From assembly GCA_017858055.1 (NCBI GenBank), contig JAFMCA010000002.1:1-64000 (forward strand): a DNA stretch of 64,000 bases. The letters are read 5' to 3'. Positions 1 to 64,000 of this stretch are shown here, one piece after another. The DNA comes from Flavobacteriaceae bacterium. GTDB lineage: Bacteria > Bacteroidota > Bacteroidia > Flavobacteriales > Flavobacteriaceae. The notes beneath the pieces are model-generated. The model saw only the letters and a program-made list of their open reading frames with translations. It was not told the origin of the DNA and did not search any database. Position 1 is the first letter of the stretch. Every line of letters begins with the position of its first letter. The position numbers were made by a program, and so were the translations under genes.

Positions 1-362
1 CGTTCGAATGGAAATACCCGAGTAGAGCGGGTTACTGCTGCAGTAGATTGTGGTATTGTAGTGAATCCAGATGCTGCCCGAAATATGGGGGTGAAGGTGC
101 GATCGTTGATGGTATTGGAAATGCGCTTTTTGGGGAATTGACTTTTAATGAAGGGAAACCCTCAAAAACTAATTTCAATACCTACCGAATGATTCGCCAG
201 CAAGAAGCACCGAAACATATTGACATTCATTTTGTAGAAAATGGTATAGATCCCACGGGTTTGGGAGAGCCTCTTTTTCCTCCAGTATTTGCCGCTGTTG
301 CAAATGCAATGTTTCAAGCTACAGGAGAAAGAAGTTATGATCAGCCGTTTTTGAAGGGTTGA
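1..362 (+). pseudogene. 3' end of XDH-family molybdopterin-binding subunit, frameshifted
   Basis: The tail resembles the large, molybdopterin-binding subunit of xanthine dehydrogenase/isoquinoline 1-oxidoreductase-type enzymes. Frame 1 reads a typical VDCGIVVNPDAARNM segment from base 1. From about base 88 the homology continues in frame 3 (GEGAIVDGIGNALFGELTF, then FNTYRMIRQ, GLGEPLFPPVFAA, ending at the TGA at 360-362). The switch falls in a run of five G at 87-91. A one-base loss, or a two-base gain, would explain it. In frame 1 the reading soon hits a stop, so as written the product would lose about 90 C-terminal residues. The upstream part lies outside the window. This may be a real pseudogene or a homopolymer sequencing error. 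The family uses Mo cofactor and is often periplasmic in Bacteroidota. Confidence 0.7.
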
Positions 363-384
363 TTTTCTTCCAGATTAAGGATCA

Positions 385-416
385 GGAGGGTTATTTTACT
401 GATAAAAAAACCCCCT
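385..416. terminator. Possible hairpin between convergent genes
   Basis: Bases 388-398 pair with 403-413 as an 11-bp stem with one A-A mismatch and the loop CTGA. The stem begins GGGTT and ends AACCC, and it sits between the stops of two convergent genes. It carries A/T-rich pairs inside the stem rather than a clean T-tract after it, so a bidirectional terminator is only a guess. Confidence 0.3.
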
Positions 417-474
417 AGAGGAAACTGTAAATCAGATCTTTAAGGGTGTTTTATTTGAACTAATGGATCTCAAA

Positions 475-1923
475 CTATAATTCCCATCCTTTACGGTATT
501 CGTAGTGGAAATAGTCGTTGGCAGCTTCACAATTGGTAATCCTCATATTTTCTGCATCATATTCCAAAGTGAGGTCTAGTTTTTGAGCTGCAACAGCAAT
601 ATTGGTCAAAAGCATAATTTCTGTAACCTTGGCTGCTACTTCAAAATTATTTGCTGCCGGTCTTTGTTCTTTAATGGCTTCAACAAAATCCAAATACACA
701 CTACTGGGTCTAGGTAACCATTTCTTAGGCAATTCATTTGCATTTTCTGGAATCAACTCAGGTGTAGCACCGTGGGTTCCGTGCATTAGTTTTCCTTTTG
801 AACCGATGTAAAGGGCTTCACTTAAACCACGGTTGGGTTCCAGTTCTGCAGGACGTGCGGGCTTGATTCCACCATCAGACCAGGTAACTTGTACTGGGGG
901 TTTACTTCCTCTTGCGGCAAACTCATAGGTCACACGCTCAGAAACGGGGAGGTAATCATCGTTAAATGGAGTTGTAGTAGCTTGTATTTTAGTTGGCATT
1001 CCTAAATCCAAAGCCCAAATTGGAGCATCGAAGGTATGTGCTCCCATGTCACCCATAGCCCCTGTTCCATAATCCCAAAGTCCTCTCCAAGCAAAATGTA
1101 AAATATCCGGATGGTAGGGTTTGTATTGGGCTGGACCTAACCAAAGATCATAGTTTAAATTTTTAGGAACCGCCACACCTTCTGGACGACTAAAATAGCC
1201 CTGTTTCCAAACGGGACGGTTGGACCACAAATGGACCTCACTGACCTCACCAATAGTACCCGATTGGATATATTCCACGGTTTGCATAGTCCCTTCTACA
1301 TTGTGTCCCTGATTTCCGACTTGAGTAATAAGGCCAGTTTTCCGAGCTAAATCTCTTAAGAATCGTGCTTCATAGATGGTTTTGGTCATTGGTTTTTCCA
1401 CATACACATGCTTTCCAGCGTTCATGGCGTAGGAAGTGATTACGGCATGCGTGTGATCGGGTGTGGCAATGACGACAGCATCGATATTTTTATCCTTGTC
1501 AATCATCTCTCTATAATCGTGATAGGTTTTTGCCTTAGGATACCCTTTAATAATGTGTCCTGCATACTCGTGATCTACATCACAAATAGCATAGATGTTA
1601 GCATGTTTAAAAGGTTTTTGATCTGATCCCCCTCCTCGATTATAAGGGGTTCTTTCAGGTTGAATCCCACCATAAGGTTGTCTTAAAAAGCCACCCATTG
1701 GAGCGCGCTGCGCAACTACGTCAGGGGTTGCAATATTACCAATGACCTGACCCCCTCGGTTCCCTACACCAATAGCTGCTATGTTGACCATATCATTTGG
1801 CGATTGGTATCCTAGACTGGTTAATGTGCTGCTTGGAACAATAGTGAATAAAGAGGCGGAAGCGGCTTTTTTTATAAAGTCTCTTCGTGAATCCATAGGG
1901 GCATTTTCAGTTATTTTTTTCAT
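475..1923 (-). CDS. Tat-exported Gfo/Idh/MocA family oxidoreductase
   Basis: A 482-residue NAD(P)-dependent sugar dehydrogenase-like protein. The N-terminus carries a twin-arginine motif (SRRDFIK, residues 12-18) and a hydrophobic stretch, so it is probably exported folded with its cofactor. The Rossmann motif GVGNRGG is at about 52-58 and the family's conserved EKP at about 176-178. The C-terminal alpha/beta domain follows. Such long Tat-type members are abundant in sugar-degrading Bacteroidota. Many act on glycosides or on 3-keto sugars, but the substrate cannot be read from the sequence. It lies 80 bases downstream of a TIM-barrel sugar isomerase-like lipoprotein gene on the same strand, probably in one transcript. 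Confidence 0.88.
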   Translation of the reverse strand: MKKITENAPMDSRRDFIKKAASASLFTIVPSSTLTSLGYQSPNDMVNIAAIGVGNRGGQVIGNIATPDVVAQRAPMGGFLRQPYGGIQPERTPYNRGGGSDQKPFKHANIYAICDVDHEYAGHIIKGYPKAKTYHDYREMIDKDKNIDAVVIATPDHTHAVITSYAMNAGKHVYVEKPMTKTIYEARFLRDLARKTGLITQVGNQGHNVEGTMQTVEYIQSGTIGEVSEVHLWSNRPVWKQGYFSRPEGVAVPKNLNYDLWLGPAQYKPYHPDILHFAWRGLWDYGTGAMGDMGAHTFDAPIWALDLGMPTKIQATTTPFNDDYLPVSERVTYEFAARGSKPPVQVTWSDGGIKPARPAELEPNRGLSEALYIGSKGKLMHGTHGATPELIPENANELPKKWLPRPSSVYLDFVEAIKEQRPAANNFEVAAKVTEIMLLTNIAVAAQKLDLTLEYDAENMRITNCEAANDYFHYEYRKGWEL

Positions 1924-2003
1924 GAATATTTTACTTTATTGGTTGGTGAGAAAATGCCTTACTTGATTTTGGCGGTTCCCCTTTAATTTAAATGTACAAA
2001 ATA

Positions 2004-2987
2004 CTAAAGGACACTTTGCACGTATGCAATGCAATTTTTAACTTCCTCTACAGCATTTGACCCTTCTGGAATATCGTATTCCAATTCTATTGTAACAGGA
2101 AAGTCATAGCCATTGTCCCGGATCAATTGAAGTACCTCCTTAATGGGAGTTTCCCCTTGACCCCACATCAAATTATCTCCACCGTTACTTTTTTTCTTCC
2201 GGTCTTTCAAATGCATGCTTACTATTTTTTCATGCTTGTTTTTTATGATTTCTAACGGGTTTTGGTTTTCCGCTGCGATATAGTGACCAAAATCAAGATT
2301 CAATCGGTTGGCTTCTGATTGGCTAAGTGCGGTATCCCATAAGGTTGGGGTTTGCTGTTCATGACCGTGATACCCTACGAGCATACCTTCTTCTTCAGCA
2401 ATTTTACCCAAACGTGCCGTATGCTCATCGTCTTCAGGGTGTTCTAGAGTCACATGACTAGCCCCTAAAGCTTTGGCAGCTCGCATACCGTAACGGATGG
2501 CATCGTCTGAGTTTTCTTTACCAAATACCCGAGGTTTAAATGCGTAGATGTTGATCCCAGCTTCATTGTATAAACGCCGTAGCTCTTCAAATTTTTTATA
2601 GTCTACATTTTTTCTCCATTCTTCAACGTCCAGATTGTATTGTTCTCTTTCGGCGGCTACTTCATCAGCGATAAGTTGTTCTTCTGGGGTAAGTGCTTCC
2701 TTTCGGTACTGTTTGATAAGGATGGCAAGTTTAGCAGGATCGGACATGGAGCTTACGGGCGCACCAGCAAAAGGCTCAGCGTGATTACCCATTAACTCTA
2801 CGTTTTTAATACCTGTTTGTTTGATGTAGTTTAAAATTGCTAAAGGACTTTGGTCGTCCATCGTTCTGAAGGAATACGTTTGTAATCCAATTGTGATCTC
2901 TGACTTTTGTTTTGTTTCCCCTTGACAAGAAATTGTAAATTGTGTGATAACTGAAATTACAAGGATCAGTTTTAGAAATACTTTCAT
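2004..2987 (-). CDS. Sugar phosphate isomerase/epimerase-like lipoprotein (xylose isomerase-type TIM barrel)
   Basis: A 327-residue protein with a lipoprotein signal (hydrophobic stretch ending TISC, Cys21) and a xylose-isomerase/AP-endonuclease-2-type TIM barrel. Probable metal-binding strand motifs include VTLEHPEDD, GYHGHE, NLDFGHY, MHLKDR and TIELEYD. The lipobox places it in the periplasm or on a membrane surface, so the substrate is probably a free or oxidised sugar rather than a sugar phosphate. It is upstream of the Tat-exported Gfo/Idh/MocA oxidoreductase, and the pair looks like one pathway. A TAGATTTG element (TAnnTTTG type) occurs on the minus strand at 3014-3021, without a convincing -33 box. 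Confidence 0.85.
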   Translation of the reverse strand: MKVFLKLILVISVITQFTISCQGETKQKSEITIGLQTYSFRTMDDQSPLAILNYIKQTGIKNVELMGNHAEPFAGAPVSSMSDPAKLAILIKQYRKEALTPEEQLIADEVAAEREQYNLDVEEWRKNVDYKKFEELRRLYNEAGINIYAFKPRVFGKENSDDAIRYGMRAAKALGASHVTLEHPEDDEHTARLGKIAEEEGMLVGYHGHEQQTPTLWDTALSQSEANRLNLDFGHYIAAENQNPLEIIKNKHEKIVSMHLKDRKKKSNGGDNLMWGQGETPIKEVLQLIRDNGYDFPVTIELEYDIPEGSNAVEEVKNCIAYVQSVL

Positions 2988-3156
2988 AAGTTTTGTTTTA
3001 GTTTGTTTGACAACAAATCTAAAAATTAGTTTAATTGGTAAGGTGCTGTTTTTAAAATGATTTTATGGAGTTGATGCCTTTGCTGGCAGCATTTAAAATT
3101 TAAGTAGAGTACTTGAATTTTCTTTTTGTATTTTTGAACAACAGCAATTCACCACC

Positions 3157-3453
3157 TTGAAAAAAATCGTTTATTATTTTGGCTTTTCTTATCTGAAACC
3201 AAAAGTATTTTGGCCAATTCGGATCCTACTTATCATCTATACCTTGGTGATATACGCTGGATTGATATACGATTTAACCACAGAAAAAGTGGGGTATTAT
3301 TCCTCGAATTCGGATTACTTACAGATAGTGTTAACGGATGCCACTTTTTATTACCTCTATATCCTCCCCTTCGTGTTGATTTATTTTGCGTCCTATATCT
3401 GGGGATTTTTTGTTTCCCTTGAAAAGAAAAAGGGGGCTAAAAAAACGTCTTAA
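3157..3453 (+). CDS. Small membrane protein of unknown function
   Basis: A 98-residue frame with two predicted membrane segments (about residues 18-38 and 62-86) and a basic C-terminal tail rich in lysine. No ATG is available in frame near the beginning, so a TTG start at 3157 is assumed. A TATTTTTG (-7-like) element lies at 3129-3136, about 20 bases upstream, which supports transcription here. The 3' end overlaps the convergent HAD phosphatase gene by 17 bases. I do not recognise a family. It is probably real because of its composition and upstream element, but it is one of the less certain genes in the window. Confidence 0.5.
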   Translation: MKKIVYYFGFSYLKPKVFWPIRILLIIYTLVIYAGLIYDLTTEKVGYYSSNSDYLQIVLTDATFYYLYILPFVLIYFASYIWGFFVSLEKKKGAKKTS

Positions 3454-4093
3454 TTTTTAAATATTCTATTTCTTTATAGGAATTGATCCTCAAGTCTGCT
3501 TGGGAATACTCTTGATTTTTAGAATTGGGACTATCGAATCCTACACAAAACAAGCCTGCTGCTTTAGCTGCTTTTATGCCATTGGTTGAATCCTCAATGA
3601 CAAAGCAGTGTTCTTTAGCAAATCCTGAAGCTTGGGTGGCTTTTATAAATATTTCAGGATGAGGTTTGGAGGCTTTAAGATCAGCACCGCTAAGTTTAGC
3701 AATAAAATAATGGTCTAGATCGAAGCGTTTAAAAATCCGATCGATATTCTGCATGGAAGCGGAAGAAGCCAACACCAAGGTAAGACCTGCGTTATGGTAT
3801 TCCTCAATTAAATCGGACACGCCTTCAATGAGTTCCAATTCTTTGTCCTCATCAAAGAGTCGATTAAAGTACTCCCTCTTTCGTTGTACTAATTTTTCTG
3901 GAGGAACATCTAGTTTAAAATTCTCACAAATTTTTTGACAAATTGCGAGTGTAGCTTCGCCTGTAAAGGTTTCAAAAAGCGCATCGCTTACCTCAATTTC
4001 AAAATCAACAAACATTTTTTTATAGGCTTTGTGATGTAGAGGTTCACTATCTACAATCACCCCATCCATGTCAAATATTACAGCGTTTAGCAT
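3437..4093 (-). CDS. HAD-superfamily hydrolase, beta-phosphoglucomutase-like
   Basis: A 218-residue cytoplasmic HAD phosphatase/phosphomutase. Motif I is FDMDGVIVDSEP with nucleophile Asp8 and Asp10. Motif II is the SS in VLASSAS, motif III the Lys in SKPHPEIF, and motif IV is VIEDSTNGIKAAKAAG. The cap type and the DGVIVDSEP sequence match the subgroup containing beta-phosphoglucomutase, phosphoglycolate phosphatase-like and sugar-phosphate phosphatases. The exact substrate is unknown. It lies downstream of the esterase gene with a 212-base gap that holds no other clear feature. Confidence 0.85.
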   Translation of the reverse strand: MLNAVIFDMDGVIVDSEPLHHKAYKKMFVDFEIEVSDALFETFTGEATLAICQKICENFKLDVPPEKLVQRKREYFNRLFDEDKELELIEGVSDLIEEYHNAGLTLVLASSASMQNIDRIFKRFDLDHYFIAKLSGADLKASKPHPEIFIKATQASGFAKEHCFVIEDSTNGIKAAKAAGLFCVGFDSPNSKNQEYSQADLRINSYKEIEYLKIKTFF

Positions 4094-4305
4094 TTTTTAT
4101 TGTATGATGTTCTGAAAATGGACCCAGTCCAAGTCTTGTTGAGTCCAATTTTTTATATAATTAATTTTGTTGGCTTAGTCCAGATAGCCCAAGGGAGATA
4201 TTAAAATTCCAAAGGTAAATTTCGAAAATTGCACCGAGCATTAACCCCCTCATTGTATAGAAAATAACCCTCATTATTAGTTAATAATTTTATGGATGGA
4301 TCACG

Positions 4306-5172
4306 TTAGCGTTGATGAAAATGGTCGGAAATAAAGGAAAGTACTGAAGGGAGGGCAGTTCTCCAATAGGTCCAATTATGACTCCCGTCTCTGATTCTAA
4401 ATTCATGTCGAACCCCTTTTTTTCTCATTTTGATGTGCAGCAAACTATTCCCCTCAAAGAGAAAGTCGTCGTCCCCACAATCGATATACCATCGGACACT
4501 ATTCAGTTGATCTTTTTCTAATTGATCCACCAATTCTAGGGGATTGTATTTTTTGGAATAGGTTTCGTAATCCTTTTCGTTGTAATTGGATTCATCGTAT
4601 CCTACATAGGCATAGTTCTTCATTTCACTGAAGCTTAGCGGACCAAAAGAGGCGCTTAAGGGGGCAGCAGAAGAGAACAAATCAGGCCGATGAAGGGCAT
4701 AGATTAAAGTTCCTCCACCTCCCATAGATAGCCCAGAAATAGCTCTAAAACGTTTCTCTTTTTTGATCCTAAAACGGGCTTCCACATGGGGCATAAACTC
4801 CTCAAAGAAAAAATCTTCGTAATTCCATTTACCCGATAAGGTATTGGCATAACCCGGAATACCAGTATCTGCATCCGGCATTACAATGATCATGGGTGTA
4901 GCTTCCCCTTTTATGAGGGCATTATCTGCTAGTTGAAGTACTTCACCAAATTGAATCCAACCCGTGTGGTTATCTGTATAGCCGTGCAATAAATACAAAA
5001 CAGGATAACTTCTGCTCGAGGTTTCGTAATCTGGAGGAAGGTAAACGGCAAAGTTGCGCTCTCCTTTCAGAATTTTGCTGTTGAGGGTGAGGTTATCCAT
5101 GACCTTTCCATGTTGTGCACGGGCAACTAAAAAGCTTAAAAGAAAGGCGAAAGTCAAAAACGGTAGTTTCAT
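4306..5172 (-). CDS. Secreted esterase D/feruloyl-esterase-like alpha/beta hydrolase
   Basis: A 288-residue alpha/beta hydrolase with an N-terminal signal peptide (cleavage likely after VARA, about residue 19). The nucleophile elbow is GLSMGG with Ser149. The acid is probably an Asp in CGDDDF (about 235-237), and the His is in SHNWTYW (His265). The LYLLHGY oxyanion-region motif is near residue 60. This family includes esterase D, enterochelin esterase-like and acetyl-xylan/feruloyl esterases. In this carbohydrate-rich setting a sugar-ester deacylase is plausible. The substrate is not shown by sequence. Confidence 0.85.
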   Translation of the reverse strand: MKLPFLTFAFLLSFLVARAQHGKVMDNLTLNSKILKGERNFAVYLPPDYETSSRSYPVLYLLHGYTDNHTGWIQFGEVLQLADNALIKGEATPMIIVMPDADTGIPGYANTLSGKWNYEDFFFEEFMPHVEARFRIKKEKRFRAISGLSMGGGGTLIYALHRPDLFSSAAPLSASFGPLSFSEMKNYAYVGYDESNYNEKDYETYSKKYNPLELVDQLEKDQLNSVRWYIDCGDDDFLFEGNSLLHIKMRKKGVRHEFRIRDGSHNWTYWRTALPSVLSFISDHFHQR

Positions 5173-5294
5173 TAGTTCAGTTTTTTGAAAAGTACAAAAA
5201 AGATTAGTTTTTACGGTTTGATTTTAAAATTTCAAAGGAAAGGGTAGTGGGGCATTAAATAAATTTTAATTTTAGATTAAACAAGTTCAAGTAA

Positions 5295-6608
5295 ATGAAA
5301 TTAAGAAATTTCCTAAGGGCTTTGGGTCTGATAATTTTTCTATCCCATCAAAGCATTTATGCCCAAACAAAAAACTTACGAGTCAATTCAGATCGGCTGG
5401 ATGCTCAATTAAAAAAGCTTTCTACTTATGGAATGAATGCCCAAGGAGGAAATGATCGGGTGGCTTTTAGCGATCACGAAATTAATGCAAGAGCATTCCT
5501 TACGAGCTATTTAGAAGCTTTAGGGCTTGAAGTCCACACCGATGCCGCGGCGAATTTAATTGCTACAAAGAGAGGAAAAAATAACAAACTGAGTCCCATT
5601 GCTTTTGGATCGCATATTGATGCTGTTCCCAATGGAGGACACTACGATGGCGACGTTGGCGTTGTGGGAGCTCTAGAGGTTTTGGAAACTTTAATTGAAA
5701 ACAATATACAAACCGATCATCCTCTTGAACTTATAATTTTTTCAAATGAAGAAGGGGCTATTTTTGGATCACGCGCCTTGGCGGGGAAGTTGGACTCAAC
5801 GGCTTTAGAGGTTATAACAGCCTCAGGTTACACCAATGCTGAGGGAATTACACGATTGGGTGGAGATCCGGATAAAGTAATGGAGATTAAAAGAAATCCA
5901 GAAGATCTGCACGCTTTTTTGGAATTGCATATAGAGCAAGGAAATGTATTGCATAAGAGTAACTTAGATATTGGAGTTGTTGAGGGGATAGTAGGTTTAA
6001 AATGGTGGGATGTTGAAATTACAGGCTTAACCAATCACGCAGGGACAACTCCAATGAACGACCGTAAGGATGCGCTACTTGCTGCAGCTCAATTTATCTT
6101 AGCGGTGAATGATCAAATCAAAAAAAATGAAGGCGCACAGGTGGGAACAGTGGGACGTATTGAAGCGTTTCCTGGGGCACCTAATGTCATTCCGGGTAAG
6201 GTAATTACCAGTCTTGAAATCCGAGATTTGAATGCTGATAAAATTGCTTTTTTATTTAATCAAATTGAGGCAAGAGCACATGAAATTGGAAAGTCAACCC
6301 AAACTACTTTCGAATTTAAACCAATTAATGCTACTGCAGAACCGGCACTCACAGACCAACGCATACAAGACCTCATTCGTAAAAACGCCTCCAATTTAAA
6401 CTACTCCTTCAGGACCATGCCTAGTGGCGCAGGTCATGATGCTCAGGATATGGCAATGATTACCCCTACAGGAATGATTTTTGTTCCGAGTGTTGACGGA
6501 ATCAGCCATGCTCCAGATGAGTATTCAACACCTGCAGCTATTGCCAAAGGGGCAAACCTGTTACTCCACAGCATACTTGAACTCGACAAGACAAAGTTTA
6601 TTAACTAA
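5295..6608 (+). CDS. Secreted M20-family amidohydrolase (N-carbamoylase/allantoate amidohydrolase type)
   Basis: A 437-residue Zn-dependent hydrolase of the hydantoinase/carbamoylase family. A signal peptide (residues 1-23, ending IYA) indicates export. Metal-site motifs are all present: GSHIDAV (His107), HYDGD (Asp118), SNEEG (Glu152-153), LHIEQG (His212) and the late ISHAPDE (His405). TNHAGTTPM and SGAGHDAQDM are substrate-domain motifs of the same family. These enzymes cleave N-carbamoyl or ureido groups (N-carbamoyl amino acids, allantoate, ureidoglycolate). Export is unusual for the family. It is 29 bases upstream of malonyl-CoA synthetase and the malonate transporter genes, so its product may be linked to malonate. 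Confidence 0.85.
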   Translation: MKLRNFLRALGLIIFLSHQSIYAQTKNLRVNSDRLDAQLKKLSTYGMNAQGGNDRVAFSDHEINARAFLTSYLEALGLEVHTDAAANLIATKRGKNNKLSPIAFGSHIDAVPNGGHYDGDVGVVGALEVLETLIENNIQTDHPLELIIFSNEEGAIFGSRALAGKLDSTALEVITASGYTNAEGITRLGGDPDKVMEIKRNPEDLHAFLELHIEQGNVLHKSNLDIGVVEGIVGLKWWDVEITGLTNHAGTTPMNDRKDALLAAAQFILAVNDQIKKNEGAQVGTVGRIEAFPGAPNVIPGKVITSLEIRDLNADKIAFLFNQIEARAHEIGKSTQTTFEFKPINATAEPALTDQRIQDLIRKNASNLNYSFRTMPSGAGHDAQDMAMITPTGMIFVPSVDGISHAPDEYSTPAAIAKGANLLLHSILELDKTKFIN

Positions 6609-6637
6609 CCAACAGAAGTTTAAAAATTTAAATTTTC

Positions 6638-8119
6638 ATGATTCAATTAATTGAGAGAGCAAAAAAAAGGGCTTCACAAGAAGCGCTAATTTCAAATCAT
6701 ATTTCCTATACCTATCATCAACTTTTAGAGCGTTCTGCTCAGATTGCAAGTGAGCTCTTAGACGGAAAACCAGATTTAAATGAAGCCCGTGTAGCGTTTA
6801 TTGTAGATCCCAGTTTTGAATATGTTGCCATTCAATGGGGAATATGGAGAGCTGGAGGAATTGCAGTTCCACTTTGTACAAAACATCCCTTGCCTTCCCT
6901 TCAGTATGTAATCGAAGATACCCAAGCCCAAGCCTTAATATATTCAAAAATGTATGCCTCCTTGGTTGCTCCTTTATGTACCGAAAAAACCATTGGAATT
7001 TCTATGGAATCCATAGGAAGCCATGAAGCCACCTGCCCAGAGGTTGATTCCTCAAGAATGGCCATGATACTCTATACCAGTGGAACTACAGGCAAACCCA
7101 AAGGGGTCGTAACTACCCATCTAAATATACAAGCTCAAATAGAAATGCTTGTCAAGGCATGGAAATGGAGTTCATCGGATAGGATTGTAAATGTCCTTCC
7201 CTTGCACCATGTTCATGGAATTATCAATGTGGTAAGCTGTGCGTTATGGAGTGGAGCAAGCTGCTTTTTTCTTCCAAAATTTGATGAGAAAAGTATTTTT
7301 GAATTGTTTAAATCTGGGAAGGTGAATCTTTTTATGGCCGTACCTACCATTTATTACAAACTAATTCACTATTGGAAAACACAATCAGAAACAGAACAAA
7401 AAATCATTACCAAAGCCTTAAATAATTTTCGATTGATGATCTCTGGTTCTGCAGCTTTACCGATCACAACTTTAGAGGAATGGAAAAAGATTAGTGGTCA
7501 GGTTTTGTTGGAGCGTTATGGGATGACTGAAATGGGTATGGCAATCAGCAATCCGTATGATGGAGAGCGTGTACCAGGGAGCATCGGTTACCCTCTCGAA
7601 GGCATGAAGGTTCGTTTAGTTGGGGAGGATGGAAAACAAGTGAAGCAGGGAGCTACCGGTGAAATTCAAGTTCAAGGTCCGAATGTTTTTAAAGAATATT
7701 GGGGAAAAACCGATGCAACAAAAGAAGCCTTTGATTCAGGTTGGTTCAAAACGGGAGATATGGCTGTAGAACAAGACGGAAGATACCGCATCCTTGGCAG
7801 GAATTCTGTAGATATTATAAAATCTGGAGGACACAAAATCTCGGCTTTGGAAATAGAAGAAATCATCCGTAAAAGTTCTATAGTGAAGGACTGTGCTGTG
7901 GTCGGCATTCCAGATGAGGAATGGGGAGAAATTGTGGGAGCTGGCATCGTGTTAAATGAAGGTGAGGTTACTTTACCTGAAAATTTTGAACCCTGGCTGA
8001 AAGAACAACTTCCGAATTTTCAGTGGCCAAGAAAGTATTTACTTTTGGAAGATTTACCGAGGAACGTAATGGGGAAGGTCACCAAAAAAGAATTGCAAAA
8101 ACAATTTCAAAAAGTATGA
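6638..8119 (+). CDS. matB: Malonyl-CoA synthetase (AMP-forming acyl-CoA ligase)
   Basis: A 493-residue ANL-superfamily ligase that would convert malonate, ATP and CoA to malonyl-CoA in the cytoplasm. The P-loop-like motif TSGTTGKPKG is at 147-156, YGMTE at 294-298, TGD near 378-380, and the C-terminal catalytic Lys at about 480 in GKVTKKEL. The stretch YGMTEMGMAISNPYDGERVP resembles the MatB/ACSF3 group. Its assignment is strengthened by madL, which overlaps its stop by four bases (ATGA), and madM behind it. No malonyl-CoA decarboxylase gene is nearby, so malonyl-CoA may feed fatty-acid synthesis directly, or the decarboxylase lies elsewhere. Confidence 0.85.
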   Translation: MIQLIERAKKRASQEALISNHISYTYHQLLERSAQIASELLDGKPDLNEARVAFIVDPSFEYVAIQWGIWRAGGIAVPLCTKHPLPSLQYVIEDTQAQALIYSKMYASLVAPLCTEKTIGISMESIGSHEATCPEVDSSRMAMILYTSGTTGKPKGVVTTHLNIQAQIEMLVKAWKWSSSDRIVNVLPLHHVHGIINVVSCALWSGASCFFLPKFDEKSIFELFKSGKVNLFMAVPTIYYKLIHYWKTQSETEQKIITKALNNFRLMISGSAALPITTLEEWKKISGQVLLERYGMTEMGMAISNPYDGERVPGSIGYPLEGMKVRLVGEDGKQVKQGATGEIQVQGPNVFKEYWGKTDATKEAFDSGWFKTGDMAVEQDGRYRILGRNSVDIIKSGGHKISALEIEEIIRKSSIVKDCAVVGIPDEEWGEIVGAGIVLNEGEVTLPENFEPWLKEQLPNFQWPRKYLLLEDLPRNVMGKVTKKELQKQFQKV

Positions 8120-8484
8120 AAATTTACGGTGTAGCCTTACTGGCTTTTTGTTTTCTCTTTGGGAAACTATTGGGAAATTACTTAGGAGTATGGATTGGAT
8201 TAAAAAGTGATGTAGGAGGTGTTGGTTTTGCCATGTTTTTTCTCATGATTTCCTATAGTTATTTCAAAAAGAAAGGAATTGTTAAAGAATTGACCACCCA
8301 AGGTATTGTATTCTGGAGTTCGATGTATATACCTATCATCGTTGCCATGGCAGCCACTCAAAACGTTAAGGCAGCGGTCTCTCAAGGTCCAATCGCAGTA
8401 GTGATCGGTGTACTGGTAACCTTGACAGGTTTTTTATTGGTTCCCTTGATTTCTAAAATTGGTCAAACTAAAAACGAAAAATAG
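8116..8484 (+). CDS. madL: Malonate transporter subunit MadL
   Basis: A 122-residue inner-membrane protein with four predicted membrane segments, matching the small subunit of the MadLM malonate:Na+ symporter first described in Malonomonas rubra. Recognisable features are an N-terminal MKIYGVALLAFCFLFGK segment, GLKSDVGGVGFAMF and SSMYIPIIVAMAATQNV. The start is placed at the ATG at 8116, which overlaps the matB stop as ATGA. A longer in-frame reading from 8023 would bury 31 basic residues inside matB and is not credible. Its stop codon directly abuts the ATG of madM. Confidence 0.88.
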   Translation: MKIYGVALLAFCFLFGKLLGNYLGVWIGLKSDVGGVGFAMFFLMISYSYFKKKGIVKELTTQGIVFWSSMYIPIIVAMAATQNVKAAVSQGPIAVVIGVLVTLTGFLLVPLISKIGQTKNEK

Positions 8485-9228
8485 ATGGAAGTCGTTTATC
8501 AATTGATCGAAAAAAATGGTTTAATCTTCGCTTTTCTAGTAGTTGGAATCCTTATGTATTTATCCAATTTGGTATCCACCCACTTGTTTAAAAAAAAGAT
8601 ACCAGGAGTAGCTTTGGCTGTTTTTTCTGGACTTCTACTTGCTTTGTTGGGATCAAAAAAAGGGATTGCAGACATTCCACTTTTTGCAGGAATGGCTTTA
8701 TTAGGAGGATCGATGCTTCGCGATTTTTCAGTTGTGGCCACGGCCATGGGAGCGGATTTATCAAAAATTAAACAAGCGGGCTGGGCTGGAATTGTAAGTT
8801 TGTTTTCGGGAGTTTTCTTTTCTTTTTTTGTTGGAGTACTCCTTGCTTTCTTTCTTGGATACAGGGATGTCGAAAGTTTGACTACCATAGGTGCAGGAGC
8901 CTGTACTTATATCGTTGGTCCGATCACTGGATCTGCTGTAGGTGCGAGCTCTGATGTAATTGCGATAAGTATTGCTATAGGTGTAGTAAAAACCATCGTA
9001 GCCACTATTGGTACTCCTTTAATAGCCAAGAAAATTGGTTTGGATAATCCCCATTCAGCTCTAGTTTTTGGCGGATTAATTGGAACAACAAGCGGCGTAA
9101 CTGCTGGACTCGCTGCCACCGATCCTAAACTGGTTCCTTACGGTGCCTTTACGTCAACGTTCTATACGGGACTCGGATGCTTGTTGTGTCCCTCTGTTTT
9201 TTATTTTGCTTTGCGCGCATTTGTATAA
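8485..9228 (+). CDS. madM: Malonate transporter subunit MadM
   Basis: A 247-residue inner-membrane protein with about eight hydrophobic segments, matching the large subunit of the MadLM malonate carrier. Conserved-looking segments include LFAGMALLGGSMLRDFSVV, GAGACTYIVGPITGSAVGA and FGGLIGTTSGVTAGLAATD. It starts one base after the madL stop (TAGATG), so translation is probably coupled. Together MadL and MadM would bring malonate from the periplasm to the cytosol, where MatB activates it. This is the last gene of the apparent operon that begins at 5295, since the next gene starts after a 59-base gap with its own signal peptide gene. Confidence 0.88.
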   Translation: MEVVYQLIEKNGLIFAFLVVGILMYLSNLVSTHLFKKKIPGVALAVFSGLLLALLGSKKGIADIPLFAGMALLGGSMLRDFSVVATAMGADLSKIKQAGWAGIVSLFSGVFFSFFVGVLLAFFLGYRDVESLTTIGAGACTYIVGPITGSAVGASSDVIAISIAIGVVKTIVATIGTPLIAKKIGLDNPHSALVFGGLIGTTSGVTAGLAATDPKLVPYGAFTSTFYTGLGCLLCPSVFYFALRAFV

Positions 9229-9287
9229 ACGGAATGCGTAGATGAATTTTATAACTTTACTTAAAGAACCAACATAAATCACTAAAA

Positions 9288-10199
9288 ATGAAATACGCAT
9301 TCCTCACGATTATTTGTTTTATTGGTGCACTGTTTTTACCCCTTGACCAATCTTGGAATTCAAATTCTGAACTTGAAGATTGGAAGCCCCTATTTAATGG
9401 AAAAGATTTGAGTGGATGGGAAATTAAAATTGCAGATCGACCTTTAAATGAAAATTACCTCAATACGTTTCAAGTAGAGGAGGGAATGTTGCGTGTTGTT
9501 TACGACGAGTATCAAGAATTTGATGATAAATACGGGCATATGTATTACGAACAGCCGTATTCATATTACAAATTGCGATTTGATTATCGCTTTGTTGGGG
9601 AACAAACACCGGGAGGAGAGGATTGGAATGTTCGCAATAGTGGGATTATGGTGCATTCTCAATCAGCAGCAAGCAACACCTTTGAACAGCATTTTCCCGT
9701 TTCCATCGAGGTACAACTTTTAGGAGGTCTAAGTGATGGAAAAGAGCGACCGACAGCAAATTTATGTTCGCCTGGCACAGCTGTTGAACGTTTTGGGGAG
9801 ATGGACTACAGTCATTGTATCAATTCAAGTTCGAGAACCTATGATGGCGATCAATGGGTTTCGGTTGAGGTGGTCGTAATGGGAGAGGAATATATTGCTC
9901 ATCTAATTGAAAACGATACAGTCCTTAAATATGAACATCCTCAGATCGGGGGGGCATTTATTAGTAAATCATCCAACGGAACAGATTGGGAATCAATGGG
10001 GGTAACGAACAAAGAGGAATGGATAGCCAAAGAAGGAATCTTGTTAAAAGAGGGGTATATTGCAGTCCAAGCAGAAAGTCATCCGATTGATTTTAAAAAT
10101 ATTGAGCTTTTGAACTTATGTGGATGTACAGATCCCAAGGCTGTTAATTATAAATCTTATTTTGTGAAATCAGACGCTAAAGCCTGTGTTTATAACTAA
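9288..10199 (+). CDS. Secreted DUF1080 (3-keto-disaccharide hydrolase-type) protein with C-terminal Cys-rich module
   Basis: A 303-residue secreted protein. After a signal-type hydrophobic N-terminus, a DUF1080 beta-jelly-roll domain begins with WKPLFNGKDLSGWE (about 32-45) and continues through SGIMVHSQ and PVSIEVQLLGG. A short C-terminal module, CGCTDPKAVNYKSY plus a last Cys, resembles the small Cys-rich CTDP.A.NY units found at the end of many Bacteroidota surface proteins. DUF1080 members include 3-keto-glycoside hydrolases and lyases, and others act as lectin-like domains. It lacks obvious operon partners, although a Gfo/Idh oxidoreductase and an isomerase-like gene lie 7 kb upstream. 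Confidence 0.82.
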   Translation: MKYAFLTIICFIGALFLPLDQSWNSNSELEDWKPLFNGKDLSGWEIKIADRPLNENYLNTFQVEEGMLRVVYDEYQEFDDKYGHMYYEQPYSYYKLRFDYRFVGEQTPGGEDWNVRNSGIMVHSQSAASNTFEQHFPVSIEVQLLGGLSDGKERPTANLCSPGTAVERFGEMDYSHCINSSSRTYDGDQWVSVEVVVMGEEYIAHLIENDTVLKYEHPQIGGAFISKSSNGTDWESMGVTNKEEWIAKEGILLKEGYIAVQAESHPIDFKNIELLNLCGCTDPKAVNYKSYFVKSDAKACVYN

Positions 10200-10218
10200 C
10201 TTTTAATAAACCTAAACC

Positions 10219-11076
10219 ATGAAGATTCCATATAAAATTAAATTTTTTAATCTATTGTTTGCCATCACGGTTTTCGGGTTGTTTATCGGATGTTCGACAC
10301 AGAAAATAAGTATCCTGTCTTATAATATTCGGTACGCAAATCCGAATGATGGAGATAATATTTGGGAAAACAGAAAAGGAGCAATGATCGAATCCCTACG
10401 CAAGATTCATCCAAGTGCGATTGGAATGCAAGAGGTGGTTCATAGCCAATTGATAGATCTTTTGAATGGAATGGAAGAGTATTCCTACGTTGGAGTGGGA
10501 AGAGAGGATGGACAAAAAAAAGGGGAATACAGTCCCATTTTCTATCAGAAGAAACAATTAGAACTCTTGGAATCAGACACCTTTTGGTTGTCGGATACAC
10601 CCGATCAAATAACTGTAGGATGGGATGCTGCACTGGAACGGATTTGTACCTATGCACGTTTTAAAGACAAAAGGAGTAAGGAAGAATTTTGGCTATTCAA
10701 TACGCATTTCGATCATGTAGGAGAAAAGGCACGAGCAAATTCTGTGCGTCTGATAATGTCAAAAATAGAAACGATAAATCAGCAGCAATTGCCAGTGATT
10801 CTCACAGGGGATTTTAATTTGACTAAGGATCATGAACCTATTCAGTACCTTATGTCGACCTTTGAAGATGTTCAGCAACATCTCAATCCAGAACATAAAA
10901 ACTATGGAACATTTACCGGATTTGATACCCTATCCGTGGAAAAAAGGAGAATAGACTATATCTTTCAAAAAGGATTTACTGTACTTGAGGCGGATCATTT
11001 ATGGCTTAAAACGGAAAAAGGATTGTGGGTCTCGGATCACCATCCGGTAAAAACAGTACTTATTGTTAAAAAGTAA
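10219..11076 (+). CDS. Endonuclease/exonuclease/phosphatase-family lipoprotein
   Basis: A 285-residue EEP-superfamily protein with a lipoprotein signal (GLFIGC, Cys at about 25). The fold motifs are in order: LSYNIRYANPNDG near the start, GMQEV (metal-binding Glu), FNTHFDHVG, TGDFNLTKDHEPI, and SDHHPV at the C-terminus (general base His). Membrane-anchored members of Bacteroidota may act on sugar or inositol phosphates, lipids or nucleic acids, and the sequence does not decide among these. It follows the DUF1080 gene by 19 bases and is probably co-transcribed. Confidence 0.85.
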   Translation: MKIPYKIKFFNLLFAITVFGLFIGCSTQKISILSYNIRYANPNDGDNIWENRKGAMIESLRKIHPSAIGMQEVVHSQLIDLLNGMEEYSYVGVGREDGQKKGEYSPIFYQKKQLELLESDTFWLSDTPDQITVGWDAALERICTYARFKDKRSKEEFWLFNTHFDHVGEKARANSVRLIMSKIETINQQQLPVILTGDFNLTKDHEPIQYLMSTFEDVQQHLNPEHKNYGTFTGFDTLSVEKRRIDYIFQKGFTVLEADHLWLKTEKGLWVSDHHPVKTVLIVKK

Positions 11077-11132
11077 ATTAAACTGTTTTTTCATCGGGGT
11101 CTTTTTTATATTCGTTGTCTAAAAAAAAAACA

Positions 11133-11663
11133 ATGAAACAACTAATTTCTATCGTATTTCTATTTTTTGTTGCTATACAAGGTATAGAAGCTCAAAAGTT
11201 TAAAGACCTGGACAAAAGTCCTTTGGATTTAATTGAATATCCCGGGACACGTGGAGAAGCTCAATGGGCGCGTATCCTTTACAGTCGTCCTCAACTCAAT
11301 GGGAGAGCCATTGAAACCTTAGTGCCCGAAGGTAAAATTTGGAGAATGGGTGCAAACGAATCCACCGAGTTGATACTTTATACTCCGATGAAAGTAGGGA
11401 CGACTTCCTTAGCTGCTGGACGTTATACAATGTATGCGATTCCTTCTGAGGGTCAGATGACCATTATTATTAACAAAGCAACTCACGTTTGGGGTGCCTA
11501 CTCGTATAGTGAGGATTTAGATGTTGCCAGAATTACAGTGCCTTTAACTGAAGCTGGTGATTCTCTTGAAGCTTTTTCTATGATTTTTGAAAAGAGTGAC
11601 AAAGGAATGGATCTTCATCTCGGATGGGGTTATTTCAGAGCAGTGCTTGAGTTTTCAAAATAA
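11133..11663 (+). CDS. Secreted DUF2911 protein
   Basis: A 176-residue protein with a signal peptide ending near GIEA, then a DUF2911 domain (SPLDLIEYPGTRGEAQW, KIWRMGANESTEL, LAAGRYTMYAIP, LHLGWGYFRA). The function of DUF2911 is not established. The start is set at the ATG at 11133 because it opens the signal peptide. An upstream in-frame TTG at 11115 would add only a lysine-rich stub. A strong hairpin terminator follows at 11686. Confidence 0.85.
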   Translation: MKQLISIVFLFFVAIQGIEAQKFKDLDKSPLDLIEYPGTRGEAQWARILYSRPQLNGRAIETLVPEGKIWRMGANESTELILYTPMKVGTTSLAAGRYTMYAIPSEGQMTIIINKATHVWGAYSYSEDLDVARITVPLTEAGDSLEAFSMIFEKSDKGMDLHLGWGYFRAVLEFSK

Positions 11664-11685
11664 ATTATTACGGTACAACCGCTTT

Positions 11686-11718
11686 AAAGGTCTTTGAAAT
11701 TATTCAAGGACCTTTTTT
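11686..11718. terminator. Rho-independent terminator between convergent genes
   Basis: Bases 11686-11698 pair with 11703-11715 as a 13-bp stem with one G-T wobble, followed on the plus strand by a T-tract that runs to 11718. It ends the DUF2911 transcript. The four-base loop contains most of the stop codon of the convergent SGNH hydrolase gene, so the same hairpin may also act on the minus strand, where the T-tract is weaker. Confidence 0.8.
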
Positions 11719-12383
11719 ATTGCTTTCTCTACCAGGGGCTCCAAAATCTTATACCCCTCCAAGGTAAGGTGAACACCGTCGTAACTATTTTCTTTGCTGA
11801 TACCATTATTTCCATCATCCAAAGCACTGAAATAATCCAGGTAGTAAACTCCGTTTCGATCGGCATAATTTTTAATCAAGGTGTTTAATTTGGGAATTTT
11901 CACATTGGGTTCCAGTCCAGGTCTCCAAGGATAATCGAAGGCAGGGAGTACAGAGCATAAAATTACTTTGACCCCATTGGCTTGGGCAATTTCTGTCATG
12001 GATTTAATATTGTCGAGGATCATTTCTAAAGTAGATGGACCCGTATTCCCCGCAATATCATTCGTCCCCGCTAAAATAACGACTGCTTTTGCACCTATAT
12101 CGATTACATCTGCACGAAATCGAACAAGCATTTGGGGGGTTGTTTGACCGCTGATGCCACGGTTTACATAAGGTTTGTTTTTAAAAAAATCAGGATGGGT
12201 GTTTAACCATCCGATGGTGATGGAATTTCCCATAAAGACAATTCTATGTTCCCCAGGTTCTGGAGCAGGAAGGGCTTCATTTGCAACTTTAAATTCTTGA
12301 AAGTTTGCCCAGTCTTGAGCAAGGAGACTTGAATTGGAAAGGAGTAAAAGGAAAACTGCAGTGAGCGATTTACGGATAAACAT
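11700..12383 (-). CDS. Secreted SGNH/GDSL hydrolase
   Basis: A 227-residue SGNH-family esterase or acetylhydrolase with a signal peptide (cleavage after about residue 22, SLLAQ). Block I is VFMGNSITIGW with the nucleophile Ser, block II is GISGQT, block III is LAGTND, and block V is DGVHLTLEGY with the catalytic Asp and His. Platelet-activating-factor-acetylhydrolase-like members of this type often remove acetyl groups from glycans. It follows the sialidase gene by 27 bases on the same strand, so a role in removing O-acetyl groups from sialylated or related sugars is a reasonable inference. Confidence 0.88.
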   Translation of the reverse strand: MFIRKSLTAVFLLLLSNSSLLAQDWANFQEFKVANEALPAPEPGEHRIVFMGNSITIGWLNTHPDFFKNKPYVNRGISGQTTPQMLVRFRADVIDIGAKAVVILAGTNDIAGNTGPSTLEMILDNIKSMTEIAQANGVKVILCSVLPAFDYPWRPGLEPNVKIPKLNTLIKNYADRNGVYYLDYFSALDDGNNGISKENSYDGVHLTLEGYKILEPLVEKAIKKVLE

Positions 12384-12410
12384 ACGATGTGTTTTGTTTT
12401 AAAAATAAGA

Positions 12411-13553
12411 TTATTTCTTGAGTTCTGAATAGGGAAAACGAATAAAATAGATCCCTGCTTGGTCTCTTTCATAGAAAAGCCCAATGTGGTCAGCATCAAT
12501 TTGAACCAAATCAGAATAGGCAGCAGTCCCAGGATAGATTTCTTTTTGGTATTTCCAGGTTTTACCAAAATCAAGACTTCCCTTGACGGTCATTTTCTCT
12601 CGTTTAGAATTGCTGTTTGGACCCGAATAGAGCAAGAGCGTATCCTGACTTCCCTCAAACAATACAATACTTGATTGACAAACGGGAGAGATCAACTCTG
12701 GATCGAATGTTTCAGAATCCCAAAACTCTCCCCCTGATTTACTTAAAGCAACCAATCGTTGTTTTGTCGCACCGTTTTGTTCACGCACATTTAGCAGGAG
12801 CGATCCGTCTGGGAGTTCGGCACCGATGCCTTCATTGGAGGATGGGGTGTTGAGGTCCGGACTTACTTTAAAGTCTTCTCCGTGATTATCTGAATAAAAT
12901 CCATAGGCACGGTATTCGTTAAAACCCTCCTGAGGAATTCCTTGAGAATGATTAGCGGGCACATAGATCCGTCCTTGATAAGGAGCTCTTTTAAATTGTA
13001 TTGCATGACCGGGTGTGGTAGCGTGTGTTCTCCAATCTCTTTCCTCATGACTAGACGTAGAATTAAAGTGTACTTGGTTCGTAATATTTTTTGGGGATGA
13101 CCAGGTTTGCCCTTGATCGACACTTGAAATATACCAAACCTCCCGTGTTCCCTTACCTAAGCGCATTTCGTGTTCAGAGGCATCCCCGGTGTTGTAAAAT
13201 AAAAAAATTCTTCCTTGGGGATAACGCGGATCAAAGAGATCAACGACAGGGGCTGGATTGCCTGCTTGGAGTTCTCCATAGTCAGCGACAACTTCCATTT
13301 GTGACCAGTGCCGCCCCCCATCCACACTTTTTTTGAGGAGGATGTCCACATTTCCGAAGTCCTCACAATTCGTTTTTCTTCCTTCAGCAAAGGCAAACAA
13401 CACCCCTTGAGGAGTTTGGATAAGAGCTGGAATTCGATAACATTGGTAACCTCCTTCTCCATTTCTAAAGAGGTGTGTCTCTAGGGAAGCATTCGGATTC
13501 GAGCAGCTCCAATTCATCAAGGATAAAACAATAGTTAAAGTCAGAAATCGCAT
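12411..13553 (-). CDS. Exo-alpha-sialidase-type lipoprotein (GH33-like)
   Basis: A 380-residue six-bladed beta-propeller glycosidase. The lipobox Cys is residue 17 (LMNWSC). The YRIP motif at 39-42 (variant of FRIP), AEGRK (Arg59) and a candidate catalytic Asp65 are visible. Asp-box repeats occur as SVDGGRHW (about 76-83), SSVDQGQTW and SLDFGKTW. The late GLFYERD is the usual nucleophile-tyrosine region. The ATG at 13553 is preferred because it opens the lipoprotein signal, rather than the GTG ten codons upstream. Some members of this family act on 2-keto-3-deoxynononic acid or rhamnogalacturonan instead of sialic acid, so substrate is not certain. Operon with the SGNH hydrolase. Confidence 0.85.
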   Translation of the reverse strand: MRFLTLTIVLSLMNWSCSNPNASLETHLFRNGEGGYQCYRIPALIQTPQGVLFAFAEGRKTNCEDFGNVDILLKKSVDGGRHWSQMEVVADYGELQAGNPAPVVDLFDPRYPQGRIFLFYNTGDASEHEMRLGKGTREVWYISSVDQGQTWSSPKNITNQVHFNSTSSHEERDWRTHATTPGHAIQFKRAPYQGRIYVPANHSQGIPQEGFNEYRAYGFYSDNHGEDFKVSPDLNTPSSNEGIGAELPDGSLLLNVREQNGATKQRLVALSKSGGEFWDSETFDPELISPVCQSSIVLFEGSQDTLLLYSGPNSNSKREKMTVKGSLDFGKTWKYQKEIYPGTAAYSDLVQIDADHIGLFYERDQAGIYFIRFPYSELKK

Positions 13554-13676
13554 GAATTCAATGATTAAAAATTTAAGATACACTAAAAAATAAATTGAAG
13601 AAAGCTTTATTGAAGAATACGATTTTCATCAACCTAATTTAAAAATTATTACATTTAGGAAACTAAAGCAATCATC

Positions 13677-15020
13677 ATGAATAATACCCTAGTCAAACGA
13701 CTTTTTATAAGCTGCTTCACTTTTTTTCTTTTTACAATTTCAAATGCTCAAAACTACACGCCCAGCCCAGAAAATCTAGAAGCGAGAGCCTGGTTTCAAG
13801 ATGCGCGTTTTGGACTTTTTGTCCATTGGGGAGTCTACAGTATTTTGGGGGATGGAGAATGGGTGATGAACAATCAAAACATCAGTATCGATGAATACGA
13901 AAAGCTCCCCAGCTTCTTTAATCCAATAGATTTTGATCCCGAAGAATGGGTCAGTATGGTCAAAGCTGCAGGGATGAAATACATCACGATTACCAGCAGA
14001 CACCACGACGGTTTTTCCATGTTCGACTCCAAAGTAACAGATTACGACATTGTTGAGGCGACTCCCTACGGTAAAGATGTCCTTAAAATGCTCGCTGAAG
14101 AATGCCGTAAACAGGGAATTAAATTATTTTTCTACTATTCACTTTTGGATTGGAATCGAGATGATTATTTCCCAAGGGGAAGAACAGGAAACGGAATTGC
14201 TGGAAGAGGTGAAGGAAAATGGGAAGATTATATTGCTTTTATGAAGGCCCAGCTTAAAGAATTGCTCACCAACTACGGAGAAATAGGAGGGATTTGGTTT
14301 GACGGTCATTGGGATCAAAAAGATTGGGATGGAAAAAAATTCGGTGACGTAAAAGTGGATTGGCATTATGATGAAATCTACGGAATGATTCATGAAATGC
14401 AACCTCAGGCGTTAATTGGAAACAACCATCATATCGGGGTCATTGAGGGAGAAGATTTTCAAATGTTTGAAAAAGATTTGCCAGGAAAAAACTCTACAGG
14501 GTGGGGTACTCCAGCGGATCAAATTGGAAGTGTACCTCTAGAGGTGTGCGAAACCATCAATGGATCATGGGGCTTTAATTTACAAGACAGAAAGCATAAA
14601 TCTGAGAAAGAACTGATCCACTATTTAATAAAGGCTGCTGGTTACGGAAGTAATATGTTGTTAAATGTAGGCCCCATGCCTAATGGAAAAATTCAACCTG
14701 AGCACCAAGCTTCCTTGAGAGCGATGGGCGATTGGTTACAGGTGAATGGAGAAACGATTTACGGAACACGAAAAGGACCCATTCCTCCAAATGACGATTT
14801 CGTTTCTACTCAAAAGGGGAAGACAGTTTTCGTTCATTTATTAAACCCCGAGGTTTCCATTTTACATGCAGACCAAGTCCCAGTTAAAATAAAGGCTGTT
14901 TACGATTGGAAGACAAATCAAAAGTTAGCTTACAGAAATGATAGTTTTGGTTTCTCAATCGACGTTTCCAAAATAGACAAAAATGATATTGATACAGTAA
15001 TTAAAATTGAATTGAGATGA
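13677..15020 (+). CDS. Alpha-L-fucosidase, GH29 (secreted)
   Basis: A 447-residue GH29 enzyme that would release alpha-L-fucose from glycans. A signal peptide ends near NAQ (residue 25). Typical motifs are FGLFVHWGVYS, SRHHDGFSMFDS (His-His-Asp at 109-111) and GGIWFDGHWD with the predicted nucleophile Asp209. The catalytic (beta/alpha)8 domain runs to about 345, and a C-terminal beta-sandwich completes the protein. It is the first gene of a packed operon with sulfatases and a second fucosidase, and its stop overlaps the next start (ATGA). Confidence 0.9.
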   Translation: MNNTLVKRLFISCFTFFLFTISNAQNYTPSPENLEARAWFQDARFGLFVHWGVYSILGDGEWVMNNQNISIDEYEKLPSFFNPIDFDPEEWVSMVKAAGMKYITITSRHHDGFSMFDSKVTDYDIVEATPYGKDVLKMLAEECRKQGIKLFFYYSLLDWNRDDYFPRGRTGNGIAGRGEGKWEDYIAFMKAQLKELLTNYGEIGGIWFDGHWDQKDWDGKKFGDVKVDWHYDEIYGMIHEMQPQALIGNNHHIGVIEGEDFQMFEKDLPGKNSTGWGTPADQIGSVPLEVCETINGSWGFNLQDRKHKSEKELIHYLIKAAGYGSNMLLNVGPMPNGKIQPEHQASLRAMGDWLQVNGETIYGTRKGPIPPNDDFVSTQKGKTVFVHLLNPEVSILHADQVPVKIKAVYDWKTNQKLAYRNDSFGFSIDVSKIDKNDIDTVIKIELR

Positions 15021-16114
15021 GCACTGAAAAAAAATTAGAAAACCGTTTAGTATCTCTTGATTTTTTTAGAGGGCTGGTAATGTTTTTACTTATTGCAGAA
15101 TTTGCTCATTTGTTTGATGTATTGATGAAATCTGGAAATGAACAAGTGACGGCTGTCATGGACTTTATGTTTCATCACGTAAAATGGGAAGGGTTGCATT
15201 TTTGGGATTTAGTACAACCGTTTTTTATGTTTATCGTGGGGGTTTCTATTCCTCTATCGTATGCCAATCGTAAGAAAAAAGGAGATTCGGAGAGTCAAAT
15301 ACGGAATCATGCCTTGCGAAGAGCCTTTTTATTATTGCTTTTTGGATGGGGTCTCTACTGTATTGGACCCGAAAAAATCATCTTTCAATTTGATAATGTT
15401 TTAGCGCAATTGTCGTTCACTTATTTGATCTCCTTTCTTTTGTTGAAACAATCTTCAACAGTTCAAATTGCCGCTGGATTTGTTTGCATCCTGATCTCCG
15501 ATTTGTTGTATCGTTTCTTCCCAGTAGTCGGCTTTGATCAGGCTTTTGTGGCTGGAGAAAATTTTGGTGCTTGGTTTAATATTTTTATTTCCGGGTACGA
15601 ATACGGCGGACATTGGGCAGCATTTAATGCCTTACCTACTGCTGCGCATACCTTGTGGGGTGTTGTGGCTGGGAAGTGGTTGATGGAGAATTCTACTTCA
15701 ACCGAGAAGTTAAAAAGAATTCTAATGGCAGGAATAATTGCGCTAGCCTTGGGGTATGGTACGACCTTTTTTACCCCAGTGATTAAAAGAATTTCGACCA
15801 CCTCCTTTGTTTTACTTTCTGCGGGGTGGACTTACTTAGCATTGGCGTTATGTTATTGGCTCATCGATGTTAAGCAATTGATTAAAAAGACCTTAGTCTT
15901 TCGTGTGGTAGGGGTGAATCCTCTCTTTATTTATCTTTTTGCCTCGCTTGGAGGTGGAGGTTTGTTTTTAAAGGTTATCCGACCCTTTTCCAATACGCTG
16001 ATCGGTGGATACTCCCCTTGGCTAGCCGATTTATTTTCCGGTTTTGTAGTGCTTTTTGGGCTTTGGTATTTGTGTTATTGGTTATATAAAAAGAAGATTT
16101 TTATAAAAATTTAA
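15017..16114 (+). CDS. NagX/DUF5009-type membrane acyltransferase
   Basis: A 365-residue integral membrane protein with about ten hydrophobic segments. The opening RLVSLDFFRGLVMFLLI and QPFFMFIVGVSIPLSYANR are the signature of the heparan-alpha-glucosaminide N-acetyltransferase/DUF5009 family. Related bacterial proteins sit in sugar-utilisation loci and are thought to transfer acetyl groups across the inner membrane to sugars. Here it may modify a sugar released by the fucosidases and sulfatases before uptake. It overlaps the upstream gene by four bases and ends one base before the next start. Confidence 0.8.
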   Translation: MSTEKKLENRLVSLDFFRGLVMFLLIAEFAHLFDVLMKSGNEQVTAVMDFMFHHVKWEGLHFWDLVQPFFMFIVGVSIPLSYANRKKKGDSESQIRNHALRRAFLLLLFGWGLYCIGPEKIIFQFDNVLAQLSFTYLISFLLLKQSSTVQIAAGFVCILISDLLYRFFPVVGFDQAFVAGENFGAWFNIFISGYEYGGHWAAFNALPTAAHTLWGVVAGKWLMENSTSTEKLKRILMAGIIALALGYGTTFFTPVIKRISTTSFVLLSAGWTYLALALCYWLIDVKQLIKKTLVFRVVGVNPLFIYLFASLGGGGLFLKVIRPFSNTLIGGYSPWLADLFSGFVVLFGLWYLCYWLYKKKIFIKI

Positions 16115-16115
16115 A

Positions 16116-17600
16116 ATGAAATATACTGCCCTCTTGTTTGTTGGATTTATGTACTTGGGATGTGCCACTCCGGAGCATACGACAATCCAGGCTCCGAATA
16201 TCATTTATATTTTAGCGGACGATTTGGGCTATGGTGAAATTGGTGCTTACGGTCAAGAAAAAATAAAAACTCCCAACTTGGATCGCCTAGCGGCAGGAGG
16301 GATGCGGTTTAGCCAACACTATACGGGAGCCCCTGTTTGTGCTCCTTCCCGATATATGTTTTTAACAGGAACTCATGCGGGTCATGCCTATATTAGAGGG
16401 AACTATGAGTTGGGGCAATTTGAAGATGAAAATGAAGGTGGGCAGATGCCCATACCTGAAACCACACCAACTTTAGCGAAAATGCTTAAAAAAGCAGGAT
16501 ATCAAACTGCTTTAGTCGGGAAGTGGGGATTGGGAATGAATGGAACAACAGGAAGTCCTTTACTGCAAGGATTTGATTATTATTATGGCTATTTAGATCA
16601 AAAACAAGCGCATAATTATTATCCTACCCATCTTTGGGAAAACGATGTTGTAGCCCCTTTGGATAACGATTATTTTTTAGTTCATACTCCAATTGAAAAG
16701 GGAAGTAATCAGCAAGCATTTGAACAATTTAAAGGGAGAGACTATGCCCCAGACAGAATGATTGATAAGGCTTTACATTTTTTGGATACGACCAATGTTC
16801 AAAAACCTTTTTTTCTTTATTATCCTTCTCCTATTCCTCACGTATCCATTCAAGTTCCAGATTCTTTGGTAAGCTATTATCAGGGAAAGTTTGAGGAAAA
16901 GCCGTATTATGGAGATAATGGATACACTGCCCATCAATATCCATTTGCTGCCTATGCTGCGATGATCACTCATTTGGATTCTGAAGTTGGAAAACTTTGG
17001 GAGGCGGTTAAAGCACGTGGTCAAGAAGAAAACACCCTGATCCTTTTTACCAGTGATAATGGACCCACCTTCGCTGGCGGTGTTGATACCGAATATTTCA
17101 ACAGTGCTGCAGGGTTTAGGGGGTTGAAAATGGATGTTTATGAAGGAGGAATTCGAATTCCTTTTATCGCTTATTGGAAAGGAAAAATTGCAGCAGGATC
17201 TCATTCGGACCTTGTTTCTGGACATTGGGATATGTTCAACACTTTTGCGGAATTAAGCGGTCAAGAGCAAAGTGCTCCAGATGGAATCTCAATTTTACCC
17301 GAACTACTCGGTAAAGAAGGACAAAAGCAACATGAGTTTCTTTATTTTGAATATCCCGAAAAGCGAGGGCAAATTGCACTTAGAATGGGAGATTGGAAAG
17401 GAGTGAAAGTGGAAATGAAAACCAACCCTAAGGCAACATGGGAATTGTATGACTTAAAAAATGATCCAAGTGAAAAAATAAATTTGGCCTCTCAATACCC
17501 AGAAATTGTTCAAAAAATAGACTCCTTACAACGAATAGCACACCGGCATCCCCACATTCGAGAATGGGAATTTATCGACCCAAAATTTAATAAACAGTAA
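16116..17600 (+). CDS. Sulfatase lipoprotein (S1 family, formylglycine type)
   Basis: A 494-residue sulfatase that would hydrolyse sulfate esters on a glycan. The lipobox is YLGC (Cys16). Metal-binding Asp35-Asp36 lie in ILADDLGYGE. The signature CAPSR begins at Cys75, the residue converted to formylglycine in this family. FTSDNGP carries further metal ligands, and GKWGLG contains the usual active-site Lys. A C-terminal subdomain ends the protein. Activation needs an anaerobic or aerobic sulfatase-maturing enzyme, which is not in this window. Confidence 0.9.
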   Translation: MKYTALLFVGFMYLGCATPEHTTIQAPNIIYILADDLGYGEIGAYGQEKIKTPNLDRLAAGGMRFSQHYTGAPVCAPSRYMFLTGTHAGHAYIRGNYELGQFEDENEGGQMPIPETTPTLAKMLKKAGYQTALVGKWGLGMNGTTGSPLLQGFDYYYGYLDQKQAHNYYPTHLWENDVVAPLDNDYFLVHTPIEKGSNQQAFEQFKGRDYAPDRMIDKALHFLDTTNVQKPFFLYYPSPIPHVSIQVPDSLVSYYQGKFEEKPYYGDNGYTAHQYPFAAYAAMITHLDSEVGKLWEAVKARGQEENTLILFTSDNGPTFAGGVDTEYFNSAAGFRGLKMDVYEGGIRIPFIAYWKGKIAAGSHSDLVSGHWDMFNTFAELSGQEQSAPDGISILPELLGKEGQKQHEFLYFEYPEKRGQIALRMGDWKGVKVEMKTNPKATWELYDLKNDPSEKINLASQYPEIVQKIDSLQRIAHRHPHIREWEFIDPKFNKQ

Positions 17601-17602
17601 GC

Positions 17603-19072
17603 ATGAAAAAAAAGAATTGGAAGTCTACCCTCCTCATCCTCATTTTGATACCCCTGAGCATCTCCTGTATTTCGGTTTCGGTGGGTACTGTAGAACCGGT
17701 TGGACCGATTCCCAATAAACATCAACTGGCTTGGCAAGAATTGGAATACTATGCCTTTATTCATTTTAACATGAACACCTTTACGAATATGGAATGGGGT
17801 TATGGAGATGAAAAACCAGCACAATTTAACCCAGCCGCATTGGACACACGTCAATGGGCTCAAGTAGCAAAGGAGGCTGGGATGAAGGGGATTATCATAA
17901 CCGCCAAACACCACGACGGATTTTGTCTTTGGCCTAGTGAATTTACCGAACATTCTGTAAAAAATTCCCCTTGGAAAGATGGGCAAGGAGATTTGATTCG
18001 TGAATTGTCCGATGCCTGTGAAGAATATGGATTAAAATTTGGGGTTTACCTTTCTCCTTGGGATCGAAATCATCCCGATTATGGGAAGCCCGAATATATT
18101 ACCTATTTCAGGAATCAGCTCCGAGAATTGCTGACCAATTACGGAGATGTATTTGAAGTTTGGTTTGATGGTGCCAATGGAGGGGATGGCTATTATGGAG
18201 GAGCAAATGAAGAGCGGAGGGTTGATAAGAAAAACTATTACGATTGGCCAAATACTATTAAAATGGTTCGGGAATTGCAACCTCAAGCAGTTATCTTTAG
18301 CGATGCCGGGCCAGACATTCGTTGGGTTGGAAACGAAAAAGGCTATGCCAACGAAACTACTTGGTCCCCTCTATACAGAGACAGTGTTTATGCAGGAATG
18401 CCAGATTTTCAGCGTTTTGCTGCAGGTCAAGAGCAAGGAACCCATTGGGTACCTACAGAAACGGATGTTTCTATCCGACCCGGTTGGTATTACCATCCCG
18501 AGCAAGACAATCAAGTAAAATCCTTATCGAAATTGGTTGATATATATTATAATTCTGTAGGTTTAAACAGCTCACTTTTATTAAATTTACCTGTGGATAC
18601 TCGTGGTCTAGTTCACGAAAATGAAGTCAAAAATTTAAATGAACTTGCGGCTTATATAAAAGCCACTTTCACTAAAAATCTTGCTCTTTCCCAACCAATC
18701 CGTACAAGTTCTACTGCCGAAGGATATGCTGAAGGGTATTTAATCGATAATAATCCAGACACCTTTTGGGTTGCTACAGCGGATGACGAAAAACCGAGCA
18801 TCACACTTTTACTAAATACAGCCCAAGAAGCCAATACTTTTATGATTCAGGAATATCTCCCTTTGGGCCAGCGAATCAAATCCTTTACTTTTGAAGTGTT
18901 GGTTAACGGAGTTTGGGAAAAAGTTTACGAGGGGTCAACCATAGGAAACAAACGATTAATTCGATTTGAAACCCAGGCTCTTGATGGAGTTCGTTTTACG
19001 GTTACCGATTCAAAAGCACAAGCAGTATTTTCTAATATGGGTCTTTTTAAAGCACCCGAACTAAGGGATTAA
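17603..19072 (+). CDS. Alpha-L-fucosidase GH29 with C-terminal F5/8-type domain (lipoprotein)
   Basis: A 489-residue lipoprotein (LSISC, Cys22) with a GH29 catalytic barrel: AKHHDGFCLWPS (His103, His104), YLSPWDRN and VWFDGANGG with predicted nucleophile Asp189. From about residue 355 a discoidin/F5-8 type C beta-sandwich follows (NLALSQPIRTSSTAEGY, DTFWVA). It differs clearly from the fucosidase at 13677, being closer to the GH29 subgroup that is more linkage-restricted, so the two probably attack different fucosyl linkages. It is two bases after the sulfatase stop. Confidence 0.88.
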   Translation: MKKKNWKSTLLILILIPLSISCISVSVGTVEPVGPIPNKHQLAWQELEYYAFIHFNMNTFTNMEWGYGDEKPAQFNPAALDTRQWAQVAKEAGMKGIIITAKHHDGFCLWPSEFTEHSVKNSPWKDGQGDLIRELSDACEEYGLKFGVYLSPWDRNHPDYGKPEYITYFRNQLRELLTNYGDVFEVWFDGANGGDGYYGGANEERRVDKKNYYDWPNTIKMVRELQPQAVIFSDAGPDIRWVGNEKGYANETTWSPLYRDSVYAGMPDFQRFAAGQEQGTHWVPTETDVSIRPGWYYHPEQDNQVKSLSKLVDIYYNSVGLNSSLLLNLPVDTRGLVHENEVKNLNELAAYIKATFTKNLALSQPIRTSSTAEGYAEGYLIDNNPDTFWVATADDEKPSITLLLNTAQEANTFMIQEYLPLGQRIKSFTFEVLVNGVWEKVYEGSTIGNKRLIRFETQALDGVRFTVTDSKAQAVFSNMGLFKAPELRD

Positions 19073-19074
19073 GA

Positions 19075-20616
19075 ATGCAAAGAGTTGTTGTCGTTGTATC
19101 GTTTCTTCTTTTACTTATTTCTTCTTGTCAACCCCCTGAGAATGAGAGCACCCCTCCAAATATTGTTCTTTTTTTTGTCGATGACATGGGATGGCAAGAT
19201 ACTTCCGTTCCTTTTTGGAATCAATTGACGAATTTTAACAAAACATACAAGACGCCAAATATGGAGCGTTTGGCTAAAAAAGCTGTAAAATTTACCAATG
19301 CGTATGCAACCCCGGTATGTTCACCAACACGCGTGAGTTTATTGACCGGAATGAATGCTGCCCGTCATCGGGTAACCAATTGGACCTTAAAGCCCGATCA
19401 AAAGCAACCCATGGAACTCGATCATCCTATCCTGGAGTTCCCAGATTGGAATTACAATGGAATTGGTTTAGATTCCTTAACACCCCATGCAGCTTATGCT
19501 AAGCCCTTCCCTCAACTATTAAAAGACAACGGGTATTATACCCTACATGCAGGGAAAGCCCATTTTGGAGCGATAGGATATCCTTCTTCAAACCCTTTGA
19601 ATCTGGGATTTCAAATTAATATTGCAGGACATGCTGCAGGTGCCCCGGGAAGTTATTTGGGACAAGACCACTTTGGAAATGGAAAACCTGGAAGAGAAGT
19701 TTGGGCCGTTCCAGGCCTTGAAAAATATCATGGGCAAGAGATTTTTCTTACCGAAGCACTCACCCAAGAAGTTGTTCAAGCTTTGGATACTCCTGTTCAA
19801 AACAAGCAGCCTTTTTTCTTGTATTTTGCACTTTACGGAATTCATACTCCATTAATGCCAAACAATCGTTTTATTGCGCCTTATCGAGAAAAGGGGATGG
19901 AGGAACCTGAGGCTCGATATGCTTCTATGATTGAATCTATGGATGAAGCTTTAGGAAATGTAATGAATTACCTTGAAGACAATCAACTGGAGGACGACAC
20001 TATTATTTTGTTTATGTCTGATAATGGAGGTTTAAGTGCGTCGGCTCGGGGAGGTGAAAAGCACACCCATAACCTTCCACTAAAAAGTGGTAAAGGTTCT
20101 ATTTATGAGGGAGGAATTCGAGTGCCTATGATGGCCTATTGGCCTGGTAAAAGTGAAGCAGCTTCTGTTAATTCAACCCCCTTAATTATAGAAGATTTTT
20201 TTCCCTCCATTTTAGAGATGGCTCAAATCGAGTACACGGAAATTCCTCAAAAAGTAGATGGGCGCAGTTTTGTGCCTTTACTAAAAGGATCGACAAACGA
20301 TAAAGTAAAACCCTTGTTTTGGCATTATCCCAATAATTGGGGTTCTGAAGGTCCTGGAATTGGAAGTTTTAGCGCGGTCCGACAAGGAGAATGGAAATTG
20401 ATATATTTTCATGCCAATCAAACTCTTGAATTATACAATTTAGAAAAGGACCTAGGGGAGAATCACAACCTATTCGAATCTAACAGCGAGCTGGCAGCGC
20501 AGTTGGCAGAAACTTTAACCCAGCATTTAATTTCAGTTCAAGCCCAGATGCCCATCGTCAAAACCACCAAACAAATTGTACCTTGGCCCAACGCTATTTT
20601 TAAACGCACTAAATGA
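19075..20616 (+). CDS. Sulfatase lipoprotein (S1 family, formylglycine type)
   Basis: A 513-residue second sulfatase of the operon. The lipobox is LISSC (Cys18), metal-binding Asp36-Asp37 are in FFVDDMGW, and the signature CSPTR begins at Cys82. HAGKAHFG and MSDNGG are further active-site segments. It differs in sequence from the sulfatase at 16116 (CSPTR versus CAPSR), so the two probably remove sulfate from different positions. Its stop overlaps the start of the next small gene as ATGA. Confidence 0.9.
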   Translation: MQRVVVVVSFLLLLISSCQPPENESTPPNIVLFFVDDMGWQDTSVPFWNQLTNFNKTYKTPNMERLAKKAVKFTNAYATPVCSPTRVSLLTGMNAARHRVTNWTLKPDQKQPMELDHPILEFPDWNYNGIGLDSLTPHAAYAKPFPQLLKDNGYYTLHAGKAHFGAIGYPSSNPLNLGFQINIAGHAAGAPGSYLGQDHFGNGKPGREVWAVPGLEKYHGQEIFLTEALTQEVVQALDTPVQNKQPFFLYFALYGIHTPLMPNNRFIAPYREKGMEEPEARYASMIESMDEALGNVMNYLEDNQLEDDTIILFMSDNGGLSASARGGEKHTHNLPLKSGKGSIYEGGIRVPMMAYWPGKSEAASVNSTPLIIEDFFPSILEMAQIEYTEIPQKVDGRSFVPLLKGSTNDKVKPLFWHYPNNWGSEGPGIGSFSAVRQGEWKLIYFHANQTLELYNLEKDLGENHNLFESNSELAAQLAETLTQHLISVQAQMPIVKTTKQIVPWPNAIFKRTK

Positions 20617-20846
20617 ATTCTTTTTTTAAATCAAATTTAGCAACAGCTTTAGTTTTATCGCTTACGCTGGGCTTGGCACCCTTTGTACCCGAACCTCATC
20701 TTCTTGGAAAAATTAACTGGGTCTTGGGAGGCGGTAATGGAATGGCTGCCATGGATCTATTTGATTTATTTCTCCACGGTGCTCCATGGATTTGGTTGCT
20801 GTATTCTTTAAGTTTGAAGCTCATAGAAGTGGTAAAAAAAGAGTAA
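20613..20846 (+). CDS. Small two-segment membrane protein
   Basis: A 77-residue protein with a hydrophobic segment at about 8-26 and another at about 50-68, separated by a loop containing VPEPHLLGK and DLFDLFLHGAPW. Short proteins with this LTLGLAPF...HL.GK...DLFDL..HG.PW pattern occur in Bacteroidota, but I know of no established function. It is translationally coupled (ATGA) to the preceding sulfatase gene, so it belongs to the fucosidase/sulfatase transcript, at least in part. Confidence 0.65.
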   Translation: MNSFFKSNLATALVLSLTLGLAPFVPEPHLLGKINWVLGGGNGMAAMDLFDLFLHGAPWIWLLYSLSLKLIEVVKKE

Positions 20847-20874
20847 ATTAGATTTCAAATTTAAAAAATACATT

Positions 20875-21066
20875 ATGGCAACATATGAATGTGCTTCCTG
20901 CGGAATGGCAGTGAATGCAAGCTGTGCGAAATGCGATCTACCCCTAGAAAACGATCACTTAACATTAGAAAACGGAACCGTCGTTCAAATTTCGATTTGT
21001 AGGAGCTGTGAAGGAAAAATTAAATCTCCACAATGCTGTGGAGCGGATATGAGTTGTTCGATTTAA
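20875..21066 (+). CDS. Small cysteine-rich, probably zinc-binding protein
   Basis: A 63-residue cytoplasmic protein with CASC, CAKC and CRSC pairs and a final CCGADMSC cluster, ten cysteines in all. Paired CxxC motifs suggest zinc-ribbon or knuckle-like metal binding. I do not recognise a characterised family. It begins 28 bases after the small membrane protein. Confidence 0.7.
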   Translation: MATYECASCGMAVNASCAKCDLPLENDHLTLENGTVVQISICRSCEGKIKSPQCCGADMSCSI

Positions 21067-21082
21067 TGACAAAGTAAATCCC

Positions 21083-21211
21083 ATGAACCCACTTCATTGG
21101 CATAAAAAAATGGCACAAAAAGTTGTGGATAAAATTGGACTTTACACCACACTTTGGCTGGCCTTTATTAAAGGAATACTGATTACCCTATTGGTACAGT
21201 ATTTTATTTAA
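21083..21211 (+). CDS. Forty-two-residue membrane miniprotein
   Basis: A short open frame from the ATG at 21083 to the TAA at 21209-21211. It encodes a basic N-terminus (HWHKKMAQKVVDK) and one hydrophobic helix (about residues 20-41, TTLWLAFIKGILITLLVQYF). It is 16 bases after the Cys-rich gene and on the same strand, and it fills the remaining space before the convergent SCP2-like gene. The amphipathic-plus-hydrophobic layout looks protein-like rather than random. The function is unknown. Confidence 0.5.
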   Translation: MNPLHWHKKMAQKVVDKIGLYTTLWLAFIKGILITLLVQYFI

Positions 21212-21228
21212 AAGAGTAGGATTTTGAG

Positions 21229-21525
21229 CTATCCCATTAAGGATTGCACTTTCATAGCGAGTCCCATGTCGCCGCTTATTTTTATTTGCCCCCCCATAAC
21301 AGCCATCATGGGATTGATATCACCATCTCGGAGTTTTTGAAGAACTTCAGCAGTTAGGCTAATGGTACAGTCTGCTTCAGCGTTAGAAGCTGCTACAGTA
21401 TTTGTATCCCCTGTGCCGTCTATTAAAATCCCTTGACCATCAACTTCAAATTTAATCGTTCCGCCTATAGGCGATGCGTTTGCAGCTCTTTTTTCAAATT
21501 GGGAAACCATGTTTTCTAAGCTCAT
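21229..21525 (-). CDS. SCP2-like sterol/lipid carrier domain protein
   Basis: A 98-residue single SCP2 domain, with AANASPIGGTIKFEVDGQG, ADCTISLTAEVLQKLRDG and MMAVMGGQIKISGDMGLAMK typical of the C-terminal part. SCP2 domains bind fatty acyl-CoA or other lipids. The ATG at 21525 is chosen because it opens the domain. An earlier in-frame ATG at 21570 lies inside a perfect palindrome that is probably regulatory. It is transcribed away from the FadN-thiolase operon across that palindrome, so it probably belongs to the same regulon. Confidence 0.82.
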   Translation of the reverse strand: MSLENMVSQFEKRAANASPIGGTIKFEVDGQGILIDGTGDTNTVAASNAEADCTISLTAEVLQKLRDGDINPMMAVMGGQIKISGDMGLAMKVQSLMG

Positions 21526-21550
21526 ACTATTTTTTTTTAAAAGTAAAAAT

Positions 21551-21575
21551 AATAAATGACACCGTGTCATTTATT
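21551..21575. promoter_or_regulatory. Perfect 25-base palindrome, candidate TetR-family operator
   Basis: The 12-base arms 21551-21562 and 21564-21575 are exact reverse complements around a central C, with core ATGACACCGTGTCAT. It lies between the divergent SCP2-like gene and the FadN-thiolase-TetR operon, 29 bases before the FadN start and 26 bases before the chosen SCP2 start. Dyads of this length and position are typical of TetR-family operators. A TetR regulator is the last gene of the operon, so autoregulation and acyl-CoA-responsive repression are inferred. Confidence 0.75.
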
Positions 21576-21603
21576 TAATTAATTTTAAACATTCAAAACC
21601 TAT

Positions 21604-24009
21604 ATGATGAAGTATCGATTGAAAAAAGTAGCCGTTTTAGGATCTGGAGTAATGGGATCAGGTATTGCCTGCCATCTTGCAAATGTTGGGATGGAGGTGT
21701 TGATGTTGGACATGGTCACCCCCAATCTAGACTCCTCTCAATCCAAGGTGAAGGCTCAGCGAAATAAAATGGTGGACATGGCGCTCCAAAATTCCATCAA
21801 ATCCAAACCCGCCCCATTATATCACAATTCCTTTGCCTCAAGGATTCGTACTGGGAATTTTGAGGATGATTTTGAACAAATTCAGGACGCCGATTGGATC
21901 ATTGAGGTGGTTGTGGAAAATCTAAAGATTAAAAAACAGATTTTTGAAAAGGTTGAACAGTATCGTAAAGAAGGAAGTTTGGTGAGTTCCAACACCTCGA
22001 GCATCCCTATTCATTTGTTAGCGGAAGGACGATCAGATGATTTTAAAGCTTGTTTTTGTGGAACCCATTTCTTTAATCCGGCGCGTTACTTGCGCTTATT
22101 AGAGGTAATTCCAATAAAAGAAACCCAGCAAGTTGTGGTTGATTTCTTTATGGAGTTTGGGAAAAGAACTTTAGGAAAACAAACGGTTTTATGTAAAGAC
22201 ACTCCAGCCTTTATAGGAAATCGGATTGGGGTAATGTCAGGAACCGAGATGACCCTCCTCACAGAACAATTCCAGTTTAAAATTGAAGAAGTAGATGCCA
22301 TGACAGGATCCTTAATAGGTCGTCCAAATACAGCCACGTTCAGATTACAGGATCTGGTCGGTTTGGATACTGGAGATAAGGTAAGCCGTTTCGTTAGGGA
22401 AAATGTCACTGGAGATGCTTATATCGATAAGCTCAAAGATCGACCCGAGCCTAAATTTATGAAGTTTCTTTTGGAGCATTCGTTTTTAGGGAACAAAACG
22501 GGCAAAGGTTTTTACGAAAAAACCCAAAAAAAAGATGAAAATGGAAACTCTATTATAAATGCACTTAATCTCCAAACCCTAACCTATGAAACCGCTATTC
22601 GTCCTAAAATGGAAGTAGTGAAAACAGCCAAGGGGATGGAATTAATGAATAAGCGACTGCAATTTCTTGTTGAGGGAGAAACCAGAGAGCAGCAATTTTT
22701 TAGTGCTTATTTTGGTCAGCTTTTTGGGTATGCTGCTGCTCGTATTCCTGAAATTTCCGATCAATATTTTCCGGTAGACGATGCAATGCGAACAGGTTAT
22801 TTTTGGGATTACGGGCCATTTGAGTACTGGGATTTAATCGGGTTTGATCTCGGAGTTCGATTGATAGAAAATGCAGGAGCATCTTTACCCAAGTGGGTAC
22901 AGGAAATGAAAGCCTCTGGGAATACCCAGTTTTACAAATTTGAAGGAGGTCAGAAAAAATACTACAACACGAGTTCCAAACAATATGAGGCCGTTCCTGG
23001 AACAGAATCTTTTATCCTTTTGGATAGTTATAGAGAACAGGCACCTGTGATAAAAAATAGTGAATGTGTCGTTCACGACATCGGCGATGGGGTACTGTGT
23101 CTTGAATTTACCAGTAAAAGCAATTCCATCGGAGAAGGAATTGGAAAAGCCTTTTTAGAGGCTATCGAATTGGCTGAAGCTGGGAATTGGAACGGTTTGG
23201 TAATAGGGAATAATGCCAAGCAGTTTTCTGTCGGGGCAAATCTGATGAATATCGGGATGGTCGCCATGCAAAAACAATTTGATGTCCTGGAACGCTTTGT
23301 CGATGATTTTCAACAAATCAACATGAGAATCCGTACGTCTAAAATTCCAGTGGTCGTTGCCACCCAAGGGTATGTATTTGGAGGTGGCTGTGAAATTGCA
23401 ATGCATTGCGATGCTGGAATTTATGCCGCCGAATCCTATATTGGTTTAGTCGAAGTTGGTGTAGGTCTGCTCCCCGGTGGAGGAGGCACAAAAGAATTTG
23501 CCCTTCGCGCTTCAGACGAATTTTTCGAGGGAGATGTTCAATCTCCTACCTTGATTAACTATTTTAAATCAATTGCAACTGCTGCGGTTTCTACTTCAGC
23601 ATACGAAGCCTATGATTTGAAATATTTACAAAAAGAAAGGGACGAAGTCTGTGTTAATACCTTCATGAATATTGGTCTTGCTAAAGAAAAGGTTTTGGAT
23701 TTAGCTAAAAACTATATCCCTCCAGCAGCAAGACAAGACATCAACGTTTTGGGTAGAGCCGGGATGGGTGTCCTTTATTCCGCTATAAATGAATTTCGAA
23801 TGGGGGAGTATATGTCCGATTACGATGTGGAAATCGCTCGCAAAATTGCATATGTAATGTGTGGAGGAGATTTAACTTCACCTCAACAGGTTAGTGAACA
23901 ATACCTTTTGGATATTGAAAGGGAAGGATTTATGAGTCTGCTTGGAAATCAAAAAACATTGGATCGTATTCAATACTTATTAATGAACAACAAACCCTTA
24001 AGAAACTAG
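21604..24009 (+). CDS. fadN: FadN-type 3-hydroxyacyl-CoA dehydrogenase/enoyl-CoA hydratase
   Basis: An 801-residue bifunctional beta-oxidation enzyme with the domain order of Bacillus FadN: dehydrogenase first, hydratase last. The NAD-binding motif GSGVMGSG is at about 13-20, and THFFNPARYLRLLEVI holds the catalytic His of the dehydrogenase. The crotonase domain starts near 475. Both hydratase glutamates appear present, in GGGCEIAMHCD and in VEVGVGLLPGGGG. It would hydrate enoyl-CoA and oxidise 3-hydroxyacyl-CoA in the cytoplasm. The thiolase gene follows after three bases. Confidence 0.92.
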   Translation: MMKYRLKKVAVLGSGVMGSGIACHLANVGMEVLMLDMVTPNLDSSQSKVKAQRNKMVDMALQNSIKSKPAPLYHNSFASRIRTGNFEDDFEQIQDADWIIEVVVENLKIKKQIFEKVEQYRKEGSLVSSNTSSIPIHLLAEGRSDDFKACFCGTHFFNPARYLRLLEVIPIKETQQVVVDFFMEFGKRTLGKQTVLCKDTPAFIGNRIGVMSGTEMTLLTEQFQFKIEEVDAMTGSLIGRPNTATFRLQDLVGLDTGDKVSRFVRENVTGDAYIDKLKDRPEPKFMKFLLEHSFLGNKTGKGFYEKTQKKDENGNSIINALNLQTLTYETAIRPKMEVVKTAKGMELMNKRLQFLVEGETREQQFFSAYFGQLFGYAAARIPEISDQYFPVDDAMRTGYFWDYGPFEYWDLIGFDLGVRLIENAGASLPKWVQEMKASGNTQFYKFEGGQKKYYNTSSKQYEAVPGTESFILLDSYREQAPVIKNSECVVHDIGDGVLCLEFTSKSNSIGEGIGKAFLEAIELAEAGNWNGLVIGNNAKQFSVGANLMNIGMVAMQKQFDVLERFVDDFQQINMRIRTSKIPVVVATQGYVFGGGCEIAMHCDAGIYAAESYIGLVEVGVGLLPGGGGTKEFALRASDEFFEGDVQSPTLINYFKSIATAAVSTSAYEAYDLKYLQKERDEVCVNTFMNIGLAKEKVLDLAKNYIPPAARQDINVLGRAGMGVLYSAINEFRMGEYMSDYDVEIARKIAYVMCGGDLTSPQQVSEQYLLDIEREGFMSLLGNQKTLDRIQYLLMNNKPLRN

Positions 24010-24012
24010 ATT

Positions 24013-25182
24013 ATGGAGGCATACATTATAAAAGGCTATCGATCTGCCATTGGAAAAGCAAAAAAGGGTGGGTTTAAAAATTACCGCTCAGACGATTTAG
24101 CTGTAGATATAATCAAACATTTGATGACTACAGTTCCTGAGATCGACCCTAAAACTGTAGACGATGTCATCGTGGGATGCGCCAACCCGGAAGGAGAACA
24201 GGGGTTACAAATCGGACGTTTAATTTCAGCAAGAGCTTTGGGTAAAGAAGTACCTGGAGTAACCATAAACCGGTATTGTGCTTCTGGATTGGAAGCAATC
24301 GCTCAAGCCGTAGCTAAAATCAAAGCGGGATTTGGGTCCATTTATGTCGCTGGAGGGATAGAAAGCATGAGCATGATTCCGATGACGGGTTACAAACTTT
24401 CACCCAGCTACAAGGCCAATTTAGAAAATTTAAATTACCACGTCAGTATGGGTCATACGGCTGAAGCCGTTTCTTCAAAGTACGGCATCAGCAGAGAGGC
24501 AGCGGATCGGTTCGCTTATGAATCGCATCAAAAAGCAGCTGCGGCCATAAATGGAGGAAAGTTTGATGATCAAATTGTGGCTGTAGAAGTAGAAGACGTT
24601 TTCGTTAAAGACGGAAAAAAAATCACGAGCAGCCACGTTGTGGCTATGGATGAAGGAGTCCGCAGAGACACTACTTTGGAGGGGTTGGCAAAATTAAGAC
24701 CCGTTTTTAAAAGTGGAGGAGTGATTACTGCAGGGAATGCCTCCCAAACCTCAGACGGAGTAGCATTTACTTTGGTGGTAAGCGAAGCGGTAGTCAAAGC
24801 ATTAAATTTAGAGCCTATCGCTCGATTGGTTTCTTGTGCAGTGGCAGGCGTTGATCCGCTCTATATGGGTATTGGTCCTTGTGTAGCTATACCCAAAGCA
24901 TTAAAACAAGCCGGTTTATCCCTTTCAGACATTGAGCAAATTGAACTCAATGAGGCTTTTGCTGCTCAGGCACTTGCTGTAATTCAGGAAGCGGGTTTAA
25001 ATCCAGACCTCGTTAATGTAAATGGAGGGGCTTTAGCCCTAGGGCATCCGTTAGGGTGTACGGGTGCTAAATTAACCATACAGCTTTTGGAAGAAATGAA
25101 ACTGCGAAATCAAAAATACGGCATGGTAACGGCCTGTGTCGGAGGAGGTCAAGGGATCGCTGGGGTGTTTGAACGCTTGTAA
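24013..25182 (+). CDS. fadA: Acetyl-CoA C-acyltransferase (thiolase)
   Basis: A 389-residue thiolase that cleaves 3-ketoacyl-CoA to acetyl-CoA and a shortened acyl-CoA. The acyl-accepting Cys89 lies in [14 protein letters not shown], the His at about 345 in [14 protein letters not shown], and the second Cys at about 375 in [10 protein letters not shown]. It pairs with the FadN-type enzyme directly upstream. An acyl-CoA dehydrogenase and ligase, which often accompany these genes in Bacteroidota, are not in this operon. Confidence 0.93.
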
Positions 25183-25185
25183 AGA

Positions 25186-25791
25186 ATGGAAGAGTTTGAT
25201 GTAGTTTTGGGGAAACGAGAAATTCAGAAGCAGCAAATACGAGAACGTATTTTAGCCGAAGGCCTGACGTTGTTTTCAGAAAGAGGATTAGAAAAAACTA
25301 CTGTGGCAGACATCGTGGGGAAAAGCGGGATCGCTCGTGGAACCTTTTACAACTATTTTTCCGACATGAATGCGCTTTTTGACGCCTTGATTGAACAACT
25401 CAACCAACAGGTGGTGGAATCCATTCAGCATACTCGTAAGCAAAGCAAAAACTTATACGATTACCTTTACGGTACATTTAAAGGTTACTTTGACTTGATT
25501 GGTAATGAACCTATGCTTCAATTTCATATCATCAATCAAGCTCATATCCGCCAGAGTTCCTATCAGAGTGAGATCATCAAAACGATCGTCAAAAACCTAA
25601 ATCGAGATTTAAAATCGGATTTAAAAGTCAAGGCTTTTAATGAAAAATACGAGTTTTTATTGCTTAGCTATATGTTGGTGGGTACCCCACCTGAACTCTT
25701 TTTAGCAACCCAAACTACAGAGATCAATCTTACCAGTGAGCAGTTGGCTACTTTTCTAACAAAACTATTTTATAAGGTATTGATGGAGTAG
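25186..25791 (+). CDS. TetR-family transcriptional regulator
   Basis: A 201-residue repressor-type protein. The N-terminal helix-turn-helix spans about residues 18-64 (ILAEGLTLFSERGLEKTTV, GIARGTFYNYFSDM). The C-terminal ligand-binding domain is all-helical. Its gene begins three bases after the thiolase stop, so it is part of the beta-oxidation operon. The perfect palindrome at 21551-21575 in the operon's control region is its most likely binding site, with an acyl-CoA as likely inducer. Both points are inference from position and family habit. Confidence 0.88.
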   Translation: MEEFDVVLGKREIQKQQIRERILAEGLTLFSERGLEKTTVADIVGKSGIARGTFYNYFSDMNALFDALIEQLNQQVVESIQHTRKQSKNLYDYLYGTFKGYFDLIGNEPMLQFHIINQAHIRQSSYQSEIIKTIVKNLNRDLKSDLKVKAFNEKYEFLLLSYMLVGTPPELFLATQTTEINLTSEQLATFLTKLFYKVLME

Positions 25792-25803
25792 TTTACTCCT
25801 TTA
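25785..25803. terminator. Weak hairpin at convergent gene ends
   Basis: GGAGTA (25785-25790) pairs with TACTCC (25794-25799) around a three-base loop and is followed by TTTATT. It overlaps the TetR stop and sits just before the convergent lipoprotein gene end. With a six-bp stem and short T-tract it is only a possible terminator. Confidence 0.35.
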
Positions 25804-26142
25804 TTGTCCTCTTTTATCCTCCCAAATCAAAACTTCCTTACTCCTCGCATCAAAAAAGTCAGCACATTTGCCATCACCTTGTCCTGTAATGCCTCCATCG
25901 GGATGACAGATGAGGCTGCAGTTTTCGTCGTATAATTCACTAAAAACATCACAACAACGCTGTGGAAAAAAATAGACCACCTTCCCCTGATAGCTGTAAC
26001 GATAGACTTTTGCCGGCGGATTCCAAACGGCTTCTTTTTCGATTTGTTTTATTTTGGATTGGATACAATCGGGGAGCGCTGCTTCGGTTTCTTTCGTACA
26101 GCAAATGAGAAGAAGTAGGAATAGGGCTAGGGTATATTTCAT
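25801..26142 (-). CDS. Small lipoprotein, DUF6970-like
   Basis: A 113-residue lipoprotein (lipobox LLICC) whose mature part contains YRYSYQGKVVYFFP, QRCCDVFSELYD, CHPDGGITGQGDGKC and a final LIWEDKR. I associate this pattern with DUF6970, a family without established function, and the name is from memory. Its start overlaps the umuD stop as ATGA, so it is translationally coupled to the translesion polymerase genes. A link to DNA damage is suggested by position only, since a lipoprotein has no obvious role there. Confidence 0.7.
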   Translation of the reverse strand: MKYTLALFLLLLICCTKETEAALPDCIQSKIKQIEKEAVWNPPAKVYRYSYQGKVVYFFPQRCCDVFSELYDENCSLICHPDGGITGQGDGKCADFFDARSKEVLIWEDKRGQ

Positions 26143-26570
26143 AATTTTTTTACCACATAGGTCACAATCCCCCAGATGATAAGTTCGTTTTCTTCATTCA
26201 TCTTAATGGGTTTGTAATTCGGATTTTCAGGCATTAAAAAGATCCCCTCTGCGGCTACTTTCAGTCGTTTAACGGTAAACTCTCCATCGATATAGCAAAC
26301 GGCAATTTTATCGTGTTGAGGTTCTAAACTCCGGTCAATTACTAAAAGATCTCCATCGTCTAGTCCTGCGCCTTGCATGGATTGCCCAGAGACTCGCGCA
26401 TAGAAGGTAGCTTCCTCGTTACGAACCACTTCCTGATCGATACTGATTCGCAGTTCTTTAAAGTCGTCAGCGGGTGAAGGAAAACCGGCAGAAATTCCTT
26501 CTTGTGCCAAGTGCAACGATTTCTGATGGTCTTGATCCGGATGAAAAAAGCTTAGTTTTTGTTTTGTCAT
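26139..26570 (-). CDS. umuD: UmuD-type self-cleaving subunit of translesion polymerase
   Basis: A 143-residue S24-family protein. The probable RecA-stimulated cleavage site is Ala28-Gly29 in SAGFPSPADDF. The Ser-Lys dyad is Ser64 (SGQSMQGAGL) and Lys101 (GEFTVKRL), matching the spacing of Escherichia UmuD. There is no DNA-binding domain, which separates it from LexA. It lies three bases downstream of umuC, the reverse of the usual umuD-umuC order, and overlaps the next lipoprotein gene. Confidence 0.92.
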   Translation of the reverse strand: MTKQKLSFFHPDQDHQKSLHLAQEGISAGFPSPADDFKELRISIDQEVVRNEEATFYARVSGQSMQGAGLDDGDLLVIDRSLEPQHDKIAVCYIDGEFTVKRLKVAAEGIFLMPENPNYKPIKMNEENELIIWGIVTYVVKKL

Positions 26571-26573
26571 AAG

Positions 26574-27833
26574 TTATTTTACCGTAATAATTTCACTGAT
26601 TTCGGTTGTAAAACGTTGAGAGAGGTGCTTTTGCTTCATTTTCCAAGTGCGTTCCAAATCTTGGTTGGCGAGCTTTATTCGATGCGGACCAAAGCGCTGG
26701 TGAATGCGGTCTAAAGCTTGCATAACCGCCAGATGTTTTACTTCTTTTCCTTCGAATAAAGGAAGTTGACGTGAAGCGGTAGGCACTAGCCCCATAATCA
26801 TAACCCCTGCTTTTTTATAGTGGATACCCTCTTTAAAGATTTTACGGAGTCCTGTCACAGCATATTTGCTCAACATGATGCTGGAGTTGGTTGCATAGGG
26901 TAGGCTGAGGACGCAGCTATTTCGGTAGGGGATTGCTCCTTTTTTGTGAGGATCGCTTCGTACAAAAACGAGTAGGGCTGTACAGCTGCTCCCTTGTTTT
27001 CGCATTTTTTCGGCGCAGCTGCTAGCAAAGGTAGAGACCCGTTCTTCCAAATCGGGAAAGCTCGTAAGTGTTCCTTCGAAGCTTCGTGTAGTGGCGATCC
27101 CTTTTTTAGGAGACTGAATTTCTTCCAATTGAATAGAAGGGATGCCTTGTAAATCTTTTTTAAGCCGGAGTCCTAAAATGCTCATTTGTTTTCGAATCCA
27201 ATCATCGGGAAGTAAGGTAAATTCCCAAGCGTTTGTAACACCTATGGCTTCAAGTCGTTTGCGATGCTGCCTACCGATACCCCAAACATCTCCAATGGCA
27301 GTCCATTTCAGTGCCTTGATTTTTTTCTCTTCGGTGTCAATGCAATACACGCCACCTGTCTTTACGTCGTATTTTTTAGCAATTTTATTGGCAATCTTAG
27401 CTAAAGCTTTACTAGGAGCCATACCTACAGAAACGGGAATGCCTGTCCAACGGCGGACTTGCTTTCGCATTCGACGCCCTTCGGCTTCTAGATTGAATAA
27501 ATCAAAACCTTTGAATTGTAAAAAGGCTTCGTCTATACTGTAAATTTCGATATTGGGAGTGTACTGATCTAAGATGGACATCACCCTACTACTCATGTCG
27601 CCATAGAGGGGGTAGTTGGAGGAAAACACTTTGATTTTTTTTTCCTTAAAAAAAGATTGGTATTGAAAGGCAGGAGCTCCCATAGGAATTCCCAAGGCCT
27701 TGGCTTCATTGCTCCGCGCAATTACACAACCGTCATTATTAGAAAGGATAACGATAGGTTTGCCCTCCCATTGCGGCTGAAAAACCCGCTCACAAGAGGC
27801 GTAAAAATTGTTACAATCGACCAGTGCAAACAT
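26574..27833 (-). CDS. umuC: UmuC-type Y-family DNA polymerase
   Basis: A 419-residue translesion polymerase catalytic subunit. The first metal-binding Asp is Asp6 in MFALVDCNNFYASCERVF, and the second motif is YSIDEAFL with Asp101-Glu102. The finger segment SNNDGCVIARSNEAKALG, two helix-hairpin-helix regions (GIGRQHRKRLEAIG) and the C-terminal little-finger domain follow. The ATG at 27833 is preferred over a TTG two codons upstream because the family starts with M-ALVDCNN. It is the first gene of the operon, followed by umuD. I could not identify a clear LexA box in the 175 bases upstream. Confidence 0.93.
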   Translation of the reverse strand: MFALVDCNNFYASCERVFQPQWEGKPIVILSNNDGCVIARSNEAKALGIPMGAPAFQYQSFFKEKKIKVFSSNYPLYGDMSSRVMSILDQYTPNIEIYSIDEAFLQFKGFDLFNLEAEGRRMRKQVRRWTGIPVSVGMAPSKALAKIANKIAKKYDVKTGGVYCIDTEEKKIKALKWTAIGDVWGIGRQHRKRLEAIGVTNAWEFTLLPDDWIRKQMSILGLRLKKDLQGIPSIQLEEIQSPKKGIATTRSFEGTLTSFPDLEERVSTFASSCAEKMRKQGSSCTALLVFVRSDPHKKGAIPYRNSCVLSLPYATNSSIMLSKYAVTGLRKIFKEGIHYKKAGVMIMGLVPTASRQLPLFEGKEVKHLAVMQALDRIHQRFGPHRIKLANQDLERTWKMKQKHLSQRFTTEISEIITVK

Positions 27834-28014
27834 GGTCAAAAGGTAGTTAAAATGTTCTGTTTTTTGAGCAGCATCGTTTTAAAAAAAAGCAGTTTGCCCC
27901 TCTTTTTTTTAAAAATAGTTTTTGTGTAATCCCGGCGGTATTTTTCTAAAAATAAAGAAGCACTTCAATCAAAAGTTGTAATTTTACGCTTGGATTTTAG
28001 TAGCGCTTTTTTGC

Positions 28015-30780
28015 ATGGATAATTATTCGTTTTTAAATGCTGCCCATTCCGCTTATTTCGCGGAGCTTTACGAGCAGTATTTACAACAACCCGATAGTGT
28101 AGAGCCCAGTTGGAGGGCTTTTTTTCAAGGCTTTGATTTTGGAATGGAAAGCAATGGTACGGTACAGACCGAAACCGTTGAAGTTCCAGAACATTTACAA
28201 AATGAATTTAAAGTTGTAAAGCTCATCGACGGCTATCGCAGTCGTGGACATTTATTTACCAAAACCAATCCGGTTAGGGAGCGAAGAAAATACAGCCCAA
28301 CACTCGACATTGAGAATTTTGGTTTGTCCAAACAAGATTTAACGACTGTATTTAACGCAGGTGAAATCATGGGGATAGGCCCCAGCAGTTTGGAAACCAT
28401 TATTGCACACTTACAGCGAATTTATTGCGATTCAATCGGGATAGAATATATGTATATTCGAAACCCAGAAAAGGTGAGTTGGATTCAGCAGCGTTTGAAT
28501 GTCAATGACAACCACCCCCAGTTTTCTCCAGAACAGAAGAAGCATATTCTTAAAAAATTAAATGAGGCAGTAAGCTTCGAAAACTTTCTACACACGAAAT
28601 ACGTAGGTCAAAAACGATTTTCTCTTGAAGGAGGAGAATCGCTCATCCCTGCTTTAGATGCAGTAGTAGAGGCAGCAGCGAATCACGGAGTAGAGGAATT
28701 TGTATTGGGAATGGCTCACCGAGGCCGCCTCAATGCCTTGACCAATATCTTTGGGAAATCAACGAAAGATATTTTTAATGAATTTGACGGTAAAGATTAC
28801 GAAGAAGTCATTTTTGACGGAGACGTAAAATACCACTTGGGATGGACTTCTCAACGAATCACAGACAACGGTAAAAAAATCAACATGAACATTGCCCCTA
28901 ATCCTTCCCACTTGGAAACGGTAGGTGCAGTTGTTGAAGGAATTACCCGCGCCAAGCTGGAAAATAAATTTAAAGGGGACACCAACAAGGTTCTCCCTAT
29001 CATCATTCATGGGGATGCCGCCATAGCAGGACAAGGGTTGCCGTATGAGATTGTTCAGATGGCAAGCTTAAAAGGGTATGGAACAGGGGGTACGGTCCAT
29101 ATTGTAATCAACAATCAGATAGGTTTTACAACAAACTATTTGGATGCACGATCCAGCACCTATTGTACGGATGTTGCTAAAGTAACCCTCTCACCCGTAC
29201 TGCATGTCAATTCAGATGATGCAGAAGCAGTAGTTCATGCCACCATCTTTGCTTTAGAATACCGAATGCGATTTGGTCAGGATGTGTTTATTGACCTGCT
29301 GGGTTATCGAAAATACGGACACAATGAGGGTGACGAACCGCGATTTACGCAACCTAAGTTATATAAGGAAATTGCAAGACACCCCAATCCAAGAGATATT
29401 TACGCGGCAAGCTTAATTCAAAGTGGTCTTATTCAGGAAGGCTATGTTGAGGAATTGGAAAACCAATACAAAAGAATTTTAGAGAATGATCTCGAAGATT
29501 CAAGAAAAATAAAAACAACCGTAATCACTCCATTTATGGAGGACGAATGGAAATCATTTGAGCGGGTTGATGAAACGGAAATGATGCGGACTGTAGCTAC
29601 AGCAGTGTCTAAAAAAGACCTCGATCAAGTAGCTCGAGCGATTACCGAATTACCAAAAGATAAAAAATACTTACGTAAAATTGAACGCTTAGTTGCCGAT
29701 CGAAAAGCAATGTATTATGAAAAAGATACCTTGGACTGGGCGATGGGAGAATTACTTGCCTACGGGACTTTGCTTCAAGAAGGTTTTCATGTTCGCATGT
29801 CGGGGCAAGATGTAGAACGAGGCACTTTTTCTCACCGTCATGCAGTAATCAAAACGGAGAATGCCGAAGAGGAGGTAATTTTACTTAATCAAATTGACCC
29901 CTTAAAACAAGGACGTTTTAGAATCTACAATTCATTGCTTTCAGAATATGGAGTGCTTGGGTTTGATTACGGCTATGCAATGGCAAGCCCAAATACCTTG
30001 ACGCTTTGGGAGGCTCAATTTGGAGATTTTTCCAATGGAGCTCAAATCATGTTGGATCAATATGTTTCTTCAGCAGAAGACAAATGGAAATTGCAAAACG
30101 GGATTGTATTGTTGCTACCTCACGGTTATGAAGGTCAGGGAGCAGAACACTCCTCTGCTCGGATGGAACGCTATCTTCAATTGTGTGCAAAAGACAATAT
30201 GTTTGTCGCTAATTGTACTACTCCTGGGAATATGTTCCATTTGTTAAGACGCCAAATGAAAACGAAATTCAGAAAGCCCTTGATCGTTTTTACGCCTAAA
30301 AGTTTGTTGCGACATCCGCAAGCCATTTCTACAAAAAACGAATTGATTCATGGTGCTTTTCAACCTGTAATTGGAGATGTTGAGGTGGATCCTAAAAAAG
30401 TAAAAACCTTTGTACTGTGTTCGGGTAAGTTTTATTACGACCTATACCAAGAACGTGAAAAAAGACAGCGTGAAGATGTTGCCCTGATTCGTTTAGAGCA
30501 GTTATTTCCTTTACCTGTTGAAGAAATTGATAAGAACTTGGCACTGTTTCCAAATGTGGAGGACTGGGTATGGGCTCAAGAAGAACCCCGAAATATGGGA
30601 GCATGGAGTTATTTGTTGTTACAGTGGGAGGCTGCATCTAAGTTCAGACCGGCCAGTAGAAGGTATTACGGAGCTCCAGCAGCAGGGAGTGCTGTTCGTT
30701 TTCAAAGACGTCATCAAGAAGTAATCAATTATGTCTTTGATGCTACACAAGATAATTTTAAAAGAACACTTAAGAAGTAA
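28015..30780 (+). CDS. sucA: 2-oxoglutarate dehydrogenase E1 component
   Basis: A 921-residue thiamine-diphosphate enzyme of the TCA cycle that decarboxylates 2-oxoglutarate and transfers succinyl to the lipoyl group of E2. The short N-terminal segment SWRAFFQGFDFG, the TPP-region motifs VLGMAHRGRLNAL, IHGDAAIAGQGLPYE and GYRKYGHNEGDEP, and the C-terminal transketolase-like segment (SGQDVERGTFSHRHAV, LPHGYEGQGAEHSSAR) are all present. Length is normal. sucB follows after three bases. It is divergent from umuC across 181 bases. Confidence 0.96.
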   Translation: MDNYSFLNAAHSAYFAELYEQYLQQPDSVEPSWRAFFQGFDFGMESNGTVQTETVEVPEHLQNEFKVVKLIDGYRSRGHLFTKTNPVRERRKYSPTLDIENFGLSKQDLTTVFNAGEIMGIGPSSLETIIAHLQRIYCDSIGIEYMYIRNPEKVSWIQQRLNVNDNHPQFSPEQKKHILKKLNEAVSFENFLHTKYVGQKRFSLEGGESLIPALDAVVEAAANHGVEEFVLGMAHRGRLNALTNIFGKSTKDIFNEFDGKDYEEVIFDGDVKYHLGWTSQRITDNGKKINMNIAPNPSHLETVGAVVEGITRAKLENKFKGDTNKVLPIIIHGDAAIAGQGLPYEIVQMASLKGYGTGGTVHIVINNQIGFTTNYLDARSSTYCTDVAKVTLSPVLHVNSDDAEAVVHATIFALEYRMRFGQDVFIDLLGYRKYGHNEGDEPRFTQPKLYKEIARHPNPRDIYAASLIQSGLIQEGYVEELENQYKRILENDLEDSRKIKTTVITPFMEDEWKSFERVDETEMMRTVATAVSKKDLDQVARAITELPKDKKYLRKIERLVADRKAMYYEKDTLDWAMGELLAYGTLLQEGFHVRMSGQDVERGTFSHRHAVIKTENAEEEVILLNQIDPLKQGRFRIYNSLLSEYGVLGFDYGYAMASPNTLTLWEAQFGDFSNGAQIMLDQYVSSAEDKWKLQNGIVLLLPHGYEGQGAEHSSARMERYLQLCAKDNMFVANCTTPGNMFHLLRRQMKTKFRKPLIVFTPKSLLRHPQAISTKNELIHGAFQPVIGDVEVDPKKVKTFVLCSGKFYYDLYQEREKRQREDVALIRLEQLFPLPVEEIDKNLALFPNVEDWVWAQEEPRNMGAWSYLLLQWEAASKFRPASRRYYGAPAAGSAVRFQRRHQEVINYVFDATQDNFKRTLKK

Positions 30781-30783
30781 ATC

Positions 30784-31995
30784 ATGATTTTAGAAATGAA
30801 AGTTCCCTCTCCGGGAGAATCCATTACCGAAGTTGAAATTGCCCAATGGTTAGTGGCTGACGGGGACTATGTAGAAAAAGATCAAGCGATCGCAGAAGTA
30901 GATTCAGATAAAGCTACCCTTGAACTTCCCGCGGAAGTAAGTGGAACCATTACCTTAAAAGCTGAGGAAGGGGATGCAGTAGCAGTAGGGGCAATTGTTT
31001 GTCTCATAGATACCGAGGGGAAACCCTCCGCGGAGTCTAAAGCTTCAACAGCTTCAGCACCCCCAGTAGAAGCAGCTCCGGCTCCAGCAGCTGTTGTAGA
31101 GCAAACAACTAGTTATGCTTCCCAAACTCCTTCCCCTGCTGCACGTAAAATCATTGCCGAAAAAGGGATCGATCCAGTAGCTATTAAAGGCACTGGAAGA
31201 GGAGGACGAATTACAAAAGAGGATGCCGTAAAAGCAGTGCCTTCTATGGGTAGTCAGCCGGAATGGGGAAGTCGTAGTCAAGACCGAACCAAACTTTCGA
31301 TGCTAAGACGTAAAGTAGCAGAACGTTTGGTAGCAGCAAAAAATGAAACTGCCATGCTTACGACTTTTAACGAAGCAGATATGGCTCCAATTTTTGAATT
31401 AAGAAATCAATACAAAGACGCTTTTCTAGAAAAGCATGGAGTAAAACTAGGCTTTATGAGCTTTTTTACTAAAGCGGTAGTTCGCGCTTTGGGTCTATAT
31501 CCAGATGTTAATTCGATGATGGACGGAGATTACAAAATTGCCTACGATTATTGTGATATCAGTGTAGCGGTTTCAGGTCCTAAAGGATTAATGGTACCCG
31601 TTGTTCGTAATGCGGAGGCGTTAACTTTTGCTGGAGTAGAACTGGAAATAGGGCGATTGGCTGTAAAAGCGAGGGATGGAAAAATCACGGTGGATGATAT
31701 GACCGGAGGAACTTTCACAATTTCTAATGGAGGTGTTTTTGGATCCATGTTATCTACCCCGATTATCAATCCACCGCAATCTGGAATCTTAGGAATGCAC
31801 AACATCATCGAACGGCCCGTTGCTATAGATGGAAAAGTAGTGGTCCGACCCATGATGTATTTAGCACTTTCTTATGACCATCGAATTATTGATGGTAGAG
31901 AATCGGTAGGATTTTTAGTCGCTGTAAAAGAAGCCTTGGAGGATCCGTTAAACATACTGATGGAGGGAAATGCTAAAAAAGCCCTAGAATTATAG
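30784..31995 (+). CDS. sucB: Dihydrolipoyl succinyltransferase (2-oxoglutarate dehydrogenase E2)
   Basis: A 403-residue protein with one lipoyl domain (lipoylated Lys43 in [10 protein letters not shown]), an Ala/Pro-rich linker, a peripheral subunit-binding domain at about 118-150 ([27 protein letters not shown]) and a catalytic acyltransferase domain. The active-site His366 and Asp370 lie in [10 protein letters not shown]. It forms the core of the complex with SucA. The E3 lipoamide dehydrogenase gene is not in this window. The 3' end overlaps the convergent aspartic-protease-like gene by six bases. Confidence 0.96.
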
Positions 31996-32397
31996 GATTA
32001 GCTTTCTTTTTCCGTAGTCGATTACAACTTTGTTTTGGATAAAAAAATCAGCACCTAAGATCCCATCCACAGGATGGGCTCCTTGAGTTAGGAGCGTTTG
32101 GTTTACATGGGTGAGATCAAGAAGGATAAAGGCAAGATCCTCCATTCTATGTCGTCCAAGGTGTAAAGCGCATTTTTTGGTTTGGGTAGCCTTCATTTTT
32201 CCTTCACCAGCTCCAGCTGCATCAAAAGATTTCCCGTTGATTTCGAGATTGAATTGCTCTTGTAATGCACTGTGGATACAACTGCTTGATGCTCCTGTAT
32301 CGATCAGTAAAACTGCAGCGGTTCCATTCAGTCTAGCTTTACACAGAAGGTGATTGGTTTTCGAAAGTTTTAAACGGACAAAAGTGATTTTTTTCAT
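31990..32397 (-). CDS. Retropepsin-like single-domain aspartic protease
   Basis: A 135-residue soluble protein with the pepsin/retropepsin hallmark [10 protein letters not shown] (Asp33) and the later GILGADFF, which matches the hydrophobic-hydrophobic-Gly motif. With one catalytic triad per chain it would act only as a homodimer, as retropepsins do. No signal peptide is visible. The ATG at 32397 is preferred over a TTG three codons earlier. Its substrate is unknown, and protease activity is not proven for this bacterial group. Confidence 0.8.
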
Positions 32398-32452
32398 GCG
32401 TTTCAAAAATACATTATCCTTTTCAAATGAGAGGCTTCACTAATAGATTCGC

Positions 32453-32460
32453 TACTTTTG
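32453..32460 (+). promoter_or_regulatory. -7 element TACTTTTG upstream of tatD
   Basis: This matches the Bacteroidota TAnnTTTG consensus and ends 19 bases before the assumed TTG start of tatD. No matching -33 TTTG is seen at the usual distance, so the call rests on the -7 element and its position. Confidence 0.35.
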
Positions 32461-32479
32461 TTTTTTAAATAGATTCTCT

Positions 32480-33241
32480 TTGATTGATACGCACACGCAT
32501 TTATATGTAGAAGCTTTTGATGAAGACCGGGATTCGGTAATTCAAGATGCGCTACAAAAAGGCATAACAGGGTTTTATATCCCTGCCATAGATGCCAGCT
32601 ATCACGAACGTATGTTCAATTTGGAAAAAGCCTATTCCGAGCATATCCATTTGATGATGGGATTACACCCAACGCATGTAAAGGAAGATTATAAGGAGGA
32701 GCTTGCTTTGGTAGAGGCTCAGCTTCAAAAAAGGAAATTTGCTGCTGTAGGGGAAATAGGGATCGATTTGTATTGGGACAAAAGTTTTTTACAACAGCAG
32801 CAAGATGCCTTTCATCTTCAGATTGGTTGGGCAAAAACACATGGGCTTCCCATAGTGATTCATTGTCGAGATGCCTTTGATGAAGTTTTTGAAGTTTTGG
32901 ATCAACACCAAGGAGCACAACTTTTTGGTATTTTTCATTGTTTTACAGGTACCTTAGAACAGGCAAATCGCGCTTTGAATTTGAATTTTAAATTGGGTAT
33001 TGGAGGAGTTGTGACCTTCAAAAACGGAAAAATCGATCAGTTTTTAAATCAATTGCCCCTTGAATCGATTGTTTTAGAAACGGACGCACCGTATCTATCC
33101 CCAGCACCCCATAGAGGAAAGCGAAATGAGAGTGGTTTTTTATCCCTGATTCGAGATAAAGTGGCTCAATGTTATGGGCTTCCAGCCCAACAAATTAGCG
33201 AGATTACAACGGAGAATGCACGTAGTGTTTTTAAAAAATAA
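32480..33241 (+). CDS. tatD: TatD-family metal-dependent DNase
   Basis: A 253-residue amidohydrolase-fold protein. Metal ligands appear in DTHTHL (residues 3-8), VGEIGID, PIVIHCRDAFDE, FHCFTG and ETDAPYLSP. The family acts on DNA 3' ends and is often named TatD from its historical operon. A TTG start at 32480 is assumed because it places DTHTHL at the usual N-terminal position and no ATG is available upstream. The -7 promoter element is at 32453. Confidence 0.9.
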   Translation: MIDTHTHLYVEAFDEDRDSVIQDALQKGITGFYIPAIDASYHERMFNLEKAYSEHIHLMMGLHPTHVKEDYKEELALVEAQLQKRKFAAVGEIGIDLYWDKSFLQQQQDAFHLQIGWAKTHGLPIVIHCRDAFDEVFEVLDQHQGAQLFGIFHCFTGTLEQANRALNLNFKLGIGGVVTFKNGKIDQFLNQLPLESIVLETDAPYLSPAPHRGKRNESGFLSLIRDKVAQCYGLPAQQISEITTENARSVFKK

Positions 33242-33312
33242 AAATTTGCAACTAAAAAGTAATTTATTTTTTTTTAAAAAGATTTTTTTCCCTTTATTTG
33301 GTCTCAAGATTT

Positions 33313-33402
33313 AGAGAGGTGGCCGAGTGGTCGAAGGCGCACGCCTGGAAAGTGTGTATTCCAATTGCATTGGAATCGAGGGTTCGAATCCCTTCCTCTC
33401 TG
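33313..33402 (+). tRNA. tRNA-Ser(GGA)
   Basis: The acceptor stem 33313-33319 pairs with 33395-33401, and base 33402 is the discriminator. The anticodon GGA is at 33347-33349 in the loop CTGGAAA. A long variable arm, whose stem is ATTCCAA/TTGGAAT, marks it as a class II (Ser/Leu-type) tRNA, and the T-loop is TTCGAAT. It reads serine codons UCC and UCU. The CCA end is not encoded. Confidence 0.95.
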
Positions 33403-33479
33403 CAAAAATTAATATGGAACATATTTTTTTTTATCTTTAAACGCATTTAATTAATTAAAAAGAACAAACATTATTTAAA

Positions 33480-34247
33480 ATGAAAAAACTATTTATTGCC
33501 CTTACTTTTTTAGGTTTTATGGCAACAGCCAATGCATCAACTGTAGTACCTAATCCAACTACAACAGTAGCTACAACAAGTGTTCAAGACATGGATGACA
33601 ACGCCGCGGCAGAGTCGGCATCTTTTACACAAGAATTAAAGAAACGTTTTATTGAGGGTGGTCCCGGGTTTATGGGGATTGTATTGATCTGTTTAATTTT
33701 AGGTCTTGCCATCGCAATCGAGCGTATCATTTTCTTGAACTTAGCAACAACGAATACTAAAAAATTAACCGAAGGTGTGGAAGAAGCACTTTCTTCTGGT
33801 GGTGTTGAAGCTGCAAAAGAATATTGTAGAAATACGAAAGGACCTGTAGCATCTATTTTCTACCAAGGACTTGACCGCGCTAACGAAGGTGTGGAAAGTG
33901 CTGAGAAAGCCGTTGTAGCCTACGGAGGTGTTCAAATGGGACAACTCGAGAAAAACGTCTCTTGGATTTCTCTCTTTATCGCACTTGCCCCCATGCTTGG
34001 TTTCATGGGAACTGTAATCGGGATGATTCAAGCGTTTGACAAAATCGAAGCAGCGGGAGATATGCAACCTTCTTTAGTTGCAGGGGGGATCAAAGTAGCC
34101 CTTTTAACAACTGTATTTGGTTTGATCGTGGCGATTATTTTACAAGTATTTTACAATTATATTGTTGCAAAAATTGACAGTATTGTAAACGATATGGAAG
34201 ACGCATCAATTACCTTGATCGACATCCTTGTTGCACAAAAAAAATAA
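33480..34247 (+). CDS. exbB: MotA/TolQ/ExbB proton channel protein
   Basis: A 255-residue inner-membrane protein. After an N-terminal signal-like hydrophobic stretch (residues 3-20, ending ANA) come the three membrane segments of the ExbB/TolQ family, with the conserved LFIALAPMLGFMGTVIGMIQAF and ALLTTVFGLIVAIILQ. It would use the proton gradient to energise outer-membrane transport together with the two ExbD proteins encoded downstream. The extra N-terminal segment is common in Bacteroidota ExbB. Operon with the next three genes. Confidence 0.92.
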   Translation: MKKLFIALTFLGFMATANASTVVPNPTTTVATTSVQDMDDNAAAESASFTQELKKRFIEGGPGFMGIVLICLILGLAIAIERIIFLNLATTNTKKLTEGVEEALSSGGVEAAKEYCRNTKGPVASIFYQGLDRANEGVESAEKAVVAYGGVQMGQLEKNVSWISLFIALAPMLGFMGTVIGMIQAFDKIEAAGDMQPSLVAGGIKVALLTTVFGLIVAIILQVFYNYIVAKIDSIVNDMEDASITLIDILVAQKK

Positions 34248-34269
34248 TTAACCTTTAACAGCAATTCAC

Positions 34270-34719
34270 ATGAAAATTCAAACAATTGTTAAAATTATAA
34301 GTGCTGTTTTTGGTTTGCTAGGTGTTATATTCCTATTTCGAATCATAGGAGTTGGAGATGAAGAAATCAAAATGGCTGCCAGTATGGGAGACTTTGGAGT
34401 AGTTACTCCTTTAGTTTCACTCTCGATAGTTATTTTGTTAGTAACAGTGGTCATTACCTTGTTATTTTCATTACTTAATTTAGCCTCAAGCGCTCAGAAA
34501 CTTAAAAAATCATTAATCTTTATCGGATGTTTTGCCGTCGTTTTAGGGATTGCTTTTGCTGCCTCTGAAGGTGTTGAAACACCACTAAAAGATGGAGAAG
34601 TACTTTCTGCAAGCGGATCAAGATGGGTTGGCACAGGATTGCGAATGTTTTACATCCTCGCAGCACTCGCTATTCTTTCGATGGTCTTGTCTGGGGCAAA
34701 GAAAATTTTTAACCGATAA
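34270..34719 (+). CDS. Four-segment membrane protein in the exbBD operon
   Basis: A 149-residue integral membrane protein with hydrophobic segments at about 6-26, 48-72, 82-100 and 126-143. It lies between exbB and exbD, 22 bases after the first and three before the second, so it is co-transcribed. I do not recognise a characterised family. A structural or assembly role in the ExbB-ExbD complex is a guess from position. Confidence 0.75.
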   Translation: MKIQTIVKIISAVFGLLGVIFLFRIIGVGDEEIKMAASMGDFGVVTPLVSLSIVILLVTVVITLLFSLLNLASSAQKLKKSLIFIGCFAVVLGIAFAASEGVETPLKDGEVLSASGSRWVGTGLRMFYILAALAILSMVLSGAKKIFNR

Positions 34720-34722
34720 ATT

Positions 34723-35346
34723 ATGGCTAAAAGATCAGCACCAGAAGTAAATGCAGGGTCTATGGCGGATATCGCCTTCTTGCTATTGATTTTCTTCTTG
34801 GTAACTACTACCATTGAGACAGACAGCGGTTTGAACCGTAAATTGCCTCCAATGGAAGACCAAGTAGATCCTCCAATTATTAGACAGAAGAACATTTTTA
34901 CAGTAGTTGTAAATAAAAATGATCAGCTTTTGGTTGAGGAGGAATTGACAGACATCAAAGATTTGCGAGCTTTAGCAGTCGCATTTCTTGATAACGGAGG
35001 TGGAGTAGGAGAAGAAGCTTGTGATTACTGTCAAGGGGCACGAGATGAGTCTTCTTCAGATAACCCTGACAAAGCGATTATCTCATTGAAGAACAACCGT
35101 GAAACGTCGTATAAAGTTTATATAGCGATACAAAATGAATTGGTAGCAGCGTATAATGAGTTGAGAAATCGAGAATTTATGAGACTCTATCCTTCTGTTG
35201 GACTTAATTTTGTTGAAGCAGAAAAGAAATACGATGACCCACGAACTTCTGTAGAAATGAGTGAACAATTAAAACCGAAGTTAGATGTGGTGAAAGCAAT
35301 GTATCCACAAAAACTTTCTGAGGCGGAACCCAGTAGTACAAACTAA
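34723..35346 (+). CDS. exbD: ExbD-type biopolymer transport protein (first copy)
   Basis: A 207-residue protein with a short cytoplasmic N-terminus, one membrane segment and a periplasmic domain. The conserved proton-path Asp16 is in MADIAFLLLIFFLVTTT, and TDSGLNRKLPP follows. A segment near 85-110 with CDYCQ and SSSDNPD is longer than in Escherichia ExbD. It pairs with ExbB upstream and a second, shorter ExbD-type protein downstream. Confidence 0.9.
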   Translation: MAKRSAPEVNAGSMADIAFLLLIFFLVTTTIETDSGLNRKLPPMEDQVDPPIIRQKNIFTVVVNKNDQLLVEEELTDIKDLRALAVAFLDNGGGVGEEACDYCQGARDESSSDNPDKAIISLKNNRETSYKVYIAIQNELVAAYNELRNREFMRLYPSVGLNFVEAEKKYDDPRTSVEMSEQLKPKLDVVKAMYPQKLSEAEPSSTN

Positions 35347-35358
35347 AAAACATCAGTT

Positions 35359-35841
35359 ATGTCAAAATTTAAAAAGAAAAAAGGAGGCGAACTCCCTGCT
35401 ATTTCTACTGCGTCATTACCTGACATTGTTTTTATGTTATTGTTCTTTTTCATGGTTGCGACTGTGATGCGCGACAGCACTTTAATGGTTTTTAACAAAC
35501 TACCTGCTGCCGATCAAGTACAGAAGCTCGATAAAAAGGATCGTGTCATGTATATCTACGCCGGAAAGCCTTCTGCTCGTTATCAAGATAAATACGGAAC
35601 AAGTGCAAAAATTCAATTGAATGATAAATTTGCAACGGTTTCTGAAGTGGGGGCATTCATCCTTGCGGAACGTGCTGCTAAGCGTCAAGAACTCCAAAAC
35701 GTATTGACTACTGCTTTAAAAGTGGACAGTGATACCAAAATGGGATTGGTTCAAGACATTAAGCAAGAACTGCGAAAAGTTAGTGCACTTAAAATCAACT
35801 ATACCACACGTTTAGGAGATTATACTCAAAATATAAATTAG
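35359..35841 (+). CDS. exbD: ExbD-type biopolymer transport protein (second copy)
   Basis: A 160-residue ExbD-like protein with a lysine-rich N-terminus, the membrane segment containing PDIVFMLLFFFMVATVM (Asp22) and a periplasmic domain. It lies 12 bases after the first exbD. Two non-identical ExbD proteins per ExbB are usual in this phylum and may form a mixed complex. A strong terminator follows at 35864. Confidence 0.9.
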   Translation: MSKFKKKKGGELPAISTASLPDIVFMLLFFFMVATVMRDSTLMVFNKLPAADQVQKLDKKDRVMYIYAGKPSARYQDKYGTSAKIQLNDKFATVSEVGAFILAERAAKRQELQNVLTTALKVDSDTKMGLVQDIKQELRKVSALKINYTTRLGDYTQNIN

Positions 35842-35863
35842 TTTTTTAAAATTTTAATGTTCC

Positions 35864-35895
35864 AAAAAAGTGCCTTAGTTAGGCACTTTTTTTTT
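35864..35895 (+). terminator. Rho-independent terminator of the exbB-exbD operon
   Basis: Bases 35864-35875 pair perfectly with 35881-35892 (12 bp, core AGTGCCT/AGGCACT) around a five-base loop, followed by a run of nine T in total. It lies 22 bases after the second exbD stop. Confidence 0.92.
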
Positions 35896-35908
35896 ACTTT
35901 CACTCGTG

Positions 35909-36613
35909 ATGTTTGTATTCAATTTATCATCGCTGTCATCAAAAATGATTTGGAGTTTTAGCCTAGTCCTGATTCCATTTCTTTCGCTATGGTCACAAGA
36001 ATTTGAAGAAGAAACAAAGCCATTTTTCAGAGAGGACCAAATCTATGTAGGCGTTTCTCTGGTTTTGGTTCAAAGTAACCAAGAAGATTTTGATCCCAAG
36101 GGCATATCGAGACAATTTCAATGGGGTTTTGTTCGGGATATTCCCATCTCAGCCACGGGAAAATGGGCGACAGCTGCAGGCCTAGGAATGAGTTTTGAAC
36201 GTTACAATACCAATTTGATTCGTAGTTTGAACAACTCCAATTCAGTGAACTATTCCTTTGCTGGAGAGTCCACAAACCCCTTGTTTTTTTCATTACACTC
36301 TCTGGAGTTTCCTCTCAGTATTCGTTGGAGAAACGCTACGGTAGATGATTTTGCATTTTGGCGAGTTTACGGTGGGGTTTATTTTCGTTGGAATTATCGA
36401 AACAAAATTTTCCAAGAGGATTTGGAAATCACCAACAGTAAGGATTTAAATTCCTTTGGGACAGTTGCCCATTTAAGCTTTGGATACAATACATGGAATT
36501 TTTATTTAGCCTATCATTTGAGCCCTTTCTTTACTAAGACGTCAGTAGACAGTCAAACCCTTCCCTTAGAATTGAATCCGATTAAGATTGGGTTAATTTT
36601 TTACTTTTTGTAA
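35909..36613 (+). CDS. Outer-membrane beta-barrel protein, PorT-like
   Basis: A 234-residue protein with a signal peptide (hydrophobic stretch followed by SLWSQEFEEE) and alternating hydrophobic beta-strand segments ending in an aromatic-rich IGLIFYFL, typical of outer-membrane barrels. Its position after an ExbB-ExbD-ExbD set fits PorT-like proteins of Bacteroidota, but the sequence match is not strong enough for a firm PorT call. The start may be the ATG at 35909 or the one at 35945, which gives a shorter signal peptide. Its stop abuts the convergent rpoN stop. Confidence 0.65.
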   Translation: MFVFNLSSLSSKMIWSFSLVLIPFLSLWSQEFEEETKPFFREDQIYVGVSLVLVQSNQEDFDPKGISRQFQWGFVRDIPISATGKWATAAGLGMSFERYNTNLIRSLNNSNSVNYSFAGESTNPLFFSLHSLEFPLSIRWRNATVDDFAFWRVYGGVYFRWNYRNKIFQEDLEITNSKDLNSFGTVAHLSFGYNTWNFYLAYHLSPFFTKTSVDSQTLPLELNPIKIGLIFYFL

Positions 36614-38056
36614 TTAGAGTTCTTTCCTCAATCGAGCTACGGGAATATCGAGTTGTTCTCTGTATTTTGCAATAGTTCTTCGAGCTACGATATAGCCTTT
36701 CTCCTTCATGAGTTTGGAAAGATACTCATCGGTTAGCGGCTTTTTTTTATTTTCTTCGGCAATGAATTGACTGAGAATGTTTTTAATTTCAATTGAGGAT
36801 ACATCTTCACCCTCCTCGTTTTTAAGCCCTTCAGAGAAAAAAGTTTTGAGAAGTTTGACGCCATAGGGAGTTTCGATATACTTACTGTTGGCTACCCTTG
36901 AAATGGTAGAAATATCCATGTTGACTTTATCGGCTATGTCTTTTAAAATCATAGGCTTCAGTTTACGCTCATCTCCTGTTAAGAAATATTCCATTTGGTG
37001 CTCCACAATAGCATTGATGGTTAGCGTCAGCGTCAAGTGCCGTTGTTGGATAGCATCGATAAACCATTTCGCAGCATCTAATTTTTGTTTGATAAATTGA
37101 ACCGCCTCTTGCTGAGGTTTGCTCTTTTTTTGACTGACTTGATACCCCGCAAGCATCTCCTTATAATCATTTGAAATTTTTAATTGAGGGGTATTTCTTC
37201 GATTCAATTGGACTTCAACTTTACCGTCCTCTAGGGTTAAAATAAAATCAGGGACGACATGTGTGTTTTGGATGGTGGAGGATAAAGCTCCTCCCGGTTT
37301 TGGATTTAGTCGACTAATGAGATCCAATGCTTTTTTTAGCTCTTCTTGAGTGATTCCAATTCGATCTTGAAGTTTGGAATAATGTTTATGGCTGAAATGT
37401 TCAAATTCTTCCGTAATGATTTTTAAAGCGTGAATAACTTCGGGGCGATCTTTTTTCCTTTTTTCAAGTTGAATCTGGAGACATTCCTTTAAATCACGAG
37501 CACCAACTCCTGGAGGATCGAGTGACTGGACAGAGCGGATAACTCGCTCTAACTGATTTTTTTCCACAAAGATGTTTTGGGTAAAAGCAAGATCATCGAT
37601 CAGCTCATTATCTGTTCTTCTTAGGTACCCGCTGTCGTCTATACTGCCAATTAAAAATTCAGCAATTTGCATTTCATCTTCATTTAAGATCAAGTTACCC
37701 ATCTGTTGATGTAGGTATTGATGGAAGCTTATTCCTCCACTTAATGGGACGGTCCGATCCTCATCATCACTGCTGTAGTTGTTGCTGTAAAGTTTGTAGG
37801 AAGGAATTTCATCATCGCTTAAATATTGATCAATATCAATTTCATCAGTCTCTATCTTTGTGCTCTCCTCGTAATCCATTTCTTGATTCTCAGTAGAAAT
37901 GTTTTCCACACCACTTTCCAAGGCAGGATTTTCTCCCATTTCAGCTTCAATCTTCTGTTCAAGATCAAGCGTAGATAACTGAATCAATTTCATCAGCTGA
38001 ATCTGCTGAGGAGACAGTTTCTGTGAGATCTTTATTTGGAGCTGTTGTTTAAGCAT
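36614..38056 (-). CDS. rpoN: RNA polymerase sigma-54 factor
   Basis: A 480-residue sigma-54 protein. The N-terminal activator-responding region contains KISQKLSPQQIQLMKLIQLS and ends in NPALE. An acidic linker at about 55-100 precedes the core-binding region. The DNA-binding part contains DISTISRVANSKYIETPYG and the RpoN box ARRTIAKYRE at about 458-467. It directs transcription from -24/-12 promoters with AAA+ activators, none of which is in this window. Confidence 0.95.
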   Translation of the reverse strand: MLKQQLQIKISQKLSPQQIQLMKLIQLSTLDLEQKIEAEMGENPALESGVENISTENQEMDYEESTKIETDEIDIDQYLSDDEIPSYKLYSNNYSSDDEDRTVPLSGGISFHQYLHQQMGNLILNEDEMQIAEFLIGSIDDSGYLRRTDNELIDDLAFTQNIFVEKNQLERVIRSVQSLDPPGVGARDLKECLQIQLEKRKKDRPEVIHALKIITEEFEHFSHKHYSKLQDRIGITQEELKKALDLISRLNPKPGGALSSTIQNTHVVPDFILTLEDGKVEVQLNRRNTPQLKISNDYKEMLAGYQVSQKKSKPQQEAVQFIKQKLDAAKWFIDAIQQRHLTLTLTINAIVEHQMEYFLTGDERKLKPMILKDIADKVNMDISTISRVANSKYIETPYGVKLLKTFFSEGLKNEEGEDVSSIEIKNILSQFIAEENKKKPLTDEYLSKLMKEKGYIVARRTIAKYREQLDIPVARLRKEL

Positions 38057-38102
38057 GGTTTTATTTTACTTCTATAAAGATAGAGATTTTACCCATTACA
38101 TA

Positions 38103-39536
38103 TTAGAATGCTGCATTTTGAGGAGTTCTTGGAAAGGGAATAACATCACGTATGTTCCCCATTCCAGTTGTAAATTGGACGAGTCGTTCAAAACCAAGTC
38201 CAAAACCGCTGTGATGGACACTTCCGAAGCGTCTGAGATCCAAATACCACCATAATTCTTTGGCATCAATCTGCATTTCTTTGATTCTTTTCTCCAAAAC
38301 ATCCAGCCGTTCTTCTCGCTGAGAGCCCCCTACAATTTCTCCGATGCCAGGAAAAAGAATGTCCATTGCTCGTACCGTTTTTCCATCGTCGTTTCTTCGC
38401 ATGTAAAAAGCCTTTATATCAGCCGGGTAGTCAAAAAGGATTACTGGGCAGTTGAAGTGTTTTTCTACCAAGAAGCGCTCGTGTTCGCTTTGTAAATCTA
38501 CACCCCATTCATTGATAGGGTATTGAAATTTTTTCTTTTTATTGGGGGTTGAATTTCTTAAAATCTCATAGGCTTCAGTATAACTTACCCGTTTAAATTC
38601 GTTGTTGACTACAAATTTTATTTTATCTAATAGATTCAATTCACTTCTCAAGTGTTGTGGTTTTGAACTTTCCTCCTTACTATAGCGATCATCTAAAAAT
38701 TCAAGATCTTTTTGACAATTTTCGAGAGCATACTTCAAAACACTGGTGATGAATTTTTCCGCCAAATCCATATTGTCATTCAAATCGTAAAATGCCATTT
38801 CAGGCTCAATCATCCAAAATTCAGCGAGATGACGTGTAGTGTTTGAATTTTCAGCCCTGAAGGTTGGGCCAAAAGTATAGACCTCTCCTAAACCAAGAGC
38901 ATAGGCTTCTGCTTCTAATTGTCCAGATACGGTAAGGTTGGTTTCTTTTCCAAAAAAATCTTCCTTATAATCGGGCGCTCCATTTTCATCCAGTTTTGGA
39001 TTTTTGGGGTCTAAAGTAGAAACACGAAACATTTCACCAGCTCCTTCTGCATCACTTCCTGTAATGATGGGCGTATTGACATAAACAAAGCCTTCGTTTT
39101 GAAAAAACTGATGCACAGCAAAAGAGAGTGCAGAACGAACCCGCATTACAGCAGAAAAAGTAGCTGTTCGAATACGCAAATGTGCTTTTTCTCGTAAAAA
39201 TTCTAAACTGTGTTTTTTGGGTTGTATAGGATAGCTTTCAGGATCGCAGGCACCTACTAAAAGTAACTCCTCCACCTGAAGCTCCAACTTTTGCCCACTT
39301 CCTTGACTCGCCACCAATTTACCTTTTAATTCCAGCGCTGCACCTGTTGTAATTTGTTTTAGGATACTTTCCTCGATCTTTTCAAAATCAACAACACACT
39401 GTAAATTCTCTAGGGTAGATCCATCGTTTAGAGCAATAAATCGATTTGCTCGGAAGGTTCTTACCCAGCCTTGAACCTTACAGGATTGGTTTTCAGGATT
39501 GAGTTCAAGTATAGCTTTTATCTTTTTTGCGTTCAT
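38103..39536 (-). CDS. asnS: Asparaginyl-tRNA synthetase
   Basis: A 477-residue class IIb aminoacyl-tRNA synthetase. The N-terminal OB-fold begins near residue 17 (CKVQGWVRTFRANRF). Motif 2 is in the TFRAENSNTTRHLAEFWMIEPE region, and motif 3 is in GFGLGFERLVQF near the C-terminus. Charges tRNA-Asn. It lies 46 bases upstream of rpoN on the same strand. A TATCTTTG element at 39637-39644 (minus strand) may be part of its promoter but has no clear -33. Confidence 0.95.
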   Translation of the reverse strand: MNAKKIKAILELNPENQSCKVQGWVRTFRANRFIALNDGSTLENLQCVVDFEKIEESILKQITTGAALELKGKLVASQGSGQKLELQVEELLLVGACDPESYPIQPKKHSLEFLREKAHLRIRTATFSAVMRVRSALSFAVHQFFQNEGFVYVNTPIITGSDAEGAGEMFRVSTLDPKNPKLDENGAPDYKEDFFGKETNLTVSGQLEAEAYALGLGEVYTFGPTFRAENSNTTRHLAEFWMIEPEMAFYDLNDNMDLAEKFITSVLKYALENCQKDLEFLDDRYSKEESSKPQHLRSELNLLDKIKFVVNNEFKRVSYTEAYEILRNSTPNKKKKFQYPINEWGVDLQSEHERFLVEKHFNCPVILFDYPADIKAFYMRRNDDGKTVRAMDILFPGIGEIVGGSQREERLDVLEKRIKEMQIDAKELWWYLDLRRFGSVHHSGFGLGFERLVQFTTGMGNIRDVIPFPRTPQNAAF

Positions 39537-39683
39537 TGTTATTTTTTTTGGACTGAGATTATGGGAATTTATACCCTTTTTTCAATCTAAATTCTATTCA
39601 AAATTAATTGCGATACTGTTCTTCAGTAAGACCTTGCAAAGATAAGTTTATTTCAGAAAAACCGCTACATTCCCTGAGGGCAC

Positions 39684-42056
39684 TTAGTGGTCGAGAATTT
39701 CAATTTTAGGTTTTTTAAGCACTTTATCATTACTTATGGTGTCTTGTAGGGAGATGAGTAGCGAGGGTAATAAAATAAGATTAGCAAGCATCGCCATTAA
39801 AAGTGTTACTGCTACAAGACCTCCAAGAGCCTGAGTCCCCCCAAAATTGGAACTCATAAATACAGAAAAACCAAAAAAGAGGACAATGGAAGTGTAAAAC
39901 ATACTGATTCCTGTTTCACGAAGTGCGGCAAAAACCGCCTTATTTATTTTCCAACCATTAGAGATAAGTTCCTGACGGTATTTTGCTAAAAAGTGTATGG
40001 TATCATCTACAGAAATACCAAAAGCAATACTGAATACAAGTATGGTTGAGGGCTTAAGAGGGATACCCGAAAATCCCATCACTCCAGCAGTAATGACTAA
40101 GGGAAGTAGATTGGGGATTAAGGATATAATGATCATTTTGAAAGAACGAAACAAAAACGCCATAAAAAGGGCAATCAATAAAATGGCAAGACTTAAAGAG
40201 ATGATTAAGTTATTAATCAAGTATTTGGTTCCTTTTAAAAAAAGCAAGGCTTTTCCTGTAATTTCAGCACCATAGCGGTTTTCTGGAAAGATTTTTTTCA
40301 TTGCCGCTCTCAGGTCATCTTCTATAGTTTCCATCCGCTCGGTCTCTATATCTTTCATATAGGTTGTGATTCTTCCAAATTGTCCAGTAGAATCTACATA
40401 GCCGTTAATAAGTAGATTATTTCCTTTAGCATTATTAAGATAGGGATATATAAAGCTGTTTTCTTGAGAGGTAGGCAAGGAATAATAATTTGGATTACCG
40501 TTGTAATAAGCTTGTTTAGCAAATTTGACAGCATTCACAACGGAGAGGGGGGGAGCCAGCTCAGGAATTTCCTCGATAAGAACCTGAAGTTGATCCATCC
40601 GCTGTAAGGTAGCGGGTTTTACTATTCCCTTTTCACGCTTGCTGTCGATCCAGATTTCTATAGGAACAATGCCATTGAAATTCTCGTCAAAAAAACGGAT
40701 ATCTTGAAAAAAATCTGCGGATTTGGGCATGTCCTCGATCAAACTTCCCGAAATTTTAATCTGATAGATTCCAATGATCCCAACAATAAGCCCGATGAGG
40801 GAAACTACAAATACATTGACCCTTTTTTTCCTGACTTTGTTTTCCATCCATTGAACAAATAAATCAATGGTTTTGTTTTTTAAATGTTTGAGGTGTTTCT
40901 TCTTTGGGAGCGACATCAAACTGTATGAGATTGGAATAATGAGAAGGGACAATACAAAAATAGCAAGGATGTTTATCGAAGCAACCACACCAAATTCCTT
41001 AAGAATTTTACTGTTTGTCAAGATAAAAGTTGCAAAACCAGAAGCAGTGGTAAGGTTGGTCATTAAAGTTGCATTGCCCACTTTTACGATAACTCGTTGG
41101 AGGGACTTTGCTTGATTACTGTGTTTAGCAATTTCTTGTTGATATTTGTTGATGAGGAAAATACAGTTTGGGACTCCTATAACAATAATTAATGGGGGGA
41201 TTAATGCTGTAAGCACTGTAATTTCATAACCCAACCATCCCAATATTCCAAAAGCCCACATTACACCAATTGCAACCACAATAAGTGAAATAAAAGTTGC
41301 TCTAAACGACCTGAAAAATAAAAAGAAGATCAATGAGGTGATGAAGGTTGCCCCCAAAACAAAAAGTCCAATTTCATCGACAATATTTTGGGCGTTTAGG
41401 GTTCTGATATAGGGCATGCCCGAGACGTGAACATCTGAAGAGGATTCTTTTTCGAAGGACTCGATTAAGGGAATAAAACGGTCAAAAATAAAATCTTTTC
41501 GTTTGGCAGTATTTACAATATCAGGATTCATATAGATCACTGATCGTAGGGTATTGTTTTCTTTATCAAAAATTAAATTATTGTAAAAAGGAAGTTCTAG
41601 AAATAGCTTTTCTTTAAACTTTGTAATGGATGCCGAATCCTTAGCTGTGCTCAACTGAACTTCTTCTAATCGAAACTCTTGCTTTTTTTCATCCTTGACT
41701 AATTCTTGTAGATTATCTGTTGAAAGAACGAGATTGATTTCTGAAAAGGCGTTTATTTTGCTGTTTAATTCCCGCCATGCATTCCGTTTTGTAGGGGTAA
41801 AAAAGAGACTGTCTTGTACTGCAATTACGATGACATTTCCTTCTTCTCCAAAAGTATTTGTGAAGGATTGGTAAAGGATGTTTTCTGGATGATCGTCTGG
41901 AAGAAGGTTGGCTTCCGTAAAGGTAAATTGCATGTACTTCCATTGGGTAGCCCAAAAAAAAGTCATGCTGAGGATTCCCAAAAGGAGAATTAATCTATTT
42001 CTTAAAATAAGCCTCGCTACAAGGCCCCATATATTCGATTCGTTGTTCTTCTTCAT
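39684..42056 (-). CDS. MMPL/RND-superfamily membrane transporter
   Basis: A 790-residue protein made of two repeats of one membrane segment, a large periplasmic loop and five further membrane segments. The segments LGYEITVLTALIPPLIIVIG and PSTILVFSIAFGISVDDTIHFLAKY are the family's conserved membrane motifs, the second with the DD pair proposed for proton relay. Such two-fold RND proteins export lipids, hopanoids or drugs. No membrane-fusion partner is encoded nearby. It follows frr after a 34-base gap. Confidence 0.88.
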   Translation of the reverse strand: MKKNNESNIWGLVARLILRNRLILLLGILSMTFFWATQWKYMQFTFTEANLLPDDHPENILYQSFTNTFGEEGNVIVIAVQDSLFFTPTKRNAWRELNSKINAFSEINLVLSTDNLQELVKDEKKQEFRLEEVQLSTAKDSASITKFKEKLFLELPFYNNLIFDKENNTLRSVIYMNPDIVNTAKRKDFIFDRFIPLIESFEKESSSDVHVSGMPYIRTLNAQNIVDEIGLFVLGATFITSLIFFLFFRSFRATFISLIVVAIGVMWAFGILGWLGYEITVLTALIPPLIIVIGVPNCIFLINKYQQEIAKHSNQAKSLQRVIVKVGNATLMTNLTTASGFATFILTNSKILKEFGVVASINILAIFVLSLLIIPISYSLMSLPKKKHLKHLKNKTIDLFVQWMENKVRKKRVNVFVVSLIGLIVGIIGIYQIKISGSLIEDMPKSADFFQDIRFFDENFNGIVPIEIWIDSKREKGIVKPATLQRMDQLQVLIEEIPELAPPLSVVNAVKFAKQAYYNGNPNYYSLPTSQENSFIYPYLNNAKGNNLLINGYVDSTGQFGRITTYMKDIETERMETIEDDLRAAMKKIFPENRYGAEITGKALLFLKGTKYLINNLIISLSLAILLIALFMAFLFRSFKMIIISLIPNLLPLVITAGVMGFSGIPLKPSTILVFSIAFGISVDDTIHFLAKYRQELISNGWKINKAVFAALRETGISMFYTSIVLFFGFSVFMSSNFGGTQALGGLVAVTLLMAMLANLILLPSLLISLQDTISNDKVLKKPKIEILDH

Positions 42057-42090
42057 GAAGCCTAGTTAACCAGTGCTGATTAGGTTACCC

Positions 42091-42645
42091 TCAAACGGTT
42101 AAAATTTCTTTTTCTTTTACTTTGAATATTTCATCAACTGTTTTGATGTACTCGTCAGTTAAATTTTGGATGTCAATTTCATAATTCTTTTGTACATCCT
42201 CGGAAGCATCTGATTTTTTTATTTCATTATTTGCTTCTTTGCGAGCAGAACGAATACCGATTTTGGCATGTTCTGCCTCTGCTTTCGCGAGCTTTGCCAA
42301 ATCTCTTCTTCTTTCCTCTGTTAAAACAGGAATATTGATGATGATAGATTCTCCGTTATTCATAGGATTTAAACCCAAATTGGCAATCAATATGGCTTTT
42401 TCTATATCACTAATCAGATTTTTTTCCCATGGCTGAACAGCTAGCGTTCGAGCATCGGGAGTACTAATGTTTGCAACTTGGGAAAGGGGTGTCGGTGTTC
42501 CATAATACTCTACTTTGACTCCTGCTAGCATGATGGGATTCGCTTTTCCAGCGCGGATATTGAGCATTTCTTTTTCTAAATGCGCAATGGCATGATCCAT
42601 ATTTTCCTTAGCGCTATCTACAATAAAGTTCATTTCATCTTCCAT
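42091..42645 (-). CDS. frr: Ribosome recycling factor
   Basis: A 184-residue protein, the usual family length, that splits post-termination ribosomes together with EF-G. Typical segments are NIRAGKANPIMLAGVKVEYY, RTLAVQPWEKN, INIPVLTEERRRDL and the coiled helical domain. It lies nine bases after pyrH, as in most bacteria. Confidence 0.97.
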   Translation of the reverse strand: MEDEMNFIVDSAKENMDHAIAHLEKEMLNIRAGKANPIMLAGVKVEYYGTPTPLSQVANISTPDARTLAVQPWEKNLISDIEKAILIANLGLNPMNNGESIIINIPVLTEERRRDLAKLAKAEAEHAKIGIRSARKEANNEIKKSDASEDVQKNYEIDIQNLTDEYIKTVDEIFKVKEKEILTV

Positions 42646-42654
42646 AACTGTGTT

Positions 42655-43362
42655 TTAAAGATCAACTCGGGTTCCAACATTTTTTCCTTCCAAAACGCGG
42701 TACAAATTATTGGGGGTATTCATATCAAAAACAATAATTGGCAGTTTGTTTTCTTGACTTAAAGTAAAGGCTGTTGTATCCATGATTTTAAGTCCTTTTT
42801 TAAGCACTTCATCAAATGAAAGTTTGTCAAATTTGGTGGCTTTGTCGTTTTTTTCTGGGTCTTCGTTATAGATACCATCTACTCGAGTCCCCTTAAGGAT
42901 CACATCCGCATTGATTTCAATAGCGCGAAGTACTGCCGCAGAGTCGGTTGTGAAATACGGGTTCCCAGTGCCTGATCCAAAAATTACTACTCGACCTTTT
43001 TCAAGATGACGTGTCGCTTTTCTTTTGATGAACGGCTCTGCGATTGCTTCAATTTTGATGGCGGTTTGGAGACGGGTCGGTACATTGTTATTTTCCAAGG
43101 CCCCTTGTAAGGCTAAACCATTGATCACCGTGGCAAGCATTCCCATGTAATCTGCCTGTACTCGGTCCATCCCTTTGCTGGCTCCAGAAATGCCTCTAAA
43201 GATATTTCCCCCTCCGATTACAATCGCTATTTCAACACCTTTATCGAAAACTTTTTTAATTTCTTTGGCGTACGTGTCAATTTTAATGGGGTCTATTCCG
43301 TGAGTTAAATCACCCATGAGTGCTTCGCCACTCAATTTTAAAAGAATTCTTCGATATTTCAT
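42655..43362 (-). CDS. pyrH: UMP kinase
   Basis: A 235-residue amino-acid-kinase-fold enzyme that phosphorylates UMP. Motifs are [17 protein letters not shown] at the start, [10 protein letters not shown] and [17 protein letters not shown]. The ATG at 43362 is chosen because it opens the family's conserved N-terminus. An earlier in-frame ATG would add 24 unrelated residues and cover a -7 promoter element at 43380. Directly upstream of frr. Confidence 0.96.
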
Positions 43363-43379
43363 TGAGAAAAATGTATTAA

Positions 43380-43387
43380 CAAATATA
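43380..43387 (-). promoter_or_regulatory. -7 element TATATTTG upstream of pyrH
   Basis: Read on the minus strand this is an exact match to TAnnTTTG, 17 bases before the pyrH ATG and inside the gap after nadC. No good -33 TTG is present at the usual spacing. Confidence 0.4.
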
Positions 43388-43456
43388 AAAATTAAAGCAG
43401 AATTTGTCAGGCTCCGAAGGAACATTCTGAGCATCTGCCCTGAAAAATAAGTTTAT

Positions 43457-44332
43457 TTAATCTGAAAGAGCCTTCAGACTTAAATCGATACTTTTTGCGT
43501 CGTAGGTCAAGGCACCCATGGATATATAATCCACTCCTGTTTCTGCGACCGCAACAAGATTTTTAACCGTTATATTTCCTGAAGCCTCGGTGGGTTTCTT
43601 TCCTCCTATTTGATGGAGGGCCTGCTTTAATTCGGATTCGCTATGATTGTCTAATAATATCCTGCTTACAAATGAAAATGGAAGGACTTGTTCAATTTCA
43701 TGTGCATTTCTACATTCCACAACAACTTCCAACTTTGTTCTTAACGGTTCTAAATAGCGCTTTGTTTTTTCAAGAGCTTGGGTCATACCTCCACAAAAAT
43801 CAACGTGATTGTCTTTGATCATTAACGCATCAAACAATCCCATTCTGTGGTTCGTGCCTCCACCAATTTCTACCGCCCATTTTTCAGCATACCTGAAGTT
43901 GGGTGTTGTTTTTCGAGTGTCCAAAAGTTTACACGAAGTGTGTTGGATCAGTTGTTGAAGTTCATGAGTCCTCGTTGCTATTCCACTCATTCGCTGCATG
44001 GTATTGAGCACCAAACGTTCGGTGGCTAAAATGGAACGTGTAGAGCCAGCTATAGTAAATGCTTGATCTCCGAGCTCAACCCTAGAACCATCTTCAACGA
44101 AAGGGGTAAAAACAAGTGCGGGATCGTACTGCTTAAAAATATGTTTCGCCAACTGCATTCCAGCAATGATTCCAACTTCTTTTACAAGTAGTACAGCATT
44201 GCTTTTAGAAGCTTCCTCAATACAGGACAGTGAACTGTGATCCCCAGAACCGATATCTTCTTTCAGAGCTTCATCGATAAAGTGCTCAAAGTGATTTTGA
44301 TAACGCTCAAAGTAGTTGTTAGGCATAGTCAT
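43457..44332 (-). CDS. nadC: Nicotinate-nucleotide diphosphorylase (carboxylating)
   Basis: A 291-residue enzyme that converts quinolinate and PRPP to nicotinate mononucleotide. Motifs are EDIGSGDHSS, LNTMQRMSGIAT, LLDTRKTTPNFR, GGGTNHRMGLFDALMIKDNH and EASGNIT. It is the last gene of nadA-nadB-nadC and overlaps the end of nadB by 14 bases. Two possible ATG starts, at 44332 and 44326, differ by two codons. Confidence 0.95.
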   Translation of the reverse strand: MTMPNNYFERYQNHFEHFIDEALKEDIGSGDHSSLSCIEEASKSNAVLLVKEVGIIAGMQLAKHIFKQYDPALVFTPFVEDGSRVELGDQAFTIAGSTRSILATERLVLNTMQRMSGIATRTHELQQLIQHTSCKLLDTRKTTPNFRYAEKWAVEIGGGTNHRMGLFDALMIKDNHVDFCGGMTQALEKTKRYLEPLRTKLEVVVECRNAHEIEQVLPFSFVSRILLDNHSESELKQALHQIGGKKPTEASGNITVKNLVAVAETGVDYISMGALTYDAKSIDLSLKALSD

Positions 44333-45872
44333 GATTGTAAAAAACTCCTCTGTTTTCGGTTATTTCTTGGGATTGCTTGGTAATTAAATAGGCAATACTC
44401 ACCATATTTCTCAGTTCACAAAGCCCATAGGTTAGTTTGTGTTTATTGTAAATCAGATTGACCTTTTTATATATTTTATCAATTTGATTTTCTGCAAATT
44501 CGAGTCCTTCGTTTGTTTTAAATATCCCAACATATTTGGTCATCAATTGTTGTAATTCAAGCCGCAAGGACTTGATGGATTTAATTTCTGAACTGTTGGA
44601 ATACGAATCCCCATCCCATTCGGGTATCGAGTTATAAAAATCGTGATCGGGGAGTTTTTGCTTTAAGGCCGATTGGACATCCTTCGCGGCTCGTCTAGAA
44701 AAAACTAATGATTCCAAAAGGGAATTGGAAGCCAGTCGGTTTGCACCATGTAAACCGGTCATACTGCATTCCCCGATTGCGTAAAGTCCCTTAAGATTCG
44801 ATTCGCTGGAAGAATTCACTTTAATTCCACCACAAAAGTAGTGTGCTGCAGGAACCACAGGAATGGGGTCTTTAGGCAATTCTATCCCAACACTAGTACA
44901 GGTTTCTAGTATGGTAGGAAAATGACTTTTCCATTGTTTCAAATCAATTTCAGAACCATCGAGCCAAACATAATCTTCTTTTTGTTTTTGGATTTCAGCT
45001 TGAATCCCTCGAGCGACAATATCTCGTGGTGCCAATTCCGCTCTGGGATCATTTTTAAGCATAAAACGCTCTCCAGCCGTATTGAATAATTTTCCACCAG
45101 CTCCACGAAGGGCTTCTGTAATTAAAAAAGTTTGACCGTTGATCTGTGGTTTTAGAGCGGTGGGATGAAATTGCACATAAGGCAGTCGTTCCATCAATAC
45201 TCGGGCGCGATATGCAGCACCTAAACCATCACCAGTAGCAATTTCAGGATTGGTTGTGTGGGAATACAAACTTCCTGCGCCTCCGGTAGAGAGAACCGTA
45301 ATTTTGGCAGTGATTTTGATAATTTTCTCCTCTTCCTGAGAAATTACATAAGCACCATAACAGCGGTTTGCTTTCAACTTCGAATGATGATCAGTGATCA
45401 AATCTACCAAGGTGTGTCTTTCTAGTAGCTGTATATTGGGAAATGTTTTGATTTTTTCAATCAAGGCCTCTTGTATTTGGAGTCCTGTTTTGTCTTTGTA
45501 GTGAACGATTCGTTTTTCGGAGTGCCCTGCCTCATGAGCAAGGTCTAATTTCTGTTTTTTGGTGTCAAATTCAGTACCCCAGGCAATGAGTTCTTGTAAT
45601 CGTTCATTCCCTTCTTCGACTACAAATCTAACAACTTCAGGGTCGCAGGAACCATCGCCTGCGGATAGGGTGTCTTCAATGTGTTTTTCAAAGGAATCTT
45701 TTTTAAAATCAGAGACTACAGCAATTCCACCTTGAGCATAGCGTGTATTTCCCTCATTCAGTTCATTTTTTGAAATAAGCACCATCGAAACCTCGGGATT
45801 TTCCTCAGCGAGATGTATGGCAAAAGTCAAGCCCGAAATACCTGTACCGATAACCAGTATGTCTTTGATCAT
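44319..45872 (-). CDS. nadB: L-aspartate oxidase
   Basis: A 517-residue FAD enzyme that oxidises L-aspartate to iminoaspartate for NAD synthesis. The dinucleotide-binding motif GTGISGLTFAIHLAEE is at the N-terminus. NTRYAQGGIAVV, HEAGHS, TGGAGSLY, QFHPTAL, LITEALRGAGGKLFN and GLHGANRLASNSLLES are conserved active-site segments. It starts two bases after the nadA stop. Confidence 0.96.
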   Translation of the reverse strand: MIKDILVIGTGISGLTFAIHLAEENPEVSMVLISKNELNEGNTRYAQGGIAVVSDFKKDSFEKHIEDTLSAGDGSCDPEVVRFVVEEGNERLQELIAWGTEFDTKKQKLDLAHEAGHSEKRIVHYKDKTGLQIQEALIEKIKTFPNIQLLERHTLVDLITDHHSKLKANRCYGAYVISQEEEKIIKITAKITVLSTGGAGSLYSHTTNPEIATGDGLGAAYRARVLMERLPYVQFHPTALKPQINGQTFLITEALRGAGGKLFNTAGERFMLKNDPRAELAPRDIVARGIQAEIQKQKEDYVWLDGSEIDLKQWKSHFPTILETCTSVGIELPKDPIPVVPAAHYFCGGIKVNSSSESNLKGLYAIGECSMTGLHGANRLASNSLLESLVFSRRAAKDVQSALKQKLPDHDFYNSIPEWDGDSYSNSSEIKSIKSLRLELQQLMTKYVGIFKTNEGLEFAENQIDKIYKKVNLIYNKHKLTYGLCELRNMVSIAYLITKQSQEITENRGVFYNHDYA

Positions 45873-45874
45873 TC

Positions 45875-46870
45875 TTAACTCAGTTTTAGCATTCGTTCAA
45901 TAGGAAGTCTAGCTGCAGCAATAAGTTCTGGTTTCAAGATGATTTCAGGCAGTTCATATACCATACAATTGTATAGTTTTTCAAGTGTGTTCAGCTTCAT
46001 GAAAGCACATTCACTACAAGCGCAGGTATCGTCCTCAACGGGAGCTGGAATAAAAGTTTTAGTAGGGCATCGTTTCTTCATTTCGTGAAGAATTCCTGCC
46101 TCTGTAGCTACAATGTAGGTGTCGGAAGGGTCTTCAATTACAAATCGGAGGAGTCCAGCTGTACTTCCTACATAATGTGCTATTTCTAAAACTGGAGATT
46201 CACTTTCAGGGTGTGCTATGAATTTAGCCTTGGGGTATTGTTTGGCTAATGCCACAATTTTATCAAATGAAAAAGCCTCGTGGACAATACATGAACCCTC
46301 CCATAAGATCATGTCTCTTCCTGTCTCCTTGATCAAATAGCGCCCAAGATTTTTATCAGGAGCAAAGATGATCTCTTGATCTTTGGGAATGCTCTCAATC
46401 ATTTTTACGGCATTGCTTGAGGTACAAACAAGATCACTCAGGGCTTTTATTTCTGCAGAGCAGTTGATGTAAGTGACAACTATCGCCTCGGGATGTTGTG
46501 CTTTAAATGCTGCAAAATCTCCTGGAGGACATGAGTCCGCTAATGAACACCCTGCTTTTAAATCAGGTAAGAGAACTTTTTTTGTCGGATTTATAATTTT
46601 AGCAGTTTCTGCCATAAAGTGAACTCCTGCAAAAACGATAATATCAGCCTCCACTTTTGCTGCCTGTTGTGCGAGGTACAAACTGTCACCCAAGTAGTCT
46701 GCCAATTCCTGTATGGCAGCATCTTGATAGTAGTGCGCAAGCAAAACAGCATTTTTTTCCTTTTTAAGTTTCTGAATTGCGTTAGGCAAATCGAGAGTTG
46801 GATCGATAGGTGATGCAATAAATCCCCTTTTTTTAAGCTGGTTTAGCGTGATGTCGTTATCTTTTTTCAT
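45875..46870 (-). CDS. nadA: Quinolinate synthase
   Basis: A 331-residue 4Fe-4S enzyme that condenses iminoaspartate with dihydroxyacetone phosphate. The three cluster-type cysteine regions are visible in [10 protein letters not shown], in VCTSSNAVK, and in the C-terminal CACSECAFM segment. [20 protein letters not shown] and [11 protein letters not shown] are conserved substrate segments. First gene of the NAD operon, eight bases after truB. Confidence 0.96.
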
Positions 46871-46878
46871 TGCAACAT

Positions 46879-47613
46879 TTAATTACTGGTCACACGTTTC
46901 ATTGTTGATGCGGGTTCATTTAATACACTCATCATGCCAAAAGCATTTTCAATAGTATAAGTTCCGATTTTAGTTCTTCTAAGCTCAGACAAATGACCGC
47001 CCGATGCTAATGCTTTACCAAAATCGTGCGCCAAACTTCGAATATAAGTTCCTTTGCTACATTCAACCCTAAACTCAATTTTTGGTAAATTCATTTGGAG
47101 TATTTCAAATGTGGAAACCGTTACTTTTCTGGATTTAATTTCAGGTTGTAAACCAGCCCGAGCATATTCATACAAGCGTTTTCCATCTTTTTTCAAAGCA
47201 GAAAATACGGGGGGATATTGTTCAATTTCTCCCCTAAATCGCCCCAAAGTCTGCTCAATTTTTTCCCTAGTAATATGTTCCGTAGGAAAATACGCATCAA
47301 TTTCGGTTTCGAGATCAAAAGAGGGGGTGGTTGCTCCTAAGCATAGGGTACCAGTGTATTCTTTGCTTTGGTTTTGATACAATTCAATGGATTTCGTTTG
47401 TTTTCCTGTACAAACCAAAAGTAACCCAGTAGCTAAAGGGTCTAAAGTGCCTGCATGGCCTACTTTTAACTTTTTTAATCCCGTTAGATTTTTAAGGTGC
47501 CAGCGTATTTTGTTGACCACTTGAAAGGAAGTCCAACCTAGGGGTTTGTCTAGAAGGAATACCTGCCCTTCTTGTAGGGATTCTGCGGTAAACGTTTGTT
47601 TAAAAAAATCCAT
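46879..47613 (-). CDS. truB: tRNA pseudouridine(55) synthase
   Basis: A 244-residue enzyme that makes pseudouridine 55 in the T-loop of tRNA. Motifs are [17 protein letters not shown], the catalytic [22 protein letters not shown] and the [16 protein letters not shown] segment. The ATG at 47613 is preferred over a TTG eight codons earlier that would lie in the end of uppP. Even so the gene overlaps the uppP 3' end by 14 bases. Confidence 0.95.
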
Positions 47614-48391
47614 AGATAAGCGTAAATCCTCCAACAATAAAACAATAAAAACTAAAATACTTCAACTGACTTTTTTTAACAAGAGCAATCATCCATTGAC
47701 ATGCAAAAACACCTGTAATAAAGGAAGCAAGAAATCCAACAAACAAAGGCAGAACCTCCATCTGTAAGGGAATCCCATCAAAATCAAGGAGCGATTTTGC
47801 CATACTTCCAAAAATAAGGGGGAGTACCATGAGAAATGAAAATTGAGCAGCTTTTTCTCGATCAATTCCCAAGATAAGTGCTCCTGCGATAGTAGAACCA
47901 CTTCTTGATATACCTGGTAGGATGGCTGTTGCTTGAACTATACCAATATAAAATGCTTTGAGCGTACCTATTTCGCCATTGGCTTTGGATGTTTTGTCAG
48001 CCCCAAAGAGGATAAGTCCTGTGAGCAAAAGCATGCTCCCTACCAAGATTAGATTTTGATCAAATAAGGAAGTAATCTGTTCTTCCAAAAACAAACCTAC
48101 CAAAACAGCGGGAATCATGGAAATAATAATTTTAATCGCAAAAGCGTGGCTTTCATTTTTTCTTGGAACAAAAAGACCTTTGAAAATCCCCACAATTTCT
48201 TTTCGAAAAACGACTATAGTGCTCAAAGCTGTACCTACATGGAGGGCTATGGTTAAAAATAAACTTTCCTGACCTAATGCATTCAATCCAAATAAGGCTT
48301 TTCCAAGTTCGAGATGTCCGCTGGAAGAGATGGGTAAAAACTCAGTAAGTCCCTGTACAACACCTAAAACAAAGGCTTCAATTACACTCAT
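47600..48391 (-). CDS. uppP: Undecaprenyl-diphosphatase
   Basis: A 263-residue inner-membrane protein of the UppP/BacA family that recycles undecaprenyl pyrophosphate for cell-wall synthesis. The signature segments GVVQGLTEFLPISSSGHL at the N-terminus and ILPGISRSGSTI in the middle are present, as are seven to eight membrane segments. Its start overlaps the DUF3098 gene end by four bases. Confidence 0.96.
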   Translation of the reverse strand: MSVIEAFVLGVVQGLTEFLPISSSGHLELGKALFGLNALGQESLFLTIALHVGTALSTIVVFRKEIVGIFKGLFVPRKNESHAFAIKIIISMIPAVLVGLFLEEQITSLFDQNLILVGSMLLLTGLILFGADKTSKANGEIGTLKAFYIGIVQATAILPGISRSGSTIAGALILGIDREKAAQFSFLMVLPLIFGSMAKSLLDFDGIPLQMEVLPLFVGFLASFITGVFACQWMIALVKKSQLKYFSFYCFIVGGFTLIYGFF

Positions 48392-48633
48392 TTTTTCGGT
48401 GTTTCTCTGGTTAATATGGAATACATAGCAATTCCAAAACCGATAAGCACTAAAGTAGGTGCTAAACGAATACGTCTAAAGTTAAAAATAGCTTCGTTAA
48501 AATAATTGGGGTCATCACTGCCTCCGCCAGTCATCAAAATAAATCCCAGGGCGATCACAAATAAGGCAAGAAATAGAAATTGGTAATTTCGTTTTCCAAA
48601 TAAAAATTTCTTTGACGAAGGTTTTGGATTCAT
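48388..48633 (-). CDS. DUF3098 small membrane protein
   Basis: An 81-residue protein with two membrane segments (about 15-34 and 55-73) and the segment MTGGGSDDPNYFNEAIFNFRRIRLAPTL shortened here to its features: a GGGSDDP loop and an FRRIRLAP motif. These match DUF3098, a family found next to uppP and ftsX in Bacteroidota. The function is unknown, and its conserved place suggests cell-envelope work. Confidence 0.85.
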   Translation of the reverse strand: MNPKPSSKKFLFGKRNYQFLFLALFVIALGFILMTGGGSDDPNYFNEAIFNFRRIRLAPTLVLIGFGIAMYSILTRETPKK

Positions 48634-48642
48634 AGGGCAAAT

Positions 48643-49521
48643 TTAATAAATGGCATCTGACTTTAAATTTAAATAGCGTTGAGTAGCAAAAAAAGTACTG
48701 ATTCCAGTAATTCCGATTCCCAAAACGAGTACACCTCCAAAAACAATTCCTAACTCAAGGGGCTGATCTAGCATTTTAAGTTCTGGAAATCGTTGGTTGA
48801 TTTTGACAAAAACAAGACTCAATCCGATTAATGCAATCAGGGAACTCATAATACCCAATCGCAAATGTGTCCATATGAAGGGTCTTCGAATAAAGGATTT
48901 AGTTGCCCCAACCAATTGCATGGTTTTGATAATAAACCGTTTTGAATAAATGGATAATCGGATGGAACTGTTAATGAGTAAAAGAGCAATGCCGATAAAA
49001 AGTAGCGTGGTTATCATAAGAATGTATGAAATCCGCAAAATATTTTCATCGAGTAGCGTAACTAAAGGCTGATCAAAAACGACCTCATCCACAAAATCTG
49101 CGGTTTCTAGTTCTCGTTGGGTTTGGGTTAGACTAAGAGTATTTACATAGGCTGCATTGAAATAAACATCTACAGCATTGAGCAGGGGATTGTATCCTAA
49201 AAACTCTAAAAAATCTTCACCGATGTCTCTAGCATATTGGGCTGCGGCTTCCTCTTTGGATATATAATTCACAGATTTTGTAGCGGGATCCAGTTGGATT
49301 TTCTTTTGCAATTGGGTGATTTCAATGTCTTTCGCACTATCCTTCAGATAGACCGTCATTACAATTTGTTCTTTGAAGTAGGAAGCTACCTTTCTCGTGT
49401 TTAGCAAAAACAAACCTAAGACTCCTACGAAAAATAATACAAGACTGATGCTTACCACTACGGAAAAATACCCTGTGAGAACCCTTCTTTTTTGAAATTT
49501 TTCTTGAAAGCTTTTAGACAC
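48643..49521 (-). CDS. ftsX: Cell-division protein FtsX
   Basis: A 292-residue membrane protein with an N-terminal membrane segment (about 20-42), an extracytoplasmic domain and three C-terminal membrane segments. YISKEEAAAQYARDIGEDF and the permease segment MQLVGATKSFIRRPFIWTH are typical of FtsX. In other bacteria FtsX with FtsE controls peptidoglycan hydrolases at division. No ftsE is adjacent. It is the first gene of a long minus-strand run that extends through uppP, truB and the NAD genes. Confidence 0.9.
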   Translation of the reverse strand: MSKSFQEKFQKRRVLTGYFSVVVSISLVLFFVGVLGLFLLNTRKVASYFKEQIVMTVYLKDSAKDIEITQLQKKIQLDPATKSVNYISKEEAAAQYARDIGEDFLEFLGYNPLLNAVDVYFNAAYVNTLSLTQTQRELETADFVDEVVFDQPLVTLLDENILRISYILMITTLLFIGIALLLINSSIRLSIYSKRFIIKTMQLVGATKSFIRRPFIWTHLRLGIMSSLIALIGLSLVFVKINQRFPELKMLDQPLELGIVFGGVLVLGIGITGISTFFATQRYLNLKSDAIY

Positions 49522-49582
49522 TGTGAATGTTTATGTAAAAATAGGAAAGAATTGTAAGACGGCAACTTAGATAAAATAATCT

Positions 49583-49613
49583 TTTTACCATTCGATCAAT
49601 AAGCGTATTTTTG
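49583..49613 (+). promoter_or_regulatory. Putative leuS promoter
   Basis: The -7 element TATTTTTG at 49606-49613 is an exact TAnnTTTG. A TTTT at 49583-49586 lies 19 bases upstream, the usual spacing for a -33 box with one mismatch. Initiation would fall about 27-30 bases before the GTG start chosen for leuS. Confidence 0.45.
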
Positions 49614-49646
49614 TGCCTTTCTACATCATCCAATATCATAAAACAA

Positions 49647-52463
49647 GTGGGATACGATTTCAAGAATATTGAAAAAAAATGGCAGGCTTATTGGGCAAAA
49701 AACCAAACGTTTAAGGCGAGCAACCATTCGGAAAAACCAAAATTTTACATCTTGGATATGTTTCCTTACCCTTCAGGGGCAGGGCTGCATGTAGGGCATC
49801 CTTTGGGCTATATCGCCAGTGATATCTATGCACGTTTCAAAAGACACCAAGGGTTTAATGTCCTTCATCCCCAAGGATATGACTCTTTTGGATTACCTGC
49901 AGAACAATATGCTATTCAAACAGGACAACATCCCGCTAAAACCACTCAAGAGAATATAGATCGTTACCGCCAGCAATTAGATCAGATGGGATTTTCATTT
50001 GATTGGAGTAGAGAGGTGCGGACTTCAGAACCTGATTTTTATAAATGGACTCAATGGATTTTTCTCCTTCTATTTGATCATTATTATTGTAAAAATACCG
50101 ATAAAGCTCAACCCATAAGTTCCTTGATCGCCCTTTTTGAAAAGCACGGAAATAACAAGGTTAATGCGGTTTGTGACAGTTCAGTAGAACATTTCTCAGC
50201 TGAACAATGGAGGAGCATGACATCTCAACAGCAACAACACCTTCTTTTGTCCTATCGTCTAGCGTATTTGTCAGAAACGGAGGTGAATTGGTGTGCAGAT
50301 CTGGGAACGGTACTAGCAAATGACGAAATCATTAATGGAGTTTCCGAGCGTGGGGGCTATCCCGTAACGAAGAAAAAAATGAAGCAATGGAGTATGCGTA
50401 TTGGAGCATATGCCGAGCGTTTGCTTCAGGGATTAAATCAAATAGATTGGCCCGAATCCCTAAAAGAAATGCAGCGAAATTGGATCGGGAAATCCATTGG
50501 GGCTAAAGTTTTTTTTCAGATCGAAGGGCATAATAAGAAAATCGAGGTTTTTACTACCCGTCCTGACACCATTTTTGGAGTAACCTTCATGACCCTTGCT
50601 CCCGAGTTGGATTTGGTTCAAGAGATTACCCAACCTGAACAGAGAAAGGCTGTTGAGGCTTATATTCAAGAAACCCAAAAAAGGACGCAGCGGGAGCGTA
50701 TGGCAGATGTAAAGAACATTACGGGGGTATTTACGGGAAGTTATGTATTGCATCCGTTTACTCAAGAACGCATTCCCATTTGGATTGGAGACTATGTGCT
50801 TGCAGATTATGGAACTGGAGCAGTGATGGCAGTACCCTGTGGTGATCAGCGCGATTATGAATTTGCCAAGGAATTCAACATTCCTATTAAAAATATATTT
50901 CAAGGGGTTTCTGTTGAAAAGGAGGCCTTCGAAGACAAGGGATCGACAATTATCGATCACTCTGATTTTCTAACAGGGCTTGCTTACAAAGAAGCGATGC
51001 AATCCGTAATACAAGCTTTAGAGAAAAAAGGATGCGGTGAGGGCACTACTAATTACCGACTCCGAGATGCAATTTTTAGCAGACAGCGGTATTGGGGAGA
51101 ACCCATCCCCATGTATTACAAAGACCAGTTGCCCCAGCCTCTTGAGTTGAAACATTTGCCCTTACACTTGCCTGAAGTAGAAAAGTATTTACCCACTCCA
51201 GAAGGAGCACCACCACTAGGGAATGCACCCTATTGGGCGTGGGATACCGTCAATGAAAAGGTAGTTGAAAATTCACGAATCGATAACAAATCCGTTTTCC
51301 CTCTGGAGCTGAATACCATGCCCGGTTGGGCAGGAAGTTCTTGGTATTTTTATCGTTATATGGATGCTTCCAATTCGGATACTTTCGCAGGAAAGGAAGC
51401 GGTGAAGTATTGGAAAGAAGTCGATTTGTATTTAGGGGGAAGTGAACACGCTACGGGACATTTATTGTATTCGCGTTTTTGGCAAAAATTCTTATATGAT
51501 CTGGAGCTATTGCCCGTTGAAGAATACGCCAAAAAGTTAATCAACCAAGGAATGATACTCGGAACTTCAGCCTTCGTTTATCGTAAGCCCGGCACCCAGA
51601 CCTTCCTTTCCAAAGACGCAATACCGGAGGGGGTTCAAATGGAACCGATACGTGTCGATGTCAACCTCGTGAACAGCGCAGATGAATTAGATATTGAAGC
51701 GGTAAAACAATGGCAACCTCAATTTCAAAATGCTGATTTTGAATTAAAAAATGGGGTTTATAAAGTGGGTAGGGAGGTTGAAAAAATGTCCAAATCAAAA
51801 TATAATGTTGTTAATCCCGATGCCATTTGTGAACAATATGGAGCCGATACATTACGGATGTATGAAATGTTTTTGGGTCCTATAGAGCAAGCAAAACCCT
51901 GGAATACAGCAGGGATCTCTGGAGTCCACAACTTTTTAAAAAAATATTGGCGTTTGTTTTACGACGACCAAGAATGGCTAGTCCACGAGCAACAACCTTC
52001 TAATAAGGAACTTAAAATTCTACACGAAACCATTAAAAAAATCACTTTTGACATTGAGCACTTCTCATTCAATACTTGTATCAGCGGTCTGATGATTTGT
52101 GTGAATGAATTAACGACTTTAAAGTGCCATAGTAAAGCTATTTTAAGTCCTTTAACCCTTTTACTCTCTCCTTTTGCTCCTCATTTAGCTGAAGAAATTT
52201 GGGAACGACTGGGGAACAAAACGGATATCTCTCGGGTAGAGTTTCCTGTTTTCGAGGAAGGGTATTTGGTTGAGGACACCAAAAACTACCCGGTTTCATT
52301 CAATGGTAAAATGCGTTTTACTCTGGAGCTTTCCTTACAATTGGATCAGAAAGGGATACAAGAAGCGGTGTTGAATGACACGCGAACTTCAGAATATTTA
52401 GAAGGCAAAACACCTAAGAAATGGATTATTGTCCCCAATAAAATCATCAATATTGTCTTTTAA
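49647..52463 (+). CDS. leuS: Leucyl-tRNA synthetase
   Basis: A 938-residue class I synthetase. The HIGH-type motif is HVGH at about 48-51 in MFPYPSGAGLHVGHPLGY, the editing domain contains FTTRPDTIFGVTFMTLAPE, and KMSKS is at 713-717. The C-terminal anticodon-binding and added domains follow. The GTG at 49647 gives the family's N-terminus (GYDFKNIEKKWQ). A TTG 12 codons upstream lies within the -7 promoter element and is not used here. Length fits the family in Bacteroidota. Confidence 0.96.
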   Translation: MGYDFKNIEKKWQAYWAKNQTFKASNHSEKPKFYILDMFPYPSGAGLHVGHPLGYIASDIYARFKRHQGFNVLHPQGYDSFGLPAEQYAIQTGQHPAKTTQENIDRYRQQLDQMGFSFDWSREVRTSEPDFYKWTQWIFLLLFDHYYCKNTDKAQPISSLIALFEKHGNNKVNAVCDSSVEHFSAEQWRSMTSQQQQHLLLSYRLAYLSETEVNWCADLGTVLANDEIINGVSERGGYPVTKKKMKQWSMRIGAYAERLLQGLNQIDWPESLKEMQRNWIGKSIGAKVFFQIEGHNKKIEVFTTRPDTIFGVTFMTLAPELDLVQEITQPEQRKAVEAYIQETQKRTQRERMADVKNITGVFTGSYVLHPFTQERIPIWIGDYVLADYGTGAVMAVPCGDQRDYEFAKEFNIPIKNIFQGVSVEKEAFEDKGSTIIDHSDFLTGLAYKEAMQSVIQALEKKGCGEGTTNYRLRDAIFSRQRYWGEPIPMYYKDQLPQPLELKHLPLHLPEVEKYLPTPEGAPPLGNAPYWAWDTVNEKVVENSRIDNKSVFPLELNTMPGWAGSSWYFYRYMDASNSDTFAGKEAVKYWKEVDLYLGGSEHATGHLLYSRFWQKFLYDLELLPVEEYAKKLINQGMILGTSAFVYRKPGTQTFLSKDAIPEGVQMEPIRVDVNLVNSADELDIEAVKQWQPQFQNADFELKNGVYKVGREVEKMSKSKYNVVNPDAICEQYGADTLRMYEMFLGPIEQAKPWNTAGISGVHNFLKKYWRLFYDDQEWLVHEQQPSNKELKILHETIKKITFDIEHFSFNTCISGLMICVNELTTLKCHSKAILSPLTLLLSPFAPHLAEEIWERLGNKTDISRVEFPVFEEGYLVEDTKNYPVSFNGKMRFTLELSLQLDQKGIQEAVLNDTRTSEYLEGKTPKKWIIVPNKIINIVF

Positions 52464-52544
52464 TTTTGTTTTGTAAAGCATACGTTAAAATTTAAAAATA
52501 GCATTCGAAAGACCTGAATTGTATTATTTTTACAAAAAAAAATC

Positions 52545-53237
52545 ATGGGAACTTATTACTTAATTATTATTGTCATTTCACTGGCGAGTATGTGGGTGAG
52601 TAGTACTCTCAAAAGTAAATTCAAAACCTACTCTCAAAAACAGTTACGCAACGGCATGTCGGGTAAAGAGATTGCTGAAAAAATGCTATCGGATCACGGA
52701 ATTCGTGATGTCAAGGTGGTATCCGTTCGAGGTTCTTTAACAGACCATTACGATCCTAGAAACAAAACTGTGAATTTAAGCGATTCAGTTTACAACGAAC
52801 GCAATGCCGCCGCCGCTGCAGTAGCCGCTCATGAATGCGGTCATGCAGTTCAACACGCACAGGCCTACCAATGGCTTCAACTCAGATCTACTTTAGTGCC
52901 TATGGTTAGTGTGGCTTCAAACTTATCCATGCTTGTGATCATCGGAGGATTAGTGTTGATGCAGATTGTCCCTTACGGTTTTACTATTGCCGTGATCGGT
53001 GTCGGTCTTTTTGGTGTAGGTACGCTTTTTAGTTTTATCACCCTTCCCGTAGAATACGATGCCTCAAATCGAGCCTTGGATTGGCTTCAACGAAAAAACA
53101 TGGTTTCCAAAGAGGAGCTTGCAGGCGCTCAAGATGCTTTAAAATGGGCAGCTCGTACCTATGTAGTTGCTGCGTTAGGATCATTAGCCACCTTAGTTTA
53201 TTTCGCTTTCCAAGTTTTTGGTGGGAGAAGAGATTAA
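52545..53237 (+). CDS. Membrane zinc metallopeptidase, YugP-like
   Basis: A 230-residue inner-membrane protein with the zinc motif HECGH at 96-100 within AAHECGHAVQHA. Membrane segments lie at about 4-20, 115-160 (two) and 205-224. The family is widespread, is probably a membrane protease and is often called neutral zinc metallopeptidase. The substrate is unknown. Confidence 0.88.
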   Translation: MGTYYLIIIVISLASMWVSSTLKSKFKTYSQKQLRNGMSGKEIAEKMLSDHGIRDVKVVSVRGSLTDHYDPRNKTVNLSDSVYNERNAAAAAVAAHECGHAVQHAQAYQWLQLRSTLVPMVSVASNLSMLVIIGGLVLMQIVPYGFTIAVIGVGLFGVGTLFSFITLPVEYDASNRALDWLQRKNMVSKEELAGAQDALKWAARTYVVAALGSLATLVYFAFQVFGGRRD

Positions 53238-53239
53238 AG

Positions 53240-53710
53240 TTAAAGACGGATCTGTCTGTTAAGTTGTTGTTGAAGGGAAATAAAGGTTTCTGTTCTGGAC
53301 ACGCCTTCCACGGATTGAATCTTTTTGTTGAGTAACTCCATCAAATGTTCGTTATCTCTACAAAGTATTTTTACAAAAATGCTCCAATTCCCTGTGGTGT
53401 AATGGCATTCAATCACTTCATCAATTTGTTCCAATTGCTTAACAGCCTCAGGATTACGAATCGCTTTATCTAAATAAATTCCGATGAAAGCCATGGTTTT
53501 GAATCCCAATATTTTGGGGTTCAAAATGATTTGAGATCCAGAAATTACTTCTGCTTTTTCGAGTTTTTTCAAGCGTTGATGAACCGCTGCACCCGATATG
53601 CCAGTTGCTTTTGCAATAGCCATGATGGGCGTGCGCGCATCCTGGGTTAATAATTTTAGAATGATTTTGTCAATCCCATCGATTACAATGGTTTGTTCGG
53701 ATATTTTCAT
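53240..53710 (-). CDS. Lrp/AsnC-family transcriptional regulator
   Basis: A 156-residue regulator. The N-terminal winged helix-turn-helix is at about 10-60 (DKIILKLLTQDARTPIMAIA, ISGAAVHQRLKKLEKA), and the C-terminal RAM domain binds amino acids and makes oligomers. Target genes are not evident from context. It is convergent with the metallopeptidase gene and divergent from the DUF423 gene. Confidence 0.92.
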   Translation of the reverse strand: MKISEQTIVIDGIDKIILKLLTQDARTPIMAIAKATGISGAAVHQRLKKLEKAEVISGSQIILNPKILGFKTMAFIGIYLDKAIRNPEAVKQLEQIDEVIECHYTTGNWSIFVKILCRDNEHLMELLNKKIQSVEGVSRTETFISLQQQLNRQIRL

Positions 53711-53805
53711 TTATAAATTCTTTTTCTTTTTTTACTTTAAATTATATGGTTTAATCTAATTTCTGTTTTAAATTTAAAACAAAATAACAAATTAATATCG
53801 ATTTC

Positions 53806-54186
53806 ATGAACAGAAAGATTCGACTCTTTGGAAGCCTTATGATGTTGGTTGGGGTTGTATTAGGGGCTTTGGGCAGTCATGTTTTTAAAAGTGTTCTTCC
53901 TTCAGCTGCACTAGAAAGCTTTCATACTGGACTTGAGTATTTGATTTATCATGCTTTAGCTTTACTTCTACTCTCGAATTTTGAATTTCACTCAGAGAAA
54001 AGAAAAATGATAGCTGTTTATTTCATGGTTTTTGGTGTCCTACTCTTTTCAGGAAGTATTTTTTTATTGAGTTTCAAAAGTCTGATCCCAATAAATATCA
54101 GTTGGATGGGACCACTAACTCCTTTGGGTGGTTTTTTATTGATCGCAGGCTGGGGACTTACTGCTTTTAATTTTTTAAAAAAATAA
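53806..54186 (+). CDS. DUF423 membrane protein
   Basis: A 126-residue inner-membrane protein with four hydrophobic segments. GVVLGALGSHVFK near the N-terminus, HTGLEYLIYHALALLLLS, FSGSIFLLSF and TPLGGFLLIAGW are the family's conserved segments. Function is unknown. It ends one base before the convergent hemD stop. Confidence 0.88.
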   Translation: MNRKIRLFGSLMMLVGVVLGALGSHVFKSVLPSAALESFHTGLEYLIYHALALLLLSNFEFHSEKRKMIAVYFMVFGVLLFSGSIFLLSFKSLIPINISWMGPLTPLGGFLLIAGWGLTAFNFLKK

Positions 54187-54187
54187 C

Positions 54188-54931
54188 TTATTTATTGACT
54201 TCTTCGATGTACTTCTCAATAGCCATCGTCATAGAAGGTGTTTCGGGAGTTGGTGCCTTAATGTCTATTCTGAGATTTGAATCTTCTGCAGCTTTAATTG
54301 TGGAGTTTCCATAGACAGCAATACGCGTGTTATTTTGTTTAAAATCTGGAAAGTTTTTAAAAAGCGATTCGATACCTGAAGGACTGAAAAAAACCAAAAT
54401 ATCATAATAAACATCACGTAAATCAGACAAATCACTGACTACAGTTTTATAAAGAATGGCACGTTGCCATTTAATTTTAAGATGGTCTAAGTAATCGGGC
54501 ACGTCTTGTTTTAAGAGGTCAGAAGTAGGAAAGAGAAAGGTCTCTTTTTGAAATTTTTTAAAGACACTTTCCAAATCTTGAATACTACGTTCTCCGACAT
54601 AGATTTTTCTTTTTCTATAGACAACATATTTTTGGAGGTAAAAAGCCACTGCTTCTGATTGACAAAAATATTTAGTGCTGTCTGGAACAGTAAATCGCAT
54701 TTCTTTACACAATCGGAAGAAATGATCAACTGCATTACGACTAGTTAGTACGATGTTTTCAAAATTATTGAAATCAATTTTTTGCTGCCTTACATCTTTG
54801 GCTGTCAAACCTTCTACATGAATAAAGGGACGAAAATTTATAGTGAGTTTATGTTTTTCTTGGAGTCTGCTGTAAGGGGATTTTTCAGAGGAGGGTTCAG
54901 GCTGAGAAACCAAAATAGTTTTCACTTTCAT
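54188..54931 (-). CDS. hemD: Uroporphyrinogen-III synthase
   Basis: A 247-residue two-domain protein with ILVSQPEPSSEKSPYSRL at the N-terminus, NIVLTSRNAVDHFF, and FFSPSGIESLFKNF with AVYGNSTIKAAED near the end. These are the poorly conserved but recognisable HemD segments. It closes the tetrapyrrole ring for haem synthesis. It follows the DUF4271 gene by 12 bases, a common pairing in Bacteroidota. Confidence 0.88.
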   Translation of the reverse strand: MKVKTILVSQPEPSSEKSPYSRLQEKHKLTINFRPFIHVEGLTAKDVRQQKIDFNNFENIVLTSRNAVDHFFRLCKEMRFTVPDSTKYFCQSEAVAFYLQKYVVYRKRKIYVGERSIQDLESVFKKFQKETFLFPTSDLLKQDVPDYLDHLKIKWQRAILYKTVVSDLSDLRDVYYDILVFFSPSGIESLFKNFPDFKQNNTRIAVYGNSTIKAAEDSNLRIDIKAPTPETPSMTMAIEKYIEEVNK

Positions 54932-54943
54932 AATTTAGTTCAA

Positions 54944-55609
54944 TTACAATTTTGTTTCAATAAATACATAATAGACCCAAAACCAGGGTGCTATTTTGAA
55001 TGTGCAAAGATAAAGAATAATATAGACAAGATGCTGAGGATGGGATTTAAAAAAAGAAAAAAATAATCGAATTTGATTGAAAATCCACAGTAAAACAGTG
55101 AAAACGATTAAGGTTTCTATTAAAAGGAGTGGAATACTACTGTAATTCCATAAAAACAAAAGTCCCATCAAGATAATTGAAAATTGAGTAGCGTAGGTAA
55201 AATTTCTGTAGTAAAGAAATCGTATTCGCTCCAGATATCCCATTTCCTTGGAAAGAAAGTTTGCAATGAGGTGTTTGCTGAGTAAAATGAAAATCAAACC
55301 AAAAAGTAAGTAGAAAAATTCAAAATCATACACCATCGGTGAAGAGGTGTAGGAAGAAAATGAAAAATAACCCAGAGCAAGGGCGGAGCTCACAATTAAA
55401 AAACTAAATAAATTAAAAAAAGTAAAATAGTTGAGTTCTTTATCGTTACCGTATTTCCCAAAGTAAACTACGGGTTTTAATAAGTTTAGAAGTGCTTTAA
55501 GCCGTCCGGCATCAATTTTAAAAAGGACTAAAATGAATATTATATTGATAAAAAACATCAGACTCATCCAACTGGCATGCAGATCAGTTCTGTAAATCCA
55601 TTCTCCCAT
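54944..55609 (-). CDS. DUF4271 membrane protein
   Basis: A 221-residue inner-membrane protein with about six hydrophobic segments, matching DUF4271. It is upstream of hemD on the same strand and probably co-transcribed. The role is unknown. The 5' end faces the divergent glycosyltransferase gene across about 87 bases, counting from the start chosen there. Confidence 0.85.
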   Translation of the reverse strand: MGEWIYRTDLHASWMSLMFFINIIFILVLFKIDAGRLKALLNLLKPVVYFGKYGNDKELNYFTFFNLFSFLIVSSALALGYFSFSSYTSSPMVYDFEFFYLLFGLIFILLSKHLIANFLSKEMGYLERIRFLYYRNFTYATQFSIILMGLLFLWNYSSIPLLLIETLIVFTVLLWIFNQIRLFFSFFKSHPQHLVYIILYLCTFKIAPWFWVYYVFIETKL

Positions 55610-55696
55610 GCACTAAAATTAAAGGTTTTCTTAAAAATTATTGTAGTGTTTGGAGTAATATGTTGTGCATACATTTCCTACTTTTACGGTACGAGT

Positions 55697-56416
55697 ATGG
55701 AGAAAACATTAATAATCATTCCAACCTATAACGAAATTGAAAATATCAAATCGATAATTGAGGCGGTATTTGACACCCAATTAGGGGTGAATATCTTGGT
55801 GGTTGATGACCAGTCACCCGACGGAACTGGGGCAGAAGTTTTGGAAATGATCAGCCGTTTTCCACATCAATTATTTCTTGAATCGCGTTCTGATAAAACC
55901 GGGTTAGGAAGTGCATATGTCCATGGTTTTAAATGGGCATTGAGAAGGGATTACGAGTATATTTTTGAAATGGATGCTGACTTTTCTCACAATCCAAACG
56001 AATTGAGTCCGATGCTCAACATTTTGCAAAAAGATTCGGATGTGGTTGTTGGCTCTCGTTATGTGAAGGGGGTGAATGTAGTCAATTGGCCCTTGAGCAG
56101 AATCTTACTGTCCTATTTTGCTTCGCTCTATGTAAGACTGATCACTTCAATGCCGATCAAGGACGCTACCGCAGGTTTTGTTGGATATAGAAGAAAGGTT
56201 TTGGAATCCATGGATTTGGATCAAATCAAGTTTGTGGGATATGCTTTTCAAATTGAATTAAAATACAAAGCTTGGCTCAAGAAATTTAAGTTAGAAGAGC
56301 ATCCGATAGTTTTTTTAAACCGAACAAAAGGGAAGTCTAAAATGAATGGAAGTATTATTTGGGAAGCTCTCTTTGGTGTTTTATTTTTACGCATCTTTAA
56401 AAATCGATTTCGATGA
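55697..56416 (+). CDS. Polyprenol-phosphate mannosyl/glycosyltransferase (GT2)
   Basis: A 239-residue GT2 enzyme of the dolichol-phosphate-mannose-synthase type without the membrane tail. IIIPTYNEIENI opens the protein, DDQSPDGTGAEV and FEMDADFSHNP hold the nucleotide-sugar and metal sites, and GSRYVKGV and ATAGFVGYRR follow. The ATG at 55697 places IIPTYNE at the normal position. A longer reading would overlap the divergent DUF4271 start. Its stop overlaps the dihydroorotase start by four bases. Confidence 0.9.
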   Translation: MEKTLIIIPTYNEIENIKSIIEAVFDTQLGVNILVVDDQSPDGTGAEVLEMISRFPHQLFLESRSDKTGLGSAYVHGFKWALRRDYEYIFEMDADFSHNPNELSPMLNILQKDSDVVVGSRYVKGVNVVNWPLSRILLSYFASLYVRLITSMPIKDATAGFVGYRRKVLESMDLDQIKFVGYAFQIELKYKAWLKKFKLEEHPIVFLNRTKGKSKMNGSIIWEALFGVLFLRIFKNRFR

Positions 56417-57762
56417 GAAACACCAGAACTTTGGTGATAAAAAACGCGACGATTGTCAATGAAAATAGAATTCAAACTCTTGACTTGTTGATCCAAGGGA
56501 AACGGATTCTTAAAATTGACGATGACATTCCAACCGCGCTTGCAGATGAGGTGTACGATGCTTATGGAAAGTATGTCCTTCCGGGTCTCATTGATGATCA
56601 AGTGCATTTTAGAGAACCAGGACTCACCCATAAAGCCAATATAGAAACGGAATCCAAAGCCGCACTGGCAGGAGGAATCACTTCCTTTATTGAAATGCCG
56701 AATACCCAACCTCAAACCACTACGAGATTGGCTTGGGAAGAAAAAAATCAGCTCGCTGCTGCGACTTCATTTGCCAATTATGCCTTTATGTTTGGCGGAA
56801 CAAATGATAATTTAGACGAAATTCTTGCTTTAGACATTAAACGAGTTCCTGCATTAAAATTGTTTTTAGGTTCATCTACAGGTAATATGCTCGTTGATAA
56901 TCCAGCAGTATTGCGTTCAATTTTTAGCAGCACTCCACTGGTAATTGCCGTGCACTGTGAAGATGAACAAACCATTCGGGATAACTTTAAAAAAGCACAA
57001 GAACACTACGGAGAAGCCATCCCAATTTCTGAACACCCTTTAATTCGGAGTGAGGAAGCTTGTTACCTTTCCTCCTCCCAGGCGGTAGCTCTCGCTAAAG
57101 AAACAGGCGCTCGACTTCATGTGTTCCATCTCTCTACGGCAAAAGAATTAGCCCTTTTCAGCAACGATATTCCTTTAAAAGACAAAAAAATTACTGCGGA
57201 AGTATGTGTGCATCATTTGTGGTTTTCCGCTGAGGATTATCTGGACAAAGGAACGCATATCAAATGGAACCCAGCTGTAAAAACAAAAGCCGATAGAGAA
57301 GCCCTCTGGGAAGGATTAAATTCAGATTTACTCGATGTACTCGCCACTGATCACGCACCGCATACCCTGGAAGAAAAAGATCAAGCCTATGCAAAAGCAC
57401 CTTCGGGTGGACCTTTAGTGCAGCATGCTTTACCTGCATTACTTACAGCGCATCATCAAGGAAGGTTGACTCTTGAAAAGCTTGTAGAAAAGGCGTGTCA
57501 TAATCCAGCAATCCTTTTTGATGTAAAAGATCGAGGATATATTCGTGAAGGCTATTTTGCTGACCTAGTAGTCGTTGATCTCGAAAAGGAATTTAAGGTC
57601 GTCAAAGAGGATATCCTCTACAAATGTGGATGGTCTCCTTTTGAAGGAACTCTTTTTAAAGGAGCAGTAGAGCGTACACTGCTGAATGGACATTGGGCCT
57701 ATCTAGAGGGAAAAGTAAATCCAATCTCTGCCGCCGAGGCGTTAACATTTGATAGAGAATGA
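56413..57762 (+). CDS. pyrC: Dihydroorotase
   Basis: A 449-residue amidohydrolase of pyrimidine synthesis that closes carbamoyl-aspartate to dihydroorotate. The metal region reads DDQVHFREPGLTH (about 61-73), so the first His of the usual HxH is Gln63 here. FIEMPNTQPQTTT, IAVHCEDE, HVFHLSTAKEL, and TDHAPHTLEEK are otherwise typical. I recall that QVHF at this place is common in Bacteroidota members. It is coupled (ATGA) to the glycosyltransferase and to the next lipoprotein gene. Confidence 0.9.
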   Translation: MRNTRTLVIKNATIVNENRIQTLDLLIQGKRILKIDDDIPTALADEVYDAYGKYVLPGLIDDQVHFREPGLTHKANIETESKAALAGGITSFIEMPNTQPQTTTRLAWEEKNQLAAATSFANYAFMFGGTNDNLDEILALDIKRVPALKLFLGSSTGNMLVDNPAVLRSIFSSTPLVIAVHCEDEQTIRDNFKKAQEHYGEAIPISEHPLIRSEEACYLSSSQAVALAKETGARLHVFHLSTAKELALFSNDIPLKDKKITAEVCVHHLWFSAEDYLDKGTHIKWNPAVKTKADREALWEGLNSDLLDVLATDHAPHTLEEKDQAYAKAPSGGPLVQHALPALLTAHHQGRLTLEKLVEKACHNPAILFDVKDRGYIREGYFADLVVVDLEKEFKVVKEDILYKCGWSPFEGTLFKGAVERTLLNGHWAYLEGKVNPISAAEALTFDRE

Positions 57763-58130
57763 AAATAAAATCTCTTTTAGGAATTTTACTCACCACCCTA
57801 CTACTTCAGTACTGCAGCAGCACGGGATCCGTCGAAAAACCAGACAATTTAATCAAAGAGTCTGTTATGGAAAACATCATCTTCGACGCCACATTAATGA
57901 ATACCATGTATACGTACAATCCCAAAAACCCTGATTTTGAAGCCGTACTGGGCAAACCCTATCTTTATATCAAATACGGCATTGACTCCCTGCAACTGGT
58001 AGAAAGTGAAAGTTATTATTCAAAATTTCCCAGAACCTATTTCCGTATGCACAATAATGTTTTGGAGCGTTTGACAAAAATACAAGACAGTATAAATGAG
58101 GTGATAGATAAAGAAAAAGCTTCTCAGTAA
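57759..58130 (+). CDS. DUF4296 lipoprotein
   Basis: A 123-residue lipoprotein (lipobox LLQYC, Cys19) with a helical mature part containing KPDNLIKESVMENIIFD, YGIDSLQLVESESYYS and FPRTYFRMHNNVLERL, matching DUF4296. The function is unknown. It overlaps the dihydroorotase gene by four bases. The same order is common in Flavobacteriia. The 3' end overlaps the convergent epimerase gene by seven bases. Confidence 0.85.
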   Translation: MKIKSLLGILLTTLLLQYCSSTGSVEKPDNLIKESVMENIIFDATLMNTMYTYNPKNPDFEAVLGKPYLYIKYGIDSLQLVESESYYSKFPRTYFRMHNNVLERLTKIQDSINEVIDKEKASQ

Positions 58131-59131
58131 TAAAGCTTGTAATCTTTGCTGATTTGCTTTAAAGTAACGTCTGTTTTTTGATAGGTATACGGGAGTGTTT
58201 TTTCAATTTTAGAGCCGTCGTATTTTTGCTCACTACAAAGACTACCAATCAAGGCTTGACTTAAAAAGGATTTTTTCAAACCCAAGGCATAAAGGGTTTT
58301 ATCCATTATATAAAGCGAATACAATAAGAATTTTGATAGGGGAATAGAGGGTGCTTTTTTACCTAAAACAGTTGCGATTTTGCTAAGAAGGTCTTTGTAG
58401 CTTATGTTTTCTGAAACTAAAATATACCGCTCATTTTGGTGATCGGATTCCATGAGAAGCACGAGAATATTGACAACGTCCTCCAAGGCAACCACGGCAG
58501 CATTCCCTGTAGGATAAAAACGAAGCCCTTGGGCTATTTTGCTGATAAGTGTTCCACTGCTTCTTTCCCAAAAATGACTTCCTAAAATAATTCCAGGATT
58601 AATAATCACAACCGGTAACCCTTCTTGGGAAGCTCTCCAAACTTCCAATTCGGCTCCGTATTTAGAATAGGCATAGGTGGTGTGATTAAGATCGGAATTC
58701 CAGAAATCATTTTCATTGACCAAAGGAATGGTTTGTTCTGCGCCAAGTGCAGCGATAGAACTTACATAGGCAAATTTTTCAACCTTATACTTGAGGGATA
58801 AGTTTACCATATTTGCCGTCCCATCAATATTGGTTTTGAGGAGCTTATTTTGATGAAATTGAGCAAATGAAATTTTTGCAGCGCAATGATACACCTGTTT
58901 TACCCCCACAAAAGCTGCCTCAAGCCCAAGAAGATCATTAATTTCATTTTGTACCCATTCGATTTTTGAGAAATACTCTGGATGGTCAGGAGCTAAAATT
59001 TTAAAAAGAGTTTCGATTTTTTGAAGGCTTTCTTTTCTTCTGAAAAGAGCACGTATAGGAAGCTTTTTTTGGGCACATGCAAAAAGGAGATGCGCTCCAA
59101 CCATTCCGGTACCACCGCTTACTAATATCAT
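58124..59131 (-). CDS. NAD-dependent epimerase/dehydratase (extended SDR)
   Basis: A 335-residue extended short-chain dehydrogenase. MILVSGGTGMVGAHL holds the glycine-rich NAD motif, and the catalytic Tyr-Lys is in YAYSKYGAELEV, with Ser in YVSSIAALG upstream. Such proteins oxidise or epimerise sugar nucleotides or steroids/dihydroflavonol-like ketones, and the substrate is unknown. The ATG at 59131 is chosen because it opens the Rossmann fold. A reading from 59212 would overlap the divergent tyrS start. Confidence 0.86.
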   Translation of the reverse strand: MILVSGGTGMVGAHLLFACAQKKLPIRALFRRKESLQKIETLFKILAPDHPEYFSKIEWVQNEINDLLGLEAAFVGVKQVYHCAAKISFAQFHQNKLLKTNIDGTANMVNLSLKYKVEKFAYVSSIAALGAEQTIPLVNENDFWNSDLNHTTYAYSKYGAELEVWRASQEGLPVVIINPGIILGSHFWERSSGTLISKIAQGLRFYPTGNAAVVALEDVVNILVLLMESDHQNERYILVSENISYKDLLSKIATVLGKKAPSIPLSKFLLYSLYIMDKTLYALGLKKSFLSQALIGSLCSEQKYDGSKIEKTLPYTYQKTDVTLKQISKDYKLYY

Positions 59132-59163
59132 AGAGACGAAAGTACACTTTTTTGATTTTGATT

Positions 59164-59193
59164 TTTGGATTCCCTTTGATAAATCTATCTTTA
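59164..59193 (+). promoter_or_regulatory. Putative tyrS promoter
   Basis: TTTG at 59164-59167 and TATCTTTA at 59186-59193 are separated by 18 bases. This is close to the TTTG/TAnnTTTG pair of Bacteroidota, with one mismatch in the -7. The tyrS ATG is only 12 bases farther, so the leader would be very short. Confidence 0.45.
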
Positions 59194-59205
59194 CACAAAA
59201 AATTA

Positions 59206-60504
59206 ATGCCAACTAATTTTGTACAAGAACTTCGGTGGAGAGGCTTACTTCACGATATCATGCCCGATACCGAAACATTTTTACTTACGGAAGCTTCTAA
59301 AGGGTATATTGGATTCGATCCTACTGCGGATTCCCTCCATATTGGGAGTTTGGTTCAGATCATTATTTTGATGCATTTTCAAAATGCTGGGCACACCCCT
59401 ATTGTTTTGGTGGGTGGAGCTACAGGAATGATCGGTGATCCCTCGGGCAAATCGGACGAACGAAATTTATTGGATCAAGAAACGCTCGAAAAAAATTGCA
59501 ACGGCATTCAGAAACAATTGGAACAGTTTTTAAATTTTGATAAAAACACTTCCAATCCAGCTCTTCTCGTCAATAATTACGACTGGATGAAGTCTTACAG
59601 TTTGATCGACTTCTCACGTGATATAGGAAAACACATTACAGTAAACTATATGATGGCCAAAGAGTCGGTAAAAAAACGACTCAGCTCGGAAGCTAAAGTC
59701 GGGATGTCCTTTACGGAGTTTACTTATCAATTGCTTCAAGGTTTTGATTTCCTTCATCTTTATAAAACCTTGGGGTGTAAAATACAAATGGGAGGGAGTG
59801 ACCAGTGGGGAAACATTACTACTGGAACGGAGCTGATTCGAAGAAAAGAAGGGGGGAAGGCGTACGCCATTACCTGTCCTTTGATAAAAAAAACAGACGG
59901 CACGAAGTTTGGAAAAACAGAAGACGGGAATGTGTGGTTGGACAAGACCCGAACCTCTACCTATAAATTTTATCAATTTTGGCTAAACACCTCCGATGAT
60001 GATGCGGAAAACTACATTAAAATATTTACTTTTTTAAGTGAAGAAGCCGTTCAACAGATCATGATAGAACATCAAACTGCCCCTCATTTGAGAGTCTTGC
60101 AAAAAACCATAGCCGAAGAGGTGACCCGTTTGGTTCACGGGGAAGAAGAGTTGATTAAAGCTCAAGAAGCCTCACAAATTTTATTTGGAAAAGCCACTCG
60201 AGAATCGTTACAAAAATTAGATCAGGAAACCTTTTTGGATTTATTTGACGGAGTACCCCAAGCAGAAATCAAAAGAAGTTTACTTACCGATGGTTTGGAT
60301 ATAGTCGCTGCCTTAGCTTCAGAAACTGGGTTTTTGCCTTCTAATGGGGAAGCAAGACGTGCAGTAAAGGAAAATGCAATTTCGGTGAATAAGGAGAAAA
60401 TAAAAGAAGGATATTCAATACGAAATGAGGATTTGATTGCAAATCAATATGTGCTTCTACAACGAGGGAAGAAAAATTATTTTATTCTTAAAATTGAAGA
60501 TTAA
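59206..60504 (+). CDS. tyrS: Tyrosyl-tRNA synthetase
   Basis: A 432-residue class I synthetase. The HIGH-type motif is HIGS at about 45-48 in [30 protein letters not shown] is the tyrosine-site loop, [13 protein letters not shown] is in the active site, and KFGKT at about 228-232 replaces KMSKS. A C-terminal S4 RNA-binding domain ends the protein. The ATG at 59206 gives the usual N-terminus. A reading from 59152 would run through the promoter. Confidence 0.96.
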
Positions 60505-61484
60505 ACCACCATGAGGTTACAGCCCCTAACTTCTGCTTGATCAAAACGACCTAGAATTTCAAATCCACCCCCTTCATACACGACACCTAAATCTTCGGTG
60601 GCTATAAAAGCACAGGAATCTACATTTGCTAAATCAATAATATTGATGCCTCCCGACTTTAAGGGGCCTTGAATTTCAAAAGGATCTTCAGGGGCTCTGG
60701 AAAAAACACGCATCCACGGAGGACAATAAAAAAGACCCTCCCCTTTGGAATACGCTTGACTCAAAAGCTCGGTCATGCCATACTCCGCATGAATCTGTTC
60801 TACTCCAAATCCTTTTTTGAGTTGATCGTGAAGGGCAGTCCGAACCCATTCTTTCCCCATGCCTTTCATTCCCCCCGTTTCCATTACGATGGTGTTTTTA
60901 AGATCCCAAGAAAATTGTTCTACAGCCTCTAGCAAAGCAAAGGTAACCCCCAGGAGGATTGTTTTTTGTTTTTGGTTTTCGAGATCGTGTAGCGTGGAGT
61001 GAAGTTGCTCCCATTCATTCAGATAAAAACCGCTTTTAGGATGTTTGGATTTTTGAATTAAACGATTTGCCATATAGACCAAGGAAGCATTTGATCGTTC
61101 TAAATAGGAGGGCAATAGCGCTAGGAGAGCATATTCTTCAGGATTGCCATAAAATTGTTTGAAGCCCAGTTCAAAACTCTTTTCATAGAGTGCAAGCTCA
61201 TAGACAGGATGCTTGGATGTGATTTGTCCTGTCGTTCCACTTGATTCAAAAATAATTTTTGGAGTACGTTGATCTGAAGAAACTAGATGCGATTTAAAAA
61301 ACTGGATGGGTAAAAAAGGGATTTCGAGGAGGGTTTTTACTTCCGATGGGGAGCAATTTATCAGATCGCAATAAGAACGATATACCGCATTGTGTTCAAA
61401 CTGATATTGAAAAAGTGCCAAGGCATGTTCCTCGAAAGCAGCCGAATCGGATATTTTTTCAAAGTCGGTAAGTGAAGACCTCAT
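60501..61484 (-). CDS. LuxE/PaaK-like acyl-protein synthetase family protein
   Basis: A 327-residue member of the acyl-protein synthetase/ANL-like group. [14 protein letters not shown] is its adenylation-type motif, [13 protein letters not shown] and [16 protein letters not shown] are further conserved segments. Bacteroidota members of this group are annotated as acyl transferases; the acyl acceptor is unknown. It overlaps the tyrS end by four bases (convergent). Confidence 0.85.
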
Positions 61485-61517
61485 ATCCGGTAAAATTAAC
61501 TAAAAAAGCTCGATACT

Positions 61518-61853
61518 TTAGGGAATGACCAAGCGCTTTAATCCTTTCATTCCATTTTGCTCCAATTTGAAGATGTAAATACCAGAAGGAAGTTCGCCTA
61601 ATAAAATACTCTCGTTTGTGGTTATAATTTCGTATTTCTTTTCTCCCAGGACATTATAGATTTCAATATGTTTTTCCTGATCACCAGCACTCTGTATGAA
61701 AAGTCTTTGATCCTTTAAAGGGTTTGGGAAAATGGAGAATTCCAAGCGGTCTTGTTGGTTGGTAGTTGACATACTAAAAGCAAAAAAGGAATTGCTATTC
61801 GCTTGAATAGTGATGGATACAACAAAAAAAAGGAGTACTAAGAAGTGCTTCAT
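61518..61853 (-). CDS. Minimal T9SS-sorted secreted protein
   Basis: A 111-residue protein with a signal peptide (about 1-18) and then almost only a type-A T9SS C-terminal sorting domain (FSIFPNPLKDQRLFI, IEIYNVLGEKKYEI, LPSGIYIFKLEQNG). About 20 residues separate the signal peptide from the sorting domain, so there is essentially no cargo domain. It is 33 bases upstream of the LuxE-like gene on the same strand. The role is unknown. Confidence 0.85.
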   Translation of the reverse strand: MKHFLVLLFFVVSITIQANSNSFFAFSMSTTNQQDRLEFSIFPNPLKDQRLFIQSAGDQEKHIEIYNVLGEKKYEIITTNESILLGELPSGIYIFKLEQNGMKGLKRLVIP

Positions 61854-61957
61854 TGGGGCTTGTTTGCAAGCGTAAAATTAGAGTTTTATTCTCAATAATA
61901 ATAATTTGATAACATGAATAACTTCAATAAAGTGTTAATTTTAACCTTTAAAGCATA

Positions 61958-62650
61958 ATGAAAAAAGAAAATATAAAAATTCTTTTAGTTGATGATGAAC
62001 CCGATATTGTAGAAATTATACGATTCAATTTAGAGCGGGTTGGTTATCAAATAAGTACGGCGTACAACGGCGTGGAGGCTATAAAAGTAGCCGAAAAAGA
62101 GATCCCACACTTAATAATTTTGGATATCATGATGCCCGGTATAGATGGCATCGAGACCTGTGAGCGTTTGCGTCAAGACTCCAAGTTTAACGATACAGTC
62201 ATTATGTTTTTATCAGCCAGAGGGGAAGATTACTCCTATGTAGCAGCTTTTGAGGCGGGTGCAGACGACTATACCACCAAACCCATAAAACCAAAAGTTT
62301 TAGTTTCGAAAGTAAAAGGACTGCTCCGAAGATTCAAGGATGTAGAGAGTACGGATACTTTATTGGAATTTCCAAATTTAAGAATCGATAGGGAGAAGTA
62401 TAAAGTAACCCTTAACGGAGAAGAACTCTCCATTCCAAGAAAGGAATTTGAATTGTTTTTTTTGTTGGCATCCAAACCTGGTAAAGTTTTTAAACGAGAA
62501 AAAATCATGGACAAAATTTGGGGTAGCGATGTTGTTGTCGGTGACCGGACTATTGATGTTCACATCCGTAAACTCCGAGAAAAATTAGGAGATCATTGGT
62601 TTAAAACGATCAAAGGAGTTGGATATACCTTTGTTCAACCCGAGAATTGA
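61958..62650 (+). CDS. OmpR/PhoB-family response regulator
   Basis: A 230-residue two-component regulator. The receiver domain has Asp12-Asp13, phosphoacceptor Asp56 (ILDIMMPG) and Lys108 (TTKPIKP). The C-terminal winged-helix DNA-binding domain is at about 135-228 (RKEFELFFLLASKPGKVF, DRTIDVHIRKLREKLG). The overall form resembles PhoB-type regulators. The histidine kinase gene follows, its start a few bases past the regulator's stop. The stimulus and targets are unknown. Confidence 0.93.
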   Translation: MKKENIKILLVDDEPDIVEIIRFNLERVGYQISTAYNGVEAIKVAEKEIPHLIILDIMMPGIDGIETCERLRQDSKFNDTVIMFLSARGEDYSYVAAFEAGADDYTTKPIKPKVLVSKVKGLLRRFKDVESTDTLLEFPNLRIDREKYKVTLNGEELSIPRKEFELFFLLASKPGKVFKREKIMDKIWGSDVVVGDRTIDVHIRKLREKLGDHWFKTIKGVGYTFVQPEN

Positions 62651-62655
62651 ATTCA

Positions 62656-63714
62656 ATGATGCGTCTTAAATACAACAAAGCCAGTTTTCTCACAGCTCTC
62701 ATCTTTTCTTTTACTGCTGTGCTCCTTCAATTTCTTTTGTTGGCTTTTGTTTTTAAGCTCGCTTTTGCTTCCTATGGACTCATTCTCCTACTTGAATTTT
62801 TTGGATTTTTTATAGGAGCCTATCTAATCCTCTCCTATACTTTAGAGCGTTTTTTGTTTTCTCGAGTTAAAGAGCTTTATGCCTCTGTAATTCCGACCAC
62901 CTCTTATGTCAGTACCATCAGTCAATTCACCGACATCGATTTACTCACCTCAAATCTTAAAAAATTAAATTCTGATAAGAATTTAGAAATTGACTTACTA
63001 AAAAAAGAACAAGCGTATCGGAGAGAATTCATCGGAAATATTGCCCATGAATTAAAAACTCCCCTTTTTATGATAGAAGGCTATGTCCTCACTCTTTTAG
63101 AAGGGGGTGTAGAAGATAAAAAGACGATCAAAAAATATTTGAGTCAAACGGCAAAAGGGATTGATCGACTGAATTTTGTGATTAAGGATTTGGACCTCAT
63201 CACCAAATTTGAATCGGGGATGGCGAAATTGAATTGGACCTCATTCAATATTATTGAGACAATCAAAAACGTTTTTGAACTTGTTGCGAGGCAAGCTCAA
63301 GAGCGGAAAATTAGTTTAAAAATGGACAAGGTTTACAACAAACCCATTCAAGTCTATGCAGATGAAGAACGAATCCAGCAAGTGTTAACGAATTTAATCA
63401 TCAATTCTTTAAAGTACGGTATTGAGCGTGGAACGACTGAAGTTGGGGTGGAGATTTTAAAAGAAAACAAAATCCTAGTTCGGATCACGGATAATGGAGA
63501 AGGAATAAATGAAGAACATTTGCCCCGTCTTTTTGAACGTTTTTACCGAGTGGATAAAACCCGAAACAGGAATCAAGGAGGCTCCGGTTTGGGACTTGCT
63601 ATCGTAAAACACATCATCGAAGCTCATCACGAAAAAATATTTGTTGAAAGTGAAGCTAGAGTCGGTTCAGAATTCTCTTTTTCCTTGACATTAGATCAGA
63701 AATCAGCTCTATAA
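62656..63714 (+). CDS. Sensor histidine kinase
   Basis: A 352-residue membrane kinase. Two membrane segments (about 10-35 and 40-63) with almost no periplasmic loop come first, then a linker, the dimerisation helix with phospho-His131 in NIAHELKTPLF, and the ATPase domain (NLIINSLKYG, RITDNGEGI, FYRVDKTRNRNQGGSGLGLA). The lack of a sensory loop suggests it senses the membrane or a partner. The ATG at 62656 is preferred over a TTG three codons earlier that overlaps the regulator stop. It pairs with the upstream regulator. Confidence 0.93.
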   Translation: MMRLKYNKASFLTALIFSFTAVLLQFLLLAFVFKLAFASYGLILLLEFFGFFIGAYLILSYTLERFLFSRVKELYASVIPTTSYVSTISQFTDIDLLTSNLKKLNSDKNLEIDLLKKEQAYRREFIGNIAHELKTPLFMIEGYVLTLLEGGVEDKKTIKKYLSQTAKGIDRLNFVIKDLDLITKFESGMAKLNWTSFNIIETIKNVFELVARQAQERKISLKMDKVYNKPIQVYADEERIQQVLTNLIINSLKYGIERGTTEVGVEILKENKILVRITDNGEGINEEHLPRLFERFYRVDKTRNRNQGGSGLGLAIVKHIIEAHHEKIFVESEARVGSEFSFSLTLDQKSAL

Positions 63715-63754
63715 AAACAGTGAAATTCCCTATTTTTACCCAAAAATTAATCTG

Positions 63755-64000
63755 GTGGGGAGTAAAAATAAACTGAAACGATTTAGGGAAAATGAAACCT
63801 TTGGAAATGTACTCCAACCCGAACGTATCGAATTAGAGCAAGATAAATTTCACCTCAAAGGAAAATGGAAAAGCGATTTTTTTAAAAACAACAATCCCAT
63901 TGTTTTGGAATTGGGATGTGGTAAAGGGGAATATTCTGTCCATCTCGCTCAAAACAATGCGAACACGAATTATATCGGATTAGACATTAAAGGCGCTCGA
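63755..64000 (+). CDS. trmB: tRNA (guanine-N7)-methyltransferase, 5' part
   Basis: A partial frame that runs off the window end, 82 codons from the GTG at 63755. The N-terminus GSKNKLKRFRENETFGNVLQ is typical of Bacteroidota TrmB, and the SAM-binding motif VLELGCGKGEYSVHLAQ and the following YIGLDIKGAR are present. It would methylate G46 of tRNA. GTG is assumed because no ATG fits before the conserved start and the kinase gene ends 40 bases upstream. A TATTTTTA (-7-like) is at 63731-63738. Confidence 0.92.
   Translation, partial: MGSKNKLKRFRENETFGNVLQPERIELEQDKFHLKGKWKSDFFKNNNPIVLELGCGKGEYSVHLAQNNANTNYIGLDIKGAR

Follow-up and report, generated by a model that had tools for sequence, protein, structure and literature searches.

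A predicted operator at a flavobacterial fadN promoter, with a TetR regulator that appears to have replaced an older MarR site

The palindrome and its neighbours

The window, by which we mean the whole stretch of 64,000 nucleotides that was analysed, has as its longest exact inverted repeat (spacers of 0-2 were searched) a perfect palindrome centred on C21563. An earlier note on this DNA had described 25 bases with exact 12-base arms around one C, and the sequence confirms this (Table 1). Simulation of 40 first-order Markov sequences, each 64 kb long, produced no arms of at least 12, and arms of at least 11 had a mean of 0.1 per simulated sequence. The palindrome lies in the intergenic gap between an SCP2 gene on the minus strand and fadN on the plus strand. 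The genes fadN, fadA and tetR are consecutive with gaps of 3 bases, so a TetR-type gene does close the FadN operon, as the note had it. FadN has the domain order of a FadN-type fusion, with Pfam PF02737 at 8-200, PF00725 at 203-305 and PF00378 at 500-631.

Table 1. Coordinates of the palindrome, the possible promoter elements and the genes around them in the window
Feature	Position	Strand	Remarks
Predicted TetR operator, perfect 12+1+12 dyad	21551..21575	.	Genus consensus AAAAARTGACACNGTGTCAYTTTTT
Dyad core TGACAcNgTGTCA	21557..21569	.	As TGACAcNrTGTCA in 27/28 relatives' fadN upstream regions
Possible fadN -7 promoter element TAATTTTA	21580..21587	+	First base 17 nt to the right of the dyad centre; consensus TAnnTTTG from the available part of PMC9723704
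Possible SCP2 -7 promoter element TACTTTTA (read on the - strand)	21538..21545	-	Starts 18 nt off the dyad centre
SCP2-domain protein, 98 aa	21229..21525	-	Pfam PF02036; probable true start 21525, not 21570
fadN, 3-hydroxyacyl-CoA dehydrogenase / enoyl-CoA hydratase fusion	21604..24009 (start 21604 or 21607)	+	Pfam PF02737, PF00725, PF00378
fadA, acetyl-CoA C-acyltransferase (thiolase)	24013..25182	+	Pfam PF00108, PF02803; NCBIfam TIGR01930 above cut-off
TetR-family regulator, predicted dyad binder	25186..25791	+	Pfam PF00440; AlphaFold2 model with a TetR fold

The SCP2 protein scores 66.8 bits with PF02036 against a cut-off of 21.3. Its long reading frame does start inside the dyad, as had been claimed. 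Across the genus this in-dyad start is in an open frame with SCP2 at 7 of 34 loci, while the internal start is an ATG in 34 of 34. The shorter protein (MSLENM...) is therefore most probably the real one, and an annotation that begins at 21570 is probably wrong. The earlier note spoke of a lone SCP2 lipid carrier. The gene is no isolated oddity, since a related genus has it between etfB and fadN. The gene stands opposite fadN in the window's genus and in two genomes of other genera (G139 and G020), a position that points to a lipid or acyl carrier serving beta-oxidation.

Two other groups of genes in the window must be noted. From 11700 to 20616 the ORF list reads as a run of sulfatase-, fucosidase-, sialidase-like and SGNH-type genes, a probable cluster for the use of sulfated polysaccharides. 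Genes of SOS type, umuD/umuC-like by reading, lie at 26139-27839. We rejected them as the reason for the dyad because it recurs at the unlinked etfB.

Sites and promoters across the genus

A FadN search of relatives' contigs gave 29 loci, 28 of them with upstream sequence. The core is present upstream of fadN in all but one of these 28 (Table 1), and the exception (L060) has a distant FadN (54%) and neither SCP2 nor TetR. As far as the contigs extend, the order SCP2, fadN, fadA, TetR is constant at every locus except L060. Outside the core the bases drift among relatives and are mostly A-runs and T-runs. At two loci (L051 and L061) the dyad has widened to a perfect palindrome of 45 bases that starts 66 bases upstream of fadN. 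It covers most of the -7-like element on both sides, which makes the divergent promoters near mirror images.

Of 38 genus genomes, 36 contain the pattern RTGACANNNTGTCAY, at 73 sites in all, whereas the reversed pattern, used as a control, gave 2; in 25 of the 38 the number of exact sites is exactly two. Six query proteins were compared with the sequence around every one of the 73. Seventy are at beta-oxidation promoters: 34 at SCP2/fadN, 33 at etfB and 3 at an etfD/fadF-like gene. The other three (L114, L134, L140) have no query match nearby, and their A-run/T-run flanks are missing from at least one side. A site matrix was built from 69 sites, leaving out these three and one that contains an N (L108).

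In the window's own genome (2.0 Mb) the second site is at etfB (C45:28955), 41 nt from its start codon, and etfA is the next gene. The strict 15-mer has 2 sites in this genome against 0 for the reversed control. Inexact sites are background there, both for the 15-mer with two mismatches (14 against 12 reversed) and for the 13-mer with one (31 against 29). Two candidate sites were set aside: C20:1121 is inside a peptidase-like reading frame and C25:51738 is just inside a lon-like one (both named from translations). A scan found no dyad at fadD, fadE, a second acyl-CoA dehydrogenase, other AMP-binding genes or the etfD-like gene of this genome. Because fadD and fadE have no site, the regulon would fall short of the whole pathway. 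The small fatty-acid regulon predicted by the earlier note is supported by the 70 sites, but it would be broader than one locus, taking in etfB in most genomes and the etfD-like gene in some.

The third target encodes an Fe-S protein of 438 residues. Besides the 3 exact sites upstream of it, the matrix scan gave slightly degenerate sites in 4 further genomes. A site is present at 6 of the 29 fetched loci that contain the gene start (L154, L155, L177-L180), and also in G174 (L131). At the siteless loci with printed upstream sequence the gene begins within a few bases of a preceding mlaD-like gene (by reading). The protein has Fer4 domains and, by eye, membrane helices; in the window's own genome (G000) the CCG domain (PF02754) is on a separate downstream gene. 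Judged by their domains, the two gene products together resemble EtfD/FadF. In mycobacteria EtfD connects ETF with menaquinone, and its homologue in B. subtilis is FadF, according to the available portion of PMC13083937.

The start codons of fadN, SCP2 and etfB are 35-46 nt from the dyad centre, and mostly 38-43. In all 34 SCP2 promoters and 32 of the 34 fadN promoters a relaxed -7 box, TAnnTTWR, has its first base at +17 or +18. The strict TAnnTTTG is found at 17-18 nt in 16 of 34 SCP2 promoters, in none of the 34 fadN promoters and in none of the 33 etfB promoters. The relaxed form is at +17 in 6 of the 33 etfB promoters, most of which read TAnnTTCG by eye. In Flavobacterium psychrophilum the TAnnTTTG box spans -12 to -5, as stated in the accessible text of PMC9723704. 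Applied here, this spacing would place the dyad at about -42 to -17 in each promoter, with transcription predicted to start about 29-30 bases from the dyad centre. From this geometry one bound dimer could block the divergent SCP2 and fadN promoters together.

TetR, the MarR box and the FadN tree

The regulator belongs to the TetR/AcrR family by its TetR_N domain (Pfam PF00440), which scores 50.7 bits against a cut-off of 24. Its AlphaFold2 model is an all-helical TetR fold of 11 helices that includes the C-terminal ligand/dimer domain. Confidence in the model is moderate, with a mean pLDDT of 77, falling to 53-63 over residues 121-170. With VIA-align it reaches a Z of at least 8 for 833 of the 1000 chains compared, and the best 50 are all TetR-type regulators by title. 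FadR of B. subtilis with stearoyl-CoA (3whc_A) aligns at Z 16.9 (rmsd 2.5, 179 aligned). No more than 1 Z unit separates the FadR proteins of B. subtilis and B. halodurans from the best match, and EthR and others tie with them at Z 16-17. When Foldseek hits are ordered by E-value, KstR2, EthR2 and Rv0078 lead and FadR appears from rank 18. Neither fold comparison separates FadR from EthR-type regulators. The best NCBIfam model is MtrR (46.5 bits) and the second is FadR (44.2 bits), both far below their cut-offs; that of the FadR equivalog (NF053878) is 200 bits. The protein cannot be filed as FadR, yet the evidence says it would work like one. Given the modelled fold, acyl-CoA is a plausible ligand.

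Regulator and dyad share their distribution. We compared 58 loci with sequence upstream of fadN and counted a dyad when it was within 120 nt of that gene; one locus with TetR (L056) was excluded because its upstream sequence is missing. TetR and dyad occur together at 27 of the 58 loci, 26 in the genus and one in another genus (G139). The dyad is missing in 30 of the 31 loci without TetR, and the exception (L059) is on a contig that ends inside fadN. The earlier note had proposed to see if the dyad follows this TetR group and beta-oxidation genes. It does, at 27 of 27 TetR loci with upstream sequence and at 70 of 73 sites. We argue that the dyad is very probably the operator of the TetR that ends the fadN-fadA operon.

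The TetR of G139 is 51% identical and has the same ARGTFYNYF stretch in the presumed recognition helix. The SCP2/fadN gap of this genome contains the site TGACATAGCGTCA, with 10 of 12 arm pairs, and these 25 bases equal those of the site at the Fe-S gene of a genus member (L180). A search with the relaxed pattern and at most one mismatch found no second dyad in G139, an 86% complete genome. Elsewhere the regulator is rare. Only 3 of 395 genomes of the phylum have a match at E <= 1e-12, the window's own and two weak partial ones (G304, G366). Among 149 genomes of the family, only G137 (same genus), G139 and G014 stand far above the TetR background; a TetR match at E <= 0.001 in 131 of the 149 shows only the shared domain. 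The G014 protein (39%) is in another context, beside aldehyde-dehydrogenase-like and polA-like genes and without the dyad. In 19 genomes besides G139 the relaxed pattern AARTGACNNNNNGTCAYTT with at most one mismatch has 54 forward matches and its reversed control 35; two of the 54, in G012 and G056, are exact. Such palindromes are somewhat commoner than the control outside the TetR clade.

One TetR gene (L048:8292-8876) looks mosaic by eye, its N-terminal part being like L063 and the rest like L037, while its FadN groups with L063. This would be recombination or an assembly join.

Other genera have a different arrangement. In the fadN loci fetched from 28 of them FadN is 47-50% identical (45-50% in the whole list, G020 apart). 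A MarR gene is directly upstream in 27 of the 28 (not in L196), fadA is downstream in all of them, and a fadE start lies within the 1.5 kb fetched in 16. Upstream of marR there is a palindrome of the form TTTAYTATGCRYGCATARTAAA. With at most 2 mismatches and within 700 nt of fadN this MarR box is found at 24 of the 58 loci, namely 23 marR-fadN-fadA operons and G020; 4 more of the 58 have it with 3-4 mismatches. No locus of the 58 has both a TetR dyad and a MarR box (at most 2 mismatches) upstream of the same fadN. The sequence TAYTATGCRYGCATARTA is present in 18 of 19 genomes searched, against 0 for the reversed control, and the box is at etfB in 6 of 9 other Flavobacteriaceae genomes. In two genomes (G049, G034) it is also upstream of a gene that reads as nitronate monooxygenase-like (L230:518-1465 and L248:511-1458, both on the minus strand), which is a possible third MarR target.

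In G020 FadN is 69% identical and there is no clear TetR, SCP2 adjoins etfB, and the MarR box is in the SCP2/fadN gap. The centre of this box is 18 nt from a TAnnTTTG box, within one base of the distance kept by the TetR dyad. In the etfB promoters of other genera the MarR box is 28-30 nt from the relaxed -7 box. It is farther out than the dyad, which implies that the new operator there is in a different spot. The window's genus has not given up the MarR box: six of the 8 genomes searched (G000, G151, G155, G164, G183, G184) have it at marR-fadE. The sole exact box of G179 (L236:1501-1518) is away from marR, flanked by a peptidase-like gene and a repeat protein. In G137, a 98% complete genome with two TetR dyads, there is no MarR match at E <= 1e-10 and no exact MarR box, and this species may have lost MarR.

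The FadN tree unites the 27 genus rows in a single clade (100/94). Nearest to it are G139 and G020, though their mutual grouping is weak (94/65), and L060 attaches to this group by a long branch (100/100). The 28 mainstream rows are set apart from these 30 by another long branch, which has full support. The simplest account of this tree is a change from MarR box to TetR dyad. In a common ancestor the old fadN-fadA would have given way to a diverged fadN-fadA with SCP2, controlled by MarR in the manner of G020. The TetR gene would then have been added and its operator would have taken the fadN promoter, as in G139 and the genus. Later the operator would have reached etfBA in the genus, and then the Fe-S gene in a few species. 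Alternatively, G020 may have lost TetR and regained a MarR box. We infer that replacement ran from MarR to TetR, and that the TetR dyad appears to have taken the place of an older MarR site that relatives still use.

Mechanism, rivals and known systems

We propose the following mechanism and hold it with good confidence. A TetR dimer on the dyad would cover the -33/spacer region of both divergent promoters and so shut SCP2, fadN, fadA and its own gene. At the second copy it would repress etfBA, the electron acceptor of acyl-CoA dehydrogenases, and at the third copy in some relatives the gene for the etfD/fadF-like Fe-S protein. Fatty acyl-CoA would probably free the repressor, by analogy with the Bacillus FadR, which C14-C20 acyl-CoA releases from DNA. 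TetR and its operator would have displaced the older MarR control at fadN and etfBA, with MarR retaining the marR-fadE unit.

The dyad could also be a true operator that is bound by a factor encoded elsewhere (CRP/FNR-type or another global regulator), with the adjacent TetR controlling something else. Several dimeric regulators might recognise a 13-bp core that has inverted TGACA arms, and fad genes are commonly under non-local ones. We consider this unlikely because dyad and regulator share their distribution at 27 of 27 TetR loci, including a second genus. Two exact sites in 25 of 38 genomes are what one expects of a local rather than a global regulator, and the TetR gene is inside the operon that would be controlled. 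It is quite improbable that TetR on the dyad activates or acts dually. The -33 region that the dyad overlaps is open to an activator too, and the -7 boxes of fadN and etfB never match TAnnTTTG exactly at 17-18 nt, a departure that activator-dependent promoters may show. However, a dimer centred just 17-18 nt from the -7 box is expected to keep polymerase off, and a regulator within its own controlled operon suits a repressor. B. subtilis FadR, the fad TetR with the most similar targets, represses (PMC4525379, in the portion available).

Nor does it make much sense for the palindrome to be an RNA or DNA structural element, such as a terminator, an attenuator or a chance A/T-rich repeat. A hairpin is conceivable, given the perfect symmetry and the A/T-rich flanks, but the palindrome lies upstream of both presumed -7 boxes, so transcripts from them would not include it. 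The flanks change among relatives and the core is conserved, the core recurs at the unlinked etfB and etfD-like promoters, and arms of 12 bases are absent from simulated sequence. We regard this last explanation as very remote. The preferred reading is still repression by the TetR of the operon.

The system has known counterparts. The predicted operator here is TGACAcNgTGTCA; the B. subtilis FadR box is of the TGAATGA type. FadR (YsiA) is a TetR regulator with boxes at its target promoters, and the targets include fadN-fadA, etfBA and fadF (PMC4525379; PMC13083937, in the text available from each). Our regulator is like it in family, in having predicted boxes at promoters and in the predicted targets fadN-fadA and etfBA, and FadR structures are among its best fold matches. 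It differs in sequence, with 14-20% identity in structural alignments and 44 bits against the NCBIfam cut-off of 200. The target sets also overlap only in part. FadR has fadN, fadA, etfBA, fadF, fadE and acyl-CoA ligases; here fadN, fadA and etfBA have the site, the fadF/etfD-like gene has it in some genomes, and fadE and fadD are siteless in the window's own genome. A further difference from FadR is that the predicted regulon takes in an SCP2 gene.

Replacement of one regulator by another has precedents. In proteobacteria PsrA and FadP (TetR) control fatty acid degradation where FadR (GntR) does not, and these are described as non-orthologous substitutions in the accessible part of PMC5343134. 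The likeness is a TetR regulator of fatty acid degradation that replaces a regulator of another family. The differences are the phylum and a predecessor of the MarR type, the box of which persists at this promoter in a related genus. Another counterpart is the flavobacterial marR-fadN-fadA-fadE operon, which has the same enzyme types, etfBA as a second target and a palindromic box that is some 18 nt away from the -7 box. It has MarR and TAYTATGCRYGCATARTA instead of TetR and TGACAcNgTGTCA, and its FadN is 45-50% identical. A search of titles and abstract openings, with subscription journals mostly outside its reach, returned no report of the dyad, the TetR group or the MarR box. The kind of system is known from FadR-like regulators; here the replacement of one regulator by another would have left an unusually clear trace.

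It can be suggested, tentatively and at somewhat less than even chances, that these genomes keep the steps of a pathway-wide takeover, from G020 to G139 to the genus to a few of its species. The end state would split the cycle between MarR at fadE and TetR at the later steps and electron transfer, and the two sensors may read different acyl-CoA intermediates.

An unannotated palindrome thus gains a likely function, and a TetR group for which our search gave no described role gains a predicted operator and a regulon of two to three promoters. The MarR box would be a second operator, for the main beta-oxidation operon of the Flavobacteriaceae. With apparent living intermediates of the replacement, a change of control over a whole pathway without its loss becomes testable.
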